Assembly: GCA_035998445.1 (NCBI GenBank)
Contig: DASYHQ010000059.1
Coordinates: 1-64,000, forward strand
Source: Tepidisphaeraceae bacterium
Lineage (GTDB): Bacteria; Planctomycetota; Phycisphaerae; Tepidisphaerales; Tepidisphaeraceae
Length of the DNA stretch: 64,000 nt
Reading direction: 5' to 3'
Shown here: positions 1-64,000 of the stretch, in pieces
How positions within the stretch are numbered: position 1 is the first letter of the stretch
Layout of the letters: each line of letters opens with the position of its first letter
Notes under the pieces: model-generated
What the model saw: the letters and a program-made list of their open reading frames with translations, nothing else
Databases searched by the model: none
Told to the model about the DNA's origin: nothing
Program-made: the position numbers and the translations under genes

Positions 1-168
1 GTGAGCATGCTCAAGCGGAACCTGGGCCCATTCGTCGCCGCCCGAACCGACCGCACCCGCTCGGCCGACGTAATGCTCCGCGTGCTGACCCACAATCTGG
101 CCTTGCTGATGCGCTTACTCAGAGAGCTTTTCTACGGAGCCAATCAAGTCTCTCATTCCAATCCAAAA
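1..168 (+). pseudogene. C-terminal remnant of an IS transposase (runs in from the left edge)
   Basis: Frame 1 reads through the window edge as SMLKRNLGPFVAARTDRT followed by VMLRVLTHNLALLMRLLREL. This resembles the last 40 or so residues of DDE transposases, in which a basic K-R-x-G segment is followed by an L-x-HNL helix. The frame has no stop where the family normally ends. It runs into a REP-like palindrome at 169 and stays open to about 504, antisense to the ArsR gene, so the natural C-terminus is probably lost or replaced. The family assignment rests on this short stretch only; an unrelated protein tail is possible. The 5' part lies outside the window. Confidence 0.4.
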
Positions 169-192
169 GCATGGGCGAGACGCCCATGCCAC
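169..192. repeat. Half copy of repeat family A
   Basis: A single palindromic word (core CATGGGCGAGACGCCCATG) lies just past the transposase remnant. Elsewhere in the window this word occurs as facing pairs about 135-140 bp long; here only one arm is present. Confidence 0.8.
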
Positions 193-210
193 GACAAGGC
201 CCCACGTACG

Positions 211-501
211 CTACCCTCCCGTTCCCATGCGTCGCGCCAGTTCGCGTTGGTACGCGTTGATCGTCGACCGGCGCGGCGTCAGGTACATGCACTGCCCTTC
301 CTTGCGTCCCTCGATCAGCCCCGCGTTGGTCAGTTCCTTCAGGTGATGGGAAATTGTCGCAGCCGTCAGGTCGAAGTCCTGCCGCAGCGCCTTGCACGAC
401 AGCTCGTCCCGCTGCCGGGTGATCTGCTGGAGCATCGCGAAGCGTTGCGGGTCGGCCAGCGCTTTGGAAATCCTGGTGAACTCATCGGTATCCATTGCCA
501 T
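211..501 (-). CDS. ArsR-family winged-helix transcriptional regulator
   Basis: A 96-residue protein made of one ArsR-type winged helix. It has the ISKALADPQRFAMLQQI helix near residues 11-27, the recognition region DLTAATISHHLKELTNAGLI near 44-63 and a basic wing (EGRKEGQCMYL). No metal-binding ELCVC-type motif is seen, so it is more likely a redox, small-ligand or autoregulatory ArsR member than an arsenic sensor. It follows the DoxX-like gene on the same strand after 73 bases. ArsR/DoxX pairs are common, and the regulator probably controls that operon. The start at 501 gives the usual family length. Confidence 0.85.
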   Translation of the reverse strand: MAMDTDEFTRISKALADPQRFAMLQQITRQRDELSCKALRQDFDLTAATISHHLKELTNAGLIEGRKEGQCMYLTPRRSTINAYQRELARRMGTGG

Positions 502-574
502 TGATTAGATAGGCATCGAACGGCCTGCAGTCAAATGGCTGAGGTTGATTGCGTCCGCCTTGGGGTCGAACGAC

Positions 575-1015
575 TTAGCGGCGGTTCCTACGAACCGGCC
601 GTCGCGCGATCGTCCACGCCCACCCAATCAACGGAAGTTGCAGCGCCACGCGGAGCCAGAGCAGCCAGGGCCAATCCATCCCGCCGAGCGGCACGCGGTG
701 GATGGCCATGTGGATGTTCGCTGGCGAGACGGCGATGAAGAACGCCACCAGCCCCCACGCCGCAGGCCGGCGCAGGCGGCGCGTCATCAAACCGGCAGCG
801 GCCAGCAGTTCGAGGACGCCGGTGACGTGGATGATCAACAGGTGATGCTGCGGCAACAGCCAGGGCGGCATGGCGGGCAGGTAGGCGCGCGGCCAGAGCA
901 AATGGGCGACGCCGGCGATCAGCATCATCGCGGCCAGCACGACCGGGGAGAGCGCTTCCCACCGCGAACGTCTGGGTGGACGGTGGGCAATAGCGGTTGA
1001 GGACGACGTGTTCAT
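575..1015 (-). CDS. DoxX-like integral membrane protein
   Basis: From the ATG at 1015 the product is about 146 residues with four predicted membrane helices, for example VVLAAMMLIAGVAHLLW and LLIIHVTGVLELLAAAGL. This is the DoxX/DoxD-like arrangement, with the G-x-x-E-x-x-A-x-x-G-L pattern in helix 2. An upstream in-frame Met at 1123 would add an Arg-rich, non-membrane extension that lies inside the toxin gene, so it is rejected. The ATG overlaps the toxin stop in an ATGA junction, implying translational coupling. The substrate is unknown; family members act in quinone or sulfur redox or stay uncharacterised. Confidence 0.8.
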   Translation of the reverse strand: MNTSSSTAIAHRPPRRSRWEALSPVVLAAMMLIAGVAHLLWPRAYLPAMPPWLLPQHHLLIIHVTGVLELLAAAGLMTRRLRRPAAWGLVAFFIAVSPANIHMAIHRVPLGGMDWPWLLWLRVALQLPLIGWAWTIARRPVRRNRR

Positions 1016-1275
1016 AGCCCGCGGTACGACTCGCGGCGGTGGGCGACGATGGTCACCTCGACCCGCTCGGCCGCATCGTCCACGTCGTACACCACGCGGT
1101 AATCGCCCACGCGGATGCGCCACAGCGTCGCGTGACCGGCGAGCTTCGTGCAGCCGGGTGGGCGGGGGTCGTCGGCCAATGCCAATACGCGCGGTTTGAT
1201 GCGTGCCAGGATCGAGCGATCGAGCTTACCGAGCGACCGCTCTGCCGTGTTCGAAAAAGCGACGTCGTACGGCAT
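1012..1275 (-). CDS. RelE/ParE-type toxin of a type II toxin-antitoxin pair
   Basis: An 87-residue basic protein with the RelE/ParE fold signature: MPYDVAFSNTAERSLGKLD at the N-terminus, an internal LAGHATLWRIRVGDYRVVYDV strand block (LxG..xWRIRxGxYRVxY) and a C-terminal VTIVAHRRESYR. In this family such residues bind the ribosomal A-site mRNA (RelE) or gyrase (ParE); the sequence does not decide which. It starts 3 bases after the antitoxin stop and overlaps the DoxX start by four bases, so all three genes are probably cotranscribed. Confidence 0.85.
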   Translation of the reverse strand: MPYDVAFSNTAERSLGKLDRSILARIKPRVLALADDPRPPGCTKLAGHATLWRIRVGDYRVVYDVDDAAERVEVTIVAHRRESYRGL

Positions 1276-1278
1276 CAG

Positions 1279-1530
1279 CTATACCCCAAGTTTGCGAAAC
1301 ACCTCGGCTGCGCTCACGCGCCGCCCCGGCTCGGCCAATCGTCGGATCGACTCGGCGACGTCGCCTTCCTCCTGGCTGACGACGCGCTTCGTCGCCCGCG
1401 CAGGTTTGGCTGGCCGCTTTGCGGCGGGCTTGGGCTTTGCTGACTTCTTCAAAGCCTGGTACTCGCGGTACTCCTTCTCGGGGATGACGACGAACCGCTG
1501 GCCGTTGAGATTCAGCATTGCTGGGGGCAT
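1279..1530 (-). CDS. Antitoxin partner of the RelE/ParE-type toxin
   Basis: An 83-residue protein directly upstream of the toxin gene. The N-terminus (MLNLNGQRFVVIPEKEYREY) resembles small Phd/YefM-like antitoxins that carry a VxIPExEYR segment. The middle is a Lys/Ala/Pro-rich linker (residues 30-50), and the C-terminal SIRRLAEPGRRVSAAEVFRK helix is a likely toxin-binding part. A GAGGTG ribosome binding site sits four bases before the ATG at 1530, supporting this start over the Met five residues later. The assignment depends mainly on gene order and size. Confidence 0.7.
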   Translation of the reverse strand: MPPAMLNLNGQRFVVIPEKEYREYQALKKSAKPKPAAKRPAKPARATKRVVSQEEGDVAESIRRLAEPGRRVSAAEVFRKLGV

Positions 1531-1572
1531 AAGACACCTCGTTGAAGTCAGTATATCGTCCTGCCACGTTCC

Positions 1573-3435
1573 TCACACGGTTTCCCGTGGGCCCGCACGG
1601 TCCAGGTGGATCGCAAGCACCGTTACGTCCGATGGCGTGATGCCGCTGATGCGCAACGCCTGGCCGAGGCTGCGCGGCGTGAAGGTCATCAGCTTCTGCC
1701 TCGCCTCGTTGCGCAGGCCGACGACGGCGGTGTAGTCGATCGACGGCGGGATGAGCTTCGTCTCCATCTTCGCGAAGCGTTCCAGCGCGCGATCCTGCCG
1801 GGCGATGTAGCCCTCGTATTTCGCCGCGATCTCGATCGCCCGGCCGGCGTCGGGCGTGATGGCGCGCAGCACGTCCGGCAAGCTACCGACGCGCTGCAGG
1901 CTGGCCCAGTCGTTCTCCGACCGCCGCAGCCATTCGAAGGCGAGCACGCCTTCAACGCGCGTCGTCTTCATCAGTTCTAACCCCACCTCGATCGCATCAC
2001 GGCGGGCGGTGAAGCGGGTCCAGCGATCATCATCCACCAGCCCCGCGGCCCGGCCGATCGGCGTGAGGCGCGTATCAGCGTTGTCCGCCCGCAAGTGCAG
2101 GCGATGCTCGGCCCGGCTGGTGAACATGCGATACGGTTCGGTCGGCGGCTTGGTGACGAGATCGTCGACCAACACGCCGATGTACGCCTGATCGCGCTTC
2201 AGCACGAAATCCGCGACGCCCGTCGCGGCGTAGCGGGCGGCGTTCAAGCCTGCCACCAACCCCTGCGCCGCGGCCTCTTCGTAGCCGCTGGTGCCGTTGA
2301 TCTGGCCCGCCAAGAACAGGCCGCTGACCTTCTTCGTCTCCAGCGTCGATCGGATCTGCGTCGGCCAGACCATGTCGTATTCGACGGCGTACCCGTGCCG
2401 CAGGATCTGGGCGTGGGCCAGCCCGGGAATCAGCCGGACGATCTGTTCCTGCACCTCGGCGGGCAAACTGGTGCTGATGCCGTTGCAGTAGATCTCGTCC
2501 GTCTCCAGCCCCTCGGGCTCTAGGAAGATGTGGTGCGACAGCTTATCGGCGAACCGGACCACCTTGTCCTCAATGCTCGGACAGTACCGCGGCCCCGTCG
2601 ACTGAATCTGCCCGCTGTACATTGGCGCGCGGTGCAGGTTCGCGCGGATGATCTCGTGGACCTGCTCGTTCGTGTTCGTGATCCAACACGGCACCTGCGG
2701 CAGCGGCGGGCGCCAGGGCGCACTGCCAGGCTGTCCGTACTCGTTCAAATACGAGAACGGCATCGGCTCGTCGTCGCCGGGCTGCAATTCGAACAACGAG
2801 AAGTCGATCGTCTCCTTCTTCAGCCGTGGCGGCGTGCCGGTCTTCAGACGGCCCAGTTCCAGGCCGAGTTTGACCAGCGATGCGCTCAGCCCCTTCGCCG
2901 CCGCCTCACCCACGCGGCCGCCTTCGGTCTGGCGTTCGCCGGTGTGCATGAGGGCCCGCAGGAACGTGCCGGTGGTGACGATCGCGGCACGGCAAGGCAG
3001 CGCACGGCCGTCGGCGAGTTGCACGCCAGCGACGCGCGTACCCGTGGCATCGGCGAGAATCTCCGCCACTTCCCCTTGCACGATGTCCAGGTTCGGGCAC
3101 GTAGCCAGCAGCCGTTGGACTTCGATCGCGTACTTGTACTTGTCCGCCTGCGCACGCGGTCCCCAGACGGCCGGGCCCTTGCTGCGGTTCAGCATGCGGA
3201 ACTGGATGCCGGTGGCGTCGGTCGCCAGGCCCATCAGGCCGCCGAGCGCGTCGATCTCGCGGACCATCTGCCCCTTGGCCAGGCCGCCGATGGCGGGGTT
3301 GCAGCTCATCGCGCCGACGCGGTTCGGGTCGAACGTGACGAGCGCGACCGTTGCCCCCGTGCGCGACGCCGCCCACGCGGCCTCCGCGCCGGCGTGGCCG
3401 CCACCAATCACCACAATGTCGTACGAACGTGCCAT
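1573..3435 (-). CDS. mnmG: tRNA uridine 5-carboxymethylaminomethyl modification enzyme MnmG (GidA)
   Basis: The 620-residue length matches the family. The FAD-binding motif [19 protein letters not shown] opens the protein. The family blocks [19 protein letters not shown] (about 155-175), [15 protein letters not shown] (about 280-295) and [16 protein letters not shown] (about 375-390) follow, with the helical C-terminal domain that contacts MnmE and tRNA. With MnmE it installs the carboxymethylaminomethyl group on wobble U34 in the cytoplasm. No mnmE or rsmG is adjacent in this window. It follows a small membrane-protein gene by 13 bases on the same strand. Confidence 0.97.
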
Positions 3436-3448
3436 CGATGTTACTGCC

Positions 3449-3640
3449 CTACTCGGCGTCCTCGCTCAACCGCCGGTGCCGCTCGCGTAATCCTGCCAAG
3501 CCCAGCCCTGCGCTCACAGCGGCCGCGACGGTCAGCAGACGCTGCTGCACGACCGGATGGTTGCCGCGGTAGGCCTCCCAGCCGCACGCGCCGGCGATGA
3601 CGAGGAACGAAAAGGCCAGCCGGGCGATCCAGAAGCGCAT
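3449..3640 (-). CDS. Small membrane protein of unknown function
   Basis: About 63 residues from the ATG at 3640, or 66 from the ATG at 3649. It has two hydrophobic helices, [19 protein letters not shown] and [17 protein letters not shown], with a basic C-terminal tail ([12 protein letters not shown]). It lies 13 bases upstream of mnmG and may be cotranscribed. No family is recognised. A longer in-frame extension to 4387 is only the antisense of the neighbouring gene and is excluded. Confidence 0.5.
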
Positions 3641-3730
3641 GCGCGGCATTCTAGCACGTTCCCGGCGTTTCCGGCGTTCCGCGGGCTCGGCATTTTTGGG
3701 ACGATGGGCAGCCATCATTGGAGTTGCATT

Positions 3731-4345
3731 ATGCGTATCGCGTCCATCCTTATCGTGCTTTGCCTTACTGCGTCCCTGTCGGCCCAGACGATCTATCGGG
3801 ATCGCGTGGATCAGCCGCGTGATCAGAGCGACCGGGCCGGTGCGGTCATGCGGGCCCAGCAGAACCAGGCGAAGTCGCAGATGGAGTCGGCCCGGTTGCG
3901 CGTGGTCAAAACCTTCGAAGCGTCGGAGGACTGGCAGAAGGCGCAGCAGGAACTGCAACAGGCCCAGGCCGCCTACGACGAGGCCAGCAAGCCCGTCTTG
4001 GACGCGCTGAAGGAGAAGCCCGAGTACAAGGAATCCAAGAAGGCCGAGGAAGAGGCCCGCGCCGCGGTGCAGGCGGCCCATAAGGAAGGCGATCCCTCGC
4101 CCGCCGAGGTCACCGCCCCCGCGACTGAAGCGCTGGAGGCCGGCAGCGAGGTGACGAAGATGGAGCAGGCCGCGCTCGATGCCGACCCGAAGGTGGCTGA
4201 GCTGAAGGCCAAGCGCGACGAGATCGCCGCCCGCCTGCAGGCCCTTCAACAGCAGCGCGACGCCGCCATCCTCGCCGACCCCGAATGGCAGGCCGCCAAG
4301 AAGCTTCACGACGAGGCGGCGGTGAACGCGGCGCAGAGCTATTGA
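3731..4345 (+). CDS. Secreted coiled-coil protein of unknown function
   Basis: From the ATG at 3731 the product is about 204 residues with a classical signal peptide (MRIASILIVLCLTASLSAQ, cleavage after SAQ). The rest is almost entirely charged, Ala/Glu/Lys/Gln-rich helix (for example KAEEEARAAVQAAHKEG and KRDEIAARLQALQQQRD), typical of a periplasmic coiled coil. An upstream in-frame start at 3557 would put a non-signal extension before the peptide and is rejected. Nothing identifies a specific family. It stands alone between divergent mnmG and a downstream repeat. Confidence 0.75.
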   Translation: MRIASILIVLCLTASLSAQTIYRDRVDQPRDQSDRAGAVMRAQQNQAKSQMESARLRVVKTFEASEDWQKAQQELQQAQAAYDEASKPVLDALKEKPEYKESKKAEEEARAAVQAAHKEGDPSPAEVTAPATEALEAGSEVTKMEQAALDADPKVAELKAKRDEIAARLQALQQQRDAAILADPEWQAAKKLHDEAAVNAAQSY

Positions 4346-4360
4346 TGCGGGGACCTCAAT

Positions 4361-4498
4361 CGTGGCATGGGCGTCTCGCCCATGCATGTGGTAAGGCCGA
4401 GGGATCTGATCTGCTGGTAACCGTTCTGTCGAAGCGGACCAGCCCCAATAAGATTACTCGTTCTCTCCAAGCGCATGGGCGGAACGCCCATGCCACGG
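4361..4498. repeat. Inverted-repeat element, family A copy 2
   Basis: Two facing palindromic words (left core CATGGGCGTCTCGCCCATG, right core CATGGGCGGAACGCCCATG) bracket about 85 bases between the coiled-coil protein gene and the SDR gene. The outer flanks read CGTGGC and GCCACG. The arms differ by two bases in the palindrome centre. Confidence 0.85.
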
Positions 4499-4560
4499 TC
4501 AGAGCCCGTTAGGCGCCTCCCCTCGTCTGCGAACGTTCCTTCCGCTAGCATCCTGCTGCG

Positions 4561-5325
4561 ATGGCGAATCCAAGTTTTGACATGACGGGTAGAGTGGCGC
4601 TTCTGACCGGCGCGGGGCGTGGCATTGGTCTGGCGATCGCCAAGGCGTTCGCCGCGGCCGGTTGCGCGGTGGCGATTCAGGACGTTGACGCTGCCGTCGC
4701 CGACGACGCCGCGGGCCAGATCGAGCGCGCCGGTGGCCGGGCGATCGGTTTGGCCGGTGACGCGACCGATCACGCCTACGCCGCGGTCTGCGTCGCCGAG
4801 GTCGAGCGGCAACTCGGCGGGTTGCACGTGCTGGTGAACAACGCCGCCATTCAGGACCGCGTGGACTGGCTCGAGCAACCGCCGACCGACCTTGTGAAGA
4901 TTCTGTCGGCCAACGTCGTCGCGCCGATCATGTTCTGCCGGGCGGCCGTGCCGATCTTCCTGAAGCAGCACTGGGGCCGCATCGTCAACATCGGGTCCAT
5001 CCAGGGACGCGGCGGCAACCTTGGCATGCTCCCCTACTCGCTCAGCAAGGCGACGATCCCGAAGCTCACCAAGGCCCTCGCCCGCGAGTACGGCCGCGAG
5101 GGCATCACCGTCAACTGCATTGCGCCCGGCTGGATCGCCAGCACCTTCCGCAACCGCAACGACTTCGCCAACGACGAGGAAAAGGGCCAACGCGGCAAGC
5201 GCATTACCGTTGGCCGCGTTGGCGAACCGCATGACCTCGGCGGCACCGCGCTGCTGCTCTGCACCGCTGCGGGGGAGTACATCACCGGGCAGACGATCTT
5301 CGTGGATGGCGGGATCAGCGCGTGA
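4561..5325 (+). CDS. Short-chain dehydrogenase/reductase (SDR, FabG-like)
   Basis: A 254-residue classical SDR. The cofactor motif is TGAGRGIG at residues 16-23, the NNAAIQD loop is near 97, the catalytic Ser lies in NIGSIQG, and the YSLSK Tyr/Lys pair is near 158-162. The C-terminal GQTIFVDGG signature completes the fold. It would catalyse NAD(P)-dependent carbonyl reduction or alcohol oxidation in the cytoplasm. Asp at the end of strand 2 (IQDVD) favours NAD over NADP. The substrate cannot be told; sugar or polyol, or 3-oxoacyl, substrates are both common in the family. It is flanked on both sides by family A repeats. Confidence 0.9.
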   Translation: MANPSFDMTGRVALLTGAGRGIGLAIAKAFAAAGCAVAIQDVDAAVADDAAGQIERAGGRAIGLAGDATDHAYAAVCVAEVERQLGGLHVLVNNAAIQDRVDWLEQPPTDLVKILSANVVAPIMFCRAAVPIFLKQHWGRIVNIGSIQGRGGNLGMLPYSLSKATIPKLTKALAREYGREGITVNCIAPGWIASTFRNRNDFANDEEKGQRGKRITVGRVGEPHDLGGTALLLCTAAGEYITGQTIFVDGGISA

Positions 5326-5350
5326 GAGCAACCGGCTGGAGCCGCGTTTA

Positions 5351-5489
5351 CCGTGGCATGGGCGTCTCGCCCATGCCTGTGGACTGGAATAGGAAATGCA
5401 ATTCTTTAGCTACTGCGCGGACCAGGCCGCAGCCATGAATTCGGTCTTCCGGCCTCACTACACGCATGGGCGAGACGCCCATGCCACGG
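5351..5489. repeat. Inverted-repeat element, family A copy 3
   Basis: Facing words CATGGGCGTCTCGCCCATG and CATGGGCGAGACGCCCATG, with outer flanks CCGTGGC and GCCACGG, lie about 85 bases apart in the spacer between the SDR gene and the DUF89 phosphatase gene. The arms are exact reverse complements over at least 26 bases. Confidence 0.9.
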
Positions 5490-5530
5490 TGAAGACAGCA
5501 GCCCTCATCACAAACGCATCATAGGCCCTC

Positions 5531-6634
5531 ATGACCCCTCTCCCTCCCCAATCCGAACCGCGCAATCCGCACTCGGCGATCCCCCTCTTCCCCTTCGTGA
5601 AGCTGGCGGATCCCGCAACCTACGTCGCCTGCTCATGGGACCTGGTGGCGGACGCCGAGGCGCGGGTCTACTGGTGCGAGTTCTTCAAACGACACGTCCG
5701 CACGATCATGAAGCTCGGCATCGAAGCCGTCGAGTCGCGCGGCGGGCATCGGGACGACGCCGAGCGCCGGGCGGCGGCGCTGCTCACCGAGTTCGACGCC
5801 TTCTACGACCACGTCATCAGCCAGCCGACCGATTATGGCCGGGTGACGATCCTGCAGCTGGACCTCTGGCGCGACGCGATGCTGCGCAAGCACGGCTTCG
5901 TCGACGCGTTCATCGACCTGAAAAACCGCGAGAACGAGAAGATGCTTCCCCTGCTGCCCGCCGCCTGCGCGCAGCTGGATGCGCTAGGCGGGCTGGAACA
6001 GGTGAAGGCCATCATCGAAGGGGTGTTCGCGGGCAACATCTTCGACATGGGGGCCGAGGCCACGGCCAAGGCGTTCGTGAACGGCAGCCCCGACTTCTTC
6101 GCGATCCGCGCGACGCTCTCGCCCCGCCCCTGGCTGATCGACGATTTTGATGCGCTCGCCGACCGCCTGCTGAACGGCCCGCGGCACCGCAAGGCCGTCT
6201 TCTTCATCGACAACGCCGGCAGCGATTTTCTGCTTGGCGCGATCCCGATGATCCGCTGGCTGGCCATGCGCGGCACGCGCGTCGTCATCACCGCCAACGA
6301 GCGGCCCACGCTCAACGACATGACGATTCACGACGTGAACGCCTGGTGGCCGCGCATCCTCGCGACGGAACCCTCCTTGGCCGCACTGCCCATCGAACGC
6401 GTCACCAGCGGCACGGGTGAACCGCTGATCGATTTGCTCGGCGTGTCGGCCGAGCTGAACGCCGCCGCCGCCGATGCGGACCTGGTGATCCTGGAAGGCA
6501 TGGGGCGTGGCGTCGAGAGCAACCTGGACGCCGCGTTCAACTGCGATGCGATCAACCTGGCGATGATCAAGGACCTCGCCGTCGCCAAACGCCACGCCGG
6601 CAAGGTGTACGACTGCGTCTGCCGGTTCCGATAA
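5531..6634 (+). CDS. DUF89/ARMT1-fold damage-control phosphatase (PANK4 phosphatase-like)
   Basis: A 367-residue DUF89-family protein. The segment FFIDNAGSDFLLGAIPMIR near 225-245 supplies the D-N-x-G-x-D metal site. RGTRVVITANERPTLNDMT and LVILEGMGRGVESN (near 317-335) are the other conserved blocks, closely matching the phosphatase domain of eukaryotic pantothenate kinase 4. That family dephosphorylates 4'-phosphopantetheine and oxidised derivatives, acting as metabolite repair on the CoA pathway. The substrate is inferred from these motifs and is not proven. No kinase domain is fused. The ATG at 5531 has no clear ribosome binding site, so the first 25 or so residues may be extra. Confidence 0.75.
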   Translation: MTPLPPQSEPRNPHSAIPLFPFVKLADPATYVACSWDLVADAEARVYWCEFFKRHVRTIMKLGIEAVESRGGHRDDAERRAAALLTEFDAFYDHVISQPTDYGRVTILQLDLWRDAMLRKHGFVDAFIDLKNRENEKMLPLLPAACAQLDALGGLEQVKAIIEGVFAGNIFDMGAEATAKAFVNGSPDFFAIRATLSPRPWLIDDFDALADRLLNGPRHRKAVFFIDNAGSDFLLGAIPMIRWLAMRGTRVVITANERPTLNDMTIHDVNAWWPRILATEPSLAALPIERVTSGTGEPLIDLLGVSAELNAAAADADLVILEGMGRGVESNLDAAFNCDAINLAMIKDLAVAKRHAGKVYDCVCRFR

Positions 6635-6751
6635 GCATGACCGCTCGGCCAACACGTCCGATTTCGCCGCGAACGCCGCAGCCCGATAATATTCCTGTTT
6701 GCGGGCCTGGGTCGGCGCGTCACGTCGCGCAGCGCACGCTCGCCAGATCGT

Positions 6752-7024
6752 AACCAATTGGTTGCGCCGCATAACCAATTGCTCGAGCCGCGCAACCAAT
6801 TGGTTGCGTCGCGCAACCAATTGCTCGAGCCCCGTAACCAATTGGTTGCGCCGCGCAACCAATTGCTCGAGCCGCGCAACCAATTGCTCGAGCCCCGCAA
6901 CCAATTGGTTGCGCCGCGCAACCAATTGCTCGAGCACCGTAACCAATTGGTTGCGCCGCGCAACCAATTGCTCGCGACCCGTAACCAATTGGTTGCGCCG
7001 CGTAATCAATTGCTCGCGACCCGC
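6752..7024. repeat. 13-unit tandem array with 21-bp period
   Basis: Thirteen units of exactly 21 bp follow each other without gaps. Every unit starts AACCAATTG (AATCAATTG in the last). Two types nearly alternate: one continues GTTGCGCCGC, making AACCAATTGGTT a perfect palindrome, and the other continues CTCGAGCC or CTCGCGAC. Because 21 is a multiple of three the array is open in several frames and gives false heptad ORFs (NQLVAPR/NQLLEPR). It lies between the DUF89 gene and an HD phosphohydrolase gene, with no gene inside. Confidence 0.95.
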
Positions 7025-7285
7025 GGCCGGTTCGCTGAGCACCGCCGCCAAGCGGCGGCGGCATTCGGCGGGCTCGCCCGACGTCGCAACAAACTGCCAT
7101 CGCGGCGTGGCCCATCTGCAAAGCGATGCGGACCACTGGGCGCGATTCGCTACGAAGTCGCTTCCACGCCAGTTCGATGCGCCGGAGCGATCGACCGCCG
7201 TACCCCGGGCGGCCCACCCATGTCCGCCGCGAAGGAAACGGGCGGGCCGCCCGTTGTACGGTCGCGCGATCGGCGTTCGCTCCAA

Positions 7286-7422
7286 CCGTGGCATGGGCGT
7301 CTCGCCCATGCACTCGGGAAGCACGAGCGGTCCAATTAAAGCCAGTTCGCTTCGATAGAACGCTGCCCAACCAACATCATTTTCCGGCCTTCACACGCAT
7401 GGGCGAGACGCCCATGCCACGG
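7286..7422. repeat. Inverted-repeat element, family A copy 4
   Basis: CCGTGGCATGGGCG on the left and CGCCCATGCCACGG on the right frame about 80 bases of unique sequence. The palindrome centres (TCTC left, GAGA right) are complementary. The 260 bases between the 21-bp array and this element show no gene or other clear signal. Confidence 0.9.
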
Positions 7423-7509
7423 TGAAGACGCCGCTGGCCGTCGCCGCTGCGCCCCCTTCGGTGCAATTCCTTCGCGTCTTCGGGGCTTCGCGGTTAATTT
7501 TCTCTTCCG

Positions 7510-8793
7510 ATGCCGCTCGCCGAGAAAATCATTCGCGACCCCGTTCATGATGTGATCGCGTTCCGCGTCGATCGCCCGCTGGATGCGCTGCTGTTTCGCC
7601 TGATCAACGCGATCGAGTTCCAACGCCTTCGCCGCATTCGCCAGTTGGGGCTGGCCAGCCTGGCCTATCCCGGGGCCGACCACTCGCGCTACAGCCATAG
7701 CCTGGGCGTGATGGAGACGGCGCGGAAGATCATCGACCAGCTTCGCCGATCGTTCACGATCGACGAGGAAGGCGAGGCCGTCTGCATCGTGTCGGCGCTG
7801 CTGCACGATCTTGGCCATGGGCCGTTCAGCCACGTCTTCGAGCGCGTGAGCGGCATCCATCACGAACTGCTGACGCAGCGGGTGATCAGCGACCCCGACA
7901 GCGAGGTGCACCGCATCCTGTTCGGGTTCGACCGCCTGATGCCCGAGAAGGTGATCGACTTCCTCAACTGCCGGCCCAAACGCACGTTCTTCTGCGACAT
8001 CATCTCCAGCCAGCTGGACGCCGACCGCTTCGACTACCTGCTGCGCGACAACCTGATGACCGGCAGCCGCTACGGCGGGTTCGACCTCCGCTGGCTGCTG
8101 CACGCGCTGACGATCGACGAGGCCAGCGACCGGCTGGCGGTGACGTGGAAGGGCATCAGCGCCGTCGAGGCCTATTTGCAATCGCGCTTCCACATGTACC
8201 GCAACGTCTACTTCCATAAGGTCGTCCGCAGCGCCGAGGGCATGGTGAAGCTCGCGCTGCAACGCGCCCGCCTGCTGGCGGCGCAAGACCGCCTGCCGAA
8301 TTTGCGCGAGACGAACGTCTACAAGGCCCTGCTGGGCCAGCGCATGACGATGCAGGAGTTCGCCGAACTGGACGACGTGTCGGTGCTGTCTGGCTTCAAG
8401 GAATGGGCCCGCTCGACCGACCCGCTGCTGGCGATGCTCTGCAAGGGCCTGCTGTATCGCCGGGTGTTCAAGACGATCGAGCTGTCGCACGTGGACGCAC
8501 CCACCGCCGCCGATGCGTTCGCCCGCGCCAGCGACGCCGTCAAACGTGCCGGTGGCGAGCCGGCGTACGAACTCTTCTACGACGAGCCCGCCAGCACACC
8601 CTACGAAATGTTCGACCCCAAGGAGGCCGCCGCGGGGAAGGAGATTCTGGTGCAGGACATGAGCGGCAAGCTCACCCCCTTCGGCCAAGTCTCCCCCATG
8701 ACGCAGGCCCTGAACCGCCAACTGATGTTCCGGCGGTTGCACGTCGCGCCGGCGCACAAGGCGATCGTGACCGACGCGCTGGCGGGAACCTGA
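7510..8793 (+). CDS. HD-domain phosphohydrolase (SAMHD1/dGTPase-like)
   Basis: A 427-residue protein opening with KIIRDPVHDVIAF. It has the HD-superfamily metal site (H in GADHSRYSHSLGV near 60, HD in ALLHDLGHGPFSH near 98, and a downstream D in ADRFDYLLRDN near 178). This layout is typical of the COG1078 dNTP triphosphohydrolase-like group related to SAMHD1. The likely reaction is hydrolysis of dNTPs or another nucleotide in the cytoplasm. No regulatory domain is evident. It faces a convergent glycosyltransferase gene across a 640-bp palindromic spacer. Confidence 0.9.
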   Translation: MPLAEKIIRDPVHDVIAFRVDRPLDALLFRLINAIEFQRLRRIRQLGLASLAYPGADHSRYSHSLGVMETARKIIDQLRRSFTIDEEGEAVCIVSALLHDLGHGPFSHVFERVSGIHHELLTQRVISDPDSEVHRILFGFDRLMPEKVIDFLNCRPKRTFFCDIISSQLDADRFDYLLRDNLMTGSRYGGFDLRWLLHALTIDEASDRLAVTWKGISAVEAYLQSRFHMYRNVYFHKVVRSAEGMVKLALQRARLLAAQDRLPNLRETNVYKALLGQRMTMQEFAELDDVSVLSGFKEWARSTDPLLAMLCKGLLYRRVFKTIELSHVDAPTAADAFARASDAVKRAGGEPAYELFYDEPASTPYEMFDPKEAAAGKEILVQDMSGKLTPFGQVSPMTQALNRQLMFRRLHVAPAHKAIVTDALAGT

Positions 8794-8797
8794 GACG

Positions 8798-9437
8798 CTC
8801 TTCTGTAGGACAGGCATTCCTGCCTGTCTCTCCCCCCCCGTCTTCTCTCCCCCCGTATTCTGTCTCTCTCGCTCTTCTGTGGCACAGGCATTCTTGCCTG
8901 TGTCTCTTCGTCTTTGCATTGGTGGGACGGACATTCTCGTCTGCCTCTCTTGTGTTGCGCTTTCATGAAATCAAAAGAGACGCGAAGTCGCGAAGGCGCG
9001 AAGCAGGCGCGAAGGAAGACGCAGGAAATCCTGACCCCCGCGGCTCTCGACGGCGGTTTGGGTAAGGCGAAACGCGAATCCGTGCACCATTGTGCAACAT
9101 CGGGTGAGGACGATGGAGGTTCATGCGCGAAGCGCGTCGGCTATTCAGTTGTCAAAGAACACGCTATCCATCTCTACGCCCGCGCTGCGCAGTAGAGGCG
9201 ATTCTGGCGCAACGCCGATTCGTTTTCTTCGCGTCCTCCTTCGCGTTCTTCGCGCCTTCGCGTCTCTGCCTCTTCGCAATGGACAAGATGTCCGCCTCAC
9301 CAAAGACAGAAGTCGAAAGACGAATGGCAGAAGAGACACAGGCAAGAATGCCTGTGCCACAGAAGAGAGGCAGAGAGAATACGGGGAGAGTAAGACGGGG
9401 GGGAGAGACAGGCAGGAATGCCTGTCCTACAGAAGAG
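8798..9437. repeat. 640-bp nested palindrome made of mirrored repeat families (family B and GCGAAG words)
   Basis: The spacer between two convergent genes reads as mirrored layers. The outermost words CTCTTCTGTAGGACAGG and CCTGTCCTACAGAAGAG are exact reverse complements. Inside come C-rich tracts ending GTATTC/GAATAC, then TTCTGTGGCACAGGC and its complement, then GACGGACATTCTCGTC against GACAAGATGTCCG, and then GAGACGCGAAG-type words against CTTCGCGTCTC. The centre, about 9010-9210, is unique and shows no convincing gene. Short ORFs here arise from the repeats. Confidence 0.85.
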
Positions 9438-9470
9438 GTGTTCCGGCCATGACGCCATCATGTAAGCCGA

Positions 9471-11780
9471 CTAGCGTGCCGGCTGCGTCGCCGCCGGCGC
9501 AGTCGTCGCAGCGGTGGTGGGACGGATTGCGCGTGATGGGGCCGGCTTTGTGGCCGGGGCAGTGGTGGGCTTGGTCGCCGGAGCGGGCGCGGGTTTGGTC
9601 GACAGAACAGCCGCGGGCTTGGTTGCCGGGCTAAGCACTGGATTGGTGGCCGGGGCAACCGCGGGTTTTGCGGGCGGTGTGGCGGGCGGTGACTTCTTCA
9701 CGGGCGCCGTCGCGGGTGGCGGGGGCGGCGCGACTGGCTTCCTCGTGATCTCGACCACCTGCCACATCTGCACGCGGTCGGCCACGCGGGGCCGGGCGCG
9801 CGGGGGGCTGACGCGGATCGGGCGGTTGTCGCTGAGGACGACCGAGGGCTCCGACCATGTCGCAATCACCTTGGTGTCGTAGATTTTTTCGGGTGCGAAG
9901 CGCCGACGGCCACTGGTGACTTCGCTCTTCGTCGCGATGAAAAAGACGCGTTGGCCGGCGTTCAGCGCCGCGTCCATCAGGTCGTTCTGGCGCTTCACCA
10001 ACTGCGCGGTATTGTCGTCCTTCAGCAAATCGTAGAGCGCCTTGGCGCGGTGCGGCTGGAAGGGCTGGGCCTTGTCGAGGTCTTCGCTCAGGTCCGCCAG
10101 CCGTCGCACCGCCACTTCGTTGAAGAGGTCGGTCGGGTAGAACTGCCAGTCGCCCACCAGTTGCAGGTGGTGCATCAGGTTGTCCTTCGAGAAGACCACC
10201 GACCCCGCCGGCACGTTGGCGGCCACCACGTCGCCACCATCGCGCACGACGGTTTGGCCGCGCTGGTCCGATTCGACGTTGGCGATCGACGTGTTGAACG
10301 CCAGCGCGCAGCCGGCCAGCACGACCGTCGCGCCCGGCCGCAGGTAGAGCACGGGGCCGAGCACCAATCCCAGTATCGCGCCTGCCCCGGCGCTGGGCAG
10401 CGTGTTCCAGCCATCGTCGATGCGCGACAGCATCGCGCCGATCATCGCCCCGGCGACGGCGCAGAGCCCGGCGATCTCCAGGATGCGGCGCGGTGGCGCG
10501 TGGGAGACGTCCAGCAACCGCATCGCGACCATCGCCGCCGCCGCCATCGCCGGGAAGACCGTCAGAAAGAACCGCGAGTACCCGATCGCCAGGCTGTCGG
10601 GCGCCCAGTAGTAGACCGTGTAGATGAACACGCACGGCAGCGCCCACGCCGTCATCACCAGCGCCGGCCGCACGTCGTGCCGGAACCAGACCGCCAGGCC
10701 GATCATGGCGATCGGGAAGAGGAACATCAGCCCGGTCATGTAGAACTGTCGCAGCATCGTGTCCCAGTTCTCGGCGAAGTGCGCCCAGAGAAAGCCGGTG
10801 CTCTCGTTCGTGGGGTCGTACCCCGTGGGGCTGCCGAAGTAGGACATGTTGACCGCGAGCAGTGCGCCGACCGGAATCGCCCAGGCGATGAAGAGCGCGA
10901 TCGCCTGCAGCAACGGCTCGCGCTTCCACGACCAACGTGCGGTCGCGGACGCGTCTGGCGGTGCGTCGGCATTGGCAGGATCGCCGGTCTGCTGATTACG
11001 CTTCCACCGTAGCCGCCCCGCGTGCGCGTCGTAGCATGCGAACAGCGCGACCGACGCGATCGGCAGCAACAGCAGCCCTTCGGTATAGCGGATGGTGACG
11101 GCCGTCCCCAGCAGCAGACCGGCGGCGATCACCCGGGCCCAGGGTGCCCAGCCGATCTTGGGCGATTGCCACCACGAAAGCAGCAGCGCCATGCCCCACG
11201 CCACGGTGCAGAGCGCGGTCGCGTGGCTGTTGGGGTTGTTGGTCAGCCCCATGGTGACGGGGCTGGTCGCCACCACCAGCAGGGCCAGCAGGCCATAGAA
11301 CGCGCCGACCCATCGGCTGACGATGTGGTACGTCGCAAGTAGTGCCAGGCTCATGGCGATCGGGTTGACGAGGTAGACGAGCTTCACGCCCCCGATCGCC
11401 AGCGCCACGGCGTAGATCGCCGGCAGGCCGATGGGGTACTTGGGGTAATACACGCCCGGCTCGGCGCCCGTCACCCACATTCGCCCGACGAACGCGTACG
11501 GGTCGACTGGCTTCACCGCCATCGAGCCGGTCTCCAGCAGTCGTTTGGCGCCGTACAGGTAGCCGTTCTGGTCGACGCCGCCGTGGGCCGGCACCCAGTA
11601 CTGCATCGCCACCCAGAAGTAAGCCGCCGCCAACGCCAGCGCCACCAGGTGATACAGCCAGCGGCGATAGCGGGGTTCAGCGCCTGACGCCGACAAGGGC
11701 AGCACCGCGCGCGACGCACCTCCGGTGTCGGTCAGATCGATCGGACGAAAGGAGGAGGACTGAAGGATGACGAACCTCAA
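9471..11780 (-). CDS. Large membrane glycosyltransferase (GT39/PMT-like, GT-C fold)
   Basis: A 769-residue protein with about eleven membrane helices from residue 45 to about 470. The first external loop carries HGGVDQNGYLYGAKRL. Asp in this loop is the usual catalytic position of GT-C enzymes using polyprenyl-phosphate sugars. VYYPKYPIGLPAIYAVAL matches the dolichyl-phosphate mannosyltransferase-like superfamily. A soluble extracytoplasmic part follows, and the last 90 residues are Pro/Ala/Thr-rich repeats (ATKPAP, TTAPATKP), possibly a wall-spanning or disordered tail. It probably decorates cell-envelope proteins or glycans. The acceptor and sugar are unknown. It is convergent with the HD gene. 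Confidence 0.75.
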   Translation of the reverse strand: MRFVILQSSSFRPIDLTDTGGASRAVLPLSASGAEPRYRRWLYHLVALALAAAYFWVAMQYWVPAHGGVDQNGYLYGAKRLLETGSMAVKPVDPYAFVGRMWVTGAEPGVYYPKYPIGLPAIYAVALAIGGVKLVYLVNPIAMSLALLATYHIVSRWVGAFYGLLALLVVATSPVTMGLTNNPNSHATALCTVAWGMALLLSWWQSPKIGWAPWARVIAAGLLLGTAVTIRYTEGLLLLPIASVALFACYDAHAGRLRWKRNQQTGDPANADAPPDASATARWSWKREPLLQAIALFIAWAIPVGALLAVNMSYFGSPTGYDPTNESTGFLWAHFAENWDTMLRQFYMTGLMFLFPIAMIGLAVWFRHDVRPALVMTAWALPCVFIYTVYYWAPDSLAIGYSRFFLTVFPAMAAAAMVAMRLLDVSHAPPRRILEIAGLCAVAGAMIGAMLSRIDDGWNTLPSAGAGAILGLVLGPVLYLRPGATVVLAGCALAFNTSIANVESDQRGQTVVRDGGDVVAANVPAGSVVFSKDNLMHHLQLVGDWQFYPTDLFNEVAVRRLADLSEDLDKAQPFQPHRAKALYDLLKDDNTAQLVKRQNDLMDAALNAGQRVFFIATKSEVTSGRRRFAPEKIYDTKVIATWSEPSVVLSDNRPIRVSPPRARPRVADRVQMWQVVEITRKPVAPPPPPATAPVKKSPPATPPAKPAVAPATNPVLSPATKPAAVLSTKPAPAPATKPTTAPATKPAPSRAIRPTTAATTAPAATQPAR

Positions 11781-11974
11781 AGAAGTACCAAACGAACCGA
11801 GCGCGGAACCAAAAACGTCGTAGTCGCATCGACGGCGTACCGTCGACGACGGTGAGACGCATCACAGGGCGCTGCGCACCAGAACGATCTACCTCTACTA
11901 CCAACGGGTTAGGCACGCGTTTGGAGAACGCGGCGCAGCGGGAAAAATTGCCGCTCCGCCCTTCCGCTGGCGAA

Positions 11975-12003
11975 TTGACTGGCATTTTATCGAGGGCTAT
12001 AGT
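11975..12003 (+). promoter_or_regulatory. Predicted sigma-70-type promoter of citrate synthase
   Basis: TTGACT at 11975-11980 and TATAGT at 11998-12003 are separated by exactly 17 bases. Start of transcription near 12010 would give a leader of about 155 bases before the citrate synthase ATG at 12165. This is one of the best hexamer pairs in the window, in an otherwise GC-rich region. Confidence 0.6.
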
Positions 12004-12164
12004 CCGCGCGGCGACCGTGCCCATGCGAGCGCAGCGGTGTTTCGGGCCTGTTTCGCCCCTCGTGGATCGCCCTGCCGGTTCAGGCGGTGGATCGACCCGG
12101 TGTATCGACCTATCTTTTGTCCGATGTCCCGACCTCGCGCGGGGCGCCCCCAACAGGTGACTAC

Positions 12165-13343
12165 ATGAGCGCAGCTGCCGCGACTTCTCCCAAGCCCGCC
12201 GGTGGACTCGAAGGCGTCGTCGCCGCCCAGAGCGCGATCTGCTTCATCGATGGCAACGCCGGCCGGTTGGTCTACCGCGGTTACGAGATCCAAGACCTCG
12301 TGGAGAACGCCAGCTTCGAGGAGGTCGCCTACCTGCTGTGGCACAAGAAGCTGCCGAACAAGACGGAATTGGCCGCGCTGAAGCAGGAGATCGCTGCCGT
12401 GCAGGTGCCGCAGAGCGTGTTCGCGGTGCTTGGGGCGTTACCTTCGAAGACCCAGCCGATGGACGCGCTGCGCACGGCCGTCAGCGCCGCCGCCGGTGAA
12501 GATGCGGATCTGGTGGACGACGCCGCCAGTAGCAACACGCCCGGCGCGAACCTGCGCAAGTCGGTCCGATTGACGGCGATGTTCCCGATCATCGTGACGG
12601 CGTACCATCGCATTCGCGAGGGCAAGCAGCCGATCCAGCCCGATCCGTCGCTGTCGATTGCCGGCAACTTCCTGTACACGCTGACGGGCAACAAGCCGCA
12701 CGACACGCTGACGCGCGTGATGGACGCCGCCCTCGTCCTGCACGCCGAGCACGGCTTCAACGCAAGCACGTTCGCCGCCCGTGTCACTGCTGCAACATTG
12801 TCCGACGTGCACGCCGCCATCACCGCCGCCTTAGCGGCGCTGAAGGGCCCGCTGCATGGCGGGGCCAATCAGGACGTGATGGAGTTCCTGCTGAAGTGTT
12901 CCGACACGCAAAACGCCGTCGCCACGGCCAGGCAGATGCTGGCCAACAAGCAGAAGATGCCGGGCTTCGGCCATCGCGTGTACAAGACCTTCGACCCCCG
13001 CGCCCACTTCCTTCGCAAGATGAGCAAACAGCTCGGCGAGGCCGCGGGGAACACGAAGTGGTACGAGATGAGCGAGGCCCTCATCCCGATCATGAAGGAC
13101 ACGCCCAAGACCGACGGTTCGCCGATGAACCTGAACCCGAACGTCGACTTCTTCAGCGCCAGCACGTACTACACGATGAACATCCCGCTGGATTTGTTCA
13201 CCCCGATCTTCGCGATCGCCCGCGTCACCGGGTGGACCGCCCACGTGATGGAACAGCACCAGAACAACCGCATCATCCGCCCCACCGACGACTACGTCGG
13301 CCCGTTCGGCCTGAAGGTGGTGCCGATCGATCAGCGGAGCTAG
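12165..13343 (+). CDS. gltA: Citrate synthase
   Basis: From the ATG at 12165, with AGGTGA five bases upstream, the product is 392 residues, the short-form citrate synthase length. Conserved blocks are YRGYEIQDL (N-terminal), GPLHGGANQDVM (His of the active site, near 232), GFGHRVYKTFDPRA (second His, near 267) and TGWTAHVMEQ (near 350). It condenses oxaloacetate and acetyl-CoA in the TCA cycle; 2-methylcitrate synthase activity is possible for this subgroup. An in-frame extension upstream to 12087 lacks family residues and is not used. It is transcribed alone, convergent with alanine dehydrogenase. Confidence 0.95.
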   Translation: MSAAAATSPKPAGGLEGVVAAQSAICFIDGNAGRLVYRGYEIQDLVENASFEEVAYLLWHKKLPNKTELAALKQEIAAVQVPQSVFAVLGALPSKTQPMDALRTAVSAAAGEDADLVDDAASSNTPGANLRKSVRLTAMFPIIVTAYHRIREGKQPIQPDPSLSIAGNFLYTLTGNKPHDTLTRVMDAALVLHAEHGFNASTFAARVTAATLSDVHAAITAALAALKGPLHGGANQDVMEFLLKCSDTQNAVATARQMLANKQKMPGFGHRVYKTFDPRAHFLRKMSKQLGEAAGNTKWYEMSEALIPIMKDTPKTDGSPMNLNPNVDFFSASTYYTMNIPLDLFTPIFAIARVTGWTAHVMEQHQNNRIIRPTDDYVGPFGLKVVPIDQRS

Positions 13344-13519
13344 TCGAACCCTTAGTTTAGAGCACCGTAGGCGTTTGAAGGTGCCGGCCGGCGAGACGGT
13401 GTCGATCGGCCCGTCCCAACGACTGCGCCGACACCTGGAGCCGGCGATGATCCGCATCGGCTGATGACGTGAACTGCCCTGCGAGCCGCCCATGCCTCGG
13501 TTGGAGCGCAGTATCCGTC

Positions 13520-14617
13520 CTACCTCGCCTGCAACGGCAACTGCAGCGCCTCGGCAACCGCGGCGTTGGTTACGCGGCCGGCGGTCATGTTGATGCCTTC
13601 GCCAAGGCCGGTGTCTTCCTCCGCGGCTTGGGCGTAACCCTTACCGGCGATCCGCACCGCGTACGGCAGCGTGGCGTTGCACAGCGCCGCAGTGCTCGTG
13701 CGGCCGACGGCGCCGGGCATGTTGGTGACGCAGTAGTGGACGACGCCGTCGACGACGTACGTGGGGTTCTGGTGCGTGGTCGGCCGGCTGGTTTCGATGC
13801 AGCCGCCCTGGTCGATCGCAACGTCGACGATCACGCTGCCGTTCTTCATCGTGGCGAGATCGGCCTTCGTGATGAGCCGTGGCGCCTTGGCGCCGGGAAT
13901 GAGTACCGCGCCCACGACGAGGTCCGCTTTGCGCAGCCCGTCGGCGATCGTGAACGGATCGGAAAAGATCACGTCGACGTTCGGCGGCATCACGTCGTCC
14001 AGGTAGCGCAGCCGATCGAGGTTGATGTCCATCAACTGAACGTGCGCCCCAAGGCCCGCAGCGATCTTGGCGGCGTTGGTGCCGACGATGCCGGCGCCCA
14101 GCACCAGCACCTCCGCCGGCGCCACACCGGGCACGCCACCCAGCAAAATGCCGCGGCCCATCATCGGCTTTTCGAGGTACTTGGCGCCTTCCTGAATCGA
14201 CAGCTTGCCGGCGATCTCGCTCATGGGCGTCAGCAACGGCAGGCGGCCCTGGCGGTCCTTGATCGTCTCGTACGCGATGGCGGTGATCTTCGCGTTCAGG
14301 CACGCCTTGGCCAGTTCCGGCTCGGCGGCGAAGTGGAAGTAGGTGAAGAGGATCTGCCCCTCGTGGAACATGCCCACTTCCTGCTTCTGCGGCTCCTTCA
14401 CCTTCACGATCATGTCGGCGGCGTACACGTCCCTGGCCGATGGCACGATGGTCGCGCCGGCGGCGGCGTAGTCGTCGTTGGCGAAGCCGCTGCCCGCGCC
14501 GGCGTCGGCCTCAATCAGCACCTCGTGCCCGGCCTTCACCAGCACGCTGGCCCCCACCGGCATCATGCCCACCCGGTACTCGTCGGGCTTCACTTCTTTC
14601 GGAACGCCGATTCGCAT
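13520..14617 (-). CDS. ald: Alanine dehydrogenase
   Basis: The 365-residue length is typical. The N-terminus MRIGVPKEVKPDEYRVGM with a following VLVKAGHEVLIEADAGAGSGF is the AlaDH/PNT signature. The Rossmann motif VLVLGAGIVGTNAAKIA is near 170-187, with Asp (LMDIN) after it indicating NAD use. Catalytic Lys and His positions (K near 73, H near 94) fall in the KVKEP and FTYFHFAAEPEL blocks. It interconverts L-alanine and pyruvate plus ammonia in the cytoplasm. It is divergent from the NtrC-type activator gene across a 227-base spacer. Confidence 0.93.
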   Translation of the reverse strand: MRIGVPKEVKPDEYRVGMMPVGASVLVKAGHEVLIEADAGAGSGFANDDYAAAGATIVPSARDVYAADMIVKVKEPQKQEVGMFHEGQILFTYFHFAAEPELAKACLNAKITAIAYETIKDRQGRLPLLTPMSEIAGKLSIQEGAKYLEKPMMGRGILLGGVPGVAPAEVLVLGAGIVGTNAAKIAAGLGAHVQLMDINLDRLRYLDDVMPPNVDVIFSDPFTIADGLRKADLVVGAVLIPGAKAPRLITKADLATMKNGSVIVDVAIDQGGCIETSRPTTHQNPTYVVDGVVHYCVTNMPGAVGRTSTAALCNATLPYAVRIAGKGYAQAAEEDTGLGEGINMTAGRVTNAAVAEALQLPLQAR

Positions 14618-14631
14618 GGTTGTGTCCGTGG

Positions 14632-14838
14632 TCAGGGGTCCGTTGTCAGTTGTTGTTGCGGGATCGCAACACGACCGATAATACCCGCCTCACCATGACG
14701 CAGCGAATCGGTCTCCTGGAAATGTGGATGTCGCTTACCGTCATCACGCCGCATTGCCGATGAACGTTGAACGCCACGATGTTGTGGAAACGCCTCATTG
14801 CGCAGTAGCAACGGATTACGGACAACTGACGACGGACC
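14632..14838. repeat. Degenerate inverted repeat between ald and the NtrC-type gene
   Basis: GTGGTCAGGGGTCCGTTG near 14632 is mirrored by ACGGACAACTGACGACGG near 14818, with TTGTCAGTTG facing CAACTGAC. The arms are imperfect. Because it lies in the divergent promoter region of two genes it could affect their control, but no operator or sigma-54 site is clear. Confidence 0.5.
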
Positions 14839-14844
14839 AGACCC

Positions 14845-16272
14845 ATGCTTCAAGCCAACACGCCGCACAAGTCGCGACTGCTCATCCTGGATGAGGACCG
14901 CATTATCCTCCAATCGCTCTCGCAGTTCCTGCGCCGCGAGGGGTACGAGGTGAAGACGTGCGACTCGCCCGAGGCGGCCATGGCGCAGATGGAAGGCGAC
15001 GCGATCGATCTGCTGCTGGTCGACGTGAACATGCCGGGCATCAAGCCCGCCGAGTTTCTGCGGCAGATCCGCAGGCGGTTCCCGAACATGGTGGTGGTCG
15101 TCATCACATCGTACGGGTCGATCGAAGGGGCCGTCGAGGCGACCAAGATGGGCGCGTTCGATTACCTGACGAAGCCGATCGTGGACGACGAGATTCGCGT
15201 GGTGATCGAGAAGGCCGTACGGCAACAGTCGCTGCTGTTCGAAAATCACACGCTGCGCCAGCAACTCGATCTGCGGTTCGGGCTCGAGAACATCGTTGGG
15301 CACGACCACAAGATGCTGAAGGTGTTCGATTTGGTCGACGCCGTCGCCAACAGCCGTACGAACGTGCTCATCAGCGGCGAGAGCGGCACCGGCAAGTCGC
15401 TGTGCGCCCGCGCGATCCACCACCGTTCCCCGCGGCGGGATAAGCCGTTCGTTGAGGTCAGCTGCGGCGCGCTGCCGGACAACCTGTTGGAGAGCGAGTT
15501 GTTCGGTCACGTGCGCGGCGCGTTCACCGGCGCGATCGCCGACAAGCAGGGCCGGTTCCTGGCGGCCGACGGGGGCACGCTGTTTCTGGACGAGATCAAC
15601 TCCGCCCCGCCGGCGATGCAGGTGAAGCTGCTGCGCGTGTTGCAGGAGCGCGCGTTCGAACCGGTGGGCAGCGATCAGACGCAGACGGTGGACGTGCGCG
15701 TCGTGCTGGCCAGCAACGCCGATCTGGCGACGCTGGTGGCCGAGGGAAAGTTTCGGCAGGACTTGTACTACCGCATTAACGTGGTCAACCTGCGCCTGCC
15801 GAGCCTGCGCGAGCGGCTCGGCGACATCGCGCTGCTCGCCAACCATTTCTTGCAGACGTACAAGAAAGAGACCGGCCGCGAGATCATCGGCTTCACCGAA
15901 GCAGCCATGAGCACCATGCAGCGGTACAACTGGCCGGGCAACGTGCGTGAGCTGGAGAACGCGGTCGAGCGGGCGGTCGTGTTGTCGCGATCGCCGCAGA
16001 TTGACGCGGATGATTTGCCCGAGGCGCTGCTGGACCGCCCCGCCTATGTCACCTCGACACGCGATGGCGCCGGCGACGCCGCCCCAACGTTCGGTGATCT
16101 GCCGATGGCACTGGAGGTGGCGCTGGAGGTGCCGGAGCGCACGATTATCGAGAAGGCCCTCAAGCGCAACAACTGGAGCCGCCAGGCGACGGCCGCGGAA
16201 CTGGATGTGAACCGGACGACGCTTTACAAGAAGATGCGCAAATATCGATTGGACGTGGGCGAGGTGAACTGA
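14845..16272 (+). CDS. NtrC-family sigma-54-dependent response regulator
   Basis: A 475-residue protein with three domains. The N-terminal receiver (residues 8-120) has phospho-acceptor Asp in [10 protein letters not shown] and conserved Lys in YLTKPI. The AAA+ central domain (about 145-385) has Walker A GESGTGKS, the sigma-54 contact loop GAFTGA and Walker [10 protein letters not shown]. The C-terminal Fis-type helix-turn-helix reads [22 protein letters not shown]. All three needed features are intact, so it should activate sigma-54 promoters on phosphorylation. No histidine kinase is adjacent. Its targets are unknown. Confidence 0.95.
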
Positions 16273-16291
16273 ATCTCTGGTTCCTCCGGTT

Positions 16292-16317
16292 CCTCTCCCA
16301 TGCACTCATGGGAGAGG
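16292..16317. terminator. Hairpin after the NtrC-type gene
   Basis: CCTCTCCCAT and ATGGGAGAGG form a perfect 10-bp stem with loop GCACTC, 20 bases past the stop at 16272 and before a convergent small gene. There is no T-run, so it may act as an mRNA-end stabiliser or a rho-assisted site rather than an intrinsic terminator. Confidence 0.45.
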
Positions 16318-16355
16318 CACCGAAGTGCATGCTTACGGATATCGCGAATTCACAA

Positions 16356-16655
16356 CTAATTCTTCCCGCGCGTGCCCAGTTTTTCCGAGCCACCGAAATC
16401 GCGGTCACCGCGAAGGCCACCTTCGTTCTGGCCGGTCATGTCGTCCGTTTTCGGTTGCATCTCTCCGCCATGATGTTGGGGCAGATTCCGGCGGCCAATG
16501 TCGGTCACCGTGTCGTTGTAGCCCGTCGGACGTCCCTGATCGGGCAGCTGGCTGGCCTCTAAGCCGGACTGATCCACAAAGCGGCGCTTGTTCGCCTCAT
16601 CCCGTGCCTCGGCCTCGGCGGACTGCTCGTTACCACTCTTTTGCTTACGTGCCAT
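16356..16655 (-). CDS. Small hydrophilic protein of unknown function
   Basis: A 99-residue, highly charged protein without hydrophobic helices (KKxGNEQSAEAEARDEANKR-like start, Gly/Asp/Glu-rich end DMTGQNEGGLRGDRDFGGSE). A strong AAGGAG ribosome binding site lies seven bases before the ATG at 16655, which is the main support for it being real. Composition suggests an intrinsically disordered or stress-related small protein; no family is recognised. It is divergent from the lone receiver gene at 16826. Confidence 0.6.
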   Translation of the reverse strand: MARKQKSGNEQSAEAEARDEANKRRFVDQSGLEASQLPDQGRPTGYNDTVTDIGRRNLPQHHGGEMQPKTDDMTGQNEGGLRGDRDFGGSEKLGTRGKN

Positions 16656-16825
16656 GATGAGCTCCTTTCACTTTTCCGTTGCAGATGCAGTGCCATCCGG
16701 CCGGATTTACCTCGGATTTCGCGGCCGATTTTGCATCGGACTCCTCTCGGCGTAAATCAAACCCCCTCCGCCGAAACGGCGCTCCGACTTGACGGCCGAT
16801 TCAGATCAGTCCACCATCCACGTCC

Positions 16826-17434
16826 ATGGCGCGAATTCTCATCGTCGACGATCACCTCGAGACCTGTCGCGTGATGAGCCTGCTCGTCAAACATCTCGGG
16901 CACGAGGCGTTCGCGATCAACTCCGGCAACGACGCGATCGCCTTTCTCAAACGCAGTTCGGTCGACCTGATCATCCTAGACATCATGATGCCGGTCCTGA
17001 GCGGGATGGACGTGCTGCGCACGCTGCGCCGCAGCCAGGACACCGCCATGACCCCCGTGATCATGATGACCGCCATCACGGATCCGCTAACGCGCCAGGA
17101 GGCGATGCAGGCGGGCGCCAACGACTATTGGGTGAAGGCGACGGTCGACGTGACCGAACTGGAAAAGCGGATCAACTACCACGTGAAGCGGCGAGCAACC
17201 GACGATAACGAGCGTGTCGGCAGAGTGGTCGGCACGATATCGCCGTCGCTTGAACTGATGCAATCCTTGATGAGCGTCAGCCCGATGAATCCCCCCACGG
17301 TCGTTCAAGCGCGCGAGGCTCAACCGAACGTCACCTGGCGCGCAATGCTAATGGCGATGTTGAGCGCATTCCGCCATGCAATGACCAGCGGCGCGTTTCG
17401 CGCCTACAGCCCCAGCACGTCGGCGACGGTGTAG
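16826..17434 (+). CDS. Stand-alone response-regulator receiver protein
   Basis: A 202-residue protein. The receiver domain occupies residues 1-125, with acidic pocket DDH, phospho-acceptor Asp in LIILDIMMPVLSG, Thr in MMTAI and Lys in YWVKAT. The Lys is followed by Ala rather than the usual Pro. The remaining 75 residues match no output domain that I recognise. It may act by protein contact, as do CheY-like receivers. Its last 31 bases overlap the end of convergent dapB. Confidence 0.85.
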   Translation: MARILIVDDHLETCRVMSLLVKHLGHEAFAINSGNDAIAFLKRSSVDLIILDIMMPVLSGMDVLRTLRRSQDTAMTPVIMMTAITDPLTRQEAMQAGANDYWVKATVDVTELEKRINYHVKRRATDDNERVGRVVGTISPSLELMQSLMSVSPMNPPTVVQAREAQPNVTWRAMLMAMLSAFRHAMTSGAFRAYSPSTSATV

Positions 17435-18192
17435 CGGCCCGGCTTCTTGTCGGCCAGCCACTTGGCGGCCCGCAACGCGCCGTGCGCGAACGTGTCGCGG
17501 TTGGTGGCGACGTGCGTCAGTTCCAGCCGTTCACCAAGCGCCGCGAAGTACGCAGTGTGCCGCCCCACCTCATCCCCGATGCGCAGCGCGTGCATGCCGA
17601 TCTCGCCGCGGTTGCGCACGGCTTCATCACCGTGGCGATCGTAGATCAACGCGTCCTTCGTCTTACCCGTCGAAGCGAGGATGGCCTCGGCCAACCCCAT
17701 CGCGGTGCCGCTGGGGGCGTCCTTCTTGAAGCGGTGATGGCCTTCGACGATCTCGATGTCGTAGTCGTCGCCGAGCATCTTGGCGACCTGCGCCGCCACC
17801 TTGAACAGCAGGTTGACGCCAAGGCTCATGTTCGGCGCCTGCAGCACCGCGATATCGGCGGCCGCCTGATCGATGATCGCGTGGTCGCTCGCCTGCAGGC
17901 CCGTCGTGCCGATGACGAGCGCGATGCCGCGGTCCCGGCACGTCTTCAACCAGTGCCGCGTCGCCGCCGGCGCAGTGAAGTCGATCATCACTTGCGGCGT
18001 CGCCCGCAGGTCGCTGGTGATCGGCACGCCGATCTTCCCGACGCCCGCAATCTCACCGGCGTCCCGATCGATGCTCGGGCTGTCACCACGATCAATCGCC
18101 GCGACGACGTCGAAGTCGCCCGACTGTTTTCCGAGGGCAATCAACCGCTGGCCCATACGGCCCGCGGCTCCGGTGATGGCAATGGTGGTCAT
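17404..18192 (-). CDS. dapB: 4-hydroxy-tetrahydrodipicolinate reductase
   Basis: From the Met beginning MTTIAITGAAGRMGQRLI the product is about 262 residues, the usual DapB length. The cofactor motif GAAGRMGQ, the GTTGL segment near 95 and the signature EGHHRFKKDAPSGTAMGLAEA near 150-170 (catalytic His/His/Lys) are all present. It reduces the dihydrodipicolinate precursor in lysine and diaminopimelate biosynthesis in the cytoplasm. An upstream Met at 18222 adds ten residues without support. Threonine synthase, another aspartate-family enzyme, lies nearby on the same strand, separated by the GxxExxY cassette. Confidence 0.95.
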   Translation of the reverse strand: MTTIAITGAAGRMGQRLIALGKQSGDFDVVAAIDRGDSPSIDRDAGEIAGVGKIGVPITSDLRATPQVMIDFTAPAATRHWLKTCRDRGIALVIGTTGLQASDHAIIDQAAADIAVLQAPNMSLGVNLLFKVAAQVAKMLGDDYDIEIVEGHHRFKKDAPSGTAMGLAEAILASTGKTKDALIYDRHGDEAVRNRGEIGMHALRIGDEVGRHTAYFAALGERLELTHVATNRDTFAHGALRAAKWLADKKPGRYTVADVLGL

Positions 18193-18226
18193 GTGTCGTG
18201 TCTCTCTATCGTGGTTCTGCATCCGT

Positions 18227-18268
18227 CGCGCGCCAAAGTCGCCAAGGGGCCAAGAGCGCCAAGAAGAT
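18227..18268. repeat. Left inverted repeat of the GxxExxY cassette
   Basis: A CGCCAAG-rich word (CGCGCCAAAGTCGCCAAG then GGCCAAGAGCGCCAAG) ends at the GxxExxY stop codon. It is the imperfect reverse complement of 18716-18756 on the other side of the gene. Confidence 0.75.
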
Positions 18269-18700
18269 CTAGTTTGGTTTGCGAGCGATCACGCGACGGA
18301 TGCCTTCTTTTAAGAGGGGTACGTTGAAGTTGATCAGCAGAGCTAGGGGTTCCCCGATCATGTTCATGTAGGTGACGACCTGCATGCGATGGACGGGGAG
18401 CAATGCTTCCACGGACTTGATCTCGACGATCAAGCGGTCGCCGACGAGGAGATCAATACGACCCTTGGCGACAACAACGTCTTTGTAGACGATGTCTACC
18501 CATTTCTGCCGCACGAACGGCACGCGACGCAACGTCAACTCGACGGCCATCGCGCATTCGTACGCATCTTCAGTCAAACCGGGCCCGAGCCTTCGATGCA
18601 CCTCGATCGCCGCCCCGATCACCGTCCGAGCCAGTTCGTCCAGTTCGGCAGGCGGTTCGACCAGATCGTTGTAAGGAGTCGGCTCATCGTCGAACGCCAT
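18269..18700 (-). CDS. GxxExxY family protein (PD-(D/E)XK-like nuclease fold)
   Basis: From MAFDDEPTPYNDL the product is about 143 residues. It shows the family hallmark GLTEDAYECAM (G-x-x-E-x-x-Y), IGAAIEVHRRLGPG before it, and the nuclease-like core GRIDLLVGDRLIVEIKSVE (D...E-x-K) near 85-105. The fold suggests a metal-dependent nuclease, but the function of the family is unproven. The longer upstream start at 18778 would translate the flanking repeat and is rejected. It is bracketed by CGCCAAG-type inverted repeats and sits between dapB and thrC, which suggests an inserted cassette. Confidence 0.85.
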   Translation of the reverse strand: MAFDDEPTPYNDLVEPPAELDELARTVIGAAIEVHRRLGPGLTEDAYECAMAVELTLRRVPFVRQKWVDIVYKDVVVAKGRIDLLVGDRLIVEIKSVEALLPVHRMQVVTYMNMIGEPLALLINFNVPLLKEGIRRVIARKPN

Positions 18701-18715
18701 CCGCAATCCTCCACT

Positions 18716-18756
18716 GTCTTCCTTGGCGTCCTTGGCTACTTGGCGATCTTGGCGCG
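18716..18756. repeat. Right inverted repeat of the GxxExxY cassette
   Basis: CTTGGCGTCCTTGGC followed by ACTTGGCGATCTTGGCGCG matches, in reverse complement, the repeat at 18227-18268 with only a few mismatches. It lies just upstream of the GxxExxY start and 22 bases before the thrC stop. Confidence 0.75.
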
Positions 18757-18777
18757 AAACGAATGACGGAGGCCCCA

Positions 18778-20253
18778 TTAGTACTCCGCCACCGGCAACC
18801 CCGACTTCACCGCCTTCAATTCTATTCCTTCAACCAGCTTCGCGTCCCCGCCCATCGCCACAACGATGCTCGCCAGATCATCCGCCACGGCGATCGGGCG
18901 GTTGCTTAGCCGGCCGTGCGGTTCGGTCTTGGGGGCCAGGTCCTGAACGCTCTTCATGTCCAGACCCGTGTGGTACTTCACGGTGGCGTTGGGGTCTTTC
19001 AGTTCGTGGCCGGTCAGGATGCAGACGACGCTTTCGTCTTTGCCGATCACGCCTTCATCCAGCAACTGCCGCAGGCCGGCGACGCTGGCGCCGCTGGCGG
19101 GCTCGCAGCCGAAGCCGTAGCGGGCGACGAGGGCGCGGTGTTCCAGAATCTGCTCGTCGTCGGCCTGGCGGACGACGCCGTTCATCGTCTCCAGCGCCCG
19201 CAGGGCCTTGGGCAGGTTCACCGGCCGGCTGATCTCGATCGCGCTGGCGACGGTGTCGGGGTGGTAGTTCGCTTCGTCCAGCGCCGCATAGTGCTTGCCG
19301 ATCGTGTCGCGGTTCACGTGGCCGGCGTTCCACTTCAAGCCGTGCTCGTTCACCAGCACGTGGAACGTGTTGGCTCCCGCGGCGCTGATGACCGCCAGCC
19401 GGGGGATTTTCTTAATCAGGCCCAGTTCCTTCAGTTCCGCGAACGCTTTGCCGAACGCGCTGCAATTGCCCAGGTTGCCGCCGGGCACGATGATCCAATC
19501 CGGCGGGTTCCAGTCGCGGGCTTCCAGAATGCGATACATGATCGACTTCTGGCCCTCCAGGCGGAAGGGGTTGACGCTGTTCATCAGGTAAATGCCCATG
19601 GCAGGCACGTCGACCGCGATCTGCCGTACGCGCCGCAGGCAGGCATCGAAATCGCCTTGTATCTGTAGCGTGAGCGCGCCGTAATCGAGCGCCTGCGACA
19701 GCTTGCCGAAGCTGATCTTCCCGCTGCCGATGAAGACGATGCCGGTCATCTCGCTCAAGGATGCGAACATCGCCAGCGACGCGCTCGTGTTGCCCGTGGA
19801 CGCGCACGCCACCTTCTTGGCCCCCACCATTTTGGCGTGGGTGAAGGCCGCCGTCATGCCGTTGTCCTTAAAGCTGCCGCTGGGGTTCAAACCCTCGTAC
19901 TGCAGTAGCAGGTTGCCCGGTTTCATGCCCATTTCGCGGGCCAGCAGGCGGGCGTCCTGCAGTTGCGTGCGGCCCTCACCGATCGTCACGATTTCCGATT
20001 CGTCCCGATAGAACGGCAACAGCTCGCGGAACCGCCACACGCCCGAGAAGTCGGCCCGCCCGGCCGCGTCGGTCCCCTTGGTCGCCCAACGGCCCTCGAA
20101 GTGGCTCAGCGACTTCGGCACGGGCAGTTTGGACCAGTCGTACAGGATGTCGAGCAGGCTGCCGCACGCCGTGCAGGCCACCTTCGTCTCGCCCACGTCG
20201 TAGGTCGCTCCGCAGGCCGGGTTAATGCACTTCTGATGGGCGGCGTGGTTCAT
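18778..20253 (-). CDS. thrC: Threonine synthase
   Basis: A 491-residue PLP enzyme. The N-terminal zinc-like motif CINPAC...CTAC (residues 10-31) is found in many threonine synthases of this type. The PLP lysine is in [11 protein letters not shown] near 122-132. The [12 protein letters not shown] phosphate-binding loop follows near 148, and [17 protein letters not shown] near 255. It converts O-phosphohomoserine to threonine in the cytoplasm. It is longer than Bacillus-type enzymes (about 350) because of the N-terminal zinc part and a C-terminal extension after 430. No other thr genes are adjacent. Confidence 0.92.
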
Positions 20254-20303
20254 GCTGTTAAGAGGGTATGAATTCAGCCGTTAAAGGTCAAAGCGGCATG
20301 GGG

Positions 20304-20444
20304 AAGAAGTGGGTGGTGGCCAGTGGTTAGCGAGCAGTAAGAGATGGCTGTTATGGATTGAATGTTCATCAACCGTCCGCCACAGCCCAGATCCCCATTT
20401 TTGGCCTTCACTGCCCGTATCAGCTGACCACTGCCCACCGCTTC
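20304..20444. repeat. Degenerate inverted repeat upstream of thrC
   Basis: GTGGTGGCCAGTGGTTAGC near 20312 faces CAGCTGACCACTGCCCACC near 20421, about 90 bases apart, with GAAG/CTTC ends. The 258-base spacer between thrC and the small gene at 20512 is mostly this element; no clear promoter was seen. Confidence 0.5.
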
Positions 20445-20511
20445 ATTTCCCTAACGACGCGCTCATCAAAGTTCCGATAACAGTCGCATGAGTGGAGGCA
20501 CGGAGCAAACG

Positions 20512-20730
20512 ATGATGTTCAGCACCGCAGCGCGTTTACGGTTGGTTCGACAGGCGCACGAGCGATTTCTGGCCATGGCGGCCCTGGATTGCATTATGGA
20601 CAAGTCCGTCCGGGTGGATTTCTCGGACGATGCAGAACGTTCCGCCGAACCGGACCGTGAGGGCGCCGATCATGTCGACGAATCGCCCGACTGGACGGCG
20701 CTATTGCGCGGTGGCGTTCTGGACGATTAA
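20512..20730 (+). CDS. Small protein of unknown function upstream of fliD
   Basis: A 72-residue protein. GGAG six bases before the ATG at 20512 favours this start over the ATG at 20488. It has an N-terminal amphipathic helix (TAARLRLVRQAHERFLAMAAL) and an acidic tail (DDAERSAEPDREGADHVDES). It ends 39 bases before fliD on the same strand and may be cotranscribed. Position suggests a flagellar accessory role, but no FlgN, FlaG or CsrA-like signature is seen. Confidence 0.55.
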   Translation: MMFSTAARLRLVRQAHERFLAMAALDCIMDKSVRVDFSDDAERSAEPDREGADHVDESPDWTALLRGGVLDD

Positions 20731-20769
20731 TACGGGGTCGTGTGACGATCAACCGCAAGGTGACGTGAT

Positions 20770-23730
20770 ATGGGCAGGGTAACGAGCAGCGTCGGGCTGG
20801 TGAGCGGGATCGATTCCAAGGCGATCATCGATCAGCTCATTGCGCTCGAGTCGCAGTCGAAGAAGAAGCTCGAAACCCGCGTCAGCACCACCAACAACCA
20901 AAAAAAGGCCTACGACACGCTACTGACGGCCGTCAAGGGCATTCGCGACCAGTCGCTATCGCTCCAACGACCCAGCACGTTTAACGCGGCGTCGGCCACC
21001 AGCAGCAACGATAGCGTGCTATCGGCCACCGCCAGCAACGGCGCGACGCTGGGCTCGTACCAGTTCCGCGTCGCGCGGTTAGTGACGGCCCAGCAGTCGG
21101 TCTCCACCGGCTTCTCCGACTTCAAGACGCAGCGCGTGGGCGCCGGCAACCTGACCGTGGAAATGGGTGGCGGTGAGGTGAATACCCAGACCCTGCTGGC
21201 CGACCTGAACGGTGGGGCGGGCGTGAGCAGGGGCACCTTCCGTATTACCGACCGCAGCGGCGCCAGCACGGTGATCGACGCGTCGGCGGCCGTCACGCTC
21301 GACGACGTCGTGCGGAAGATCAACTCCTCGACCGACATCCGCGTGAAGGCCACCATCGACGGTGACCGCCTGAAGCTGACCGACGGCACCGGCTCTTCAT
21401 CGCAAAACCTGATCGTGCAGGACCAGGGCAACACCACCACCGCCGCCGGCCTGGGCATCGCCACGACCGCCGCCGGCATCGCCAGTGGCACGTTGACTGG
21501 GACCGACATCAACTCGATCAGCACCACGACCGCGCTGGCGAAGCTGAACGACGGGCTGGGCATTCGCAAGGCATCTGCCAATGCCGATGACATCACCCTC
21601 ACCACGCGCGACGGCAACACGTATTCCGTCAACCTCGCCAACGCCAAGACGGTGGGCGACATCGTCAACGAGTTTGACTCGGCGACCGGTGGCAAGGTCA
21701 AGCTGACGATTAACGCCGACGGTGACGGCTTAAAGGCCACCGACACCACCGCGGGCGGCGGCACGTTCTCCATCGCCGCCGCCAATGGCTCCAACGCCGC
21801 CGCCGATTTGGGGCTGGTGGGATCGGGCGGCAGCGCGATCGACGGCAAGCCGATTCTGGGTGGGCTGAACACCGTGCTGCTGAAGACGCTGAACGGCGGT
21901 ACGGGGCTGGAGTTGGGGCAGTTGAAGATCACCGACCGTTCCGGCACCGCAGCCACGATCGACCTCGGTGGCATCAAGACGCTGCAGGGCGTGCTGGACA
22001 AGATCAACTCGACCACCGCGAGCGGGTTCGCTGTGAAGGCAACCGTGAAGGACTCCGGCAACGGCATCCAGATTACCGACGCCTCGGGTGGCACGGGCGA
22101 CCTCATCATCGAAGACACGACCCTCAGCACCGCGACGGCGTTGGGCCTCAACGGCACGTTCAACAACACCACGCCGACGGCTGTGGGCAAGAACCTTCAG
22201 CGGCAATGGGTGAACGAGAACTCGCTGCTGGCCGGCCTGAACGGTGGCAAGGGCGTGACGCCGGGCATCATGAAGTTCACCAGTTCCAGCGGCAATGTGG
22301 CGGCGGTCGACCTGTCGATCGCTGGCTACACCACCCTGGGGCAGGTGATGAAGGCGATCAACGACAAGACGGCCGCCATCGGCATCACCGCCGGCCTGAA
22401 CGCCAACGGCGACGGCCTGCTGCTGACGGACTCGGCCGGTGGCGCTAACAAACTGAAGGTCGAAGACCAAAGCGGCACCATGGCCGCCAACCTCAACATT
22501 CGCGGCCAGGCCAGTGCCACGACGATCGACGGCTCGTACGAGAAGACGATCGCCATCACCGCGACCGATACGCTGACGGAAGTGACCAAGAAGTTCACCG
22601 AACTCGCGTACGGTCTATCGGCCAACGTCATCAACGACGGTTCGGGTGCATCCCCCTACCGCCTGTCGCTGACCGCGTTCAACTCCGGCATGAACGGCCG
22701 CGTGGTCTTCGACGCCGGCACGACCAACCTCGGCACGCGGAAGATCGTGGACGCCCAGGATGCGGCCGTGTTCGTCGGTGGGTCGGCCAACACGGAGCCG
22801 CTGCTGGTGACCGGATCGAGCAACCAGTTGTCGGGTGTGCTGCCGGGCGTGAACATTGACTTGCACTCGGCCAGCGACAGCGTGGTCTCGCTGAACGTTA
22901 CGCGGTCGGCCGACAGTTTGGTGGAGACGGTGCAGAAGTACGTCGACGGGTTCAACGAGATCGTGGCTGGGATCGACGTGCTGACGAAGTTCGACACCGA
23001 GACCAACACGCGCGGTCTGCTGATGGGCGATTCGAGCGTGCAGGGCGTGGAAACCGCAATCTATGCCTCTATGAACCAGGTCGTCACCGGCGCCGGCCAA
23101 TTCCGCACGTTGGCGGACGTGGGCATCACCATCGGCGAAGGCGCGGCGCTGGAGTTCGACGAGGACAAGTTCCGGAAGGCGTACGCCGACGACGCGACAG
23201 GCGTCGAGAAGCTCTTCACGGCCGTCGATCGCACGACCGTCACCAAGACTACCACCGGTGGCATCCTGACCAACGGCGTGGGGGCCGACGGCACCGTCAT
23301 CAACTACGTCGTCACCGGCGGAACGACCACGACCACCACTTCCATCAACGGTCCGGTCGTGCCCAACGGCACCACCTACGACGGTGGCACCCCCACCACC
23401 GTGGGCGGCGTGACCACGGTGACCGGCGCGACCATCTTCCAGAACACCACCACCACGGTCGGCCGGGGGTTCGGTTACCTGATCGAGGGCGCGCTCACGC
23501 GGCTGACCGACCCGGTGAGCGGCCTGATCACGCAGACGAACAAGAACCTGGATTCGAAGATCGAAGGGTTCAAGTCGCGCATCGAGTCGCTCGACAAGAT
23601 GCTGGAACAGAAGCGCGCCCGCCTGCAGAAGCAGTTTGCCGACATGGAATCGGTGCTGTCGAAGATGCAGGGCCAGCAGCAGGCGATCAACAGCTATCAG
23701 CCCATCTCGTACGCGCCGGCCACGTCCTAG
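20770..23730 (+). CDS. fliD: Flagellar hook-associated protein 2 (filament cap)
   Basis: A 986-residue protein, about twice the usual size. The N-terminal FliD domain (GLVSGIDSKAIIDQLIALES, residues 9-28) and the C-terminal coiled coil (LDSKIEGFKSRIESLDKMLEQKRARLQKQF near 930-960) are typical. Between them are four tandem units of about 100 residues. Each opens with a L-x-x-LN-G-G-x-G-x pattern (LLADLNGGAG, ALAKLNDGLG, LLKTLNGGTG, LLAGLNGGKG) and ends in a K-x-T-D-x-x-G strand. These are flagellin hook-IN type repeats. A Thr/Gly-rich stretch (about 835-895) follows. It caps the growing filament outside the cell. fliS follows after 84 bases. Confidence 0.92.
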   Translation: MGRVTSSVGLVSGIDSKAIIDQLIALESQSKKKLETRVSTTNNQKKAYDTLLTAVKGIRDQSLSLQRPSTFNAASATSSNDSVLSATASNGATLGSYQFRVARLVTAQQSVSTGFSDFKTQRVGAGNLTVEMGGGEVNTQTLLADLNGGAGVSRGTFRITDRSGASTVIDASAAVTLDDVVRKINSSTDIRVKATIDGDRLKLTDGTGSSSQNLIVQDQGNTTTAAGLGIATTAAGIASGTLTGTDINSISTTTALAKLNDGLGIRKASANADDITLTTRDGNTYSVNLANAKTVGDIVNEFDSATGGKVKLTINADGDGLKATDTTAGGGTFSIAAANGSNAAADLGLVGSGGSAIDGKPILGGLNTVLLKTLNGGTGLELGQLKITDRSGTAATIDLGGIKTLQGVLDKINSTTASGFAVKATVKDSGNGIQITDASGGTGDLIIEDTTLSTATALGLNGTFNNTTPTAVGKNLQRQWVNENSLLAGLNGGKGVTPGIMKFTSSSGNVAAVDLSIAGYTTLGQVMKAINDKTAAIGITAGLNANGDGLLLTDSAGGANKLKVEDQSGTMAANLNIRGQASATTIDGSYEKTIAITATDTLTEVTKKFTELAYGLSANVINDGSGASPYRLSLTAFNSGMNGRVVFDAGTTNLGTRKIVDAQDAAVFVGGSANTEPLLVTGSSNQLSGVLPGVNIDLHSASDSVVSLNVTRSADSLVETVQKYVDGFNEIVAGIDVLTKFDTETNTRGLLMGDSSVQGVETAIYASMNQVVTGAGQFRTLADVGITIGEGAALEFDEDKFRKAYADDATGVEKLFTAVDRTTVTKTTTGGILTNGVGADGTVINYVVTGGTTTTTTSINGPVVPNGTTYDGGTPTTVGGVTTVTGATIFQNTTTTVGRGFGYLIEGALTRLTDPVSGLITQTNKNLDSKIEGFKSRIESLDKMLEQKRARLQKQFADMESVLSKMQGQQQAINSYQPISYAPATS

Positions 23731-23814
23731 AACGTGCGCAGCGGCTTCGGGCTCAATCTGGCCGCAGCGCTTGGCCGATACTTCGGTTGAGACGGCAAGA
23801 ACAGGTCACCCTGC

Positions 23815-24276
23815 ATGAACCCACAAGCGGCCCAACAGCAATACCTTAAGACCCGCGTGATGACGGCCACCCCCGAGCAGCTGCAGCTGATGCTGTACGA
23901 CGGCGCGGTGCGCTTCGCCGAGCAAGGTCGAGCCGCACTGATCGCCAAGCAGTTCGAGCAGAGCTACAACTCGATCGGCCGGGTGCAGCGCATCTTGACC
24001 GAGCTGACCTGCAGCCTGAAGCGCGACGTGTCCCCGGAACTGTGCGACCGCCTGCGCGGGCTGTACACGTACGCCTACAAGAAGCTGATCGAGGCCAACA
24101 CGGAACACACCGTTGAGCCGTTGGATGAGGTGATCGAGCTGCTGAAGTACCAGCGCGAGACCTGGGCGATGCTGCTCGAACAGCTCGGCAAGCAGAAGGC
24201 CGGCGCCAAGGCCGCTGGAATGGACATCCCCGCGCCCAACGAGCGGATGGAACAATCGATCCGGATTAGCGCGTAA
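23815..24276 (+). CDS. fliS: Flagellar export chaperone FliS
   Basis: A 153-residue protein of helical FliS type. AAQQQYLKTRVMTATPEQLQ at the N-terminus is followed by LMLYDGAVRFAEQGR, the family signature (L-x-x-LYDGA). The tail beyond residue 125 is a Lys/Ala-rich extension. It binds the flagellin C-terminus in the cytoplasm to prevent early polymerisation. The fliD-fliS order is standard. No flagellin gene is in this window. Confidence 0.93.
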   Translation: MNPQAAQQQYLKTRVMTATPEQLQLMLYDGAVRFAEQGRAALIAKQFEQSYNSIGRVQRILTELTCSLKRDVSPELCDRLRGLYTYAYKKLIEANTEHTVEPLDEVIELLKYQRETWAMLLEQLGKQKAGAKAAGMDIPAPNERMEQSIRISA

Positions 24277-24302
24277 CCTGTGGTTGGCTGATGATCCGCT
24301 CC

Positions 24303-24751
24303 GGTCCCTCTCCCGGTACTCCGGGAGAGGCTAGGTGAGGGTGATTTCCGGATAGGCTGACCACGCCGTTCGGACAAGCTGTCATCTCAAAGAGAGCGGA
24401 AGCGACCTGAGGATCTCGTTCGTTCCAGCGATTCTCGGCCAACCGAGATCCCTCCAGTCGCCTTAAAGCTAGCGGATAAAATCCTCTTGCGTGACTATTC
24501 ACCGTTGTCATCCCGATGGGAGCCGAAGGCGACCTGAGGGATCTCGACTGACTGACGGTGCGGGCCTTGGGAGATCCCTCGGGTCGCTACCGCTCCCCTC
24601 GGGATGACAGGTAGCGCTTTGGGCTGAGTTTCGTCCACTAGCCTTTAGGCGCGGCTCGGGATGACACTTAGAGCTGCCTCGCCATCTGGGTCGTCGTTCC
24701 GCATTCGAAATCACCCTCACCCAGCCTCTCCCGGAGTACCGGGAGAGGGGT
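24303..24751. repeat. Nested palindromic spacer (families D and C) between fliS and tatD
   Basis: Outer arms are family D: CTCCCGGTACTCCGGGAG at 24310 with GGTGAGGGTGATTTC after it, mirrored at 24712-24750 by GAAATCACCCTCACC and CTCCCGGAGTACCGGGAG. Inside is a family C pair (GTCATCCCGATGGGAGC at 24507, closing with GCTCCCCTCGGGATGAC at 24608) and a degenerate C-like pair at about 24380-24465. No gene is seen in these 450 bases. Confidence 0.85.
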
Positions 24752-24758
24752 AAGAGCC

Positions 24759-25517
24759 CTACCGCCAGTCGTAAAACGTTTCCGCATTCCGCGTCACGGC
24801 CGCATCCAATTCCGCGTAATCCAGCCCCTTCAGCTCCGCCACGCGCCGCGCGGTGTGTACCACCAACGACGGCTCATTCACCTTCTGACCGCGGAACGGT
24901 TCCGGCGACAGGTACGGGGCATCGGTTTCCACCAGCAGCCGCTCGAGCGGCGTCGCCAGCACGGCCCGACGTTGCTCGTCGGACTTTTTGAACGTGATGA
25001 CGCCGGTATAGCCCAGCCAATACCCGGCATCGGCGATCCGCTTCGCCTCAGCCTCGGTACCCGTGAAGCAGTGGAAGACTGCCCGCAGCAACTGGAAGTC
25101 GGCCATGATGGCGAGCGTGTCGTCGACGGCCTCGCGGCAATGGATGATGACCGGCCGTTGGGCTCGCTGGGCGATCCGCAGTTGTTCGATGAAAAACCAC
25201 CGCTGGCGGTCGCGCGGCGAGCCGTGGAAGTAATCCATGCCCATCTCCCCTATCGCCACGACGGCGGGATCGCTCAGCAACGGCTCCAACGCCGCGACAT
25301 CCGCTTCCTGAGACTCGGCGACGTAGTTGGGATGGATGCCGACCGAGCAACGGACGTTGTCGAGCTTCTGGCACAGCGCGATCGACGCGCGGGAGTCTTC
25401 GAGGTTCGTAGCGACAGAGACCATCTTACGTACGCCATTACGCTCGGCGCGAGACAGCACGTCGTCCAGTTGAGACGAAAGCCGCTCGTCGGTCAGATGA
25501 CAATGGGTGTCGATCAA
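24759..25517 (-). CDS. tatD: TatD-family metal-dependent hydrolase
   Basis: Starting at the TTG at 25517, with GGAG ten bases upstream, the product is about 252 residues beginning with the family hallmark IDTHCHLTD (the HxH metal pair). Further metal ligands are E in GEMGMDYFHG near 92, H in PVIIHCREA near 128, H in AVFHCFTG near 153 and D in ETDAPYLSPEPF near 203. It acts as a 3'-5' exonuclease or deoxyribonuclease on DNA. An apparent ATG start at 25562 lies inside a family A repeat (MGGTPMPR is repeat translation) and is rejected. An alternative codon is therefore needed. Confidence 0.92.
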   Translation of the reverse strand: MIDTHCHLTDERLSSQLDDVLSRAERNGVRKMVSVATNLEDSRASIALCQKLDNVRCSVGIHPNYVAESQEADVAALEPLLSDPAVVAIGEMGMDYFHGSPRDRQRWFFIEQLRIAQRAQRPVIIHCREAVDDTLAIMADFQLLRAVFHCFTGTEAEAKRIADAGYWLGYTGVITFKKSDEQRRAVLATPLERLLVETDAPYLSPEPFRGQKVNEPSLVVHTARRVAELKGLDYAELDAAVTRNAETFYDWR

Positions 25518-25538
25518 AGGAGATCTCCGTGCTCCGAA

Positions 25539-25678
25539 CCGCGGCATGGGCGTCCCGCCCATGCATGCGGTGAGGCCGGACGATTCTGTTTATTGGGTAC
25601 CGCTCGGCCGGCGCGGTTTGCCTGAAACTCTGCTTCTAATTTCAGTCCACAGGCATGGGCGGGACGCCCATGCCACCG
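25539..25678. repeat. Inverted-repeat element, family A copy 5
   Basis: The left core CATGGGCGTCCCGCCCATG and right core CATGGGCGGGACGCCCATG differ from the other copies at the centre, yet remain exact reverse complements of each other. The element sits between yraN and tatD and covers the region where tatD would otherwise have an apparent ATG. Confidence 0.9.
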
Positions 25679-25708
25679 TAAAGCAAAGCCACTCGCGTTC
25701 ACCGCTGC

Positions 25709-26110
25709 CTAAAACGTCGGCCCGAACGCGTTTTCGATGTGGTTCACCTGCGGTTCGCGACCGGTAGGCCAGACGATCGCCACCACGTCGAACCGCGCCG
25801 GGGGTTGCGGCACGCCGTAGCGGGTCAGGTAGAACTTGGCGGCCTTGGTCACCTGGTTCTGCTTGTGGCCATTCACCTGGTCTTCGGGGGCGGCCTGGGA
25901 ATCGTCGGTGCGCGTCTTCACCTCGACGAAGACGAGCGTCGTGCCGTCGCGCGCGATGATGTCAATCTCGCCCATCTCGCAGCGGAAGTTGCGCACGATG
26001 ATCGTGTACCCCTTGTTGCGCAACACCCGCGCCGCAATGTTCTCCCCGCGATCGCCAAGCAGGTCCTTCGCGGGCGAGGGCTTCACGAGCTTTTGAAACC
26101 ATTCAAACAT
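25709..26110 (-). CDS. yraN: UPF0102/YraN-family endonuclease-like protein
   Basis: A 133-residue protein with the family core. GDRGENIAARVLRNKGYTI is near residues 19-37, GEIDIIARDGTTLVFVEVKTR near 47-67 carries the PD-(D/E)XK-like D...E-x-K residues, and KAAKFYLTR follows near 88. YraN proteins are predicted Holliday-junction-resolvase-like nucleases; their role is not settled. It is separated from the upstream substrate-binding protein gene by 67 bases on the same strand and from tatD by a family A repeat. Confidence 0.92.
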   Translation of the reverse strand: MFEWFQKLVKPSPAKDLLGDRGENIAARVLRNKGYTIIVRNFRCEMGEIDIIARDGTTLVFVEVKTRTDDSQAAPEDQVNGHKQNQVTKAAKFYLTRYGVPQPPARFDVVAIVWPTGREPQVNHIENAFGPTF

Positions 26111-26177
26111 CGCGCGACAGCGTAACTTCAGGGGGCTGTTAACGCTATGGGAAGAGACGACGTAGACCTTTCCGTCC

Positions 26178-27839
26178 CTACCGCTCCACGTAAAACGACT
26201 TAAAACTCACCATGTTCCGCACGTTCTGCGGGATCCCCTTCACGTTGTCGCGGTGCAGATAAGAATTGACGTAGTAGTACATTGGCAGGATCGGGGCCTC
26301 GTCCAGCAGCAGCCGTTCGGCCTTCTCGAAGTGACGCATGCGAATGGCAGGGTCCGTTTCGTTGGCGGCGGCGTCGCAGAGGGCGTCATAGGCGGGGTTG
26401 ATCCAGGCCGCGTCGTTGTTCTCGGCGACGCTGCGGTACTTGTCGGTGAAGGTCGACGGGTCGTTGTAGTCGCCGAACCAGCTGGCCCGGGCGATCGAGT
26501 AGTCCTTGTTGTGCAGCCGCTGGCGGAAGACCTTGATCTCCACGCCTTCCAGCGAAATGCTGATGCCGAGGTTGGCCTTCCACTGGTTCACGACGCTTTG
26601 GGCGATGTCGCCGTGCTGCATGCCGGAGTTGAACAGGATCGACAGCGCCGGAAATCCTCGGCCATCAGGGTAGCCCGCCTCGGCCAGCAGCTTGCGGGCA
26701 CCGGCGACGTCAAACGGCGGGCCGTCGGGGCTGTTGTAGTCGGCGAACGCGCCGCGCGGGATGTACGTGTCGGCCGGTTGCTCGCCCATGCGGGTGACGT
26801 TGTCGACGATGATGCGCTTGTCCACCGCCATGCTCAGCGCCCGGCGCACGCGCGGGTCGGCCAGCGGGTTGGGCTTGCCGTCGGCGAACTTCGCGTTGCA
26901 GTTGAACGAGTAGAAGTAGGTGCCGAAGCTCGGGAAGACGCGAAGGTCGTTGCGCTCGCCCTTCAACACCTTCTCGCGCAGCTCGGAGGCGATGTCACCG
27001 GTAACCTCCGCCACCCAATCAACGCCGCCCGTCTCGTACATCAGGAACGCCGGGTGCATAGAGGCGCTCACCTGCTCGATCACGTCGCTCTTCACGTTGG
27101 CGTGATCCCAGTAGTGGACGCTCTTCTCCATCCTCAGTCGCTTCTTGAACTCCCACTTCGTCAGCATGAACGGGCCGTTGGTCACCAGCGGCAGGTCGCG
27201 CGTGAACTTGGGGTCGTACCGTGTCACGCCCCCGCTGCCCGTATCGCGCCGGACGTGCCGCTTCATCGAGGCTTCGTGCAAGGGGAACATCGGTGGGAAC
27301 GCGCACAGATCGGCAAAGTAAACGACGGGCCGTTCAAGCGTCACCCGCAGGGTACGGTCATCGATGACTTTGATCCCCACGTCGTCGAAGTCGGCCGTTT
27401 GTCCGCCAACGATTGCATCACTGTACGGGCCGGCGTTCTTGATCACGCGCAGCAGGTACGAGTAATCGCCGGGATCGTCCAGCATGCGCTTCCACGCAAA
27501 CACGAAATCGCGCGGAGTCACCGGGTCGCCGTTGTTCCACTTCGCGTCCGGCCGGAAGTGAAAGGTCCACTGCTTCTTGTCGGGCGACACGTCGATGGTC
27601 TCGGCCACGCCCGGCACCGCCTTCAGCGTCACCGGATCAAGCTGGTACAACCCTTCCCACAGCGCGTAGCCCACGCGGATGTCCTGCATCCACGACATGC
27701 CCTTCGGATCGAGCGTGTTGATGTCATCGCGATTGACGAACGTGAAGTCCGCCGGCCGTTCCGTCGCCGACCCGGACCAGGTCATCGCGACGATCAACGG
27801 CACCAGCAACACCAGCGGCGCGAGCAGGAGTGAACGCAT
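26178..27839 (-). CDS. Peptide ABC transporter substrate-binding protein (SBP family 5, OppA/DppA-like)
   Basis: A 553-residue exported protein. The N-terminus MRSLLLAPLVLLVPLIVAM is a signal peptide or anchor, with no lipobox Cys visible. Typical SBP_bac_5 blocks are FVNRDDINTLDPKGM, WTFHFRPDAKWNNGDPVTPRDF near 90-110, NGPFMLTKWEFKKRLRMEK near 220, and RRALSMAVDKRIIVDNVT near 325-342. It would bind oligopeptides outside the cytoplasmic membrane. No permease or ATPase genes are adjacent, so it is an orphan. It precedes yraN on the same strand. Confidence 0.9.
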   Translation of the reverse strand: MRSLLLAPLVLLVPLIVAMTWSGSATERPADFTFVNRDDINTLDPKGMSWMQDIRVGYALWEGLYQLDPVTLKAVPGVAETIDVSPDKKQWTFHFRPDAKWNNGDPVTPRDFVFAWKRMLDDPGDYSYLLRVIKNAGPYSDAIVGGQTADFDDVGIKVIDDRTLRVTLERPVVYFADLCAFPPMFPLHEASMKRHVRRDTGSGGVTRYDPKFTRDLPLVTNGPFMLTKWEFKKRLRMEKSVHYWDHANVKSDVIEQVSASMHPAFLMYETGGVDWVAEVTGDIASELREKVLKGERNDLRVFPSFGTYFYSFNCNAKFADGKPNPLADPRVRRALSMAVDKRIIVDNVTRMGEQPADTYIPRGAFADYNSPDGPPFDVAGARKLLAEAGYPDGRGFPALSILFNSGMQHGDIAQSVVNQWKANLGISISLEGVEIKVFRQRLHNKDYSIARASWFGDYNDPSTFTDKYRSVAENNDAAWINPAYDALCDAAANETDPAIRMRHFEKAERLLLDEAPILPMYYYVNSYLHRDNVKGIPQNVRNMVSFKSFYVER

Positions 27840-27935
27840 GATGCATCACGATACGCGCGCCCGCGATGGAATGCGACCGAATTGATGTGGGGGCGGGTCA
27901 ACGGAACGCGCTCGGATACGCCCGGATACCCAAGA

Positions 27936-28040
27936 TGTCATCCCGAACGGGAGCGGTAGCGACCTGAGGGATCGGCACAGCAGAGGATTACCGACACTTC
28001 GAGATCCCTCAGGTCGCTACCGCTCCCGTTCGGGATGACA
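27936..28040. repeat. Inverted-repeat element, family C copy
   Basis: TGTCATCCCGAACGGGAGC at the left and GCTCCCGTTCGGGATGACA at the right are exact reverse complements. Inside, GCGACCTGAGGGATC faces GATCCCTCAGGTCGC. Only about 30 central bases are unique. It lies between the LutA-like gene and the SBP gene. Confidence 0.9.
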
Positions 28041-28088
28041 GACTTTACGTACCTGCGCGACCCGAAAAACAGCGCTTAACGTGAAGCC

Positions 28089-28841
28089 CTAGAACGCCGT
28101 CATGTCGATCCCCATCGCGTCGGCCATCAGCTCGGCGAAGTGGCGCACGCGGGCGTTGCTGCCGGTGCGGTGGCACATGCCGGCGATGTTCATCGAGCAG
28201 CCGGCGTCGTTGCAGACGACGGTCGCGGCGCCGCTCTTGTTGATGCAGTCGATTTTGTCCTGCACGATCGCCCCACTGATGGCCGGGTACTTCACCGCGA
28301 ACGTCCCACCGAAGCCGCAGCACTGGTCGGTGCGTTCCAGCGGGCGGAAGTCGACGTTCCCCATCTGCCGCAGCATGCGGACGCCCTCGTCCTTCACGCC
28401 AATGCCGCGCAAGTGGCACGTGTAGTGATACGTGACGGCCTCAGCCGTGGGCAGCTTCAGGTCCGACAGGTCGACCTTCAGCACCTTGTTCAGGAACTCG
28501 ACGAACTCGTACGTCTTGCCCGCCACCTTGTGCATGGCGTGGCTGTAGGCGGGGTCGTCCGTCAGCAGTTGCTCGTACTGCTCGCGCACCATCGCGCAGC
28601 ACGACCCGCTGGGCGAGACGATGTAGTCGTACTCTTCGAACGTGCTGACAAACTTCCGCGCGAGCTCGGCCGCCTCGGGGTGGAAACCGTTGTTGAAGAA
28701 GGGTTGGCCACAGCAGGTCTGCGATTTCGGAAAGACGACCTCGCAGTCGAACCGCTCGAGGATCTTCGTCACCGCGACGCCGACGTGAGGGTAGAACTGA
28801 TCGGTCAGGCACGTGATAAAGAGCGCAACGCGACGCGGCAT
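28089..28841 (-). CDS. LutA/YkgE-like (Fe-S)-binding oxidoreductase subunit
   Basis: A 250-residue protein with two cysteine-rich CCG domains. The first has FITCLTDQFYPHVG, SQTCCGQPFFNNG near 40-52 and SPSGSCCAMV near 76. The second has HYTCHLRGIG near 140, DQCCGFGGTF near 172-181 and CNDAGCSMNI near 203. Such domains bind Fe-S or serve heterodisulfide- and lactate-type dehydrogenases. In most bacteria the protein works with LutB and LutC for L-lactate oxidation. Neither is adjacent here, so the partner is unknown. It is divergent from phoH. Confidence 0.85.
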   Translation of the reverse strand: MPRRVALFITCLTDQFYPHVGVAVTKILERFDCEVVFPKSQTCCGQPFFNNGFHPEAAELARKFVSTFEEYDYIVSPSGSCCAMVREQYEQLLTDDPAYSHAMHKVAGKTYEFVEFLNKVLKVDLSDLKLPTAEAVTYHYTCHLRGIGVKDEGVRMLRQMGNVDFRPLERTDQCCGFGGTFAVKYPAISGAIVQDKIDCINKSGAATVVCNDAGCSMNIAGMCHRTGSNARVRHFAELMADAMGIDMTAF

Positions 28842-29315
28842 GCCTTCAGTGTAGCGCCGATCGACCGCGCGTCAATATGAGCGACTTCGATCATATAATT
28901 TGTACCTGCTATCGATTGCGGTTTCGGTCGGGGGCCGTCGGGTCTGCGATACCGCAAGCGGTAGCGACGCAAAAGCCATCACGATCGTTCGCAAATTTGC
29001 CATTGCAATCACGCCACCTTGCCCACGTGATTCTTTCGACGTGCCTGCCTACCATTTCGCATGATCATTCCCACATGATTTACCCCACCCCGTTCCCCAA
29101 GTCTGTGGATGGGCTCGCCGTAACCGTCTGCCACAGATGAACCTGCGGCCATCGTTGAAATCCCCTGTCGCCCGGCCGATCCGCTCTCGACAAATTTCTT
29201 TCGTGCGACCACAATATCGCTTAATCGCTGGCCCTGTCGCAACGATGGACAGGCGTAGGATCAGGTTCGATTTGTGGCGCGTATGTTTCGAATTCGAACT
29301 GGCAGATAAACACCC
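28842..29315. other. Divergent spacer between the LutA-like gene and phoH, no gene seen
   Basis: The spacer is notably AT-richer than its surroundings. It holds a TATAAT at 28894-28899 on the plus strand without a good -35 partner. A short open frame from 28877 lacks a ribosome binding site and family features. It probably contains the promoters of both genes and the 5' leader of phoH, but none can be fixed with confidence. Confidence 0.4.
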
Positions 29316-30254
29316 GTGAACCTCAGCATTACGTTAGAACAACCTGACAAGAAGCTCGCCCTCTTCGGCTCGGCCGACAAGTACCTGCGGTTGATCCGCG
29401 ATACGTTCGGCGTGCAGGTGGTGAACCGCAACGACGAGCTGCGTCTTTCCGGTGACTCCGACCAGGTCTCCCGTGCCGCAGCGGTCCTCGACCAGATGCA
29501 GCGCAAGCTGCGCCGGCAGGACTGGCTGACCCCCGAGGACGTCGGCACCGCCATCAGCCGTGCCCACGACGCCGAGCGCGAACGCACCGCCGACGAGATC
29601 GACGTCTACGCCAAAGGCCGCGGCGTAAAGCCCAAGACCGAGGGCCAGCGCAAGTACATCGAGGCCGTCCTCAATCACGACCTGACGATCTGCACCGGCC
29701 CCGCGGGCACGGGCAAAACTTATCTCGCGGTCGCGGTGGCGGCGTCGTTCCTGAAGCAGGGCAAGTGCAAGCGCATCGTGCTGGTCCGCCCTGCCGTCGA
29801 GGCGGGTGAACGGCTCGGCTTCCTGCCGGGCGACTTGCAGGCCAAGGTCAACCCGTACCTGCGCCCCCTGTTCGACGCGCTGCACGACATGATGGACGCC
29901 GAGCAGGTCAAGCGTTTCATGATGAACGACGTGATCGAGGTCGTGCCGCTCGCGTTCATGCGTGGCCGTACGCTCAACGACAGCGTCATCATCCTGGACG
30001 AGGCCCAGAACACCACAGCCAGCCAAATGCTGATGTTCCTGACACGCCTGGGTCACGACAGCCGGATGATCGTCACCGGCGACGCCAGCCAGGTCGACTT
30101 ACCCGACGGCACGCGCAGCGGCCTGGCCGACGCGCTCGACAAGCTACGCGGCATCAAGGGCATCGCCCGCGTGGAACTGGACAAGTCCGACATCGTCCGC
30201 CATCGTCTCGTGCAGAACATCGTCAATGCGTACGAAAGGCAGGAGAGCCATTAG
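29316..30254 (+). CDS. phoH: PhoH-family ATPase
   Basis: A 312-residue protein from a GTG start. The N-terminal KH-like part is at residues 1-85. The PhoH ATPase core follows with Walker A GPAGTGKTYLA near 130-140, VRPAVEAGERLGFLPGDL near 160-180, and Walker B SVIILDEAQNTT near 225-236. GDASQVDLP is a sensor-like motif. PhoH proteins are linked to RNA processing and ribosome maturation, often next to ybeY. The order phoH-pgpH-ybeY-corC here matches that conserved neighbourhood. The spacer to pgpH holds a family D element. Confidence 0.95.
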   Translation: MNLSITLEQPDKKLALFGSADKYLRLIRDTFGVQVVNRNDELRLSGDSDQVSRAAAVLDQMQRKLRRQDWLTPEDVGTAISRAHDAERERTADEIDVYAKGRGVKPKTEGQRKYIEAVLNHDLTICTGPAGTGKTYLAVAVAASFLKQGKCKRIVLVRPAVEAGERLGFLPGDLQAKVNPYLRPLFDALHDMMDAEQVKRFMMNDVIEVVPLAFMRGRTLNDSVIILDEAQNTTASQMLMFLTRLGHDSRMIVTGDASQVDLPDGTRSGLADALDKLRGIKGIARVELDKSDIVRHRLVQNIVNAYERQESH

Positions 30255-30270
30255 CGCGGCGTAGAAACTA

Positions 30271-30383
30271 TCCCCTCCCCCGGTACGGGAGAGGGTTAGG
30301 GTGAGGGTGATTTCGGACTGCTGACGGTTCTCGTCGTTACGAATCAACCTCACCCAGCCTCTCCCGGAGTACCGGGAGAGGGG
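30271..30383. repeat. Inverted-repeat element, family D, between phoH and pgpH
   Basis: TCCCCTCCCCCGGTACGGGA with GAGGGTTAGGGTGAGGGTG at the left faces CCTCACCCAGCCTCTCCCG and AGTACCGGGAGAGGGG at the right, leaving about 30 unique bases. The element fills nearly the entire 157-base gap between two genes that are normally cotranscribed. Confidence 0.85.
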
Positions 30384-30411
30384 CCGGAGCGTCTGATCGG
30401 TTCTTACATTT

Positions 30412-32700
30412 ATGTTCTGGTCCTCCAGCAAAACCCCCTCCCGCCGGGCCGAGATCCGCAACAAGCGGCCGGACGCCGACCGCACGTTCATCACCGTGCT
30501 GCGCGAACAAGGCGCGCTGCCCACGGTAGCGGTGGCGATCGTCTTCCTGATTGTGGCGTCGGCGATCATGACGCTGCGGCGGGACGTGGTGCAGTGGCGC
30601 CCAGGGCAGGCGGTGCCTTACGACATCGTCAGCCGGGTCGACTTCACGTTTTCCGATCCTGACGTGCTTGCACAGAAACGCCGCGAGGCCCGCGAGGCCA
30701 CGCCGAGCGTCTACCGGTCGAACGGCGACGTCTGGACGCCGCTGCAGGAAATGCTGATGTCGCTGCCCGATCGGGTGGATGGCGACTCCGTTGCCGCCCT
30801 GCCGCAACCGTTGCGCGAGGCGTTGGACCCCGGTTCGATCACGGCGCTCCGGCAGATCAACACGAAGGAGCGCCGCCGGCAGTACGAGAAGAGCGTCGAG
30901 GATTACACGCGCGAGCTGGCCAATCACCCCGACACGCACGTCGGACGCGTCATTCCATTGATCGTGCTCGACAGCGCCAGTCGCAAGCAGGACGCGCTGG
31001 CCAGCCGGAGAATTGCCCTTGAAACGATCGGCCTCGTTGAGCCCGGTTGGACGTATACGGTCGAGGACCCCGAGTTCATCAGCCTGGCCACCAAAAAGGC
31101 CAACATGTTCTTCCGGTTGGACCTTGAGTCGAAGATTGCGATTCTCACCGCTGCCCTGCTGAAGCCCACACACGTGCTGGACGAGGTGGCGACCAACGAG
31201 CGACGCAACGAGGCCGAGCGCAACGTCCCCAGCACCGCCGGCGACGTGCGGTACCCCGCCAACACCATCCTGGTCGCCCGCGACAAGGGCGTGATTGAAC
31301 CGAAGGACTGGCAGTTGCTGCGGGATGAGAACCGCCACTTCATCGCCAGCCTCGGTGACCGGCGGGCGGTCTTCGCACAACTCGGGACGGTTGGGTTCGT
31401 CTTGCTGCTGACGGTGATGCTGTCGGCTTACGTGGCGATCTTCCAGCCTCGCGTCGTACGCAACTACGCACGGGCCTTGGGCATCGCCGGACTGCTGAGC
31501 GCGATGCTGCTACTCGCGCAGCTGGCGGGCATCGGCAGTGGGCAGGTTTACCTGTTCGGCACGGCGCCCGCGATCCTGGCGGCCATGATCCTCACGCTCG
31601 CCTACGACCGCCGTTTCGCGTTGGGCGTGGCGTCGATGCTGGGCATGCTGATTACGTTCGGCTTGGATCAGGGCATTGAGTTCTTCCTGATCCTGGAGAC
31701 CGGCGTCGTCACCAGTTGCCTGATGCTCACCGACGTGCGTAACCGTGGGAAGCTGATCGAGGTTGGTGGCGCCACCGCCTGCGCCATGATCGCCGCCACC
31801 GCCGCCGCGGGCGCGCTGAACATGGACCCGCTGCGGTTCGTGGCCTACAACTGCCTGTACACGGGCGCAGCGGGTCTGGCGGTCGGGTTCATCGTGCTGG
31901 GCATCCTGCCGTTCATCGAACGGACGTTCCGCATTACCACGAGCATGACGCTGCTGGAACTGGCCGACGCCAGCCACCCCCTGCTGCGTCGCCTGGCAGT
32001 GGAAGCCCCCGGCACCTACAGCCACAGCCTGAACGTCGCCACGCTCGCCGAAGCCGCCGCCGAAGCAATCGGTGGCAACTCGCTGCTCTGCCGCGTCGCC
32101 GCGTACTACCACGACGTCGGTAAGATCAACAAGGCCGACTACTTTGTGGAGAACCAGTCGGGCGGTGAGAACCGCCACCTGAACCTGTCGCCATCGGTGA
32201 GCCTGCTGATCATCATCGGCCACGTGAAGGACGGCATCGAACTGGCCCGTGAATACAACCTGCCCGCCAGCGTGCTGCCGTTCATCCAGCAGCATCACGG
32301 CACGACGCTGGTCGAATACTTTTACCATCGCGCCTGCACGCAAAAGGACGGCGACCAGCCTGCCATCAGCGAGACGCAGTACCGCTACCCCGGTCCCAAG
32401 CCGCGCAGCAAGGAAGTCGCGATTGTGATGATCTCCGACGCCGTGGAAAGCGCCACCCGGGCAATGAGCGAGCCAAACCACAACCGCGTGGAAATGCTCG
32501 TGCACGAGTTAACGATGAAGCGCCTGCTGGACGGCCAATTGGACGAGTGCGACCTGACGATGCGTGACTTGGAGCGGATCGAACGCGCGCTGGTCAAGAC
32601 GCTGCTGGGCATCTACCACGGCCGCATTGCCTACCCCAGCACCTCGAGCCTGCAAGCGACGGCGACGCCAACGGCTGGACCGAACATGCGGACGGCATAA
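30412..32700 (+). CDS. pgpH: 7TM-HD family phosphodiesterase PgpH (c-di-AMP type)
   Basis: A 762-residue membrane protein. A first membrane helix at about 40-60 is followed by an extracellular 7TMR-HDED domain (about 70-310). A bundle of seven helices (about 320-510) and a cytoplasmic HD domain (about 535-700) follow. Metal residues are in GTYSHSLNVA (H), AAYYHDVGKINK (HD), HVKDGIELA and QQHHGTTLV. PgpH enzymes hydrolyse cyclic di-AMP to 5'-pApA. A c-di-AMP role here is inferred from the family; the cyclase is not in view. YbeY follows after a repeat. Confidence 0.9.
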   Translation: MFWSSSKTPSRRAEIRNKRPDADRTFITVLREQGALPTVAVAIVFLIVASAIMTLRRDVVQWRPGQAVPYDIVSRVDFTFSDPDVLAQKRREAREATPSVYRSNGDVWTPLQEMLMSLPDRVDGDSVAALPQPLREALDPGSITALRQINTKERRRQYEKSVEDYTRELANHPDTHVGRVIPLIVLDSASRKQDALASRRIALETIGLVEPGWTYTVEDPEFISLATKKANMFFRLDLESKIAILTAALLKPTHVLDEVATNERRNEAERNVPSTAGDVRYPANTILVARDKGVIEPKDWQLLRDENRHFIASLGDRRAVFAQLGTVGFVLLLTVMLSAYVAIFQPRVVRNYARALGIAGLLSAMLLLAQLAGIGSGQVYLFGTAPAILAAMILTLAYDRRFALGVASMLGMLITFGLDQGIEFFLILETGVVTSCLMLTDVRNRGKLIEVGGATACAMIAATAAAGALNMDPLRFVAYNCLYTGAAGLAVGFIVLGILPFIERTFRITTSMTLLELADASHPLLRRLAVEAPGTYSHSLNVATLAEAAAEAIGGNSLLCRVAAYYHDVGKINKADYFVENQSGGENRHLNLSPSVSLLIIIGHVKDGIELAREYNLPASVLPFIQQHHGTTLVEYFYHRACTQKDGDQPAISETQYRYPGPKPRSKEVAIVMISDAVESATRAMSEPNHNRVEMLVHELTMKRLLDGQLDECDLTMRDLERIERALVKTLLGIYHGRIAYPSTSSLQATATPTAGPNMRTA

Positions 32701-32714
32701 GTGTGCGGTCCGAG

Positions 32715-32853
32715 CCGTAGCATGGGCGTCTCGCCCATGCGTGTGGTAGTGCCAAGAAAAGTTTCTTAGTGGCCGCCATTCCAGTCGAAGCGGTCCGCCA
32801 CTAGAAGAACGCGATTCCAATCTACAAGCATGGGCGAGACGCCCATGCTACGG
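32715..32853. repeat. Inverted-repeat element, family A copy 6, between pgpH and ybeY
   Basis: The outer flanks are CCGTAGCATGGG and CCCATGCTACGG, where the other copies have CCGTGGC and GCCACGG. The single-base change is present in both arms in complementary form. The element starts 15 bases after the pgpH stop. Confidence 0.9.
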
Positions 32854-32876
32854 TAGGCCCGACGCTCCCTAATCTG

Positions 32877-33377
32877 ATGCCTCTCACCATCACCGCCACC
32901 CTCGGCAAAGCCTTCGTCCCGCGGTTACGAAAGTACCTGAAGAAGGCCATCCCGCTCGTCCCCAACGCTCCAGAAGAAATTTCGCTGGCGCTGGTGAACG
33001 ACAAGCTTATGTCCGAGCTGCACCAGCGGCACCTGAACATACCGGGCCCAACTGACGTGCTGACCTACGAACTGGATCATGACACCACCGGCTGGTGTAT
33101 TGCGGGGGAAATCGTGGTCTGCGTGCCCGAGGCGAAGCGGCAGGCGAAGGAACGGGGCACGACAGTAGATAACGAATTACTGCTTTACGCTTTACATGGT
33201 GTGTTGCACCTGGCGGGGTTCGACGATAGAACCGAGCGGTTGTTTCGTGAGATTCACACCATGGAAGACGATATCCTGACCCGTATTGGGGTTGGGCCGG
33301 TGTTCAAGCCTGCCGCCAAGGCCACTGCGCGTGTTACGGGCCGTCGTCGCAACCGCACGAGGGCCAGAGCCGACTGA
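32877..33377 (+). CDS. ybeY: Endoribonuclease YbeY
   Basis: A 166-residue protein with SLALVNDKLMSELHQRHL (residues 38-55), GPTDVLTYEL near 60-69, AGEIVVCVPEAKRQAK near 80 and the zinc motif HGVLHLAGFDD near 109-119. In E. coli YbeY the last ligand is His (H-x3-H-x5-H); here that position is Asp. The C-terminus is a basic Arg/Lys/Ala tail (TARVTGRRRNRTRARAD). It acts in 16S rRNA 3'-end maturation and rRNA quality control in the cytoplasm. The stop overlaps the next start in TGATG. Confidence 0.93.
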   Translation: MPLTITATLGKAFVPRLRKYLKKAIPLVPNAPEEISLALVNDKLMSELHQRHLNIPGPTDVLTYELDHDTTGWCIAGEIVVCVPEAKRQAKERGTTVDNELLLYALHGVLHLAGFDDRTERLFREIHTMEDDILTRIGVGPVFKPAAKATARVTGRRRNRTRARAD

Positions 33378-34660
33378 TGTCACCACTGCTTAACTTTGCC
33401 GCCATCGCCGTCGCAGGCGTGGGTTCGCTGTACTTTACGTCGTTAACCTACGCCCTTCGTGAGCTGTCGCGCGCGCGCTTGAGCGACTACTTCGACAAGA
33501 CCGGCGACGACCGCTGGCTTGAGCCAACGATGGAGAAGCAGGACGACCTGATCCTCGTCACCGCCATTGGTCGGATGTTCTGCAACCTGTTCATCCTGCT
33601 GACGATCCTGGTCGCGTTCAGCCACACCGGTTGGGCGATGTGGCAGCAGTACCTGTCGGCCGTCATCGTGGCGGCGATCTACACGGGCATCGTCTCGGTC
33701 GCGCTGCCGCACGCGCTGGCCCGGCACATCGGCCACGCGATCGTTGGGCAGTCGGTGCGATTCCTTCACTTGATGCGCGTGCTGCTGGCGCCGTTGACCG
33801 CCCTGCTGCTGTGGGTGGACAAGGTCGTCAGCCGCATGGCCGGCGGCGACGATCCGGAAGTGGAATCCGACCAATTCGAACAGGAGATCCTCTCGGCCGT
33901 CGAGGAGGGGCAGAAGGAAGGCATCGTCGGCGAGCAGGAACGGGAGATGATCGAATCGGTCATCAGCTTCCGCGACACCACCACCGGCCAGATCATGACC
34001 GCCCGCCCGGAGGTGGTCGGCATCGACATCGGCGCCACGCTCGACCAGGTGAAGCAGATGCTGGAAGAGTCGGGCCACAGCCGCCTGCCCGTCTTCCGCG
34101 GCACGCTCGACCAGATCGTCGGCATTCTGTACGCCCGCGACCTGCTGAAGCACCTCGGCCTGCCCGCTGATAAGTTCGACATCAAGTCCGCCATGCGGCC
34201 GGCGTTCTACGTGCCGGAAACCAAGCCCCTCAGCGATTTGCTGAACGACTTCCGCCTGCAGAAGGTCCACCTTGCCGTCGTCCTCGATGAGTACGGCGGC
34301 ACCGCGGGACTGATCACCATCGAAGACATTTTGGAAGAACTCGTCGGCGACATCTCCGACGAACACGAGCCGGCCGAGCCCGCGATGATGAAGCGCCTCG
34401 ACGACCAGACCTGGGAGGCGGACGCCCGCGTCTACATCGACGAGCTCAACCGCGTGACCGGCACCAGCCTCCCCGAGGACGCGGGCTACGACACGCTCGG
34501 CGGCTTCGTCTCCACCACCATGGGCCGCATCCCCGAAACCGGCGCGACGTTTGAAAGCGAGAACGTGAAGTTCACGGTCTTAGACGCCGAACCGCAGAAG
34601 GTGAACCGCGTGAAGATTGAGTTCGCCCTCCAACCCGCCGAGGGGCCCACGGGGTTGTAA
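33377..34660 (+). CDS. CorC/HlyC (CNNM-type) membrane protein with CBS pair
   Basis: A 427-residue protein. The N-terminal DUF21/CNNM membrane domain has helices at about 2-22, 60-85, 92-115 and 130-150. Two CBS domains (about 205-330) follow, with IMTARPEVVGID and LAVVLDEYGGTAGLITIEDILEELVGDI, the family signature. The CorC_HlyC domain is last (TWEADARVYIDELNRVTG to the end). CNNM homologues are implicated in magnesium or cobalt efflux; the substrate here is not known. It overlaps ybeY by one base, so translation is coupled. Confidence 0.92.
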   Translation: MSPLLNFAAIAVAGVGSLYFTSLTYALRELSRARLSDYFDKTGDDRWLEPTMEKQDDLILVTAIGRMFCNLFILLTILVAFSHTGWAMWQQYLSAVIVAAIYTGIVSVALPHALARHIGHAIVGQSVRFLHLMRVLLAPLTALLLWVDKVVSRMAGGDDPEVESDQFEQEILSAVEEGQKEGIVGEQEREMIESVISFRDTTTGQIMTARPEVVGIDIGATLDQVKQMLEESGHSRLPVFRGTLDQIVGILYARDLLKHLGLPADKFDIKSAMRPAFYVPETKPLSDLLNDFRLQKVHLAVVLDEYGGTAGLITIEDILEELVGDISDEHEPAEPAMMKRLDDQTWEADARVYIDELNRVTGTSLPEDAGYDTLGGFVSTTMGRIPETGATFESENVKFTVLDAEPQKVNRVKIEFALQPAEGPTGL

Positions 34661-34744
34661 GCTCCGCCTTATTCTTACCCATTACTGGCCGCGCGCGATC
34701 GCGCAGACCGCAGTTCGCCATGTTCATCCCAAAAGGGGGCACGC

Positions 34745-35146
34745 TTGTTCAAGACGATTCGGATCGCAGTGTTGTTGCTCGCCTTGTTCGCGGCCGCCGA
34801 TGGTTGCCGGCGCAATCCGGGCTATCTCGATCCGCCTGCGCCGCTGACGGAACTGGCGGTGTTGCGTGGAGTCGACCAGACGTACATCCAGGTGATCGAC
34901 AACGCGAAGGTGATCAGCGGCATGTCGATGCACGCCAGCGGTGGCAATGAAGTGAAGGTGACCGGCGGCACGCACCGGCTGCGCGTCTACACGATGGCCA
35001 AAGGCATGCAGCGGGCCGCGATGCAGCACGAGTTCACGTTCGACTTTAAGGCGGGACACCGCTACCAACTCTCGCCGGCGGAAGATTCCGTGTCGGCACT
35101 GGCCGTTCGCGACCTGACGGCCGGTGTCACCGTGAACGTCAACTGA
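34745..35146 (+). CDS. Small lipoprotein, first of three related lipoproteins
   Basis: A 133-residue product from a TTG start, with GGGGG about seven bases upstream. The signal peptide MFKTIRIAVLLLALFAAADGC ends at a lipobox-like Cys, so it is probably membrane-anchored. The mature part has VTGGTHRLRVYT near 76-87 and FDFKAGHRYQLSP near 102-114, a pattern also seen in the next two proteins and similar to PEGA-like surface domains. The function is unknown. It is convergent with the second copy. Confidence 0.65.
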   Translation: MFKTIRIAVLLLALFAAADGCRRNPGYLDPPAPLTELAVLRGVDQTYIQVIDNAKVISGMSMHASGGNEVKVTGGTHRLRVYTMAKGMQRAAMQHEFTFDFKAGHRYQLSPAEDSVSALAVRDLTAGVTVNVN

Positions 35147-35169
35147 TCGTCCCGCGGCATTCCCGGTGT

Positions 35170-35550
35170 TCAACGGAACGTGACGGCGGACTTGGTCGAT
35201 CGATCGAACAGGCGCACGCCGTAGGTCGACATCGACAAGTCGTACGTTCGCCCACCCCGCAGCGTGAGCGGTACGCGTCGCCAGCCATCGGTGAAGTAGA
35301 CCGTTACCTGATGATCGCCCGCCGACAGCGTCAGCGGCTCCTGCTTTGCCAGGAAGCCGGGCGCGGGCAGTCGAGCGCCATCAATGTCGCCGATCACCAA
35401 TCCAACGGGCACGAGCGTCGCCATCTTGTCGACGGCGAGCGCCGGCGCGGTGTACAGTGGCCGCGGATCGGCCGGGGCGGCACAGGCGGTCAGGCCCGAC
35501 ATTGCGATCGCGACCAGTAGCAGTCGGAAGGTGGCGGCCGTTGGGATCAT
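35170..35550 (-). CDS. Small lipoprotein, second of three related lipoproteins
   Basis: A 126-residue protein. The signal peptide LLLVAIAMSGLTAC ends in a good lipobox (LTAC). The mature part has VIGDIDGARLPAPGF near 52-66, LSAGDHQVTVYFTDGWRRVP near 75-94 and LRGGRTYDLSM near 96-106. The G-x-H-x-V-x-V-Y strand followed by a G-x-x-Y-x-L segment matches its two neighbours. The function is unknown. It is 16 bases downstream of the third copy on the same strand, so these two are probably one operon. Confidence 0.65.
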   Translation of the reverse strand: MIPTAATFRLLLVAIAMSGLTACAAPADPRPLYTAPALAVDKMATLVPVGLVIGDIDGARLPAPGFLAKQEPLTLSAGDHQVTVYFTDGWRRVPLTLRGGRTYDLSMSTYGVRLFDRSTKSAVTFR

Positions 35551-35566
35551 CGGGGCGGCCTCTGGA

Positions 35567-35953
35567 TCAGAACTTCACCGACGTGTTGGTCGTTTGGTCG
35601 GTGATCTGCAACCCGCCGATGAAGCTCGACTTGCCGAAGGTGTAGCGGTGGCCAGCCTGGAAGTTATACACGACGCCCCACGTCTGGCTGCTGTTGCTGC
35701 CGATAGCCTGGATCGTCACTCGCCGCTCGCCCGGTTGCAGGACGACCGAGTTGCCACTGAACGACGACTGGAAACTGTCGACCCGCGCCCCATCGACGTC
35801 CGTGACGGCGTACCCGCCGCTCTCACTCTTCAGTTCGACCAAGGCGTTCAACTGACCCAACGGACGCATGTACTTCGGCCGGCCATCGTTGCATGCCGAC
35901 AAACCGAGGCTGGCAGTCACGAGCAGGATCGAGATCAGACGGAAAAACGTCAC
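35567..35953 (-). CDS. Small lipoprotein, third of three related lipoproteins
   Basis: From the GTG at 35953, with GGGAG about nine bases upstream, the product is about 128 residues with lipoprotein signal FFRLISILLVTASLGLSAC. The mature part has YAVTDVDGARVDSF near 50-63, LQPGERRVTIQAIG near 73-86 and NFQAGHRYTFGK near 98-109. An in-frame extension to 36043 adds a non-signal region overlapping the topA terminator and is rejected. VDGAR is shared with the second copy (IDGAR). The function is unknown. Confidence 0.65.
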   Translation of the reverse strand: MTFFRLISILLVTASLGLSACNDGRPKYMRPLGQLNALVELKSESGGYAVTDVDGARVDSFQSSFSGNSVVLQPGERRVTIQAIGSNSSQTWGVVYNFQAGHRYTFGKSSFIGGLQITDQTTNTSVKF

Positions 35954-36022
35954 AGGTCCACTCCCTTTTCTAAATGCGGATGAGGTTGGTCGGAGGGAGA
36001 GTAGCGATTTGTGGTAGGCGTG

Positions 36023-36062
36023 CAAGAAAACGGCCTCTGTCACGCAGGTGACAGAGGCCGTT
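36023..36062 (-). terminator. Intrinsic terminator of topA
   Basis: On the minus strand, AACGGCCTCTGTCA, a six-base loop and TGACAGAGGCCGTT form a perfect stem of 14 bp followed by TTTTCTT. It begins 23 bases past the topA stop and is the clearest terminator in the window. Confidence 0.85.
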
Positions 36063-36084
36063 GCGTTTGAATTTGAAAAGGCCC

Positions 36085-38778
36085 TTAAGCCGCGTCTTCC
36101 ACGTCCAACGGTGGCAGGTCGCCCGGCGTCGAGGCCGTCTTGCCGTCCTTGTTCGCCGTGCCGTTCAGGTCGAGAGCATCGACGAGCTTGGCCGGCACCT
36201 CACCCGTGTTCTTGCACTTCGGGTAGCCGCTGCAGCCCAGGAAGTAGCCCCGGCGGCCGCTGCGGATGATCATCGGCTTGCCGCACTCGTCGCAGTCGAT
36301 GTCCGTCGTCGTGCCGTTGTGGCTCTTGGCGGCCGCGGCGGCGGGGTTGCTGGCGATCACCTTGGCAGCCAGTTCCTGCGCCTTGGCCGACTCTTCGTTC
36401 AGCAATGGCAGCAACGCCTCGATCTGCGCCAGGTCCGCACCTGTCAGCTTCTTGGCCATCTTGGTCGAACGGCATTTCGGGAACGAGCTGCACCCCAGGA
36501 ACGGCCCGCGCTTGCTGTTGCGCAGCAGCATCGGGCTGCCGCACTTCTCGCAGGCCACGGTCGTCTTGATCGGCGCCGGCTTCGGGGGCAGAGGGTTGCC
36601 CTCCTTGTCCAGGTTGATGATCATCGAGCAGCTCGGCTCGCCCTTCTCGTTCTTCACCGAATAACCGCTGCAGCCCAGGAACTCGCCGAAGCGGCCCTTG
36701 CGCTTGATCATCTCGCGATCGCAGATCGGGCACTTGTGCTCGGAAACCTCGCGCAGCGTCGGCTTGCCCTGAATGTCCACCGGCTGCGTCGTGCCGCACT
36801 CGCGCTCCGAGCAAGCCAGGAAGAACCCGCTCTTGCTGATGCGGTACAGCATCTGGCTGGCGCACTTCGGACACTTGTACTTGCTGGGCGTGCCGCCGGC
36901 ATGCTCGATCTTCCCAAGCGCGCCATCCACCACCGCGTGGAACGGGCCGTAGAAGTCCTGGAGCAGCTTGATCCAGTCGGCGTGTTCCTCTTCCACCTTG
37001 TCCAGCTTCAGTTCCATGCCAGCGGTGAAGCCGACATCGAGGATCTCCGGGAAGGCCTGAATCAGCTTGTCGGTGACAATGCTGCCCAGCATCGTCGCGT
37101 AAAACCGTCGGTCCTGCTGGGCCACGTATTGGCGGTCCTGAATCGTCTGGATAATGCTCGCGTACGTACTCGGCCGGCCGATGCCCAGCCGTTCCAGTTC
37201 CTTCACCAGGCTGGCTTCCGTAAAACGCGGCGGCGACTGCGTGAAGTGCTGCGTCGGATTCAAATCAATCGGGTAAACCGATTGACGCTCCTTCAAATCA
37301 GGCAGCAACTGATCTTCGCTCGCCACGCCCGCAACCCGCATGAACCCGTCGAAGACAAGCTTGCGACCCGTTGCGCGGAAGACCGCATCGCCCGTGCCGT
37401 TGCCGTTCGTCGCCAGCGTGATTACCGTCTGATCGAACTCTGCATTGCTCATCTGGCACGCGACGAAGCGGTTCCAGATCAGCTGATACAGCTTCGCTTC
37501 GCTCTGCGACAGGCGATTGCGCGCCTCGCTCGGCGTCAGGTCCAGGTTCGTCGGGCGGATGGCCTCGTGGGCTTCCTGGGCGCTCTTGTTGCTGCTGCTA
37601 TAGAAGTTGGGCTTCTCCGGCAGATACTTATCGCCGAACTCGCTCTTGATGTACCCGCGGGCCATGTTGAGCGCGTCGCCCGACAGGTTGGTACTGTCGG
37701 TACGCATGTAGGTGATGTGGCCCGCCTCGTACAGCGTCTGGGCCGTGCGCATCGTCTGCTGTGCACCCATGCCGAGTCGGCTGCTGGCCGACTGCTGCAG
37801 CGTGCTGGTGATGAACGGCGCCGGTGGACGGCTGGTCGTACGCTTCTTCTCAATCGAGCGCACGGCAAAGTCCGGCGCCTTCTCCATCACGCCGTGAATC
37901 GTCGTCAGCTTCTGGGCCGGGCCCTTCGCCTCGGCGTCCTCGGTCGTGTCGACCTTGGTCACCTTCATGCCGAGGATCTCGACCGCCTTGCGGGCATCGT
38001 CGGCACTCTTCGGCTCAAACTTCTTCCCCGCCAGTTCAACCAGTTCCGCCGTGAATGAATCGTGCTCGCCGAGCCACTTCTCGCGCTCGACCTTCGACCG
38101 CTCGCCGTTGTTCTCTGCCAGGAACTTCGTCCAGTCGCTCGCGATCGTCTTGCTCACGTCGGCGGTCGCCGCTGCGAAGATGCCGGCGATCTTCCAGTAT
38201 TCCTCGGGGATGAACGCCTCGATCTCCCTTTCGCGCTCCACCACCAGCCGCACCGCCACGCTCTGCACGCGGCCGGCACTCAAACCCTTGGCCACCTTCT
38301 TCCACAGCAACGGCGAGATCTCGTACCCCACGATGCGGTCCAGAATCCGCCGGGCCTGCTGTGCATTCACACGGTCGATATCGATCTTCTGCGGCTTGGC
38401 GAACGCCTTTTGAATCTCGGCCTTGGTGATGGCATTAAAGATCACCCGCTTGGCCTGATCATCGGGAATGCCCAGCGCCTGCTGCAGGTGCCAAGCGATG
38501 GCTTCGCCCTCGCGGTCCAAGTCGGTTGCCAGGTAGATGTCGGGGGCGTCCTTCGCCAGCTTCTTCAGCTCGGCGATCACCTTCCCACGGCTCTGCAAGA
38601 TCTCGTAATCCGGCACGAACGTCTTCAAATCGACGCCCATCCCCTTGCTCGGCAGATCGCGGACGTGCCCCATGCTGGCCCGGACGACGTAATCGTCGCC
38701 CAGGTACTTGTTGATCGTCTTCGCCTTGGCGGGCGATTCCACGATCACGAGATGCTTGCCGGTCTTCTTTTTCGCCAT
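36085..38778 (-). CDS. topA: DNA topoisomerase I (type IA)
   Basis: An 897-residue protein. The Toprim domain opens with LVIVESPAKAKTINKYLG (acidic E) and has DLDREGEAIAWHL near 105-117. The active-site Tyr is in ITYMRTDSTNLS near 337-348. Four C-terminal zinc ribbons follow, beginning CPKCASQM, CPICDREM, CEKCGSPM and CDECGKPM, between about 640 and 880. It relaxes negative supercoils in the cytoplasm. Length and zinc number are as in many Gram-negative enzymes. The N-terminus begins with a basic MAKKKTGK tag-like stretch. A promoter candidate lies about 85 bases upstream. Confidence 0.97.
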   Translation of the reverse strand: MAKKKTGKHLVIVESPAKAKTINKYLGDDYVVRASMGHVRDLPSKGMGVDLKTFVPDYEILQSRGKVIAELKKLAKDAPDIYLATDLDREGEAIAWHLQQALGIPDDQAKRVIFNAITKAEIQKAFAKPQKIDIDRVNAQQARRILDRIVGYEISPLLWKKVAKGLSAGRVQSVAVRLVVEREREIEAFIPEEYWKIAGIFAAATADVSKTIASDWTKFLAENNGERSKVEREKWLGEHDSFTAELVELAGKKFEPKSADDARKAVEILGMKVTKVDTTEDAEAKGPAQKLTTIHGVMEKAPDFAVRSIEKKRTTSRPPAPFITSTLQQSASSRLGMGAQQTMRTAQTLYEAGHITYMRTDSTNLSGDALNMARGYIKSEFGDKYLPEKPNFYSSSNKSAQEAHEAIRPTNLDLTPSEARNRLSQSEAKLYQLIWNRFVACQMSNAEFDQTVITLATNGNGTGDAVFRATGRKLVFDGFMRVAGVASEDQLLPDLKERQSVYPIDLNPTQHFTQSPPRFTEASLVKELERLGIGRPSTYASIIQTIQDRQYVAQQDRRFYATMLGSIVTDKLIQAFPEILDVGFTAGMELKLDKVEEEHADWIKLLQDFYGPFHAVVDGALGKIEHAGGTPSKYKCPKCASQMLYRISKSGFFLACSERECGTTQPVDIQGKPTLREVSEHKCPICDREMIKRKGRFGEFLGCSGYSVKNEKGEPSCSMIINLDKEGNPLPPKPAPIKTTVACEKCGSPMLLRNSKRGPFLGCSSFPKCRSTKMAKKLTGADLAQIEALLPLLNEESAKAQELAAKVIASNPAAAAAKSHNGTTTDIDCDECGKPMIIRSGRRGYFLGCSGYPKCKNTGEVPAKLVDALDLNGTANKDGKTASTPGDLPPLDVEDAA

Positions 38779-38861
38779 GAAACAACATCCTCAGCAGCCT
38801 GATCGAACACCGACCCGACGGCTGTGCCCGCCACCCGCTCGCCCATAACAGGGGGAGGGCA

Positions 38862-38890
38862 ACTAAAGCTATTATCTATACGTATGTCAA
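38862..38890 (-). promoter_or_regulatory. Candidate promoter of topA
   Basis: Read on the minus strand, a perfect TTGACA (38885-38890) is 17 bases from TTTAGT (38862-38867, four of six matches to TATAAT), in an AT-rich stretch. Transcription would begin near 38855, giving a leader of roughly 77 bases to the topA ATG. Confidence 0.45.
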
Positions 38891-39072
38891 GCCGCTTGGT
38901 GCGGACCATCCCTCCTCGTCATTCGTAAACGCCGACGAGGATGGCAGTTACCGAAACCACAGCCCTTCCAATCGGCTATACTCCGGCGATTCACTTTCAC
39001 TTTGTTGTCGTAGAGATGGACGAGGATGGGCAGGAATATACCTCACGCACCTCAGCGCAAGTGCGTTTTTTC

Positions 39073-39182
39073 GGGTCCCCTCTCCTGGTACCCCGGGGGA
39101 GGGTTAGGGTGGGGGCGCATGTGCTTCAATCTGGGCGGCCCCCTCCCTAACCCTCCCCCGCGAGTACGCGGGAGAGGGGACC
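39073..39182. repeat. Inverted-repeat element, family D, between topA and the metallophosphoesterase
   Basis: TCCCCTCTCCTGGTACCCC and GGGAGGGTTAGGG at the left mirror CCCTAACCCTCCCC and TACGCGGGAGAGGGGA at the right with about 30 central bases. The rest of the 449-base spacer shows only the topA promoter candidate. Confidence 0.8.
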
Positions 39183-39227
39183 GTATAACTGCGTCAGGCA
39201 TGTGATTGCCCGAAGGTGCCCCCCGCC

Positions 39228-40127
39228 TCACCCCTCGTACGCCCCCACCCACCTTTTGCTCTGATGATCCCGAATCCGCAGCCGCCACCGGCCCGCCGGC
39301 ATCAACTCCAGAATCGCCGAATGGCTGCCCGGCGACCTTAGCGATTCAATCGCCGACACGTTGAACTGCCGCAACGCCTGCCCGGTCACCTCGTGATCGC
39401 GCTCCCACGGGTCGGCCTTGTTCCACACAAGGTCGCCGATGTGCGCGTGCCCGTGCATCACCAGTTTCACGTTCGCCGGCAACGGCAGCATCTGATTCAA
39501 CAACGGCGACGGTTTCTGCCCGCCCGCAAACGCATAGTGGGCCGCGATCACCACCGGCCCCGCGTACTGCGCGATCGCGTCGCGCAGCCGTTCGTACGTC
39601 GCCCGCGTATGCGGATACGCCCCCGCTACCGCTTCCTTCGGCCCGCCATGCGTCGTAAACCACGATCCATCGCTGTCCGCGTGATCACCCAGAAACACCA
39701 CCAGGTAATCGCCCATCCTTCTCGCGAAGAACAGATCGTCCGTCCGCGGCTGCGTCGCCCACTGTCGCTCGGCGATCGCCCGTTCCCACAGCGGATACCG
39801 GTTCCTGCCCGTCTCCCGCCTTAAATCCATATCGTGATTGCCCAGCAGGTAACAGACCGGCACGTCCACCCGCCGCATCTGCTGGATGAAGACTGCCGCC
39901 ACCCGCTCGAGCGCCGCCTCGTCCGCCCCGCGCTGCGCATCCCCCAGGCACCACGCCGCGTCCAACGGCCCCCCGACCTCCAGCACATCATCCACCGCCG
40001 CCGACATCATCGCCTGCGCGATGTCCGGATCGACTTGCTGAATATCCGAATACACCCACACCCGCGCCGCCGTCCCATCGCCCCCCACCGGCAACGCCGC
40101 CGCCTCCCGCAGATTCCACTGATCCAT
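39228..40127 (-). CDS. Calcineurin-like metallophosphoesterase
   Basis: From MDQWNLREAAALPVG the product is about 299 residues. Metal motifs in order are VYSDIQ near 25-30 (D-x-Q rather than the usual D-x-H), CLGDAQ near 60, LLGNHDMD near 95 (GNHD), AAHYAF near 197 and MHGHAHIGD near 225 (GHxH). This is the calcineurin-like phosphoesterase layout; the substrate is unknown. An in-frame extension up to 40235 is repeat and upstream sequence (MPVLQKRGR) and is not used. It lies downstream of the acetyltransferase fragment on the same strand. Confidence 0.85.
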   Translation of the reverse strand: MDQWNLREAAALPVGGDGTAARVWVYSDIQQVDPDIAQAMMSAAVDDVLEVGGPLDAAWCLGDAQRGADEAALERVAAVFIQQMRRVDVPVCYLLGNHDMDLRRETGRNRYPLWERAIAERQWATQPRTDDLFFARRMGDYLVVFLGDHADSDGSWFTTHGGPKEAVAGAYPHTRATYERLRDAIAQYAGPVVIAAHYAFAGGQKPSPLLNQMLPLPANVKLVMHGHAHIGDLVWNKADPWERDHEVTGQALRQFNVSAIESLRSPGSHSAILELMPAGRWRLRIRDHQSKRWVGAYEG

Positions 40128-40215
40128 GATTGCAATAAACGCCGAGACCCGATCCAACGCAAGCACCCGCTGCGAAGCCCGCCCCCGCTCTCTTCCGTTC
40201 GCGTCCGCTCTCCCC

Positions 40216-40276
40216 CTCTTCTGTAGGACAGGCATTCCTGCCTGTCTGTCACCCCGTCTTCCTCTCCCCCCGTATT
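40216..40276. repeat. Family B repeat, single arm
   Basis: CTCTTCTGTAGGACAGGC followed by ATTCCTGCCTGTCTGTC and a C-rich tract ending GTATTC is the same arm as the outer layer of the palindrome at 8798-9437. It begins ten bases past the stop of the truncated acetyltransferase gene, in gene orientation. Confidence 0.85.
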
Positions 40277-40286
40277 CAAAGAAGCA

Positions 40287-40478
40287 TCAAGTGCGCACCT
40301 TCCCCACCAGCGTCGCCGTCGGCATCCAGCCGACCTGTTTCGATTGCAACTTCTGCAACCCATCGATAAACGCCACATCCTCCATCACCGCCGGGCGAAT
40401 CGCGATGTTCCCCTTCGGCGCCGGCGGCGCCTGCCGCGCCGCGACGAGTTCGTTCGAACGAATGACGATGTCAGCCAT
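40287..40478 (-). pseudogene. N-terminal fragment of a GNAT acetyltransferase
   Basis: Sixty-three residues from the ATG at 40478, with AAGGG seven bases upstream. After MADIVIRSNEL comes NIAIRPAVMEDVAFIDGLQ and KQVGWMPTATLVGKV, which matches the opening strand, first helix and loop of GNAT enzymes (I-R-x-A-x-x-x-D-x-x-F-I). The usual acetyl-CoA-binding R/Q-x-x-G-x-G/A strand and the rest, about 90 residues, are missing. The frame ends VRT-stop ten bases before a family B repeat. A short functional protein cannot be excluded. Confidence 0.55.
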
Positions 40479-40503
40479 CACATTTCCCTTGCTAACGCCC
40501 AAC

Positions 40504-40541
40504 AAAAAAACGACCGACCGCGGTCTCCCGCGCCCGGCCGT
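40504..40541 (-). terminator. Intrinsic terminator of the hypothetical gene at 40565-41260
   Basis: Read on the minus strand, CGGCCGG and GTCGGTCG form the outer stem (with two G-T pairs) and GCGG-GAGA-CCGC the inner stem and tetraloop, followed by TTTTTTTG. It starts about 24 bases after the stop of the upstream gene and separates it from the acetyltransferase fragment. Confidence 0.8.
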
Positions 40542-40564
40542 GTACTGCACATCACGGCCACACG

Positions 40565-41260
40565 TCACGCCGCGATCTTCAGGCTCGCCGCGCCAACGCC
40601 ACCACCCTGAATGTTGGTGCCGATCGGTACGCTCACGGGGCCCGTCTCGCCGCGGTGGTTGCACCACGCCGCACAGACGTACACCTTCGTGCCGCCCGCC
40701 ACCGTCTCCGGAAAATCGATCCGGAACTGCGGGCGGGTCGCCGGGCCGGCGAACTGCCAGAGCGACGGGTCGGTCGGGTAGTCCTCGCCGACGAACGTGT
40801 ACACGAACGCCGACGAGATGCCCTTGCGCTCCTCGACCGTCGTGCTACCGTGGTGGATCTTCACGATCACCGTACGGTTGGCAACCGACACGAAGTCGAC
40901 GGCCGGCCGGGTCGTCGGCGGCCCGTGGCGCGTGGGCGACTTCCTGGGATAAATTCCCAGATCGCTCTTGAGCGCCAGGCTCACATTTTCGCGGCCGGCA
41001 ATAGCCATGCCCAAGGCGTACGCGAAGGTTTTGGCCGCGGTGCGAGCCTCGTTCTTCGTGATCACCAGGGACTTGCTACGGTTCGCCGGATCGCAGGCGA
41101 GCAGCGCCGATTCAAAGCTGGCTACACGCGTAGCCAGTTCGGTCGCTTCTACCATCGTCACCTCGTAGGTGCCGGTGGACGCGTTTATTTTTCCGCTGTA
41201 GCTCTTCAAAGCCGCCAGCAGGTCCCCATCGCGTTGGGGGAAGATGAGCGTCATTTGCAT
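40565..41260 (-). CDS. Hypothetical protein with a fibronectin-like C-terminal part
   Basis: About 231 residues from the ATG at 41260, with AGGAG five bases upstream. The N-terminal half is helical (ATRVASFESALLACDPANRS, residues 41-60, then TKNEARTAAKTFAYALGMAI). The C-terminal half looks like a beta sandwich ending GTKVYVCAAWCNHRGETGPV near 195-215. No signal peptide is seen. I recall similar architecture in other planctomycete hypotheticals but know of no function. It ends in a strong terminator. Confidence 0.65.
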   Translation of the reverse strand: MQMTLIFPQRDGDLLAALKSYSGKINASTGTYEVTMVEATELATRVASFESALLACDPANRSKSLVITKNEARTAAKTFAYALGMAIAGRENVSLALKSDLGIYPRKSPTRHGPPTTRPAVDFVSVANRTVIVKIHHGSTTVEERKGISSAFVYTFVGEDYPTDPSLWQFAGPATRPQFRIDFPETVAGGTKVYVCAAWCNHRGETGPVSVPIGTNIQGGGVGAASLKIAA

Positions 41261-41440
41261 GACATCTCCTAACTCTATATAGCGATTGCGGGCTCTCGCC
41301 TGCCGGCCCCACGCCAGCCCCACCGACCCGTGTTACCCCTATAGTCGGCCTGACCGCACCCCCACTTTATTGCACTGCGGCCAGAAATCGGTTTTCCCTC
41401 AATATTCGATGGATTGAGCACAGACCCCACCCCGCCGGCG

Positions 41441-41490
41441 TATGGCCCCTCTCCCGGTACTCCGGGGGAGGCTGGGAGGGGGTCTCCCCT
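41441..41490. repeat. Single family D arm
   Basis: CCCCTCTCCCGGTACTCC followed by GGGGGAGGCTGGGAGGGG. No facing partner is found nearby. The stretch 41261-41620 otherwise shows no gene. Confidence 0.65.
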
Positions 41491-41620
41491 CACCGCCTGC
41501 ACGCCTCTCCCCGCCCCGACCCGCCCAAGTCCATCCCCCGTCCCCGCCTCAACTTACACTCGCGCCCGCCCCCCACCCCCGCCGCTTCGGCTAGCCGGCC
41601 GAACGTCCGCATAATGATTT

Positions 41621-41880
41621 CTCGTTTACTCTCACGCCCTCAGAGTAACCCTCACGCCCTCCCGTTTACTGCGCAACCCTCCCGTTTTCCCTGCGACCTT
41701 CCCATTTACTCTGACGCCCTCCCATTTACTCTCACGCCCGCTCGTTTACCCTGAGCCCGTCCCATTTACCCTGAGCCCTTCACAGTAAACGACACGCCCT
41801 CCCATTTACTGCGCGACCGTCAGAGTAAACAACACGCCCTCCCATTAAACGAGAAGCCTCACCGTTTTCTCCCAAGCCCG
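41621..41880. repeat. 13-unit tandem array with 20-bp period and inverted sub-words
   Basis: Thirteen successive 20-bp units keep strict register. Most read CCC(A/G)TTTAC(T/C)CT followed by a variant of GACGCCCT. In the units at 41641, 41781, 41821 and, partly, 41841 the first half is flipped (CAGAGTAAAC instead of GTTTACTCTG) while the second half keeps its orientation. There are no unique spacers, so it is not a CRISPR array. No gene overlaps it. Confidence 0.93.
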
Positions 41881-41882
41881 TC

Positions 41883-41963
41883 GGGTGGCACAGATTCGTA
41901 CTCGTACCTGTGCTTCACGACGGCCAACACGCACAGGCAGGAGTACCAGCCCGTGCCACCCGC
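41883..41963. repeat. Inverted-repeat element, family H
   Basis: GGGTGGCACAG followed by TCGTACTCGTACCTGTG at the left faces CACAGGCAGGAGTACC and CCGTGCCACCC at the right. It directly follows the 20-bp array. Confidence 0.7.
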
Positions 41964-41985
41964 CGCAGTCGGTGACCCCGAACGC

Positions 41986-42178
41986 AAGGTGGCATGCCTT
42001 CGGGTGTGGATGCGGGTGCCATGGCCACGCGCTCGGGAGACCGTCCGGACGATCAACGCATCGTCCCGCGTGGCCATGATTTCAGCCCCGACCTCAACCA
42101 TGGCCACGCTCGATCCCCCTCCGCTGATCGACGCGAACCGCCCGCGTGGCCATGCCACCCGCCTGTGGCACCCAGCAA
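41986..42178. repeat. Inverted-repeat element, family G
   Basis: GGTGCCATGGCCACGC, CGCGTGGCCATG, ACCATGGCCACGC and GCGTGGCCATGCCACCC occur in alternating orientation through this stretch. It is a diverged copy of the tandem element at 43850-44205. Confidence 0.7.
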
Positions 42179-42263
42179 CAACAATTTGATTGCGGGTAGA
42201 GATTTGGCGACATATCCTGCTCGGGGCCGTGGATAATACGTCTACGGAGACGATTTAATTGTA

Positions 42264-42270
42264 GTTATGC
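42264..42270 (+). other. Isolated GTTATGC core upstream of the first island gene
   Basis: GTTATGC followed by AGCGGGGGCAATCATG stands 14 bases before the ATG at 42284. The same layout (GTTATTC-AGCGGGAGCA) precedes the SUKH gene. Upstream GGATAATACG at about 42229 is a possible weak left core. Confidence 0.45.
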
Positions 42271-42283
42271 AGCGGGGGCAATC

Positions 42284-43144
42284 ATGACTCGCACATCGTT
42301 TCTCATTGTCGGACTCGTCACCGCTGCCGTCGGCTGTGGAGATCGTTCGTCTAGCCCACGAAGTCCCGCGGCGACAGCGCCCTCATCAGCCGAAGCCGCG
42401 TCCACGTTACCTTCGACGACGCAATCTCCCTCGGCGATTCGCTGGCGGTCGCTCCCGTCGCCTACACCCGAAGAATACGCGCGAATCGTCGATGCGTGCA
42501 TGAACTACACCCCCGCTCCTGACATGATTGTCCTCACTCAAGACGGGTACGAGGGCGATCGATTGCGGTTGAAGCCGCCGAACGCGAACTACCGCATTCC
42601 TGATGGCGGCGGGACGACTGCGTTCGCGCCACCGGAATGCGAGGCGCTCAACCCTACGCATCCGATGAGCGGCATCCATCGTGCCGGTTGGTACGGCTCA
42701 CTCATCTTCATGCATGCCCGCAAGACGCCCGACAAGCGCGAGCTGCTTGCGGTGGTAACTTGGCCACACTACAGCGGGTCGTACGGCCTTCGCGTGACGT
42801 TGGTCGAGTTGGACCGAAACGACCCTGGCAAGCGGCGCGCGGTTACGACGTTCGCCGTGCCTCGCGGGGCGCTGCTTGCGGCAGACGATCCGCAGCCGGG
42901 AATTGGCGTTGTTCAGCAGTTGCGGTTCTTCGCCGGGCAGCCTGACCCGAAAGACGAATCGGCGTGGACAATTCGCTACACCGTCGCTGCTGATCGAAAT
43001 GCGAAGGCGCTGCCCGGGTTGATCCAAATGAAGCTGGCGGGTGAGCCGGAGTTGGCAAAGGACGATTGGCCAATGCGGCACCAGGGAAAGGTGCCGATGC
43101 AGATCTCGGTGCACCGTCCGGACGGCACAGTCTGGACGAACTGA
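42284..43144 (+). CDS. Hypothetical lipoprotein (first gene of the cassette-like island)
   Basis: A 286-residue protein with lipoprotein signal RTSFLIVGLVTAAVGC (lipobox AVGC, residues 3-18) and a Ser/Ala/Thr/Pro-rich linker to about 55. The mature part has PDMIVLTQDGYEGDRLRLK near 78-96 and beta-rich sequence LRVTLVELDRNDPGKRR near 170. No known domain is recognised. It starts 14 bases after a GTTATGC core and ends 18 bases before an ATAAC core, as integron cassette genes do. It is on the plus strand like the other island genes. Confidence 0.7.
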   Translation: MTRTSFLIVGLVTAAVGCGDRSSSPRSPAATAPSSAEAASTLPSTTQSPSAIRWRSLPSPTPEEYARIVDACMNYTPAPDMIVLTQDGYEGDRLRLKPPNANYRIPDGGGTTAFAPPECEALNPTHPMSGIHRAGWYGSLIFMHARKTPDKRELLAVVTWPHYSGSYGLRVTLVELDRNDPGKRRAVTTFAVPRGALLAADDPQPGIGVVQQLRFFAGQPDPKDESAWTIRYTVAADRNAKALPGLIQMKLAGEPELAKDDWPMRHQGKVPMQISVHRPDGTVWTN

Positions 43145-43161
43145 CGGCGGTCCGGCCCGCT

Positions 43162-43262
43162 GCATAACCCGGCAATGCAACGGACCGTGCCGGCGGTACA
43201 GTTACTGGTGGACTGGAGCCGCGCTTGCGCCGGCCCGGCCGTTGATCGCCACTACGTTATCC
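43162..43262 (+). other. attC-like recombination site 1
   Basis: GCATAAC at 43162 and GTTATCC at 43256 bound 101 bases. Inside, GGCAATGCAACGG near the left pairs imperfectly with CCGTTGATCGCC near the right, and CCGTGCCGG with CCGGCCCGG, leaving a variable centre. Two unequal inner boxes and AAC/GTT ends are the layout of integron attC sites. The next gene starts six bases after the right core. Confidence 0.55.
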
Positions 43263-43267
43263 ACCGC

Positions 43268-43642
43268 ATGCAGTCGCTCTACGATCGAGTCGTCGCCTTC
43301 GTCGCAAAGGAGCGCGCGGTACGCGCCGATCGTCTGAAGCCGGAGACCACCCTGTTCGGTGACCTCGGCACGGACGGCGATGACGGTATCGAGTTGTTGG
43401 AGGATTTCGCTCGCGAGTTCCAGGTAGATATGAGCGGCTGCGACGCGAGCCGCTATTTCGGTCCCGAAGGGTTGCCGCTTTGGTTCCTGTTCGACTGGAT
43501 CATCCTGGCCTTCCGTCGGGGCACGCCGGAAGAGCGAGCACGGTTGCAGCCGATTCGGATCGCCGAGCTTGTTCGCAGCGCAGAGTTGGGCCGCTGGGCG
43601 GTGGATAACCCGCCGCTGGAGCGGACCGCGGCGGCGGTATAG
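43268..43642 (+). CDS. DUF1493 family protein (acyl-carrier-like)
   Basis: About 124 residues from the ATG at 43268. RLKPETTLFGDLGTDGDDGIELLEDFAREF (residues 18-47) resembles the helix-II region of acyl carrier proteins, with DG-D-D-G-I in place of the phosphopantetheine DSL motif, as in DUF1493. PEGLPLWFLFDWII follows near 65. The last residues (NPPLERTAAAV) are translated from the following attC-like site, so the natural C-terminus may be shorter. It is a cassette-like gene with no known partner. Confidence 0.75.
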   Translation: MQSLYDRVVAFVAKERAVRADRLKPETTLFGDLGTDGDDGIELLEDFAREFQVDMSGCDASRYFGPEGLPLWFLFDWIILAFRRGTPEERARLQPIRIAELVRSAELGRWAVDNPPLERTAAAV

Positions 43643-43705
43643 TCCTCTTGCGGTCGAGCGTCCGCGCGTGCGCCGCCGCGGCCGTTGATCGCCACTACGT
43701 TATGT
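43603..43705 (+). other. attC-like recombination site 2
   Basis: GGATAAC at 43603 and GTTATGT at 43699 bound 103 bases. The inner boxes CGCTGGAGCGGACCGCGG and CCGCGGCCGTTGATCGCC pair imperfectly. The right 25 bases (GGCCGTTGATCGCCACTAC then GTTAT) are identical to those of site 1, while the left differs. Confidence 0.55.
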
Positions 43706-43779
43706 TGCTCGGGAGGCGGAAAAGGGGTCACGTCTGATTTTCCTTGGCGTTGATCGGCGCCGTCGATAGCATCGCACGC

Positions 43780-43850
43780 ATGGCGCGGGGACTACGGCCG
43801 GCGGCGGGCGGGGTCATCTACCACGTCCTCAATCGCGGCAACGCGGCGGG
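43780..43850 (+). pseudogene. N-terminal fragment of a REP-associated tyrosine (Y1) transposase
   Basis: MARGLRPAAGGVIYHVLNRG is the start of a RAYT/Y1_Tnp protein (M-x-R-x-x-R then G-x-x-Y-H-V-x-N-R). The frame then passes into the tandem REP-like element at 43850, and the catalytic His-x-His and Tyr regions are absent. Upstream GGGGTCACGTCTGATTTTCC resembles sequences often found before such genes. A full protein would be 150-300 residues. Confidence 0.6.
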
Positions 43851-44205
43851 TGGCATGTCCTTCGAATGTGGGTGCCATGGCCACGCGGGGGGAGACCGTT
43901 GGATGATCGGATGGACGTCCCGCGTGGCCATGTCTTTCGTTCGGACTAAGACATGGCCACGCTTCGAACGCTTCGGCTGACGGGCGCGATCGGCAGGCGT
44001 GGCCATGGCACCCATCCCACCGGCACCCGCCGGGTGGCATGTCCTTCGGAAGTGGGTGCCATGGCCACGCGGTGGAAGTCCGTTGGATGATCGGATGGAC
44101 GTCCCGCGTGGCCATGTCTTTCGTTCGGACTAAGACATGGCCACGCTTCGACCGCTTGGGGCTGACGGCGCGATCGGCCGGCGTGGCCATGGCACCCGCC
44201 GTCGG
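43850..44205. repeat. Two tandem copies of a REP-like element, family G
   Basis: The unit of about 180 bases starts GGGTGGCATGTCCTTCG and runs through GTGCCATGGCCACGC, GGATGGACGTCCCGCGTGG, and AAGACATGGCCACGCTTCG to GGCGTGGCCATGGCACCC. The second copy begins near 44033 and is about 90 percent alike. GTGGCCATG words face one another several times, so each copy can fold into nested hairpins. It replaces the body of a Y1 transposase gene. Confidence 0.88.
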
Positions 44206-44336
44206 TCACGGCACTCCACGTCATGGTTTGGGTTTTCATCAGAGGGTCGGCAAACCCTCGCGGTCGATCGGCAGGGGGCCGGTTCGAACGCCGGCGTAGC
44301 CTCGTAGGGTCCGCTGGTACTCCTGCGGACCATTTC

Positions 44337-44429
44337 GCCGGGTGCCACAGGTCGCGGTACGCCGAGACCTGTGTCTTCTGTCACAGATAAGACACAGGTC
44401 TGCGAGTACGCCGACCTGTGGCACCCGGC
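44337..44429. repeat. 93-bp near-perfect palindrome, family H
   Basis: GCCGGGTGCCACAGGTCG at the left and CGACCTGTGGCACCCGGC at the right are reverse complements. Inside, GAGACCTGTGTCTT faces AAGACACAGGTCT with centre CTGTCACAGAT. It would form a very stable hairpin if transcribed. Confidence 0.88.
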
Positions 44430-44489
44430 TAACTCAAAACCAGAATACGGGAAGGGCAACAGAAACAGTTTGGCGTGCAATAGCGGGTG

Positions 44490-44571
44490 GGGTAACCTCT
44501 TAATGAACGAATCAGGGCAGGAGCCGGTTTCCTGCTATCTGGTTCGCGAACCAGATATTGAGATGTTATTC
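44490..44571 (+). other. attC-like recombination site 3 (weaker)
   Basis: GGGTAAC at 44490 and GTTATTC at 44565 bound 82 bases. TAACCTCTTAAT at the left pairs with ATTGAGATGTTA at the right with two mismatches, and ATCTGGTTCGCGAACCAGAT is an internal perfect palindrome. GTTATTC is followed by AGCGGGAGCA, as before the lipoprotein gene. The SUKH start is 16 bases downstream. Confidence 0.4.
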
Positions 44572-44586
44572 AGCGGGAGCACCACC

Positions 44587-45129
44587 ATGCATGACGTGCT
44601 GCGACGTCTGCACGAATATGTGACGGAACACCCGCAGACCGCGGTCTTCGACCCACCTGCGAGCGACGCGCAGATCGCCGACGCGGAGCAGGCGCTGAAG
44701 CTGCCGATCCCCGACGAGTACAAGGCGCTCCTTCGCCACTTCGACGGCGGCTTTCTCATTCGAGGTCGGACGCGGAACGACTGGTTCGGCAAGGAGCCCG
44801 AAGCCTGGAACAGTAACCAGTTGATGGGTTGCACGGGGCTGAGCTGGGCGACCGACGCGCTGAAGGACATGTACTGGATTGATCTCGACGTGCCGTGGGA
44901 GCACGTTGGATTCTGCCACACCGAAGATCAGCAGTTCCTGGCTTTCGCGCCGCCGAGCCACCAGTCGCCCGGTGCCGTCTTACGAGTCATCGAGGGCGAG
45001 ATGCCGCCGAACTGGACCGCGATCTACCCGACGTTCGCCGCGTTTCTCGATGCGTACCTGCTACTGGAGGGTCACCGCGACGTCGCTTGGCCAGACTTCC
45101 GCGGTGTCGGCGGCACGGCCGCTGAATAA
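44587..45129 (+). CDS. SMI1/KNR4 (SUKH) superfamily protein
   Basis: From the ATG at 44587, with GGGAG seven bases upstream, the product is about 180 residues. A longer start at 44503 is possible but spans the attC-like site. SUKH features are PPASDAQIADAEQALKLPIP near 25-44, then DEYKALLRHFDGG near 45-57 (the W/L-x-x-L-x-x-x-N/D-G pattern), LSWATDALKDMYWID near 87 and AFAPPSHQSPGAVLRV near 120. SUKH proteins often serve as immunity proteins to secreted nucleases or other toxins. No toxin gene is adjacent. The stop lies inside an ATAAC core. Confidence 0.8.
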   Translation: MHDVLRRLHEYVTEHPQTAVFDPPASDAQIADAEQALKLPIPDEYKALLRHFDGGFLIRGRTRNDWFGKEPEAWNSNQLMGCTGLSWATDALKDMYWIDLDVPWEHVGFCHTEDQQFLAFAPPSHQSPGAVLRVIEGEMPPNWTAIYPTFAAFLDAYLLLEGHRDVAWPDFRGVGGTAAE

Positions 45130-45223
45130 CCAGCCGCTGGAATGGACCGGCCCGGCGGAACGGTCCTTTTAGTTTGAAGTGTGGTCGGTGCCGGGCCGGC
45201 CATTCAACGTCGGTCCGGTATCC
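45124..45223 (+). other. attC-like recombination site 4
   Basis: GAATAAC at 45124 and GGTATCC at 45217 bound 100 bases. The right core has GG in place of GTT, so it is degenerate. GGAATGGACCGGCCCGG at the left faces CCGGGCCGGCCATTC at the right, a strong stem. The next gene starts six bases after the right core. Confidence 0.5.
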
Positions 45224-45228
45224 CACAG

Positions 45229-45444
45229 ATGGCTTTCGATGACAGACATACCGAGCCACTGATACTGATCGCGTGCGTGGCATTCGTGCTCGCGGTCGGA
45301 TTGCCGTTCGTTAACAACCGCGGGTGGTCGGGGTTCAACGTCCTGACGGGCGTCGCCATCGGCATCGTCACGTTGATTTTCCTGATCGGTTTGTGCTTTG
45401 GCGTGAACTGGATGCTGGAGCGGTGGACGTCTCGAAAGAAATAG
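45229..45444 (+). CDS. Small two-helix membrane protein
   Basis: A 71-residue protein with two membrane helices, LILIACVAFVLAVGLPFV and VAIGIVTLIFLIGLCFGV, and a basic tail (ERWTSRKK). There is no ribosome binding site; the ATG is six bases past an attC-like core. No family is known. Small membrane proteins of unknown role are usual cargo of integron arrays. Confidence 0.6.
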   Translation: MAFDDRHTEPLILIACVAFVLAVGLPFVNNRGWSGFNVLTGVAIGIVTLIFLIGLCFGVNWMLERWTSRKK

Positions 45445-45445
45445 G

Positions 45446-45573
45446 CGGGTGGCACAGGTTGGGTACGCCCAACCTGTGGCATTGATCTGCTGACGATGCA
45501 ATTAAGGATCGGCGACGATGCCGGGCTCTACTCCGATAACACAGGTTGCGAGTACACAACCTGTGCCACCTGC
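45446..45573. repeat. Two facing family H palindromes
   Basis: GCGGGTGGCACAGGTTGG with GCCCAACCTGTGGCA at the left, and ACACAGGTTGCG with CACAACCTGTGCCACCTGC at the right, separated by about 65 bases. A GTTATGC core follows at 45590, with CGATAAC at 45532, so the element may have entered an attC-like site. Confidence 0.8.
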
Positions 45574-45592
45574 CAGTGAACGGCAATCCGTT

Positions 45593-46180
45593 ATGCGGCG
45601 GAACCTATTGAACATCGTGGCGGTCGTTTCGGCATTGCTGTGCGCGGCAAGTGTCGTTCTTTGGGTGCGGAGTCATTGGCGTTCCGACTCGATCGAGTAT
45701 GGCTCCAGCTTGAACGCCGACCACGCGCAGACAACACGAACGGTCGTATCGGAACACGGTTCGATCCAATACGCGCGGGCACGCATGGAGTATCGATCAC
45801 CACCCGCTCGGTTGGAGTGGAAATCAGGATGGCGAATCGCGTCCCTCGCTGTGGACGACATGTACGACACGCCGGAGGAATTTGCCCGTCGCTGGGGCGG
45901 CAGCGAGTTCCTCGGCTTCGCCTACGTGGGCCTTAGCCAGACTTCACCTAACACGGGCCCGTGGCAGCAACGGTACCGTTCCACGCAGGTGATCGTCCCG
46001 CATTGGGCGGTGGCACTTTTGCTGGGCATTGCCCCTGCGTGCGGGCTGTACGGTTGGTTTCGCCGTCGTCGCCGAGTTGCTGGAACGTGCTTCAATTGCG
46101 GCTACGATCTCCGGGCGACCCCTAAAGGCTGCCCCGAATGCGGCACCGTGCCGGAACGCTCACCCCCGACCGCCGCATAA
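45593..46180 (+). CDS. Membrane protein with CxxCGYDLRATPxxCPECG zinc-ribbon tail
   Basis: About 195 residues from the ATG at 45593, which is inside the GTTATGC core. Two membrane helices (IVAVVSALLCAASVVLWV near 7-24, WAVALLLGIAPACGLYGWF near 140-158) enclose an external domain. The C-terminal tail CFNCGYDLRATPKGCPECG (two CxxC pairs) is a hallmark of a planctomycete membrane-protein group. Its function is unknown. The stop codon TAA lies in GCATAAC at 46175, probably another left core. Confidence 0.75.
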   Translation: MRRNLLNIVAVVSALLCAASVVLWVRSHWRSDSIEYGSSLNADHAQTTRTVVSEHGSIQYARARMEYRSPPARLEWKSGWRIASLAVDDMYDTPEEFARRWGGSEFLGFAYVGLSQTSPNTGPWQQRYRSTQVIVPHWAVALLLGIAPACGLYGWFRRRRRVAGTCFNCGYDLRATPKGCPECGTVPERSPPTAA

Positions 46181-46381
46181 CCAAACGACTATGAATCCCG
46201 TTTGGGGTCAAGTGTGAAGTTGGCGCGCACCGCATTTGTGCTTCCTCTTTCACAGACGCATTTCTCTTCCGTGGTTGGCTTTGCGGGGCGCGTGCCTTGG
46301 CGGCCGGTGCGCTTCAGACGACTGTTCGATGGTCATCCCGTTGCGCGCTCTCGCGCTCGGGGAGCCTCATTCACCCGGTCC

Positions 46382-46445
46382 CGTAGGGGGTTCTTCAGCA
46401 CACGGCTTCCCGGCGCGGACGACGTGTGCTGAAGCACGCCCTACC
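46382..46445. repeat. Inverted repeat, family J
   Basis: CGTAGGGGGTTCTTCAGCAC at the left faces GTGTGCTGAAGCACGCCCTA at the right around a GC-rich centre. The remainder of 46181-46641 shows no gene; it begins with a CCAAACG/CGTTTGG hairpin just after the last island gene. Confidence 0.75.
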
Positions 46446-46641
46446 GAACTTCTGCACCCGTGGGCCATCTTCAGGCGCTGCCGGGGGATTCATTTGCATT
46501 GGTCAGGGATTAGGGGTTCCGCCGGGGCCGGGCGTGCGTTAGGATGATGTCGTTCGTTGTCCGCTCAGCCCGACCCTCATCATCGCCCACCGGTTGATCC
46601 TGGTTTGCCTGATTGCCTTTGTTTAAGGTGCAGGTAAACGC

Positions 46642-46989
46642 ATGGCCAGCCGTAAGCATGTTCTGATTATCGAAGACCACGACGACAGCCGCGAGCTGCT
46701 GGCGGGGTTACTGCGCCGCGAGGGGTTCGAGTTGCACGCGTACGACCGGTGCGAGGGGGCCGAGCGGCACCTGGCGGCGGGCGACATCGACGTGGCGCTG
46801 CTCGACGTGCGGCTGCCGGGCCGCGGGGGGGACGACTTCGGCAAAGAGCTGCGGGCGCGAAGTCCGAGGACGATGATCGTGTTCATCACGGGCGAACCGG
46901 AGATCGCCCCCTTGAAGGCGGCCGTGCCCGATAGCTTCGTGATTCGCAAGCCGCTCGACGTCGCGGTGCTGCTGCAGTTGCTGGCCTGA
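46642..46989 (+). CDS. Stand-alone receiver-domain protein
   Basis: A 115-residue CheY-like protein. The acidic pocket is EDHDD near 11-15, phospho-acceptor Asp is in VALLDVRLPGRGG near 55, Thr in VFITGEP and Lys in VIRKPLD near 103. It is nothing but the receiver fold, so it acts by protein contact. It is the first of three receiver genes in 1.3 kb without a kinase or output domain. Confidence 0.88.
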   Translation: MASRKHVLIIEDHDDSRELLAGLLRREGFELHAYDRCEGAERHLAAGDIDVALLDVRLPGRGGDDFGKELRARSPRTMIVFITGEPEIAPLKAAVPDSFVIRKPLDVAVLLQLLA

Positions 46990-47092
46990 TTCCACACGGA
47001 AGAGCGGCACGGGGCGATCCGTCCGAACCTGCTGGACGATCACGCCCAACCTTGATCCCCTGACGCCGGCGCCGAGACGGCGGAACGGGACG

Positions 47093-47464
47093 TCAACAGT
47101 GCTTTTTGAGGAGGCTGACGATCTGCTCGATGTCGTAGGGCTTCGTCACGTGGCTGAGGAATCCCGCGGCTCTTGATCGAGCTTCATCTGCCGGGTAGGC
47201 GTGTCCCGTGACGGCGATTCCCTTGATGCGTTGGTCGACGGGCCTGCGGTCGTGGATCTGTTTGATGAGGTCGCAGCCGTCGCCGTCGGGCAATGCGAGG
47301 TCGCAGAGCAGCATGTCGAAGCGGGTGGCGTCGAGCTTTGCGATGGCCTCCTCGATGCTGCCCGCGGTCTGGACATGCCAACCAGGGGTGCGGGCAAGCA
47401 GCCGTTGCAGCATCTCCGCCGAGTCGGCGTGGTCCTCGACGACTAGGATGTTGCAACTATTCAT
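47093..47464 (-). CDS. Stand-alone receiver-domain protein
   Basis: From MNSCNILVVEDHADSAEMLQ the product is 123 residues. ED at 10-11 is the acidic pair, Asp in MLLCDLALPDGDG near 55 the acceptor, Thr in AVTGHA and Lys in HVTKPYD the switch residues. A longer in-frame start at 47914 would run antisense through the next gene and is rejected. It is divergent from the receiver gene at 47604. Confidence 0.88.
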   Translation of the reverse strand: MNSCNILVVEDHADSAEMLQRLLARTPGWHVQTAGSIEEAIAKLDATRFDMLLCDLALPDGDGCDLIKQIHDRRPVDQRIKGIAVTGHAYPADEARSRAAGFLSHVTKPYDIEQIVSLLKKHC

Positions 47465-47603
47465 GTTCAGCCCGCTTTCTGGCGAAAGTCTACCACGCCT
47501 TGGGCCAAGGTGGTAAGGGAAATGGCACACCGATCTTTTGGGAAATCCGACATTGTCGAAACCCACAAGCTGTGTCACAAGGGGATATCCCTGAGGATGT
47601 ACC

Positions 47604-47960
47604 ATGATAGTAATCGTCGACGACCACCCGGACATCTGCCGAGGCATCGAGCTAACGCTCAGGCTATCGGGCTTGCCCGCACGATGCTTTTGCGATCCCT
47701 TCAAAGCGCTCGTCTTTGTTCGGAAGGAACGCCCGACGCTGCTGCTGCTGGACATGATGATGCCCGGGATGAGCGGCATTGAACTGCTGACGGCGGTACG
47801 GGCCGAGCCGAATTTGCAGGGCCTACCGGTGGTGATGATGTCGGCCTGCCCCACCGAACGGGCCGTTGCCGACGCTGCCCGGCTCGGGGTCGGACTCGTG
47901 CTGAGCAAGTGCAATTTCGAGTGGAGCCAGTTGCCGAAGCTGATCAGCCGGTCCGTCTAG
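47604..47960 (+). CDS. Stand-alone receiver-domain protein with altered switch segment
   Basis: A 118-residue receiver. DDHPD near 5-9 and LLLLDMMMPGMSG near 46-58 are normal. The usual T/S is in MMSACP, and the conserved Lys is in VLSKCNFEW, where the following Pro is replaced by Cys. MMSACPTER and CNFEW are unusual and may alter phosphorylation or binding. GAGG precedes the ATG by seven bases. Confidence 0.85.
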   Translation: MIVIVDDHPDICRGIELTLRLSGLPARCFCDPFKALVFVRKERPTLLLLDMMMPGMSGIELLTAVRAEPNLQGLPVVMMSACPTERAVADAARLGVGLVLSKCNFEWSQLPKLISRSV

Positions 47961-48224
47961 GCAAGACGGGTGGCACAGGGGGATATTCCAGACTTTGGGG
48001 GTCCATCAGTGCACGTCGCCGGCTCCGGTGGTGGGCGGACGGCCGCCGCGGCCTTCCTACGGCGGCCGTCTGGTCTTCACACGTGTAGCTTTTAGATCCG
48101 GGCCAAGGCGCGCCGTTCCCTCTCCCGGATGCGTTGGGAGCGGACTGGATTTATCCCATACCTATCGGGATGAGGGGCCGAACGTCTGGTGCATCGCTGG
48201 GCACACGAGTCCGTTTCGCTCGAC

Positions 48225-48842
48225 CTACTTCCCTGCGAGTTTCGCGGCCAGCCCGGCGACGTGTTTGCCTTGGAAGCGGGCGATCTTCAGTTCGTTTTCG
48301 CTGGGCATGCGTTCGCCCTTCGGGCCGGTGATGGTCGATGCGCCGTACGGCGTGCCGCCGCTCATCTCGTCGAGCGTCAGCAGTTCCTGCGCCGCGTACG
48401 GTACGCCGCTGACGACCATGCCTTGGTGGTAGAAGAACGTGTGGAGGCTGATGAGCGTCGTCTCCTGCCCACCGTGCTGACTGGCGGTGCTGGTGAAGGC
48501 GCTGCCGACCTTGCCGATGAGCGCGCCGTTTTGCCAGAGGCTTCCGGTGGAGTCGAGGAACGCCTGCATCTGCGCCGTCGCGCTGCCGTAGCGCGTGCCG
48601 GTGCCGAGGATGATCGCGTCGGCTTCGGACAGGCGCTTCGCATCGGCCTGCGGCACCTGGGCGAACGCCTTCTTGGCCTCGGTCGCGCCCATCTTGGCCA
48701 GGATGTCGGCCGGTAGGGTCTCGGCGACCTGATAGACCTCGACGTCCGCGCCCGCCCCGCGCGCGCCCTCGGCGATCGCCTGTGCCATGTGATACGTGTG
48801 ACCGTACAAGCTGTAGAAAATGACCTGAACCTTCGCCGGCAT
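48225..48842 (-). CDS. wrbA: NAD(P)H:quinone oxidoreductase, WrbA type
   Basis: A 205-residue flavodoxin-like protein. The FMN loop is YSLYGHTYHMA near 10-20. GTGTRYGSATAQMQAFLD near 77-94, SAFTSTASQHGGQETTL near 112-128 and FFYHQGMVVSGV near 133-144 are WrbA blocks. It reduces quinones by two electrons with NAD(P)H in the cytoplasm and protects from redox cycling. The 264-base spacer downstream holds only a GC-rich palindrome near 48035-48075. Confidence 0.95.
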   Translation of the reverse strand: MPAKVQVIFYSLYGHTYHMAQAIAEGARGAGADVEVYQVAETLPADILAKMGATEAKKAFAQVPQADAKRLSEADAIILGTGTRYGSATAQMQAFLDSTGSLWQNGALIGKVGSAFTSTASQHGGQETTLISLHTFFYHQGMVVSGVPYAAQELLTLDEMSGGTPYGASTITGPKGERMPSENELKIARFQGKHVAGLAAKLAGK

Positions 48843-49029
48843 AAATGTTCCTTCCTGGTTATGCGCGCGACTCGACGCGCGCTCGGAGGGACTCTAGCAC
48901 GGTCGGTCGCAGGAAACTCGCGAAAATGATAGAGATCGGGTGCGGGCGTGTCATCGGCGTTGCGGTAAGCCGTATCGGTGCTCCAAAATATGATTCTGGC
49001 GCGTTCGCAGTGCCATATGTGCTGCCAAT

Positions 49030-51267
49030 CTACAGGTTCATCGTGCGCGTCGCGCTGCTGGCCACGCGTGGCGTGGAACGATACGCGAGGCGATAGCGTG
49101 AATCGTAAGCGCCGCCGCCATCGCGCACGCGAAGCAGCAAGTCGAACGTTGCGCCGTTCAGGTACGGCAGGCGCACGCCGACGCGCGGGCCGCGCAGGTT
49201 CGTGTTGGCGGGCAGTTCGGCGTAATCCCAGCCGAGCAGCAGCGTCTCGGTCCCTTCACTGGCGAGGAACGCCTCGACGCGACCGGCCGGCACCGACTGC
49301 GGCGCGTCGGACAGCATCCACAGTTCCGGGTCGAACCACTCCCCTTCGCGCCACAGGTACTTGCTGATGCGCGCGCTCGCCAGCACGGGCCGCAACGCTT
49401 CGGCGACCGCCGCCAGCGCCGGCTTGGGCTTGCACGGCCACGACAGCAAACTGTTGTTGGCGGCGGTGGGCCACGGTTCGTTAAAGCACCAGTTGAGCGC
49501 CATCGACGCTGCTGGCTTTTGCCGCCGCGCTTCCTCGAACAGGCCCTTGTACCCTTCGGCCTGCAGCAGTTGCCCCTTGGCGACGAGGTCGGCCAGCGAA
49601 TCGCTTTCGCCGAAGTACATCTCGATGAGGCCCATGTTCAGCCACGCGTCGGCCTCCCACGCCTTAAACGCGTGGTGCGATTCCCAACTGGTTCCGGCGC
49701 GCGGCGGGAACAACTCGTCGGCCGGGATGATCGTCTTCAGCGTCTCCACATCGGCCGGGCCGGGCATCCCGAACTCGGTGTAGGCCGTGTGGTTGGCGTT
49801 CTGAAAGAGCGACCACGCCTCGCCATCCCGCGCGTCGCGGAACGTGTAGTGGCCGTGGCCCATGCCGAAGACGGGTGAGGTCGGCAGGAACGGCCGCTGC
49901 GGGTCGTAGTCGTAGCAGTTGCGGTTCAGCAATCGCAGCGCGAGCGATTGGTCCGTCATGCCCGACCACGCGTTGAACAGCTCGTTTCCGCCGCACCAGA
50001 TCACGACGCTGGGATGCCCGTAGAGCGCGCGAAGGATCGACCGCGATTCCTGGTCCAGCACGCGCAGGTACGCCGCATCGTCCGGATAGTTATTGCAGGC
50101 GAGTGGGAACTCCTGCCAGACCATGATGCCCATCTCGTCGCACAAATCGAAGAACGCCCGTTTCTGTACCGCGGCCCCGCCCCACATGCGCAGCAGGTTC
50201 ATGTTCGACTGCTTCACGAGCGTCAGTTGCTCGCGATAGGTGTCGTCGGTCACGGCGCCGTGGAAGATGTCGGGCCCGACCATGTTCGAGCCCTTTCCGA
50301 ACACGGGCCGGCCGTTGATCTCCAACTGGATGGGTGCCGTGCTGCGCCCCTTGGGAAATCCCGATGGCTCGTCCCAGGCGCCCGCGTTCATCACGAGCCT
50401 TACCCGCCGAAAACCGATGCGCGACGAACGCGCGTCGACGACCTTGCCTGCGTCGTCCAGCAGTTCGACCACCGACGTGTACAGCACCGGCTCGCCCTGA
50501 TCGTGCGGCCACCACAACTTCGGCGATTCGATCGTGGCGTTCAGCGAAAGCCAGTCGCCTTGCGAAGTGGCCTCGTGGCTAACCACGACAATGCCCGCCG
50601 CGTCGGTCACTCGCCATCGCACGCGCGCCGCGACCTGTGCGGCCAACTCGACACTCAATCGCACGGCAACGCTGTCCAGCGCATCGTTCAACGTATACGA
50701 CAGACTCGGTTCGCGCAGATGCTGCCGCGGGCGCGTCTCGAGATACGCCTCCTTCCAAATGCCCAGCGGGATGATGCGCGGATGGAAGTCCCACCCATAA
50801 CTGACCGCCGGCTTGCACGAGCGGTTGGCCTGATCGCGATTCTTCCGCTCGGCGTCCGGGTACGACTTAGGCGCCGGAAACACCCGCACGTACAGCGTCG
50901 CACCGGCGGGCGCATGATCGGTCAGGTCGATCTCGATCGGCGTAAACATCCCCTCCTGGTCCACGAGCACCCGATCGCCCAGCAACACCTGACAGCGATA
51001 ATCCACCCCGCCGCAGATGAAGATCAGCCGCTGGCCGTCCTGCAAGGCCACCTGAGGCAGCACCGTTCGGTACGTCCAGAAGCGATCTTCCAGCCCATCG
51101 TACTGCCGCCAGTTCTCACCGAACACGTGCGTCGGCCACCCTTGCGCACGAGCCCAGTCCAACTGAACCGCGCCCGGCACGACGGCGTCGATCCAGTCGG
51201 TCGGTCGATCGTCCTGCGTCGCGTGCGCCGCCACCTGCCAAGTCAGTTGCGTTCTCGGTTGCTGCAT
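49030..51267 (-). CDS. Glycoside hydrolase family 2, beta-mannosidase-like
   Basis: A 745-residue enzyme. The N-terminal jelly-roll begins LTWQVAAHATQDDRPTD. VDYRCQVLLGDRVLVDQEGMF near 88-108 is the GH2 sugar-binding domain. An immunoglobulin-like domain follows, and then the TIM barrel with acid/base Glu in IWCGGNELFNAW near 430 and nucleophile Glu in YTEFGMPGPAD near 508. WSFLRMWGG-like NLLRMWGGAAV near 370 is typical of beta-mannosidases. No signal peptide is visible, so it may act on imported oligosaccharides. With GH130 nearby it suggests mannan use. Confidence 0.88.
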   Translation of the reverse strand: MQQPRTQLTWQVAAHATQDDRPTDWIDAVVPGAVQLDWARAQGWPTHVFGENWRQYDGLEDRFWTYRTVLPQVALQDGQRLIFICGGVDYRCQVLLGDRVLVDQEGMFTPIEIDLTDHAPAGATLYVRVFPAPKSYPDAERKNRDQANRSCKPAVSYGWDFHPRIIPLGIWKEAYLETRPRQHLREPSLSYTLNDALDSVAVRLSVELAAQVAARVRWRVTDAAGIVVVSHEATSQGDWLSLNATIESPKLWWPHDQGEPVLYTSVVELLDDAGKVVDARSSRIGFRRVRLVMNAGAWDEPSGFPKGRSTAPIQLEINGRPVFGKGSNMVGPDIFHGAVTDDTYREQLTLVKQSNMNLLRMWGGAAVQKRAFFDLCDEMGIMVWQEFPLACNNYPDDAAYLRVLDQESRSILRALYGHPSVVIWCGGNELFNAWSGMTDQSLALRLLNRNCYDYDPQRPFLPTSPVFGMGHGHYTFRDARDGEAWSLFQNANHTAYTEFGMPGPADVETLKTIIPADELFPPRAGTSWESHHAFKAWEADAWLNMGLIEMYFGESDSLADLVAKGQLLQAEGYKGLFEEARRQKPAASMALNWCFNEPWPTAANNSLLSWPCKPKPALAAVAEALRPVLASARISKYLWREGEWFDPELWMLSDAPQSVPAGRVEAFLASEGTETLLLGWDYAELPANTNLRGPRVGVRLPYLNGATFDLLLRVRDGGGAYDSRYRLAYRSTPRVASSATRTMNL

Positions 51268-51586
51268 CTGCCGTCCTGTTCCTGTGCCTGTGAGTGACCG
51301 ATCTCCACCGCCATCTTGCGCGAAGCAGGAACAATGATCGAGTTTCAGGAAGGGAAGCGCCTCGCGTTGCGCGAGCTAAAGATCACCTGCCTGCGATGCG
51401 TTCAGTTGTCCGTAGCTTGAACGCAACGATCAAATCGTCAGCTCGTGCAAGAGCAGGTCGCTCGAAATGCTGACGACGCGCTAACCCGGGGCTATCCGCC
51501 GCCGCCGTGTACAAGCAGCGAGCGGGGGTTCTGGGCGCCTGGGGCACATTGGAGATTTGATTAGAGTGGGCTTGACCAGAGGACCG

Positions 51587-51595
51587 TGCTATAAT
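51587..51595 (+). promoter_or_regulatory. Extended -10 promoter of the exported Cys-rich gene
   Basis: TG-C-TATAAT at 51587-51595 is a perfect extended -10. No good -35 is at the normal distance. Transcription would begin near 51602, at or next to the GTG start at 51603. The rest of 51268-51602 shows no gene. Confidence 0.5.
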
Positions 51596-51602
51596 CTGAC
51601 AG

Positions 51603-51965
51603 GTGCGTTACGTCGTTTCATACCTCACGCTATTGGCAGTGATGCTGACGAGCATTCACGTAATGCAACAGTCGCAGAATCCGTCGCTAGCGTGCCAGCA
51701 ACAGACATCGCAGCCACAGGAGGCGATGGAAGACTGTTGCGATGCAGCTGCTGCCCGCGACTCCGGGCCGCAGGATAGTTCGACCGCATGCGACGATGGT
51801 TGCCTCGCGTGCGTATGCTGTAAGTCGGCCTCTTCCAGCTTGGTTTTGGCCGTCACCCTCTTGACCATTCCGGATGCGTCAACTGACGAACGTGCTCATG
51901 TAAGGCGCCTCGACCAGCACGCGTGCCCATCGCTACTGCCTTCCGTGCCCCCGCCACGAGCTTAG
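51603..51965 (+). CDS. Cys-rich exported protein at the head of the ABC export operon
   Basis: A 120-residue protein with signal-like N-terminus MRYVVSYLTLLAVMLTSIHV. Ten cysteines are mostly in CCDAAAARDSG and CDDGCLACVCCKS between about 30 and 75, suggesting disulfides or metal binding. A hydrophobic stretch (LVLAVTLLTIPD) follows. It resembles small proteins placed upstream of metal-efflux systems, but no family is fixed. The adaptor gene follows about 60-90 bases downstream on the same strand. The start may be leaderless. Confidence 0.55.
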   Translation: MRYVVSYLTLLAVMLTSIHVMQQSQNPSLACQQQTSQPQEAMEDCCDAAAARDSGPQDSSTACDDGCLACVCCKSASSSLVLAVTLLTIPDASTDERAHVRRLDQHACPSLLPSVPPPRA

Positions 51966-52052
51966 GGAACTGATCACGTGGATAACTGCCGCCCGATGAA
52001 TGGGTGACGGTTTGAGCGTTCATTGAAGTTCTTCAGAGCCCAGGCCCCCATC

Positions 52053-53672
52053 ATGGTTCCCGATGACACTGCGACCGCCATGCGGTCGCTCAGCCACCCC
52101 AACGGTTCTGCGCCTGCCGCAGTCCCGATGCGGCCGTACCCGTGGAAGACGCGCATCGCCCTGCCTGCGATAATCGCGCTGGCCGTCCTGGCGGCCACCG
52201 GTTGGTCCGCGCGCGACGCGGTGTTGCCGGCGACCGACGTTCGGGTGATCCCCGTTGTCCTCAAGCCGGTCAGCGAAGCAAGCCTGCCACCGGCAGCAGG
52301 CACAGACGCAAAGGCGAACAGCGCGGGCAGTGGCGTCATTGCGCAGGCGGCGGGATGGGTCGAGCCCGACCCCTATGCGGTGGCGGTGCCCGCCTTAACT
52401 GACGGCATCGTGCGCGACGTGCTGGTGCTCGAAGGAGATCGCGTGGCGGCTGGCGATGTCATTGTCCAGCTGATCGACGACGACGCGAAGCTCGCGGCCC
52501 AGCGGGCGGAGGCGGAGCTGGCTTCGAAGCGGGCCGAGCTGCAAGCGGCGCAGGTGCAGTGGGATAACCCCGTCGAACGCGAGCGGGCGGTCGCCGCATC
52601 GAAGGCGGCATTGGAGGAGTCGCGGGCGGAGTTGTCCAAGATCGATGCCGACGTCGCAGCCGAACGTGCGCGGGCCGCGGAGATGGCCGACCTCGCCGCC
52701 CGGCTCGAGCAGCTCGTGCCGCTGCGTGCGTCGGCCGAGCAGGAACTGGTGTCGTTGCGCTTCAAGCTCGAGGCGCAGCAGGCCGTGGTGAAGGCGACCG
52801 AGGCCCGTCGCCCGGTGCTTGAAGCCTTGATCCGCCAGAAGGAAGCAGAGGTCGCGGCCGCCGAAGAGAACGCCAAATTGCGAATCGAGGAGGCGCGCTC
52901 GCTGCAGGCGGCCAAGGCCGACGTCGCGCAGGCAGAGGTGGGCCTTGCTGAGGCAACGCTCCGCCTGTCGCGCACCGCAGTACGTTCACCGTCGGCCGGC
53001 GTGATCATGAACCGGTTGGTGGAACCGGGCAGCAAGCTGATGGCCGCGATGGACTCGCCTCAATCGTCGTACGTCGCGCGCCTCTACGAGCCCGCGAAAC
53101 TCCAGGTGAGAGTGGACGTCCCACTGGCCGACGCGCACAAGATCGGCGTCGGCACCCAGGCGGACGTAACGGCCGAGGCGCTGCCCGGCCGCACCTTGCG
53201 CGGTGAGGTGACGCGCGTGGTCAACGAGGCGGACCTGACGAAGAACACGCTCCAGTTCAAGGTGCGGATCGTCGACGTCACGGACGCCCTAAAGCCCGAA
53301 ATGCTCGCCCGCGTGAAGTTCCTTGCAACCACGCGTCCGGCACCAACGACCGCAACAGCGATTGCCGGGGCGCCCGGTGCGACGGGTGGATCGCACCTGC
53401 CGTTCGTTCCAGACCATCTCATTAAGCGCGACGGCCAATCAGCGTCAGTGTTAATCGCCGACCGGGACCGCAACCTCGCGATCCGCCGCCCCGTGACGCT
53501 GGCATCCGCCACCGAAGCCGGATGGGTCGCGGTGAGCGCCGGAATTGCTGCCGGCGCGGATCTCATCGCCGAGCCGAACGCGGTCGCGGACGGCGCCCGC
53601 ATCCGGATCGTCGGCGAGGCATCTGCTACGGCGGTCGACGATGGTCGTTCCCACGGAAAGGATGGGCACTAG
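52053..53672 (+). CDS. HlyD/RND-type periplasmic adaptor protein
   Basis: About 539 residues from the ATG at 52053; a TTG at 52023 would add ten. One membrane helix (ALPAIIALAVLAATGW) is followed by the biotinyl-lipoyl half motif VEPDPYAVAVPALTDGIV. A long coiled coil (about 150-300, Ala/Glu/Arg-rich) comes next, and then the second lipoyl half TAVRSPSAGVIMNRLVEPGSKL. The beta-barrel and membrane-proximal domains end the protein. It links an inner-membrane ABC transporter to the exterior, as MacA does for MacB. Its stop is two bases before the ATPase gene. Confidence 0.88.
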   Translation: MVPDDTATAMRSLSHPNGSAPAAVPMRPYPWKTRIALPAIIALAVLAATGWSARDAVLPATDVRVIPVVLKPVSEASLPPAAGTDAKANSAGSGVIAQAAGWVEPDPYAVAVPALTDGIVRDVLVLEGDRVAAGDVIVQLIDDDAKLAAQRAEAELASKRAELQAAQVQWDNPVERERAVAASKAALEESRAELSKIDADVAAERARAAEMADLAARLEQLVPLRASAEQELVSLRFKLEAQQAVVKATEARRPVLEALIRQKEAEVAAAEENAKLRIEEARSLQAAKADVAQAEVGLAEATLRLSRTAVRSPSAGVIMNRLVEPGSKLMAAMDSPQSSYVARLYEPAKLQVRVDVPLADAHKIGVGTQADVTAEALPGRTLRGEVTRVVNEADLTKNTLQFKVRIVDVTDALKPEMLARVKFLATTRPAPTTATAIAGAPGATGGSHLPFVPDHLIKRDGQSASVLIADRDRNLAIRRPVTLASATEAGWVAVSAGIAAGADLIAEPNAVADGARIRIVGEASATAVDDGRSHGKDGH

Positions 53673-53674
53673 CC

Positions 53675-54364
53675 ATGGCCTTTATCGAATGCAGAGGACT
53701 GACGCGCGAGTACCGCCGTGGCGAGAACGTCATCCGTCCGCTGGACGGATTGGACCTCGACATCGAGTGCGGAACATTCCTGGCCCTGATGGGCCCGAGC
53801 GGCAGCGGCAAGACGACGCTGCTGAACCTGATCGCCGGCATCGACTCGCCCACCTCCGGCACGCTGGTGATCGGCGGGACCGAGATCGGACGGATGAGCC
53901 GTTCCAAGCTTGCCACCTGGCGGGCAACGAACGTTGGGTACGTCTTCCAGCTCTACAATCTGGTGCCGGTGCTGACGGCCTACGAGAACGTCGAGCTGCC
54001 GCTGTTGCTTCATCCGTTGTCGCGCAAGGCGCGACACGAACGGGTGACGACGGCGCTCGATCTGGTCAGCCTGACCGACCGACACGATCACTTCCCGCGC
54101 CAACTCTCAGGCGGGCAGGAACAGCGGGTCGCGATCGCCCGCGCGATCGTTGGCGATCCGACGATCATCGTCGCCGACGAACCGACGGGCGATCTCGATA
54201 AGGCATCGGCATCGCAGATCATGGACCTGCTCGTGCGGTTGAACCAGGACCTGGGCAAGACGCTGGTCATGGTCACGCACGACCCGAAGTCGGCGGCGTA
54301 CGCGAGGCAGGTCCTCCATTTGGAGAAGGGTCGCCTGGTCGAGCAACCGGCGATGGCCCATTAA
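53675..54364 (+). CDS. ABC transporter ATP-binding protein (MacB/LolD type)
   Basis: From the ATG at 53675 the product is 229 residues. Walker A is GPSGSGKTTLL near 40-50, the Q-loop in VFQLYNLVPVLTAYENVELP near 90-110, signature LSGGQEQRVAIARAI near 142-156, and Walker B TIIVADEPTGDLD near 163-175 with the MVTHD switch His. AYENVELPLLL is typical of the MacB/LolD/FtsE group, which works with FtsX-type permeases. An upstream start at 53522 overlaps the adaptor gene and is rejected. Confidence 0.93.
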   Translation: MAFIECRGLTREYRRGENVIRPLDGLDLDIECGTFLALMGPSGSGKTTLLNLIAGIDSPTSGTLVIGGTEIGRMSRSKLATWRATNVGYVFQLYNLVPVLTAYENVELPLLLHPLSRKARHERVTTALDLVSLTDRHDHFPRQLSGGQEQRVAIARAIVGDPTIIVADEPTGDLDKASASQIMDLLVRLNQDLGKTLVMVTHDPKSAAYARQVLHLEKGRLVEQPAMAH

Positions 54365-54379
54365 ACCGAAAGTGTCGAG

Positions 54380-55534
54380 ATGATCTCAGCCAGATTTCTA
54401 CCGCTCGTGCTCAAACAGCTGACGCGCCGCCGCGTGCGCACCGCGCTGACGCTGCTGGGCGTGGCGACGTCGATGTTCCTGTTCTCGGCGGTTCAGGCGA
54501 TGCAGAGCGGCGTCCGCGAGGCGACGACCGAGTCGTCGAAGGAGACGACGCTGGTCGTCTACCGGCAGAACCGCTACTGCCCGTTCACCAGCCGCCTGCC
54601 GCAACACTACGAACAGCGGATCGCGGCAATCTCGGGGGTGACGGGCGTGGTGCCGATCCAGATCCTCGTCAGCAATTGCCGCGCGAGCCTGGACGTCGTC
54701 ACGTTCCGCGGCGTGCCGGCCGAGCAGGCGGAGGGCGTGTTCCGCAAGTCCCTGCGGATCGAGGAGGGCTCGCTGGACGCGTGGCTGGCGCGCAGTGATG
54801 CCGCCCTGCTTGGCAAGACGCTGGCCCAGCGCCGCGGCCTGAAGGTGGGCGACAACTTTCAGGCCGCCAGCGTGACCGTGACGGTCGCCGGCATCATCGA
54901 CTCCGACCGCGAGCAGGACCACAACGTCGCCTACGTTCACTTGCCGTTCCTGCAGCAGTCGGCCGGTCTTCGGAAGCTCGGGCTCGTCACGCAGTTTAAC
55001 GTAACCGTCGATGACCCCGCCCGGTTCGAGGAGGTCGCCAAGGCGATCGACGCCGAGTTCGCGTCCGATACGGACCCGACGAGCACGTCCAGCGAACAGG
55101 CGTTCGTGGCCCGGGCGGCGCAGGACATCATCCGCGTCGTGGAGTTCACGAACTACCTCGGCTGGGCCTGCCTGCTGGCGGTACTGGCGCTGGTCGCCAA
55201 CGCGATCGTGCTGAGCGTGCAGGATCGGGTGAAGGAACACGCGGTGTTGCAGACGCTTGGTTACAAGCCCGCGATGATCGGCCAGCTCGTCGTGACCGAA
55301 GGCTTGTTGGTGGGCGTGCTCGGCGGCCTGCTCGGTACGGGTCTGGCCGCCGGCGCGCTGGCTTGGCGGACGATGAGCCTGACGACCGAGGGCCTCAGCA
55401 TCAGCGTGCGATCCGACCCGTGGATCATCTTGACCGGGCTTGGCATCTCCGCCCTGCTCGGCATTGTCGCGGGGCTCGTCCCGGCGTGGCAGGCGTCGCG
55501 GCGGCAAATCGTCGATTGTTTTCGCGCGGTGTAG
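54380..55534 (+). CDS. ABC transporter permease, FtsX/MacB type (first)
   Basis: A 384-residue protein with MacB topology. One N-terminal helix (RRRVRTALTLLGVATSMFLFS) precedes a periplasmic domain (about 45-260). Three C-terminal helices follow (ACLLAVLALVANAIVLSV near 270, LLVGVLGGLLGTGLAAGALA near 312, IILTGLGISALLGIVAGLVP near 352). QDRVKEHAVLQTLGYKP and LVPAWQASR are FtsX signatures. It is 15 bases downstream of the ATPase gene and 15 bases upstream of the second permease. Confidence 0.9.
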   Translation: MISARFLPLVLKQLTRRRVRTALTLLGVATSMFLFSAVQAMQSGVREATTESSKETTLVVYRQNRYCPFTSRLPQHYEQRIAAISGVTGVVPIQILVSNCRASLDVVTFRGVPAEQAEGVFRKSLRIEEGSLDAWLARSDAALLGKTLAQRRGLKVGDNFQAASVTVTVAGIIDSDREQDHNVAYVHLPFLQQSAGLRKLGLVTQFNVTVDDPARFEEVAKAIDAEFASDTDPTSTSSEQAFVARAAQDIIRVVEFTNYLGWACLLAVLALVANAIVLSVQDRVKEHAVLQTLGYKPAMIGQLVVTEGLLVGVLGGLLGTGLAAGALAWRTMSLTTEGLSISVRSDPWIILTGLGISALLGIVAGLVPAWQASRRQIVDCFRAV

Positions 55535-55549
55535 AAAGGACGCAGGACG

Positions 55550-56713
55550 ATGGGCATCCCGCTCGACTACGCCATTCGCAACCTCGGCCGCTCACCGACG
55601 CGGCTGCTGCTGAGCCTTGTGGGCAGCACGCTCGTCGTGCTGCTCGTGCTTGCCGCCGGTGGCTTCGTGCGCGGGATGGACCGCAGCCTGACCCTCCGCG
55701 GTGGGCAGGGTAACGTCATGCTGTTCGGCGCCGGTAGTGAAGAAAGCGTGGAGCGCAGCGAGATCAGCCCGGCCGTCCCGAGCCTCGTCGCTGCGAACGT
55801 GCCGGGCATCCGAACACGGCTCGGCGTGCCGTACGTCTCGCCGGAGGTGCACATGCAGACGACGGTCCAGCGCACGCCGGACGATGAGACGAACCGCCAG
55901 GTCCTGGTTCGCGGGGTGACGCCAACCGCATGGCTCGTCCATTCCGGCTCGCGCGTCGCAGAGGGGCGGGCGCCCGAGGCAGGCCGCGACGAGATCGTCG
56001 TCGGCCGCTTAGCGTACCGCCGACTTGGCATGCGGCCGGACGAGCTGACGATCGGCAGCCAGCTTTGGTTTGACGACCGATTCTGGACCGTGGTCGGCAT
56101 CTTCGAGTTTCCCGGCTCCGTCACCGAATCGGAGATCTGGTGCCCGCTGACCGACCTGCAGATCGCCGCCCGGCGCGACAACTTATCTTGCGTGGTGGCG
56201 ACGATCGACGGCGAGGATGGCTTTGACGACGCCGATGCCTTCGCAAAACAACGGCTGGACCTCGAACTAGTGGCGCAGCGCGAGCAAACCTATTACGCGA
56301 AGCTGGCCGGGTTCTTCGCGCCCGTGCGCGCGATGGTCTGGGCGACTGCGGTGCTCATCGCCAGTGGTGGGCTGCTGGGCGGGCTGAACACGATGTACGC
56401 GGCCTTCGCGTCGCGGGTACGCGAGGTCGGCGCGCTGCAGGCGATGGGCTTCAGCCGGCGGACGATCGTCAAAAGCCTCGTTCAGGAATCGGTCCTGGCG
56501 GCGATGGCCGGCACGGTCCTGGCCCTGCTGATCGGGATCACGCTGCTTGACGGCGTTACCGTGCAGTTTTCCATGGGCGCGTTCGGCCTAGCGATCGACG
56601 GCAGCGTCGTGCTGCTCGGCGTCGCCGCCGGGCTCGCTGTGGGATTGCTGGGGGCCGTGCCGCCGGCGGTGCGGTGCCTACGGTTGCCGATCACGGACGC
56701 CTTGAAGTCCTGA
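55550..56713 (+). CDS. ABC transporter permease, FtsX/MacB type (second)
   Basis: A 387-residue paralogue of the first permease with the same topology: NLGRSPTRLLLSLVGSTLVV at the start, a large extracytoplasmic domain, and three C-terminal helices. It carries SRVREVGALQAMGFSRRTIV near 287-306 and ends AVPPAVRCLRLPITDALKS. Two distinct permeases with one ATPase imply a heterodimeric FtsX pair. The external domain lacks recognisable subdomains. AAAGGACG precedes the ATG. Confidence 0.9.
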   Translation: MGIPLDYAIRNLGRSPTRLLLSLVGSTLVVLLVLAAGGFVRGMDRSLTLRGGQGNVMLFGAGSEESVERSEISPAVPSLVAANVPGIRTRLGVPYVSPEVHMQTTVQRTPDDETNRQVLVRGVTPTAWLVHSGSRVAEGRAPEAGRDEIVVGRLAYRRLGMRPDELTIGSQLWFDDRFWTVVGIFEFPGSVTESEIWCPLTDLQIAARRDNLSCVVATIDGEDGFDDADAFAKQRLDLELVAQREQTYYAKLAGFFAPVRAMVWATAVLIASGGLLGGLNTMYAAFASRVREVGALQAMGFSRRTIVKSLVQESVLAAMAGTVLALLIGITLLDGVTVQFSMGAFGLAIDGSVVLLGVAAGLAVGLLGAVPPAVRCLRLPITDALKS

Positions 56714-56764
56714 TCCCGTTTTACAGAGAAATTGACGAATCCGTTAGTATTTTAGGAGATGACC

Positions 56765-57316
56765 ATGAAGAATCGTTCACTTGCCGCGACCCTCGTTCTC
56801 ACCGCCGCTCTGTTCGCCGGGTGCGACGATGCCCCGTCCACCAATTCCAACACCGGTACGCCATTGCCATCGGCCGGGGCCACCGAAGCGGCAGCGTTGC
56901 CGTCGAACCTGCGATTGACCTCCGCGCCGGCCGGCGCGACGGACATCACGGCGGCCAAGGCGTCTGTGAAAGACGGTGACCGCGTCGTGATTCGCGGCGT
57001 CGTCGCTGGCCGTGTTGATCCGATCGCGGAGAATCGGGCGATCGTGACGCTGCTCGACGCGGGCATCGCGACGTGCGACAAGAACCCGTCGGACGGTTGC
57101 CGCACCCCGTGGGACGCCTGCTGCGAACCGGCCGACGTGCTGTCGAAGAACAGCGTGACGGTGCAGGTGGTCGACGCCGACGGTCGGCCGTTAAAAGCGT
57201 CACTGGCCGCCATCGACGGCGTCAAACCGCTGGCGAAGCTCGTGGTTTCCGGCGTCGCAGATGTGAGCAGCGACGGGGTCGTCCTCGTCAACGCCGACGG
57301 GCTATTCGTCGAGTAG
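56765..57316 (+). CDS. Lipoprotein with conserved Cys-TPWDxCC motif, last gene of the export operon
   Basis: The ATG at 56765 has AGGAG six bases upstream; an ATG at 56759 touches the same AGGAG and is rejected. About 183 residues. The lipoprotein signal is SLAATLVLTAALFAGC. The mature part has an OB-like core (GDRVVIRGVVAGRV) and CDKNPSDGCRTPWDACCEP near 102-120, a five-cysteine motif. The motif could bind a metal or heme or form disulfides. It follows the second permease by 51 bases, so it is probably part of the transport system. Confidence 0.75.
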   Translation: MKNRSLAATLVLTAALFAGCDDAPSTNSNTGTPLPSAGATEAAALPSNLRLTSAPAGATDITAAKASVKDGDRVVIRGVVAGRVDPIAENRAIVTLLDAGIATCDKNPSDGCRTPWDACCEPADVLSKNSVTVQVVDADGRPLKASLAAIDGVKPLAKLVVSGVADVSSDGVVLVNADGLFVE

Positions 57317-57484
57317 TTTGCGGAACAACGTTCGAGTAAAGCAGCGGCTAGTGCTCGAACAGCAAGGCCGGGCACTGCGCGGGGGTCTAGGGAACCGCGG
57401 CCCATTCCCGGAGCGACGAACGCGAAGCCTTTACGGCCAGCGCCGTCGCTGTCGTTGACCAGCACCCAATTCTGAGGCAGGAAC

Positions 57485-58396
57485 TTAGTCACGGGCCCGC
57501 GACCACATCCGCCCCACCGCGCCGTACGCCGGCATCGACCCGGCGGTGGGGTAGAGGGTGCGGTCGTAGGTGTCCCACAGCGACATCGTCTCGGCGTGGC
57601 CGTCGACGAAGGCGAAGTTGTAGGTGCCGTTCACCTGAGTGAACTCCTGCCCCATCTGCCCTTTGACCAAGCCATGAGCCGGGAGGACATTGGCGATGGT
57701 ACCGCCCGCACCACGGTCGCGGACCAGCATCCAGCCGGGGTTGTAGACTCGACCATTCGCCCCGCCGGCATAGTTGTCGGTGTGCTGGAGTTCGACGAGC
57801 ATCAGCGTGGCCGCCGAGTCGCGGACGTCGGTGATCCTCGCTGAGTAAGGGGGCACGGTCGATGGCAGGAAACTTTCGCCGGCGATGCCTGTTAGCGCCG
57901 ACGTGGTCCCCGGCCCGCCACCACGGAGAATGGCATAGCTGCGGGGCTTGGGACCGAACGCAGGCCGTTCGACGTCGTCCGTCGGGCACAGCAGCACCTT
58001 CGGCCACCAGCGGAAGTAATTTGTGTTCGAGATCGACCCGGACCACTTCGCCTCGTCGCTCATGCCGCTCACGCCGAGTTGACGCGAGATCAGGTCGTCC
58101 CACGCCATAAGCCCGTTACCGGAGACCGTCACGCCGTCCTCCGCGAGAATCTGCGCCGCCGATTTCTGATACGCGGCATAAGGCAACTTGCCCTTATTCT
58201 CGTTGACGTACATCTGCACCGCCATGCCGATCTGCCGCATGTTGCTCAGGCAGACCAGCTTGTTCGCCTGCTGGCGCGCCTTGTTCAACGACGGCAGCAA
58301 GATGCTGATCAGCAGTGCGATGATGCCGATCACGACCAGCAGTTCTACGAGCGTAAAGCCTGGACGGGACGATCGGCGGCGGACGGAACGAGACAT
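57485..58396 (-). CDS. Type II secretion/pilin-like protein with prepilin leader and VDGH C-terminus
   Basis: About 303 residues. A GGAGG five bases before the ATG at 58396 fixes this start; a GTG four codons earlier overlaps the GGAGG. The prepilin leader is [20 protein letters not shown] (G-F-T-L-V-E at the cleavage site), then [21 protein letters not shown]. The end has [16 protein letters not shown], typical of the planctomycete DUF1559-like H-x9-DG class. It would be processed by a prepilin peptidase and placed in or beyond the membrane. It is divergent from the GH130 gene. Confidence 0.88.
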
Positions 58397-58497
58397 GGAA
58401 GCCTCCACTTTTTAGAGCGACGAACTTCGAGACGTGAGCGGCGGGTCGCCCCGTCCAACCATTGGGCACGCGGGGAGCAGTTTCCCGCGTGAAGGCA

Positions 58498-58525
58498 ATC
58501 ATAACACCGCAATTCAAAAAGTCAA
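58498..58525 (-). promoter_or_regulatory. Predicted promoter of the prepilin-like gene
   Basis: On the minus strand, TTGACT (58520-58525) and TATGAT (58498-58503) are 16 bases apart. Immediately upstream, ATCGGTT occurs twice with a ten-base period at 58529-58545, in phase on the helix, a typical activator position. The leader is about 95 bases. Confidence 0.5.
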
Positions 58526-58711
58526 TAAATCGGTTAATATCGGTTGTGTTGGCTCGTATCGGGACATTCTTGACGATCGCCGTGAGCAAGAGCCCACGCG
58601 CATTGTCCCCCCGCGGCCATACCGCTCCCACCGACTTAGCCAATCAATCTATCTTGCTATTTCGTCATCCGGCTCAGGCGCCCGGCAAACAAGGTAGGCG
58701 GGGATGATTTA

Positions 58712-58740
58712 TTGACCCCGACGCGCGAAATGCATATATT
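58712..58740 (+). promoter_or_regulatory. Predicted promoter of the GH130 gene
   Basis: TTGACC (58712-58717) and TATATT (58735-58740) are 17 bases apart in an AT-rich stretch. The leader to the GH130 ATG at 58915 would be about 168 bases. A short open frame within it (58712-58918) is not supported by a ribosome binding site. Confidence 0.55.
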
Positions 58741-58914
58741 AAACGAGTTATCTGCCTGGATCCGCCGGCTCCGTCTTGCCCGTTGTCTGCCCGATGGCGA
58801 CACTATCCGGGACGGCGATCGCCCTGCTGCTGAAGCGACGAGCATCAACATCTGCGGGGCGGGCATCCTGTTGCACCGCCTGATTCACGCCCCGATGCCA
58901 GACCGAACTCCACA

Positions 58915-59907
58915 ATGACTGACCTACCCTACTTCCCCGATTATCACGATGCCGACTTGGTTCGACGCTTCGAGGGCAATCCGATCCTGACCGGCCGCAG
59001 CTTCCCGAAGTCGGCGGGGATCGCCCACGTCTTTAACAGCGGGGCTTGCAAGGTCGGCAACAAGTACGTGATGGTCTGCCGCACCGAGACGCTCGACTTA
59101 CGGCCGGCGTTCTGGATCGCCGAGAGCGATGACGGCGTGCGATTTACGCCGCGCGCCGAGCCGATCAGGATGCCGATCGACGACCCGATGTTCCGCCGAT
59201 ATGCCGACATCAACTACTACGACCCGCGGATCACGTGGCTCGAGGGGGCGTGGTACGTCATGCACGCCTGCCACAGCCGGCTGGGCGACTGCCGCATCTC
59301 GCTGCTGCGCACCACGAGCTTCGACAACGACGACTTCGAGTGGCTGGGCTTCGTCAGCGACCCCGGCCAGCGGAACGGTGTGCTGTTCCCCGAGAAGATC
59401 GGCGGCCACTACGTTCGCCTCGACCGCCCGCAGACGAGTTGGGAAGGTGGGAACATGTGGGTGAGCCGGTCCCCCGACCTGATCCACTGGGGCCAGAGCC
59501 GCGCGGCCTTGGCGACGGACGACCTGTCGTGGGCCTGGACCAAGGTTGGTGGCGGCGCGCCGCCGATCCGCACCGACCGCGGGTGGCTGAACATCTTCCA
59601 CGGCGTGCGCACGCAGGTGAAGGCGCACCTCGTCTACGAGGTCGGCGTCTGCCTGCACGACCTGGAGCGGCCGGAGGTCGTCACCCACCTGTGCCGCCAA
59701 CCGATCCTCACGCCGATGAAGCTCTACGAGCACGTCGGCCAATCGCCGAGCGTGGTCTTCGTCTGCGGCGCAATCGTTGAGCCGGACGGGTCGGTCAAGC
59801 TGTATTACGGCGGGGCCGACGCCGTGCAGTGTGTCGCCTTCACCACGCTTGCCGAGTTGCTCGACGCGTGCGAGCCCTTCGAGTCAACCACCGCCGTCCC
59901 CCGCTGA
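58915..59907 (+). CDS. Glycoside phosphorylase family GH130 (beta-mannoside phosphorylase-like)
   Basis: A 330-residue five-bladed propeller enzyme. FEGNPILTGRSFP near 19-31 opens the fold. NSGACKVGNKYVMVCRTE near 42-59, NYYDPRITWLEGAWYVMH near 100-117 (the D-P-R/D catalytic area), NGVLFPEKIGGHYVRLDRP near 155-173 and VYEVGVCLHDLERP near 240-253 match GH130. It phosphorolyses beta-1,4- or beta-1,2-mannosides, usually in the cytoplasm. The exact linkage is not decided by sequence. The next glycosidase gene starts 69 bases downstream. Confidence 0.88.
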   Translation: MTDLPYFPDYHDADLVRRFEGNPILTGRSFPKSAGIAHVFNSGACKVGNKYVMVCRTETLDLRPAFWIAESDDGVRFTPRAEPIRMPIDDPMFRRYADINYYDPRITWLEGAWYVMHACHSRLGDCRISLLRTTSFDNDDFEWLGFVSDPGQRNGVLFPEKIGGHYVRLDRPQTSWEGGNMWVSRSPDLIHWGQSRAALATDDLSWAWTKVGGGAPPIRTDRGWLNIFHGVRTQVKAHLVYEVGVCLHDLERPEVVTHLCRQPILTPMKLYEHVGQSPSVVFVCGAIVEPDGSVKLYYGGADAVQCVAFTTLAELLDACEPFESTTAVPR

Positions 59908-59976
59908 CGCCGCCGTAAGGTGTCACCATTCACGACCATCTGGCCAGATCCGCCGAACCTGTTAGGACCCACTGAT

Positions 59977-62010
59977 ATGACCTACGAGCCCCTCGATGAC
60001 CGCCGCTACCGCCAGGTTCACCTCGACTTCCACACGAGCGAGCACATTGCCGACGTTGGTGCCGAATTCGACCCTGACGCGTTCGTCGCCACGCTCAAGC
60101 TCGGCCACGTCGATGCGATTAACCTTTTTGCCAAGTGTCATCACTCGTGGAGCTATTACCCGACGGAGGTCGGCCAGCGTCACCCCAATCTCGTGCCCGG
60201 CCTCGATCTGCTCGGCGAACAGATTAAGGCGTGCCACGCCGCGGGCATCCGTTGCCCGATTTACTACACGGTCGGGTGGAGCAGCAACGATGCGGCCGAC
60301 CACCCGGACTGGTGCGTGCGGCAACAGGACGGCTCGCTGTTGGCCAACATTGCGGCGTACGACCTCAACGCTGCCCCCGACAAGCTTAAGCCGGCCGGCG
60401 GTTGGTTTTTCCTCTGCCCCAGTGGCGAGTACCGCCGGCTGATGCTCGAGCAGACGCGCGAGATCCTTGAGACCTACGAGGTCGACGGGCTCTGGTACGA
60501 CATCTGCAATTTCGAGACGTGCTGGTGTCACAACTGCCGCGCCGGCATGAAGGAGGCGGGCTACGACGCCGAGAAGGTCGACGACGCGGCCGCTTACTGC
60601 GTCGACAAGTGGGAGTCGTTCATGAAGGCCTGCCGCGACTTGATCGCGGAGCGGCGGCCGGGGGCGAGCGTCTTCTTCAACGGGCTGGTCCACGTCGTCA
60701 CACCGCCGCGCATTCTCGCCCAGCAGACGCACTACGAGCTCGAGGACCTTCCGACGGTTTGGGGCGGCTACGACAAGCTCCCCCCACGGGCGCGCTTCTT
60801 CGCCGGCGACGGCAAGAAGACGATCGCGATGAGCGGCAAGTTCCACACCGCCTGGGGCGAGTTCGGCGGCTATAAGCACCCCGACGCCCTGCGCTACGAG
60901 GCCGCCTCGATGGTCAGCTTCGGTGCGATGTGCAATTTCGGCGACCAGCTCCACCCCTCGGGCAGGCTCGACGAGCAGACCTATCGAAACGTCGGCGAGG
61001 CGTTCGAGTACGTCCGGACGCTCGAGACCTGGCTGCCCGACGCGAAGCCCAAGGCGAACCTCGGCGTCCTGTTCAATGCGGAGACGAGCAACCGGTCCGT
61101 CCACGGCACGAGCAGCTCGCTGCACGACGAGGGGCTGTGCAACATGCTGCTCGAGTCGCAGATCGACTTCGAGCGCGTCTACCCCGACCGCGACCTGTCG
61201 CGCTTTGATGCGATCGTGCTGCCCGGCACGCGCAGCCTGACGCGCGACACCGCCGCAGCGCTGCAACGGTTCACCGTCGCGGGCGGACGGCTGTTGGTAC
61301 TCGGCGAGGGCTGCCTGCTCGCTGGCGCCGACGAGCTCGCCCTCGACATCGGCGGCGAGTACCTCGGTCATGCGAATTTTCAGGTCGACTACACGCTTGC
61401 CGGCGACGCACTGCGGCCGTTGGGCGACCTGGGCGTCGGGCCGTTCCTCAACTACACCGCCGCCCCGCGGATCAAGCCGACCGACGGTCAGGTGCTGGCG
61501 GCGATCCGCGAGCCCTACTTCGACCGCACCTACGGCCGATACTGCTCGCACCAGAACACGCCCTACGTCCTGCAGGACGCGCCCCATGTAGCCGCCGTGC
61601 GCAAGGGCAACGTGCTGACGCTGCCGCACTCGCTCGGGCTGCTCTACGCTAAGCACGGCGCCCGCGTCCATCGAGAACTCGCCACGGCCGCGCTTAAGCT
61701 CCTGGGCTTTGCGCCGACGGTGACGGTCGAGGGACTGATGAGCGCCGGCCGCGTGGCCCTCTACGAGCAGGCAAGCCACGGCCGACACGTCCTGCACCTG
61801 ACCTACGCCGTGCCGACGCCGCGCGGTCGGTGCATGGTGATCGAGGACCTGCCTACCCTTCGCGACGTCCGTGTGAGCGTAAAGCTCGATGGCGTGACGA
61901 GCGCGCGACTCCCGCTGCGCGGCGAGACGCTGCAGGCCAACCGCGAGGGCGACCGCCTCACCTTCACCCTTCCTCGGCTGCGAATGCACGAACTCGTCGA
62001 GTTGACGTAG
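59977..62010 (+). CDS. GHL6-like glycoside hydrolase with beta-galactosidase trimerisation-type domain
   Basis: About 677 residues from the Met at 59977; an earlier start at 59920 overlaps the spacer without support. The TIM-barrel part (about 10-350) begins YRQVHLDFHTSEHIADVG. It has INLFAKCHHSWSYYPTEVG and LWYDICNFETCWCHNCR near 170-186, a Cys cluster typical of hypothetical glycosyl hydrolase 6 proteins. A GATase-like beta-galactosidase trimerisation domain (about 360-560) carries NLGVLFNAETSNRSVHG and FDAIVLPGTRSLTRD. A C-terminal beta domain ends the protein. The substrate is unknown. It has no signal peptide. Confidence 0.8.
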   Translation: MTYEPLDDRRYRQVHLDFHTSEHIADVGAEFDPDAFVATLKLGHVDAINLFAKCHHSWSYYPTEVGQRHPNLVPGLDLLGEQIKACHAAGIRCPIYYTVGWSSNDAADHPDWCVRQQDGSLLANIAAYDLNAAPDKLKPAGGWFFLCPSGEYRRLMLEQTREILETYEVDGLWYDICNFETCWCHNCRAGMKEAGYDAEKVDDAAAYCVDKWESFMKACRDLIAERRPGASVFFNGLVHVVTPPRILAQQTHYELEDLPTVWGGYDKLPPRARFFAGDGKKTIAMSGKFHTAWGEFGGYKHPDALRYEAASMVSFGAMCNFGDQLHPSGRLDEQTYRNVGEAFEYVRTLETWLPDAKPKANLGVLFNAETSNRSVHGTSSSLHDEGLCNMLLESQIDFERVYPDRDLSRFDAIVLPGTRSLTRDTAAALQRFTVAGGRLLVLGEGCLLAGADELALDIGGEYLGHANFQVDYTLAGDALRPLGDLGVGPFLNYTAAPRIKPTDGQVLAAIREPYFDRTYGRYCSHQNTPYVLQDAPHVAAVRKGNVLTLPHSLGLLYAKHGARVHRELATAALKLLGFAPTVTVEGLMSAGRVALYEQASHGRHVLHLTYAVPTPRGRCMVIEDLPTLRDVRVSVKLDGVTSARLPLRGETLQANREGDRLTFTLPRLRMHELVELT

Positions 62011-62097
62011 CCGTAGCCGACCGGATTGGCGCGGCCGCTTTATCGGCGGCCAGTGTTGAACAGTTTCACTTTCAGTTGGAACCGGCGCAGGACCCGT

Positions 62098-62200
62098 TGT
62101 CATCCCGATGGGAGCGGTAGCGACCGGAGGGATCTCGACTGACTCACGGTGCGGGCCGTGGGAGATCCCTCGGGTCGCTACCGCTCCCATCGGGATGACA
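62098..62200. repeat. Inverted-repeat element, family C copy
   Basis: TGTCATCCCGATGGGAGCGG at the left and CCGCTCCCATCGGGATGACA at the right are exact reverse complements. GCGACCGGAGGGATCTC faces GAGATCCCTCGGGTCGC with one mismatch. About 25 central bases are unique. The rest of 62011-62416 shows no gene. Confidence 0.92.
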
Positions 62201-62416
62201 GTACCTTGACCCCCTACGTTAAAGGAACGTGCTCCGGCACGCACGCCGAACCGCAATCCGGCCGCTTAAGCGGCGTCGCTGGCCGTTGCGATATTGAGGG
62301 TGCGCCCTTTGCGTGCGTTCCCGCATCATCATGCGCGACCGACGGCACAGCGGACGATCACGGATCGCACTTGTTGAAGGCAACCCGTGGGGTCGAGCTT
62401 ACGGGTCAAAGCGTCA

Positions 62417-63913
62417 TCATCCAAAGGATCGCCGCGGGTGGGCGGCGCCTTCTTCCTTCATCTTCTGACGGGCCAGTTCAAGGAGAAGATCCGCGCGGAG
62501 CTCGGGTTCCTTGTCCCACAGGTTGTCGTACTGGTCCGGATCCTCCTTCAGGTCGTAAACCTCGCCTTTCGCCTCGTCGCGGTAGATGACCACTTTGTGA
62601 GAGTCGTTTACATAAGTGGTCTGATAGCAGTTGGCGGTAATATTGCTCTCGATCAGCGTTCCCGAGCGATAACGGTCTAAATTTCCTTCGAGGAAGCCGA
62701 GCAAGTTCATTCCCTGGATTCCTTGTGGAACTCCCAAGCCTGCCAGTTGCAGGAAGAGGCGCGGCAGGTCGACGAGATTCGCGATCGCGTCCGAATGCCC
62801 CTTCCTCCATTTCATGCCCGGCGCCCAGATCATCAGCGGCACCCTCTGGCAGTCCTCGTAGGCGGTCAGGCCTTTGCCCCAGAACCCGTGGTGCCCGTGC
62901 ATCTCACCGTGGTCCGAGGTGAAAACGATGACCGTGTTCGCGAGTTCTCCCGTCTCCTCAAGCAGCCGGATGACGCGCCCAACCCGATGATCGATAAACC
63001 CGATCATTCCGACGGTCGCCTGCAGGGCGCTGACGGCCTGCCCGTCGAGCCGCCTTCTTGGGAAGACGCAGGGGGTCATGAACTCGTCGTCGACTGCGGA
63101 CCAATCCCCCCTCAAGGCGGCGGCGTAAAACACAGGCTTGTCGTCGAACTCGCCCGGCCGATCGCTCTCGAAAGGCTTCAACTCGGAGCGGTCGACCCTG
63201 CTGTACCACGGCTCCGGGCAGTACATCGGCTCGTGCGGGTCCTCGAAGCTCATCCAGAGGAACCAAGGGTTGCCGGGCTCCCGGTACTGCTTGAGCCATC
63301 GTTCGGTCTCATTACCTACCCACGCGGTATTGTGATGTTCCTCGGGAATGTCCCACGGGCCGGCATACTCTCCGTCATAACTTCCGTTCATCCACTTCGG
63401 GAACCATTGCGGTTCGGTGACGCCCTGCCGTTGCAGGTAGCGTTTGTAATGCATTTCAGGCACGGTGTTGGCATTGTGCCCGGACGCCAACTGAACCTGA
63501 TCGAACCCAACGTAGGGACCGTCGAAAGGATTCGCTTCGGTGGAGCAGTACTCTCCGATGGCCGCAAGCAGGTGGCCTTCTTCCTTCGTTCTTTCAGTGA
63601 AATGCGACTTCCCGACGAGGGCGGTCTGGTAGCCCACCTGCTTCAGGCGCTGGGGCACCGTGAGCTCGGGAAACGGGTCAGCCGTGACGCCGAGCGTGTG
63701 GCTGCGGTGCAGGGAGGGGTATTGTCCCGTGAGGAGCGTCACTCGCGTCGGCGTACAAAGCGGTGAGGGACAATAGGCGCGCGTAAAATGAACGCCTTCG
63801 CTGCCGATGCGATCCAGTGCGGGGGTGGTAATCCCCTTTAGGCCGGTCAGCCCGGTGTGGTCCCAACGCTGTTGATCGGTGGTGATGAAGAGGATGTTCG
63901 GGCGTACGCTCAT
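62417..63913 (-). CDS. Sulfatase (formylglycine type)
   Basis: A 498-residue sulfatase. NILFITTDQQRWDHTGLTG opens the fold. The activation motif CTPTR (Cys-x-Pro-x-Arg) is at Cys 53 in SPLCTPTRVTLLTGQYP, the site where a formylglycine-generating enzyme acts. VGKSHFTERTKEEGH near 100, VFTSDHGEMHGHHGFWGKG near 330 and RVPLMIWAPGM near 358 are further sulfatase blocks. No signal peptide is visible. It would remove sulfate from a glycan or small ester. It is convergent with the GHL6-like gene, and the partial gene at the right edge is upstream on the same strand. Confidence 0.93.
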   Translation of the reverse strand: MSVRPNILFITTDQQRWDHTGLTGLKGITTPALDRIGSEGVHFTRAYCPSPLCTPTRVTLLTGQYPSLHRSHTLGVTADPFPELTVPQRLKQVGYQTALVGKSHFTERTKEEGHLLAAIGEYCSTEANPFDGPYVGFDQVQLASGHNANTVPEMHYKRYLQRQGVTEPQWFPKWMNGSYDGEYAGPWDIPEEHHNTAWVGNETERWLKQYREPGNPWFLWMSFEDPHEPMYCPEPWYSRVDRSELKPFESDRPGEFDDKPVFYAAALRGDWSAVDDEFMTPCVFPRRRLDGQAVSALQATVGMIGFIDHRVGRVIRLLEETGELANTVIVFTSDHGEMHGHHGFWGKGLTAYEDCQRVPLMIWAPGMKWRKGHSDAIANLVDLPRLFLQLAGLGVPQGIQGMNLLGFLEGNLDRYRSGTLIESNITANCYQTTYVNDSHKVVIYRDEAKGEVYDLKEDPDQYDNLWDKEPELRADLLLELARQKMKEEGAAHPRRSFG

Positions 63914-63934
63914 CGCATCGTATAGGGAGGCGTG

Positions 63935-64000
63935 TTAGTGGACGTGCAATATGCCGCGCCGGATGTCGCCGAGGTACTGCGTGGGTCCCAGGCCGCTGTG
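63935..64000 (-). CDS. C-terminal end of an unidentified protein (cut by the window edge)
   Basis: The minus strand reads HSGLGPTQYLGDIRRGILHV-H then stop (TAA at 63935-63937), 21 residues with no internal stop. It ends 21 bases upstream of the sulfatase start, so the two genes are probably cotranscribed. Too little is present to name a family. Confidence 0.5.
   Translation of the reverse strand, partial: HSGLGPTQYLGDIRRGILHVH

Follow-up and report, generated by a model that had tools for sequence, protein, structure and literature searches.

For the intergenic tandem repeats of a planctomycete considered here, the closest comparison is with bacterial intergenic minisatellites or VNTRs (MLVA loci, and the planctomycete intergenic tandem repeats of PMC9426551), which are likewise non-coding, arranged in tandem, lineage specific and changed in copy number by whole units. 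A second precedent is provided by the heptameric intergenic tandem repeats of prokaryotes, a genome-scale and unexplained preference for one intergenic period, 7 (survey PMC6344855). Here, we describe an array at positions 6752-7024 of the window, that is, of the whole 64,000-nucleotide stretch of Tepidisphaeraceae DNA that was analysed. Like a minisatellite, it is built of head-to-tail units within the 10-100-bp range in non-coding DNA and is lineage specific, as judged from the 100 relatives searched; in contrast to minisatellites as usually described, nearly all arrays of this genome have a single period, of two helical turns, combined with dyad symmetry and mutually unrelated sequences. 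The likeness to the heptameric repeats lies in the genome-scale preference for a single period in intergenic DNA, whereas the periods here are 21 and 20, the latter not a multiple of 7. Literature searches found no published description of a class of two-turn intergenic arrays. We conclude that the window array probably belongs to a genome-wide class of palindromic intergenic minisatellites that has expanded in this lineage, is dynamic and dispersed, and has its step fixed at two B-DNA turns (21 bp or, less commonly, 20).

The window array consists of 13 ungapped 21-bp units with CAATTG at the identical place in each, a layout that had been given in a preliminary description of this DNA and is confirmed both by the units as written out and by TRF (6752-7018, period 21, 12.7 copies, 78% matches, 0% indels, score 317). 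The same description had all units sharing AACCAATTG, which is correct for 12 of the 13; the last unit instead reads AATCAATTG. Two unit types, neither assigned to a strand, alternate almost strictly, as had been noted, so that a higher order of 42 bp results, with a single break at 6857/6878. Type-one units (GGTT; starts 6752, 6794, 6836, 6899, 6941 and 6983) are dyad-symmetric, for example AACCAATTGGTTGCGCCGCAT at 6752-6772, and their perfect palindrome is longer than first described, extending to GCGCAACCAATTGGTTGCGC in several units. The seven type-two units (starts 6773, 6815, 6857, 6878, 6920, 6962 and 7004), for example AACCAATTGCTCGAGCCGCGC at 6773-6793, bear the expected mark CTCGAG or CTCGCG. 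In the consensus of the array, 10 of 10 positions pair around the 21-mer circle, and as single-stranded DNA the array folds much more stably than its dinucleotide shuffles (z = -11.9). Across the assembly (5.84 Mb in 64 contigs, the window belonging to contig C59), the pattern CAATTG-N15-CAATTG is found only in three arrays and one isolated pair, and a reversed control pattern is found nowhere; the window array is far beyond chance.

The array lies in a spacer at 6635-7509 (no strand), left intergenic by a codon-usage gene call, in agreement with its earlier placement in non-coding DNA. The spacer is flanked by two codirectional forward-strand genes: upstream, at 5531-6634, a damage-control phosphatase ARMT1-like gene (PF01937) and downstream, at 7510-8793, a gene for an HD-domain protein (PF01966, PF19276). 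Searches of the spacer for promoter-like, terminator-like and Rfam matches found none, and a known RNA was rejected as the identity of the array on the lack of an Rfam match; a phage or plasmid origin was likewise searched for, with no match. Just downstream of the array, at 7291-7311 and 7397-7417, are dispersed REP-like palindromes, GCATGGGCGTCTCGCCCATGC and its reverse complement, which give rise to recurrent GMGVSPM/GRDAHAT-like peptides in open reading frame calls. An inverted-repeat element at about 7197-7260 recurs close to several of the other arrays in this genome.

Two further arrays of the same genome have a related unit, one on contig C51 at about 62.6-62.95 kb, with a 42-bp dimer, and one on contig C45 at about 32.46-32.86 kb. 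The C51 unit, AACCAATTGGCCGCGCACCGC in reverse orientation, is one base away from the C45 unit, so these two arrays appear to share descent across their entire unit, beyond a short core. The three CAATTG arrays have units in common and flanks without any shared sequence. The preliminary description had suggested a search of the genome and its relatives for further arrays; all six genomic occurrences of the 12-mer palindrome AACCAATTGGTT fall inside the window array, and 25 family and 75 class genomes yielded no array matching that of the window, the one hit being 25 bp long (E = 0.006). The HD gene is matched in 22 of 26 family genomes, this genome counted; at the ortholog loci that were recovered from relatives, no such array is present and the HD gene has no ARMT1-like neighbour.

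Period scans over about 1.82 Mb, or 31% of the genome, place the window array among many others. Four-copy intergenic arrays were found at lags of 21 bp (25), 20 bp (6), 42 bp (3), 40 bp (1) and 24 bp (1) and at no other lag between 11 and 49 bp, nine short lag-10 entries being chance matches that are gone at a stricter threshold; a mononucleotide shuffle contained no four-copy array. The two-copy intergenic scan gave 56 clusters at lag 21 and 7 at lag 20, with 2, 0 and 0 at lags 19, 22 and 24, no more than 4 at every other lag from 15 to 39, and harmonics at 40, 42, 60 and 63. High-confidence genes, with 2.4 times the intergenic length, gave 4, 6 and 3 at lags 18, 21 and 24, so that 21 is not special there. 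From an intergenic peak at 20-21 bp and the lack of such a peak in genes it follows that the preference is for two helical turns, not for codons. It is confined to intergenic DNA, and it upholds, at the level of the class, the earlier idea that 21 bp stands for two turns and keeps helical phase. From one array to another the units mostly have unrelated sequences, and several families are found at two or three loci. Extrapolated from 29 four-copy arrays of 20-21 bp per 1.75 Mb, the genome would hold about a hundred; of intergenic 7-bp arrays, the 31% that was read contains one. The window array looks like a member of this two-turn minisatellite class and unlike a site dedicated to an origin, a centromere or a regulator.

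Two observations made in passing concern other members of the class. At 41625-41810 the window carries an intergenic array of 20-bp period (TTTACTCTGACGCCCTCCCA type), to which an array at L179:17185-17320 is related. Contigs C50 and C62 both end in one 21-bp array and are identical there over 101 bases (L210:1-101, L220:5303-5568); such arrays therefore probably break the assembly, and the counts are likely low.

Symmetry and change in copy number are properties of the class as well. Compared with shuffles, the consensus units of 28 arrays, whose families are not fully independent, are enriched in palindromic symmetry (combined p = 4e-8). In one pair of paralogous elements, L190:14689-15214 and L246:10688-11112, flanks match on both sides, the main block being about 90% identical, and the arrays have about 10.7 and 5.8 units, respectively, so that change by whole units is demonstrated for the class, in an array other than that of the window. 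A perfect 40-bp duplication at L190:14651-14732, present as a single copy in L246, is recent and corresponds to about four helical turns. The arrays of L172, L246 and L179 have a common flank beside them, and array flanks contain dispersed palindromic elements. Variable copy number and unit lengths away from multiples of about 10.5 bp had been named beforehand as the marks of a neutral minisatellite; copy number does vary, in the paralogues just described, and unit lengths stay at 20-21 bp. A strict absence of indels was dropped as an argument, as relaxed scoring finds some in other arrays.

We favour the amplification of dyad seeds under a two-turn constraint over phased protein binding and over transposon-linked spread. 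A short dyad-symmetric seed in non-coding DNA would have been tandemly amplified, perhaps through template switching or strand slippage where palindromes tend to form hairpins or cruciforms; the array would then have become longer or shorter by whole units or dimers, which could produce the 42-bp alternation, and related arrays would have reached a few other loci. Helical phase may act as a geometric constraint on which duplications form or survive, and AACCAATTG itself would be without a sequence-specific function. Slippage alone gives no reason for 21 bp as opposed to 18, 19, 22 or 24, and genes show no clear 21-bp excess, so some factor specific to intergenic DNA is left unexplained; a general polymerase bias cannot be the explanation when genes have no preference, unless intergenic palindromic seeds are required. 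More tentatively, we suggest as a possibility of some, if modest, weight that a dedicated activity or nucleoid architecture in some bacteria, strongly in this one, writes or preserves duplications only in two-turn steps and only in intergenic DNA, giving about a hundred sequence-unrelated phased dyad arrays. The unit length of minisatellites is usually regarded as an accident of slippage; unrelated intergenic repeats of 20-21 bp, in a genome whose genes lack the bias, suggest instead a physical or enzymatic ruler on intergenic DNA, and with such a ruler the question of what sets bacterial repeat length would become directly testable.

A cooperative array, in which selection maintains the register of dyads that are bound, once every two turns and on a single DNA face, by a nucleoid-associated or regulatory protein, would account for the exact two-turn register, the dyad symmetry of the units and the limitation of the preferred period to intergenic DNA, and arrays are slightly in excess in divergent, promoter-bearing regions (8 of 21 arrays, compared with 20% of the intergenic length). 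We nevertheless judge it rather unlikely. The divergent-region excess is not significant (p = 0.056), the lack of AACCAATTGGTT outside the window array means that there are no dispersed operators, and the array is not conserved in relatives, whose recovered ortholog loci are without it; the cooperative regulator array of the preliminary description is thus not supported. In addition, dozens of unrelated unit sequences have the one period, and one sequence-specific protein cannot explain a step that they have in common; a variant of the proposal would give each array family its own protein or have one protein read shape rather than sequence.

It is more doubtful still that small mobile or REP-like elements, spread by transposases of the Y1 (RAYT) type, contain the arrays as internal parts, with transposition fixing the unit length. 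The likeness to REP/BIME elements with RAYT lies in the dispersed intergenic palindromes and the Y1 genes of this genome, which has eight matches to Y1 transposases, seven of them above the cut-off; some arrays moreover travel with their flanks (L190/L246 and L172/L246/L179), in which palindromic elements are found. However, such elements are common anyway in the intergenic DNA of this genome, and the three CAATTG arrays have their units in common without their flanks. REPs are not known as strict 21-bp tandems that run head to tail for 10 or more units, and no Y1 transposase is known to build 21-bp tandem arrays.

Coding DNA with a heptad repeat is very improbable. Twenty-one bp equal seven codons, CAA TTG reads Q-L on both strands, and a frame of NQLxxxR heptads is open throughout all three CAATTG arrays, with low nonsynonymous-to-synonymous ratios in two of the three (0.31 and 0.23), ratios that are pairwise counts among linked, non-independent units and gain no support from the column test. 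In that test the variability of unit columns has no 3-base periodicity in any array (combined p = 0.98 over 25 arrays; p = 0.66 for the window array), and this outweighs the open frames and low ratios, so that the coding reading is largely refuted. Several other frames are as open as the NQL frame, most heptads of the window-array frame contain proline, degenerate units of the C45 array continue beyond an in-frame stop, and class members of 40 and 80 bp have stops in all six frames.

Replication-origin iterons or a parS-type centromere, both raised in the preliminary description, are scarcely credible: the spacing is regular and the short repeats bear dyads as in such arrays, about 46 kb separate the related C51 array from a ParB gene, and the window has an MnmG-like gene at 1573-3435, a gene often linked to the origin in other bacteria, but DnaA maps to C17 and C18 and ParB to C51, with neither on the window contig, the window has no site within two mismatches of canonical parS, the neighbours of the array are the ARMT1-like and HD genes with no adjacent initiator gene, its core is absent elsewhere in the genome, no clear GC-skew switch occurs at the array, and none of the 100 relatives conserves it. 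That the 150-kb contig C51 carries both the ParB gene (at 15.9 kb) and a related CAATTG array (at 62.6 kb) is probably a coincidence.

Beyond this genome, the two-turn class may be widespread and patchy. Sets of three CAATTG spaced at 15-27 bp are rare in the 343 phylum genomes searched, and long arrays of them are found only in this genome. A conserved motif was rejected, the 100 relatives and the 342 other phylum genomes having given just short CAATTG repeats with other units; short 21- or 42-bp CAATTG arrays of different units were seen at L014 1482-1559, L150 1462-1583 and L151 1495-1553 (genomes G011, G159 and G354). A 249-kb sample of family relatives, small and partly drawn from genic loci, contained no four-copy array of 20-21 bp, compared with about four expected at the density of this genome. 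Among 84,980 species genomes, four phased CAATTG were found in at least 120 stretches, which belong to Planctomycetes, Bacteroidetes, Nostoc-type cyanobacteria and other groups; this search fixes motif and period and so proves little alone. CAATTG itself was discarded as the key, since the units of these stretches differ and the pattern had selected for CAATTG. Where those loci hold other arrays without the query pattern, 21 bp is still, among the matches listed, the commonest period (14 of about 33). Viral contigs gave counts of 10, 59, 7 and 30 at 20, 21, 22 and 24 bp, where multiples of 3 are probably inflated by coding DNA, and we do not use them as proof. Apart from the arrays, the window carries at 43847-44197 a 184-bp tandem duplication, 94% identical, and a related duplication of 171 bp is found at L230:18619-18963.
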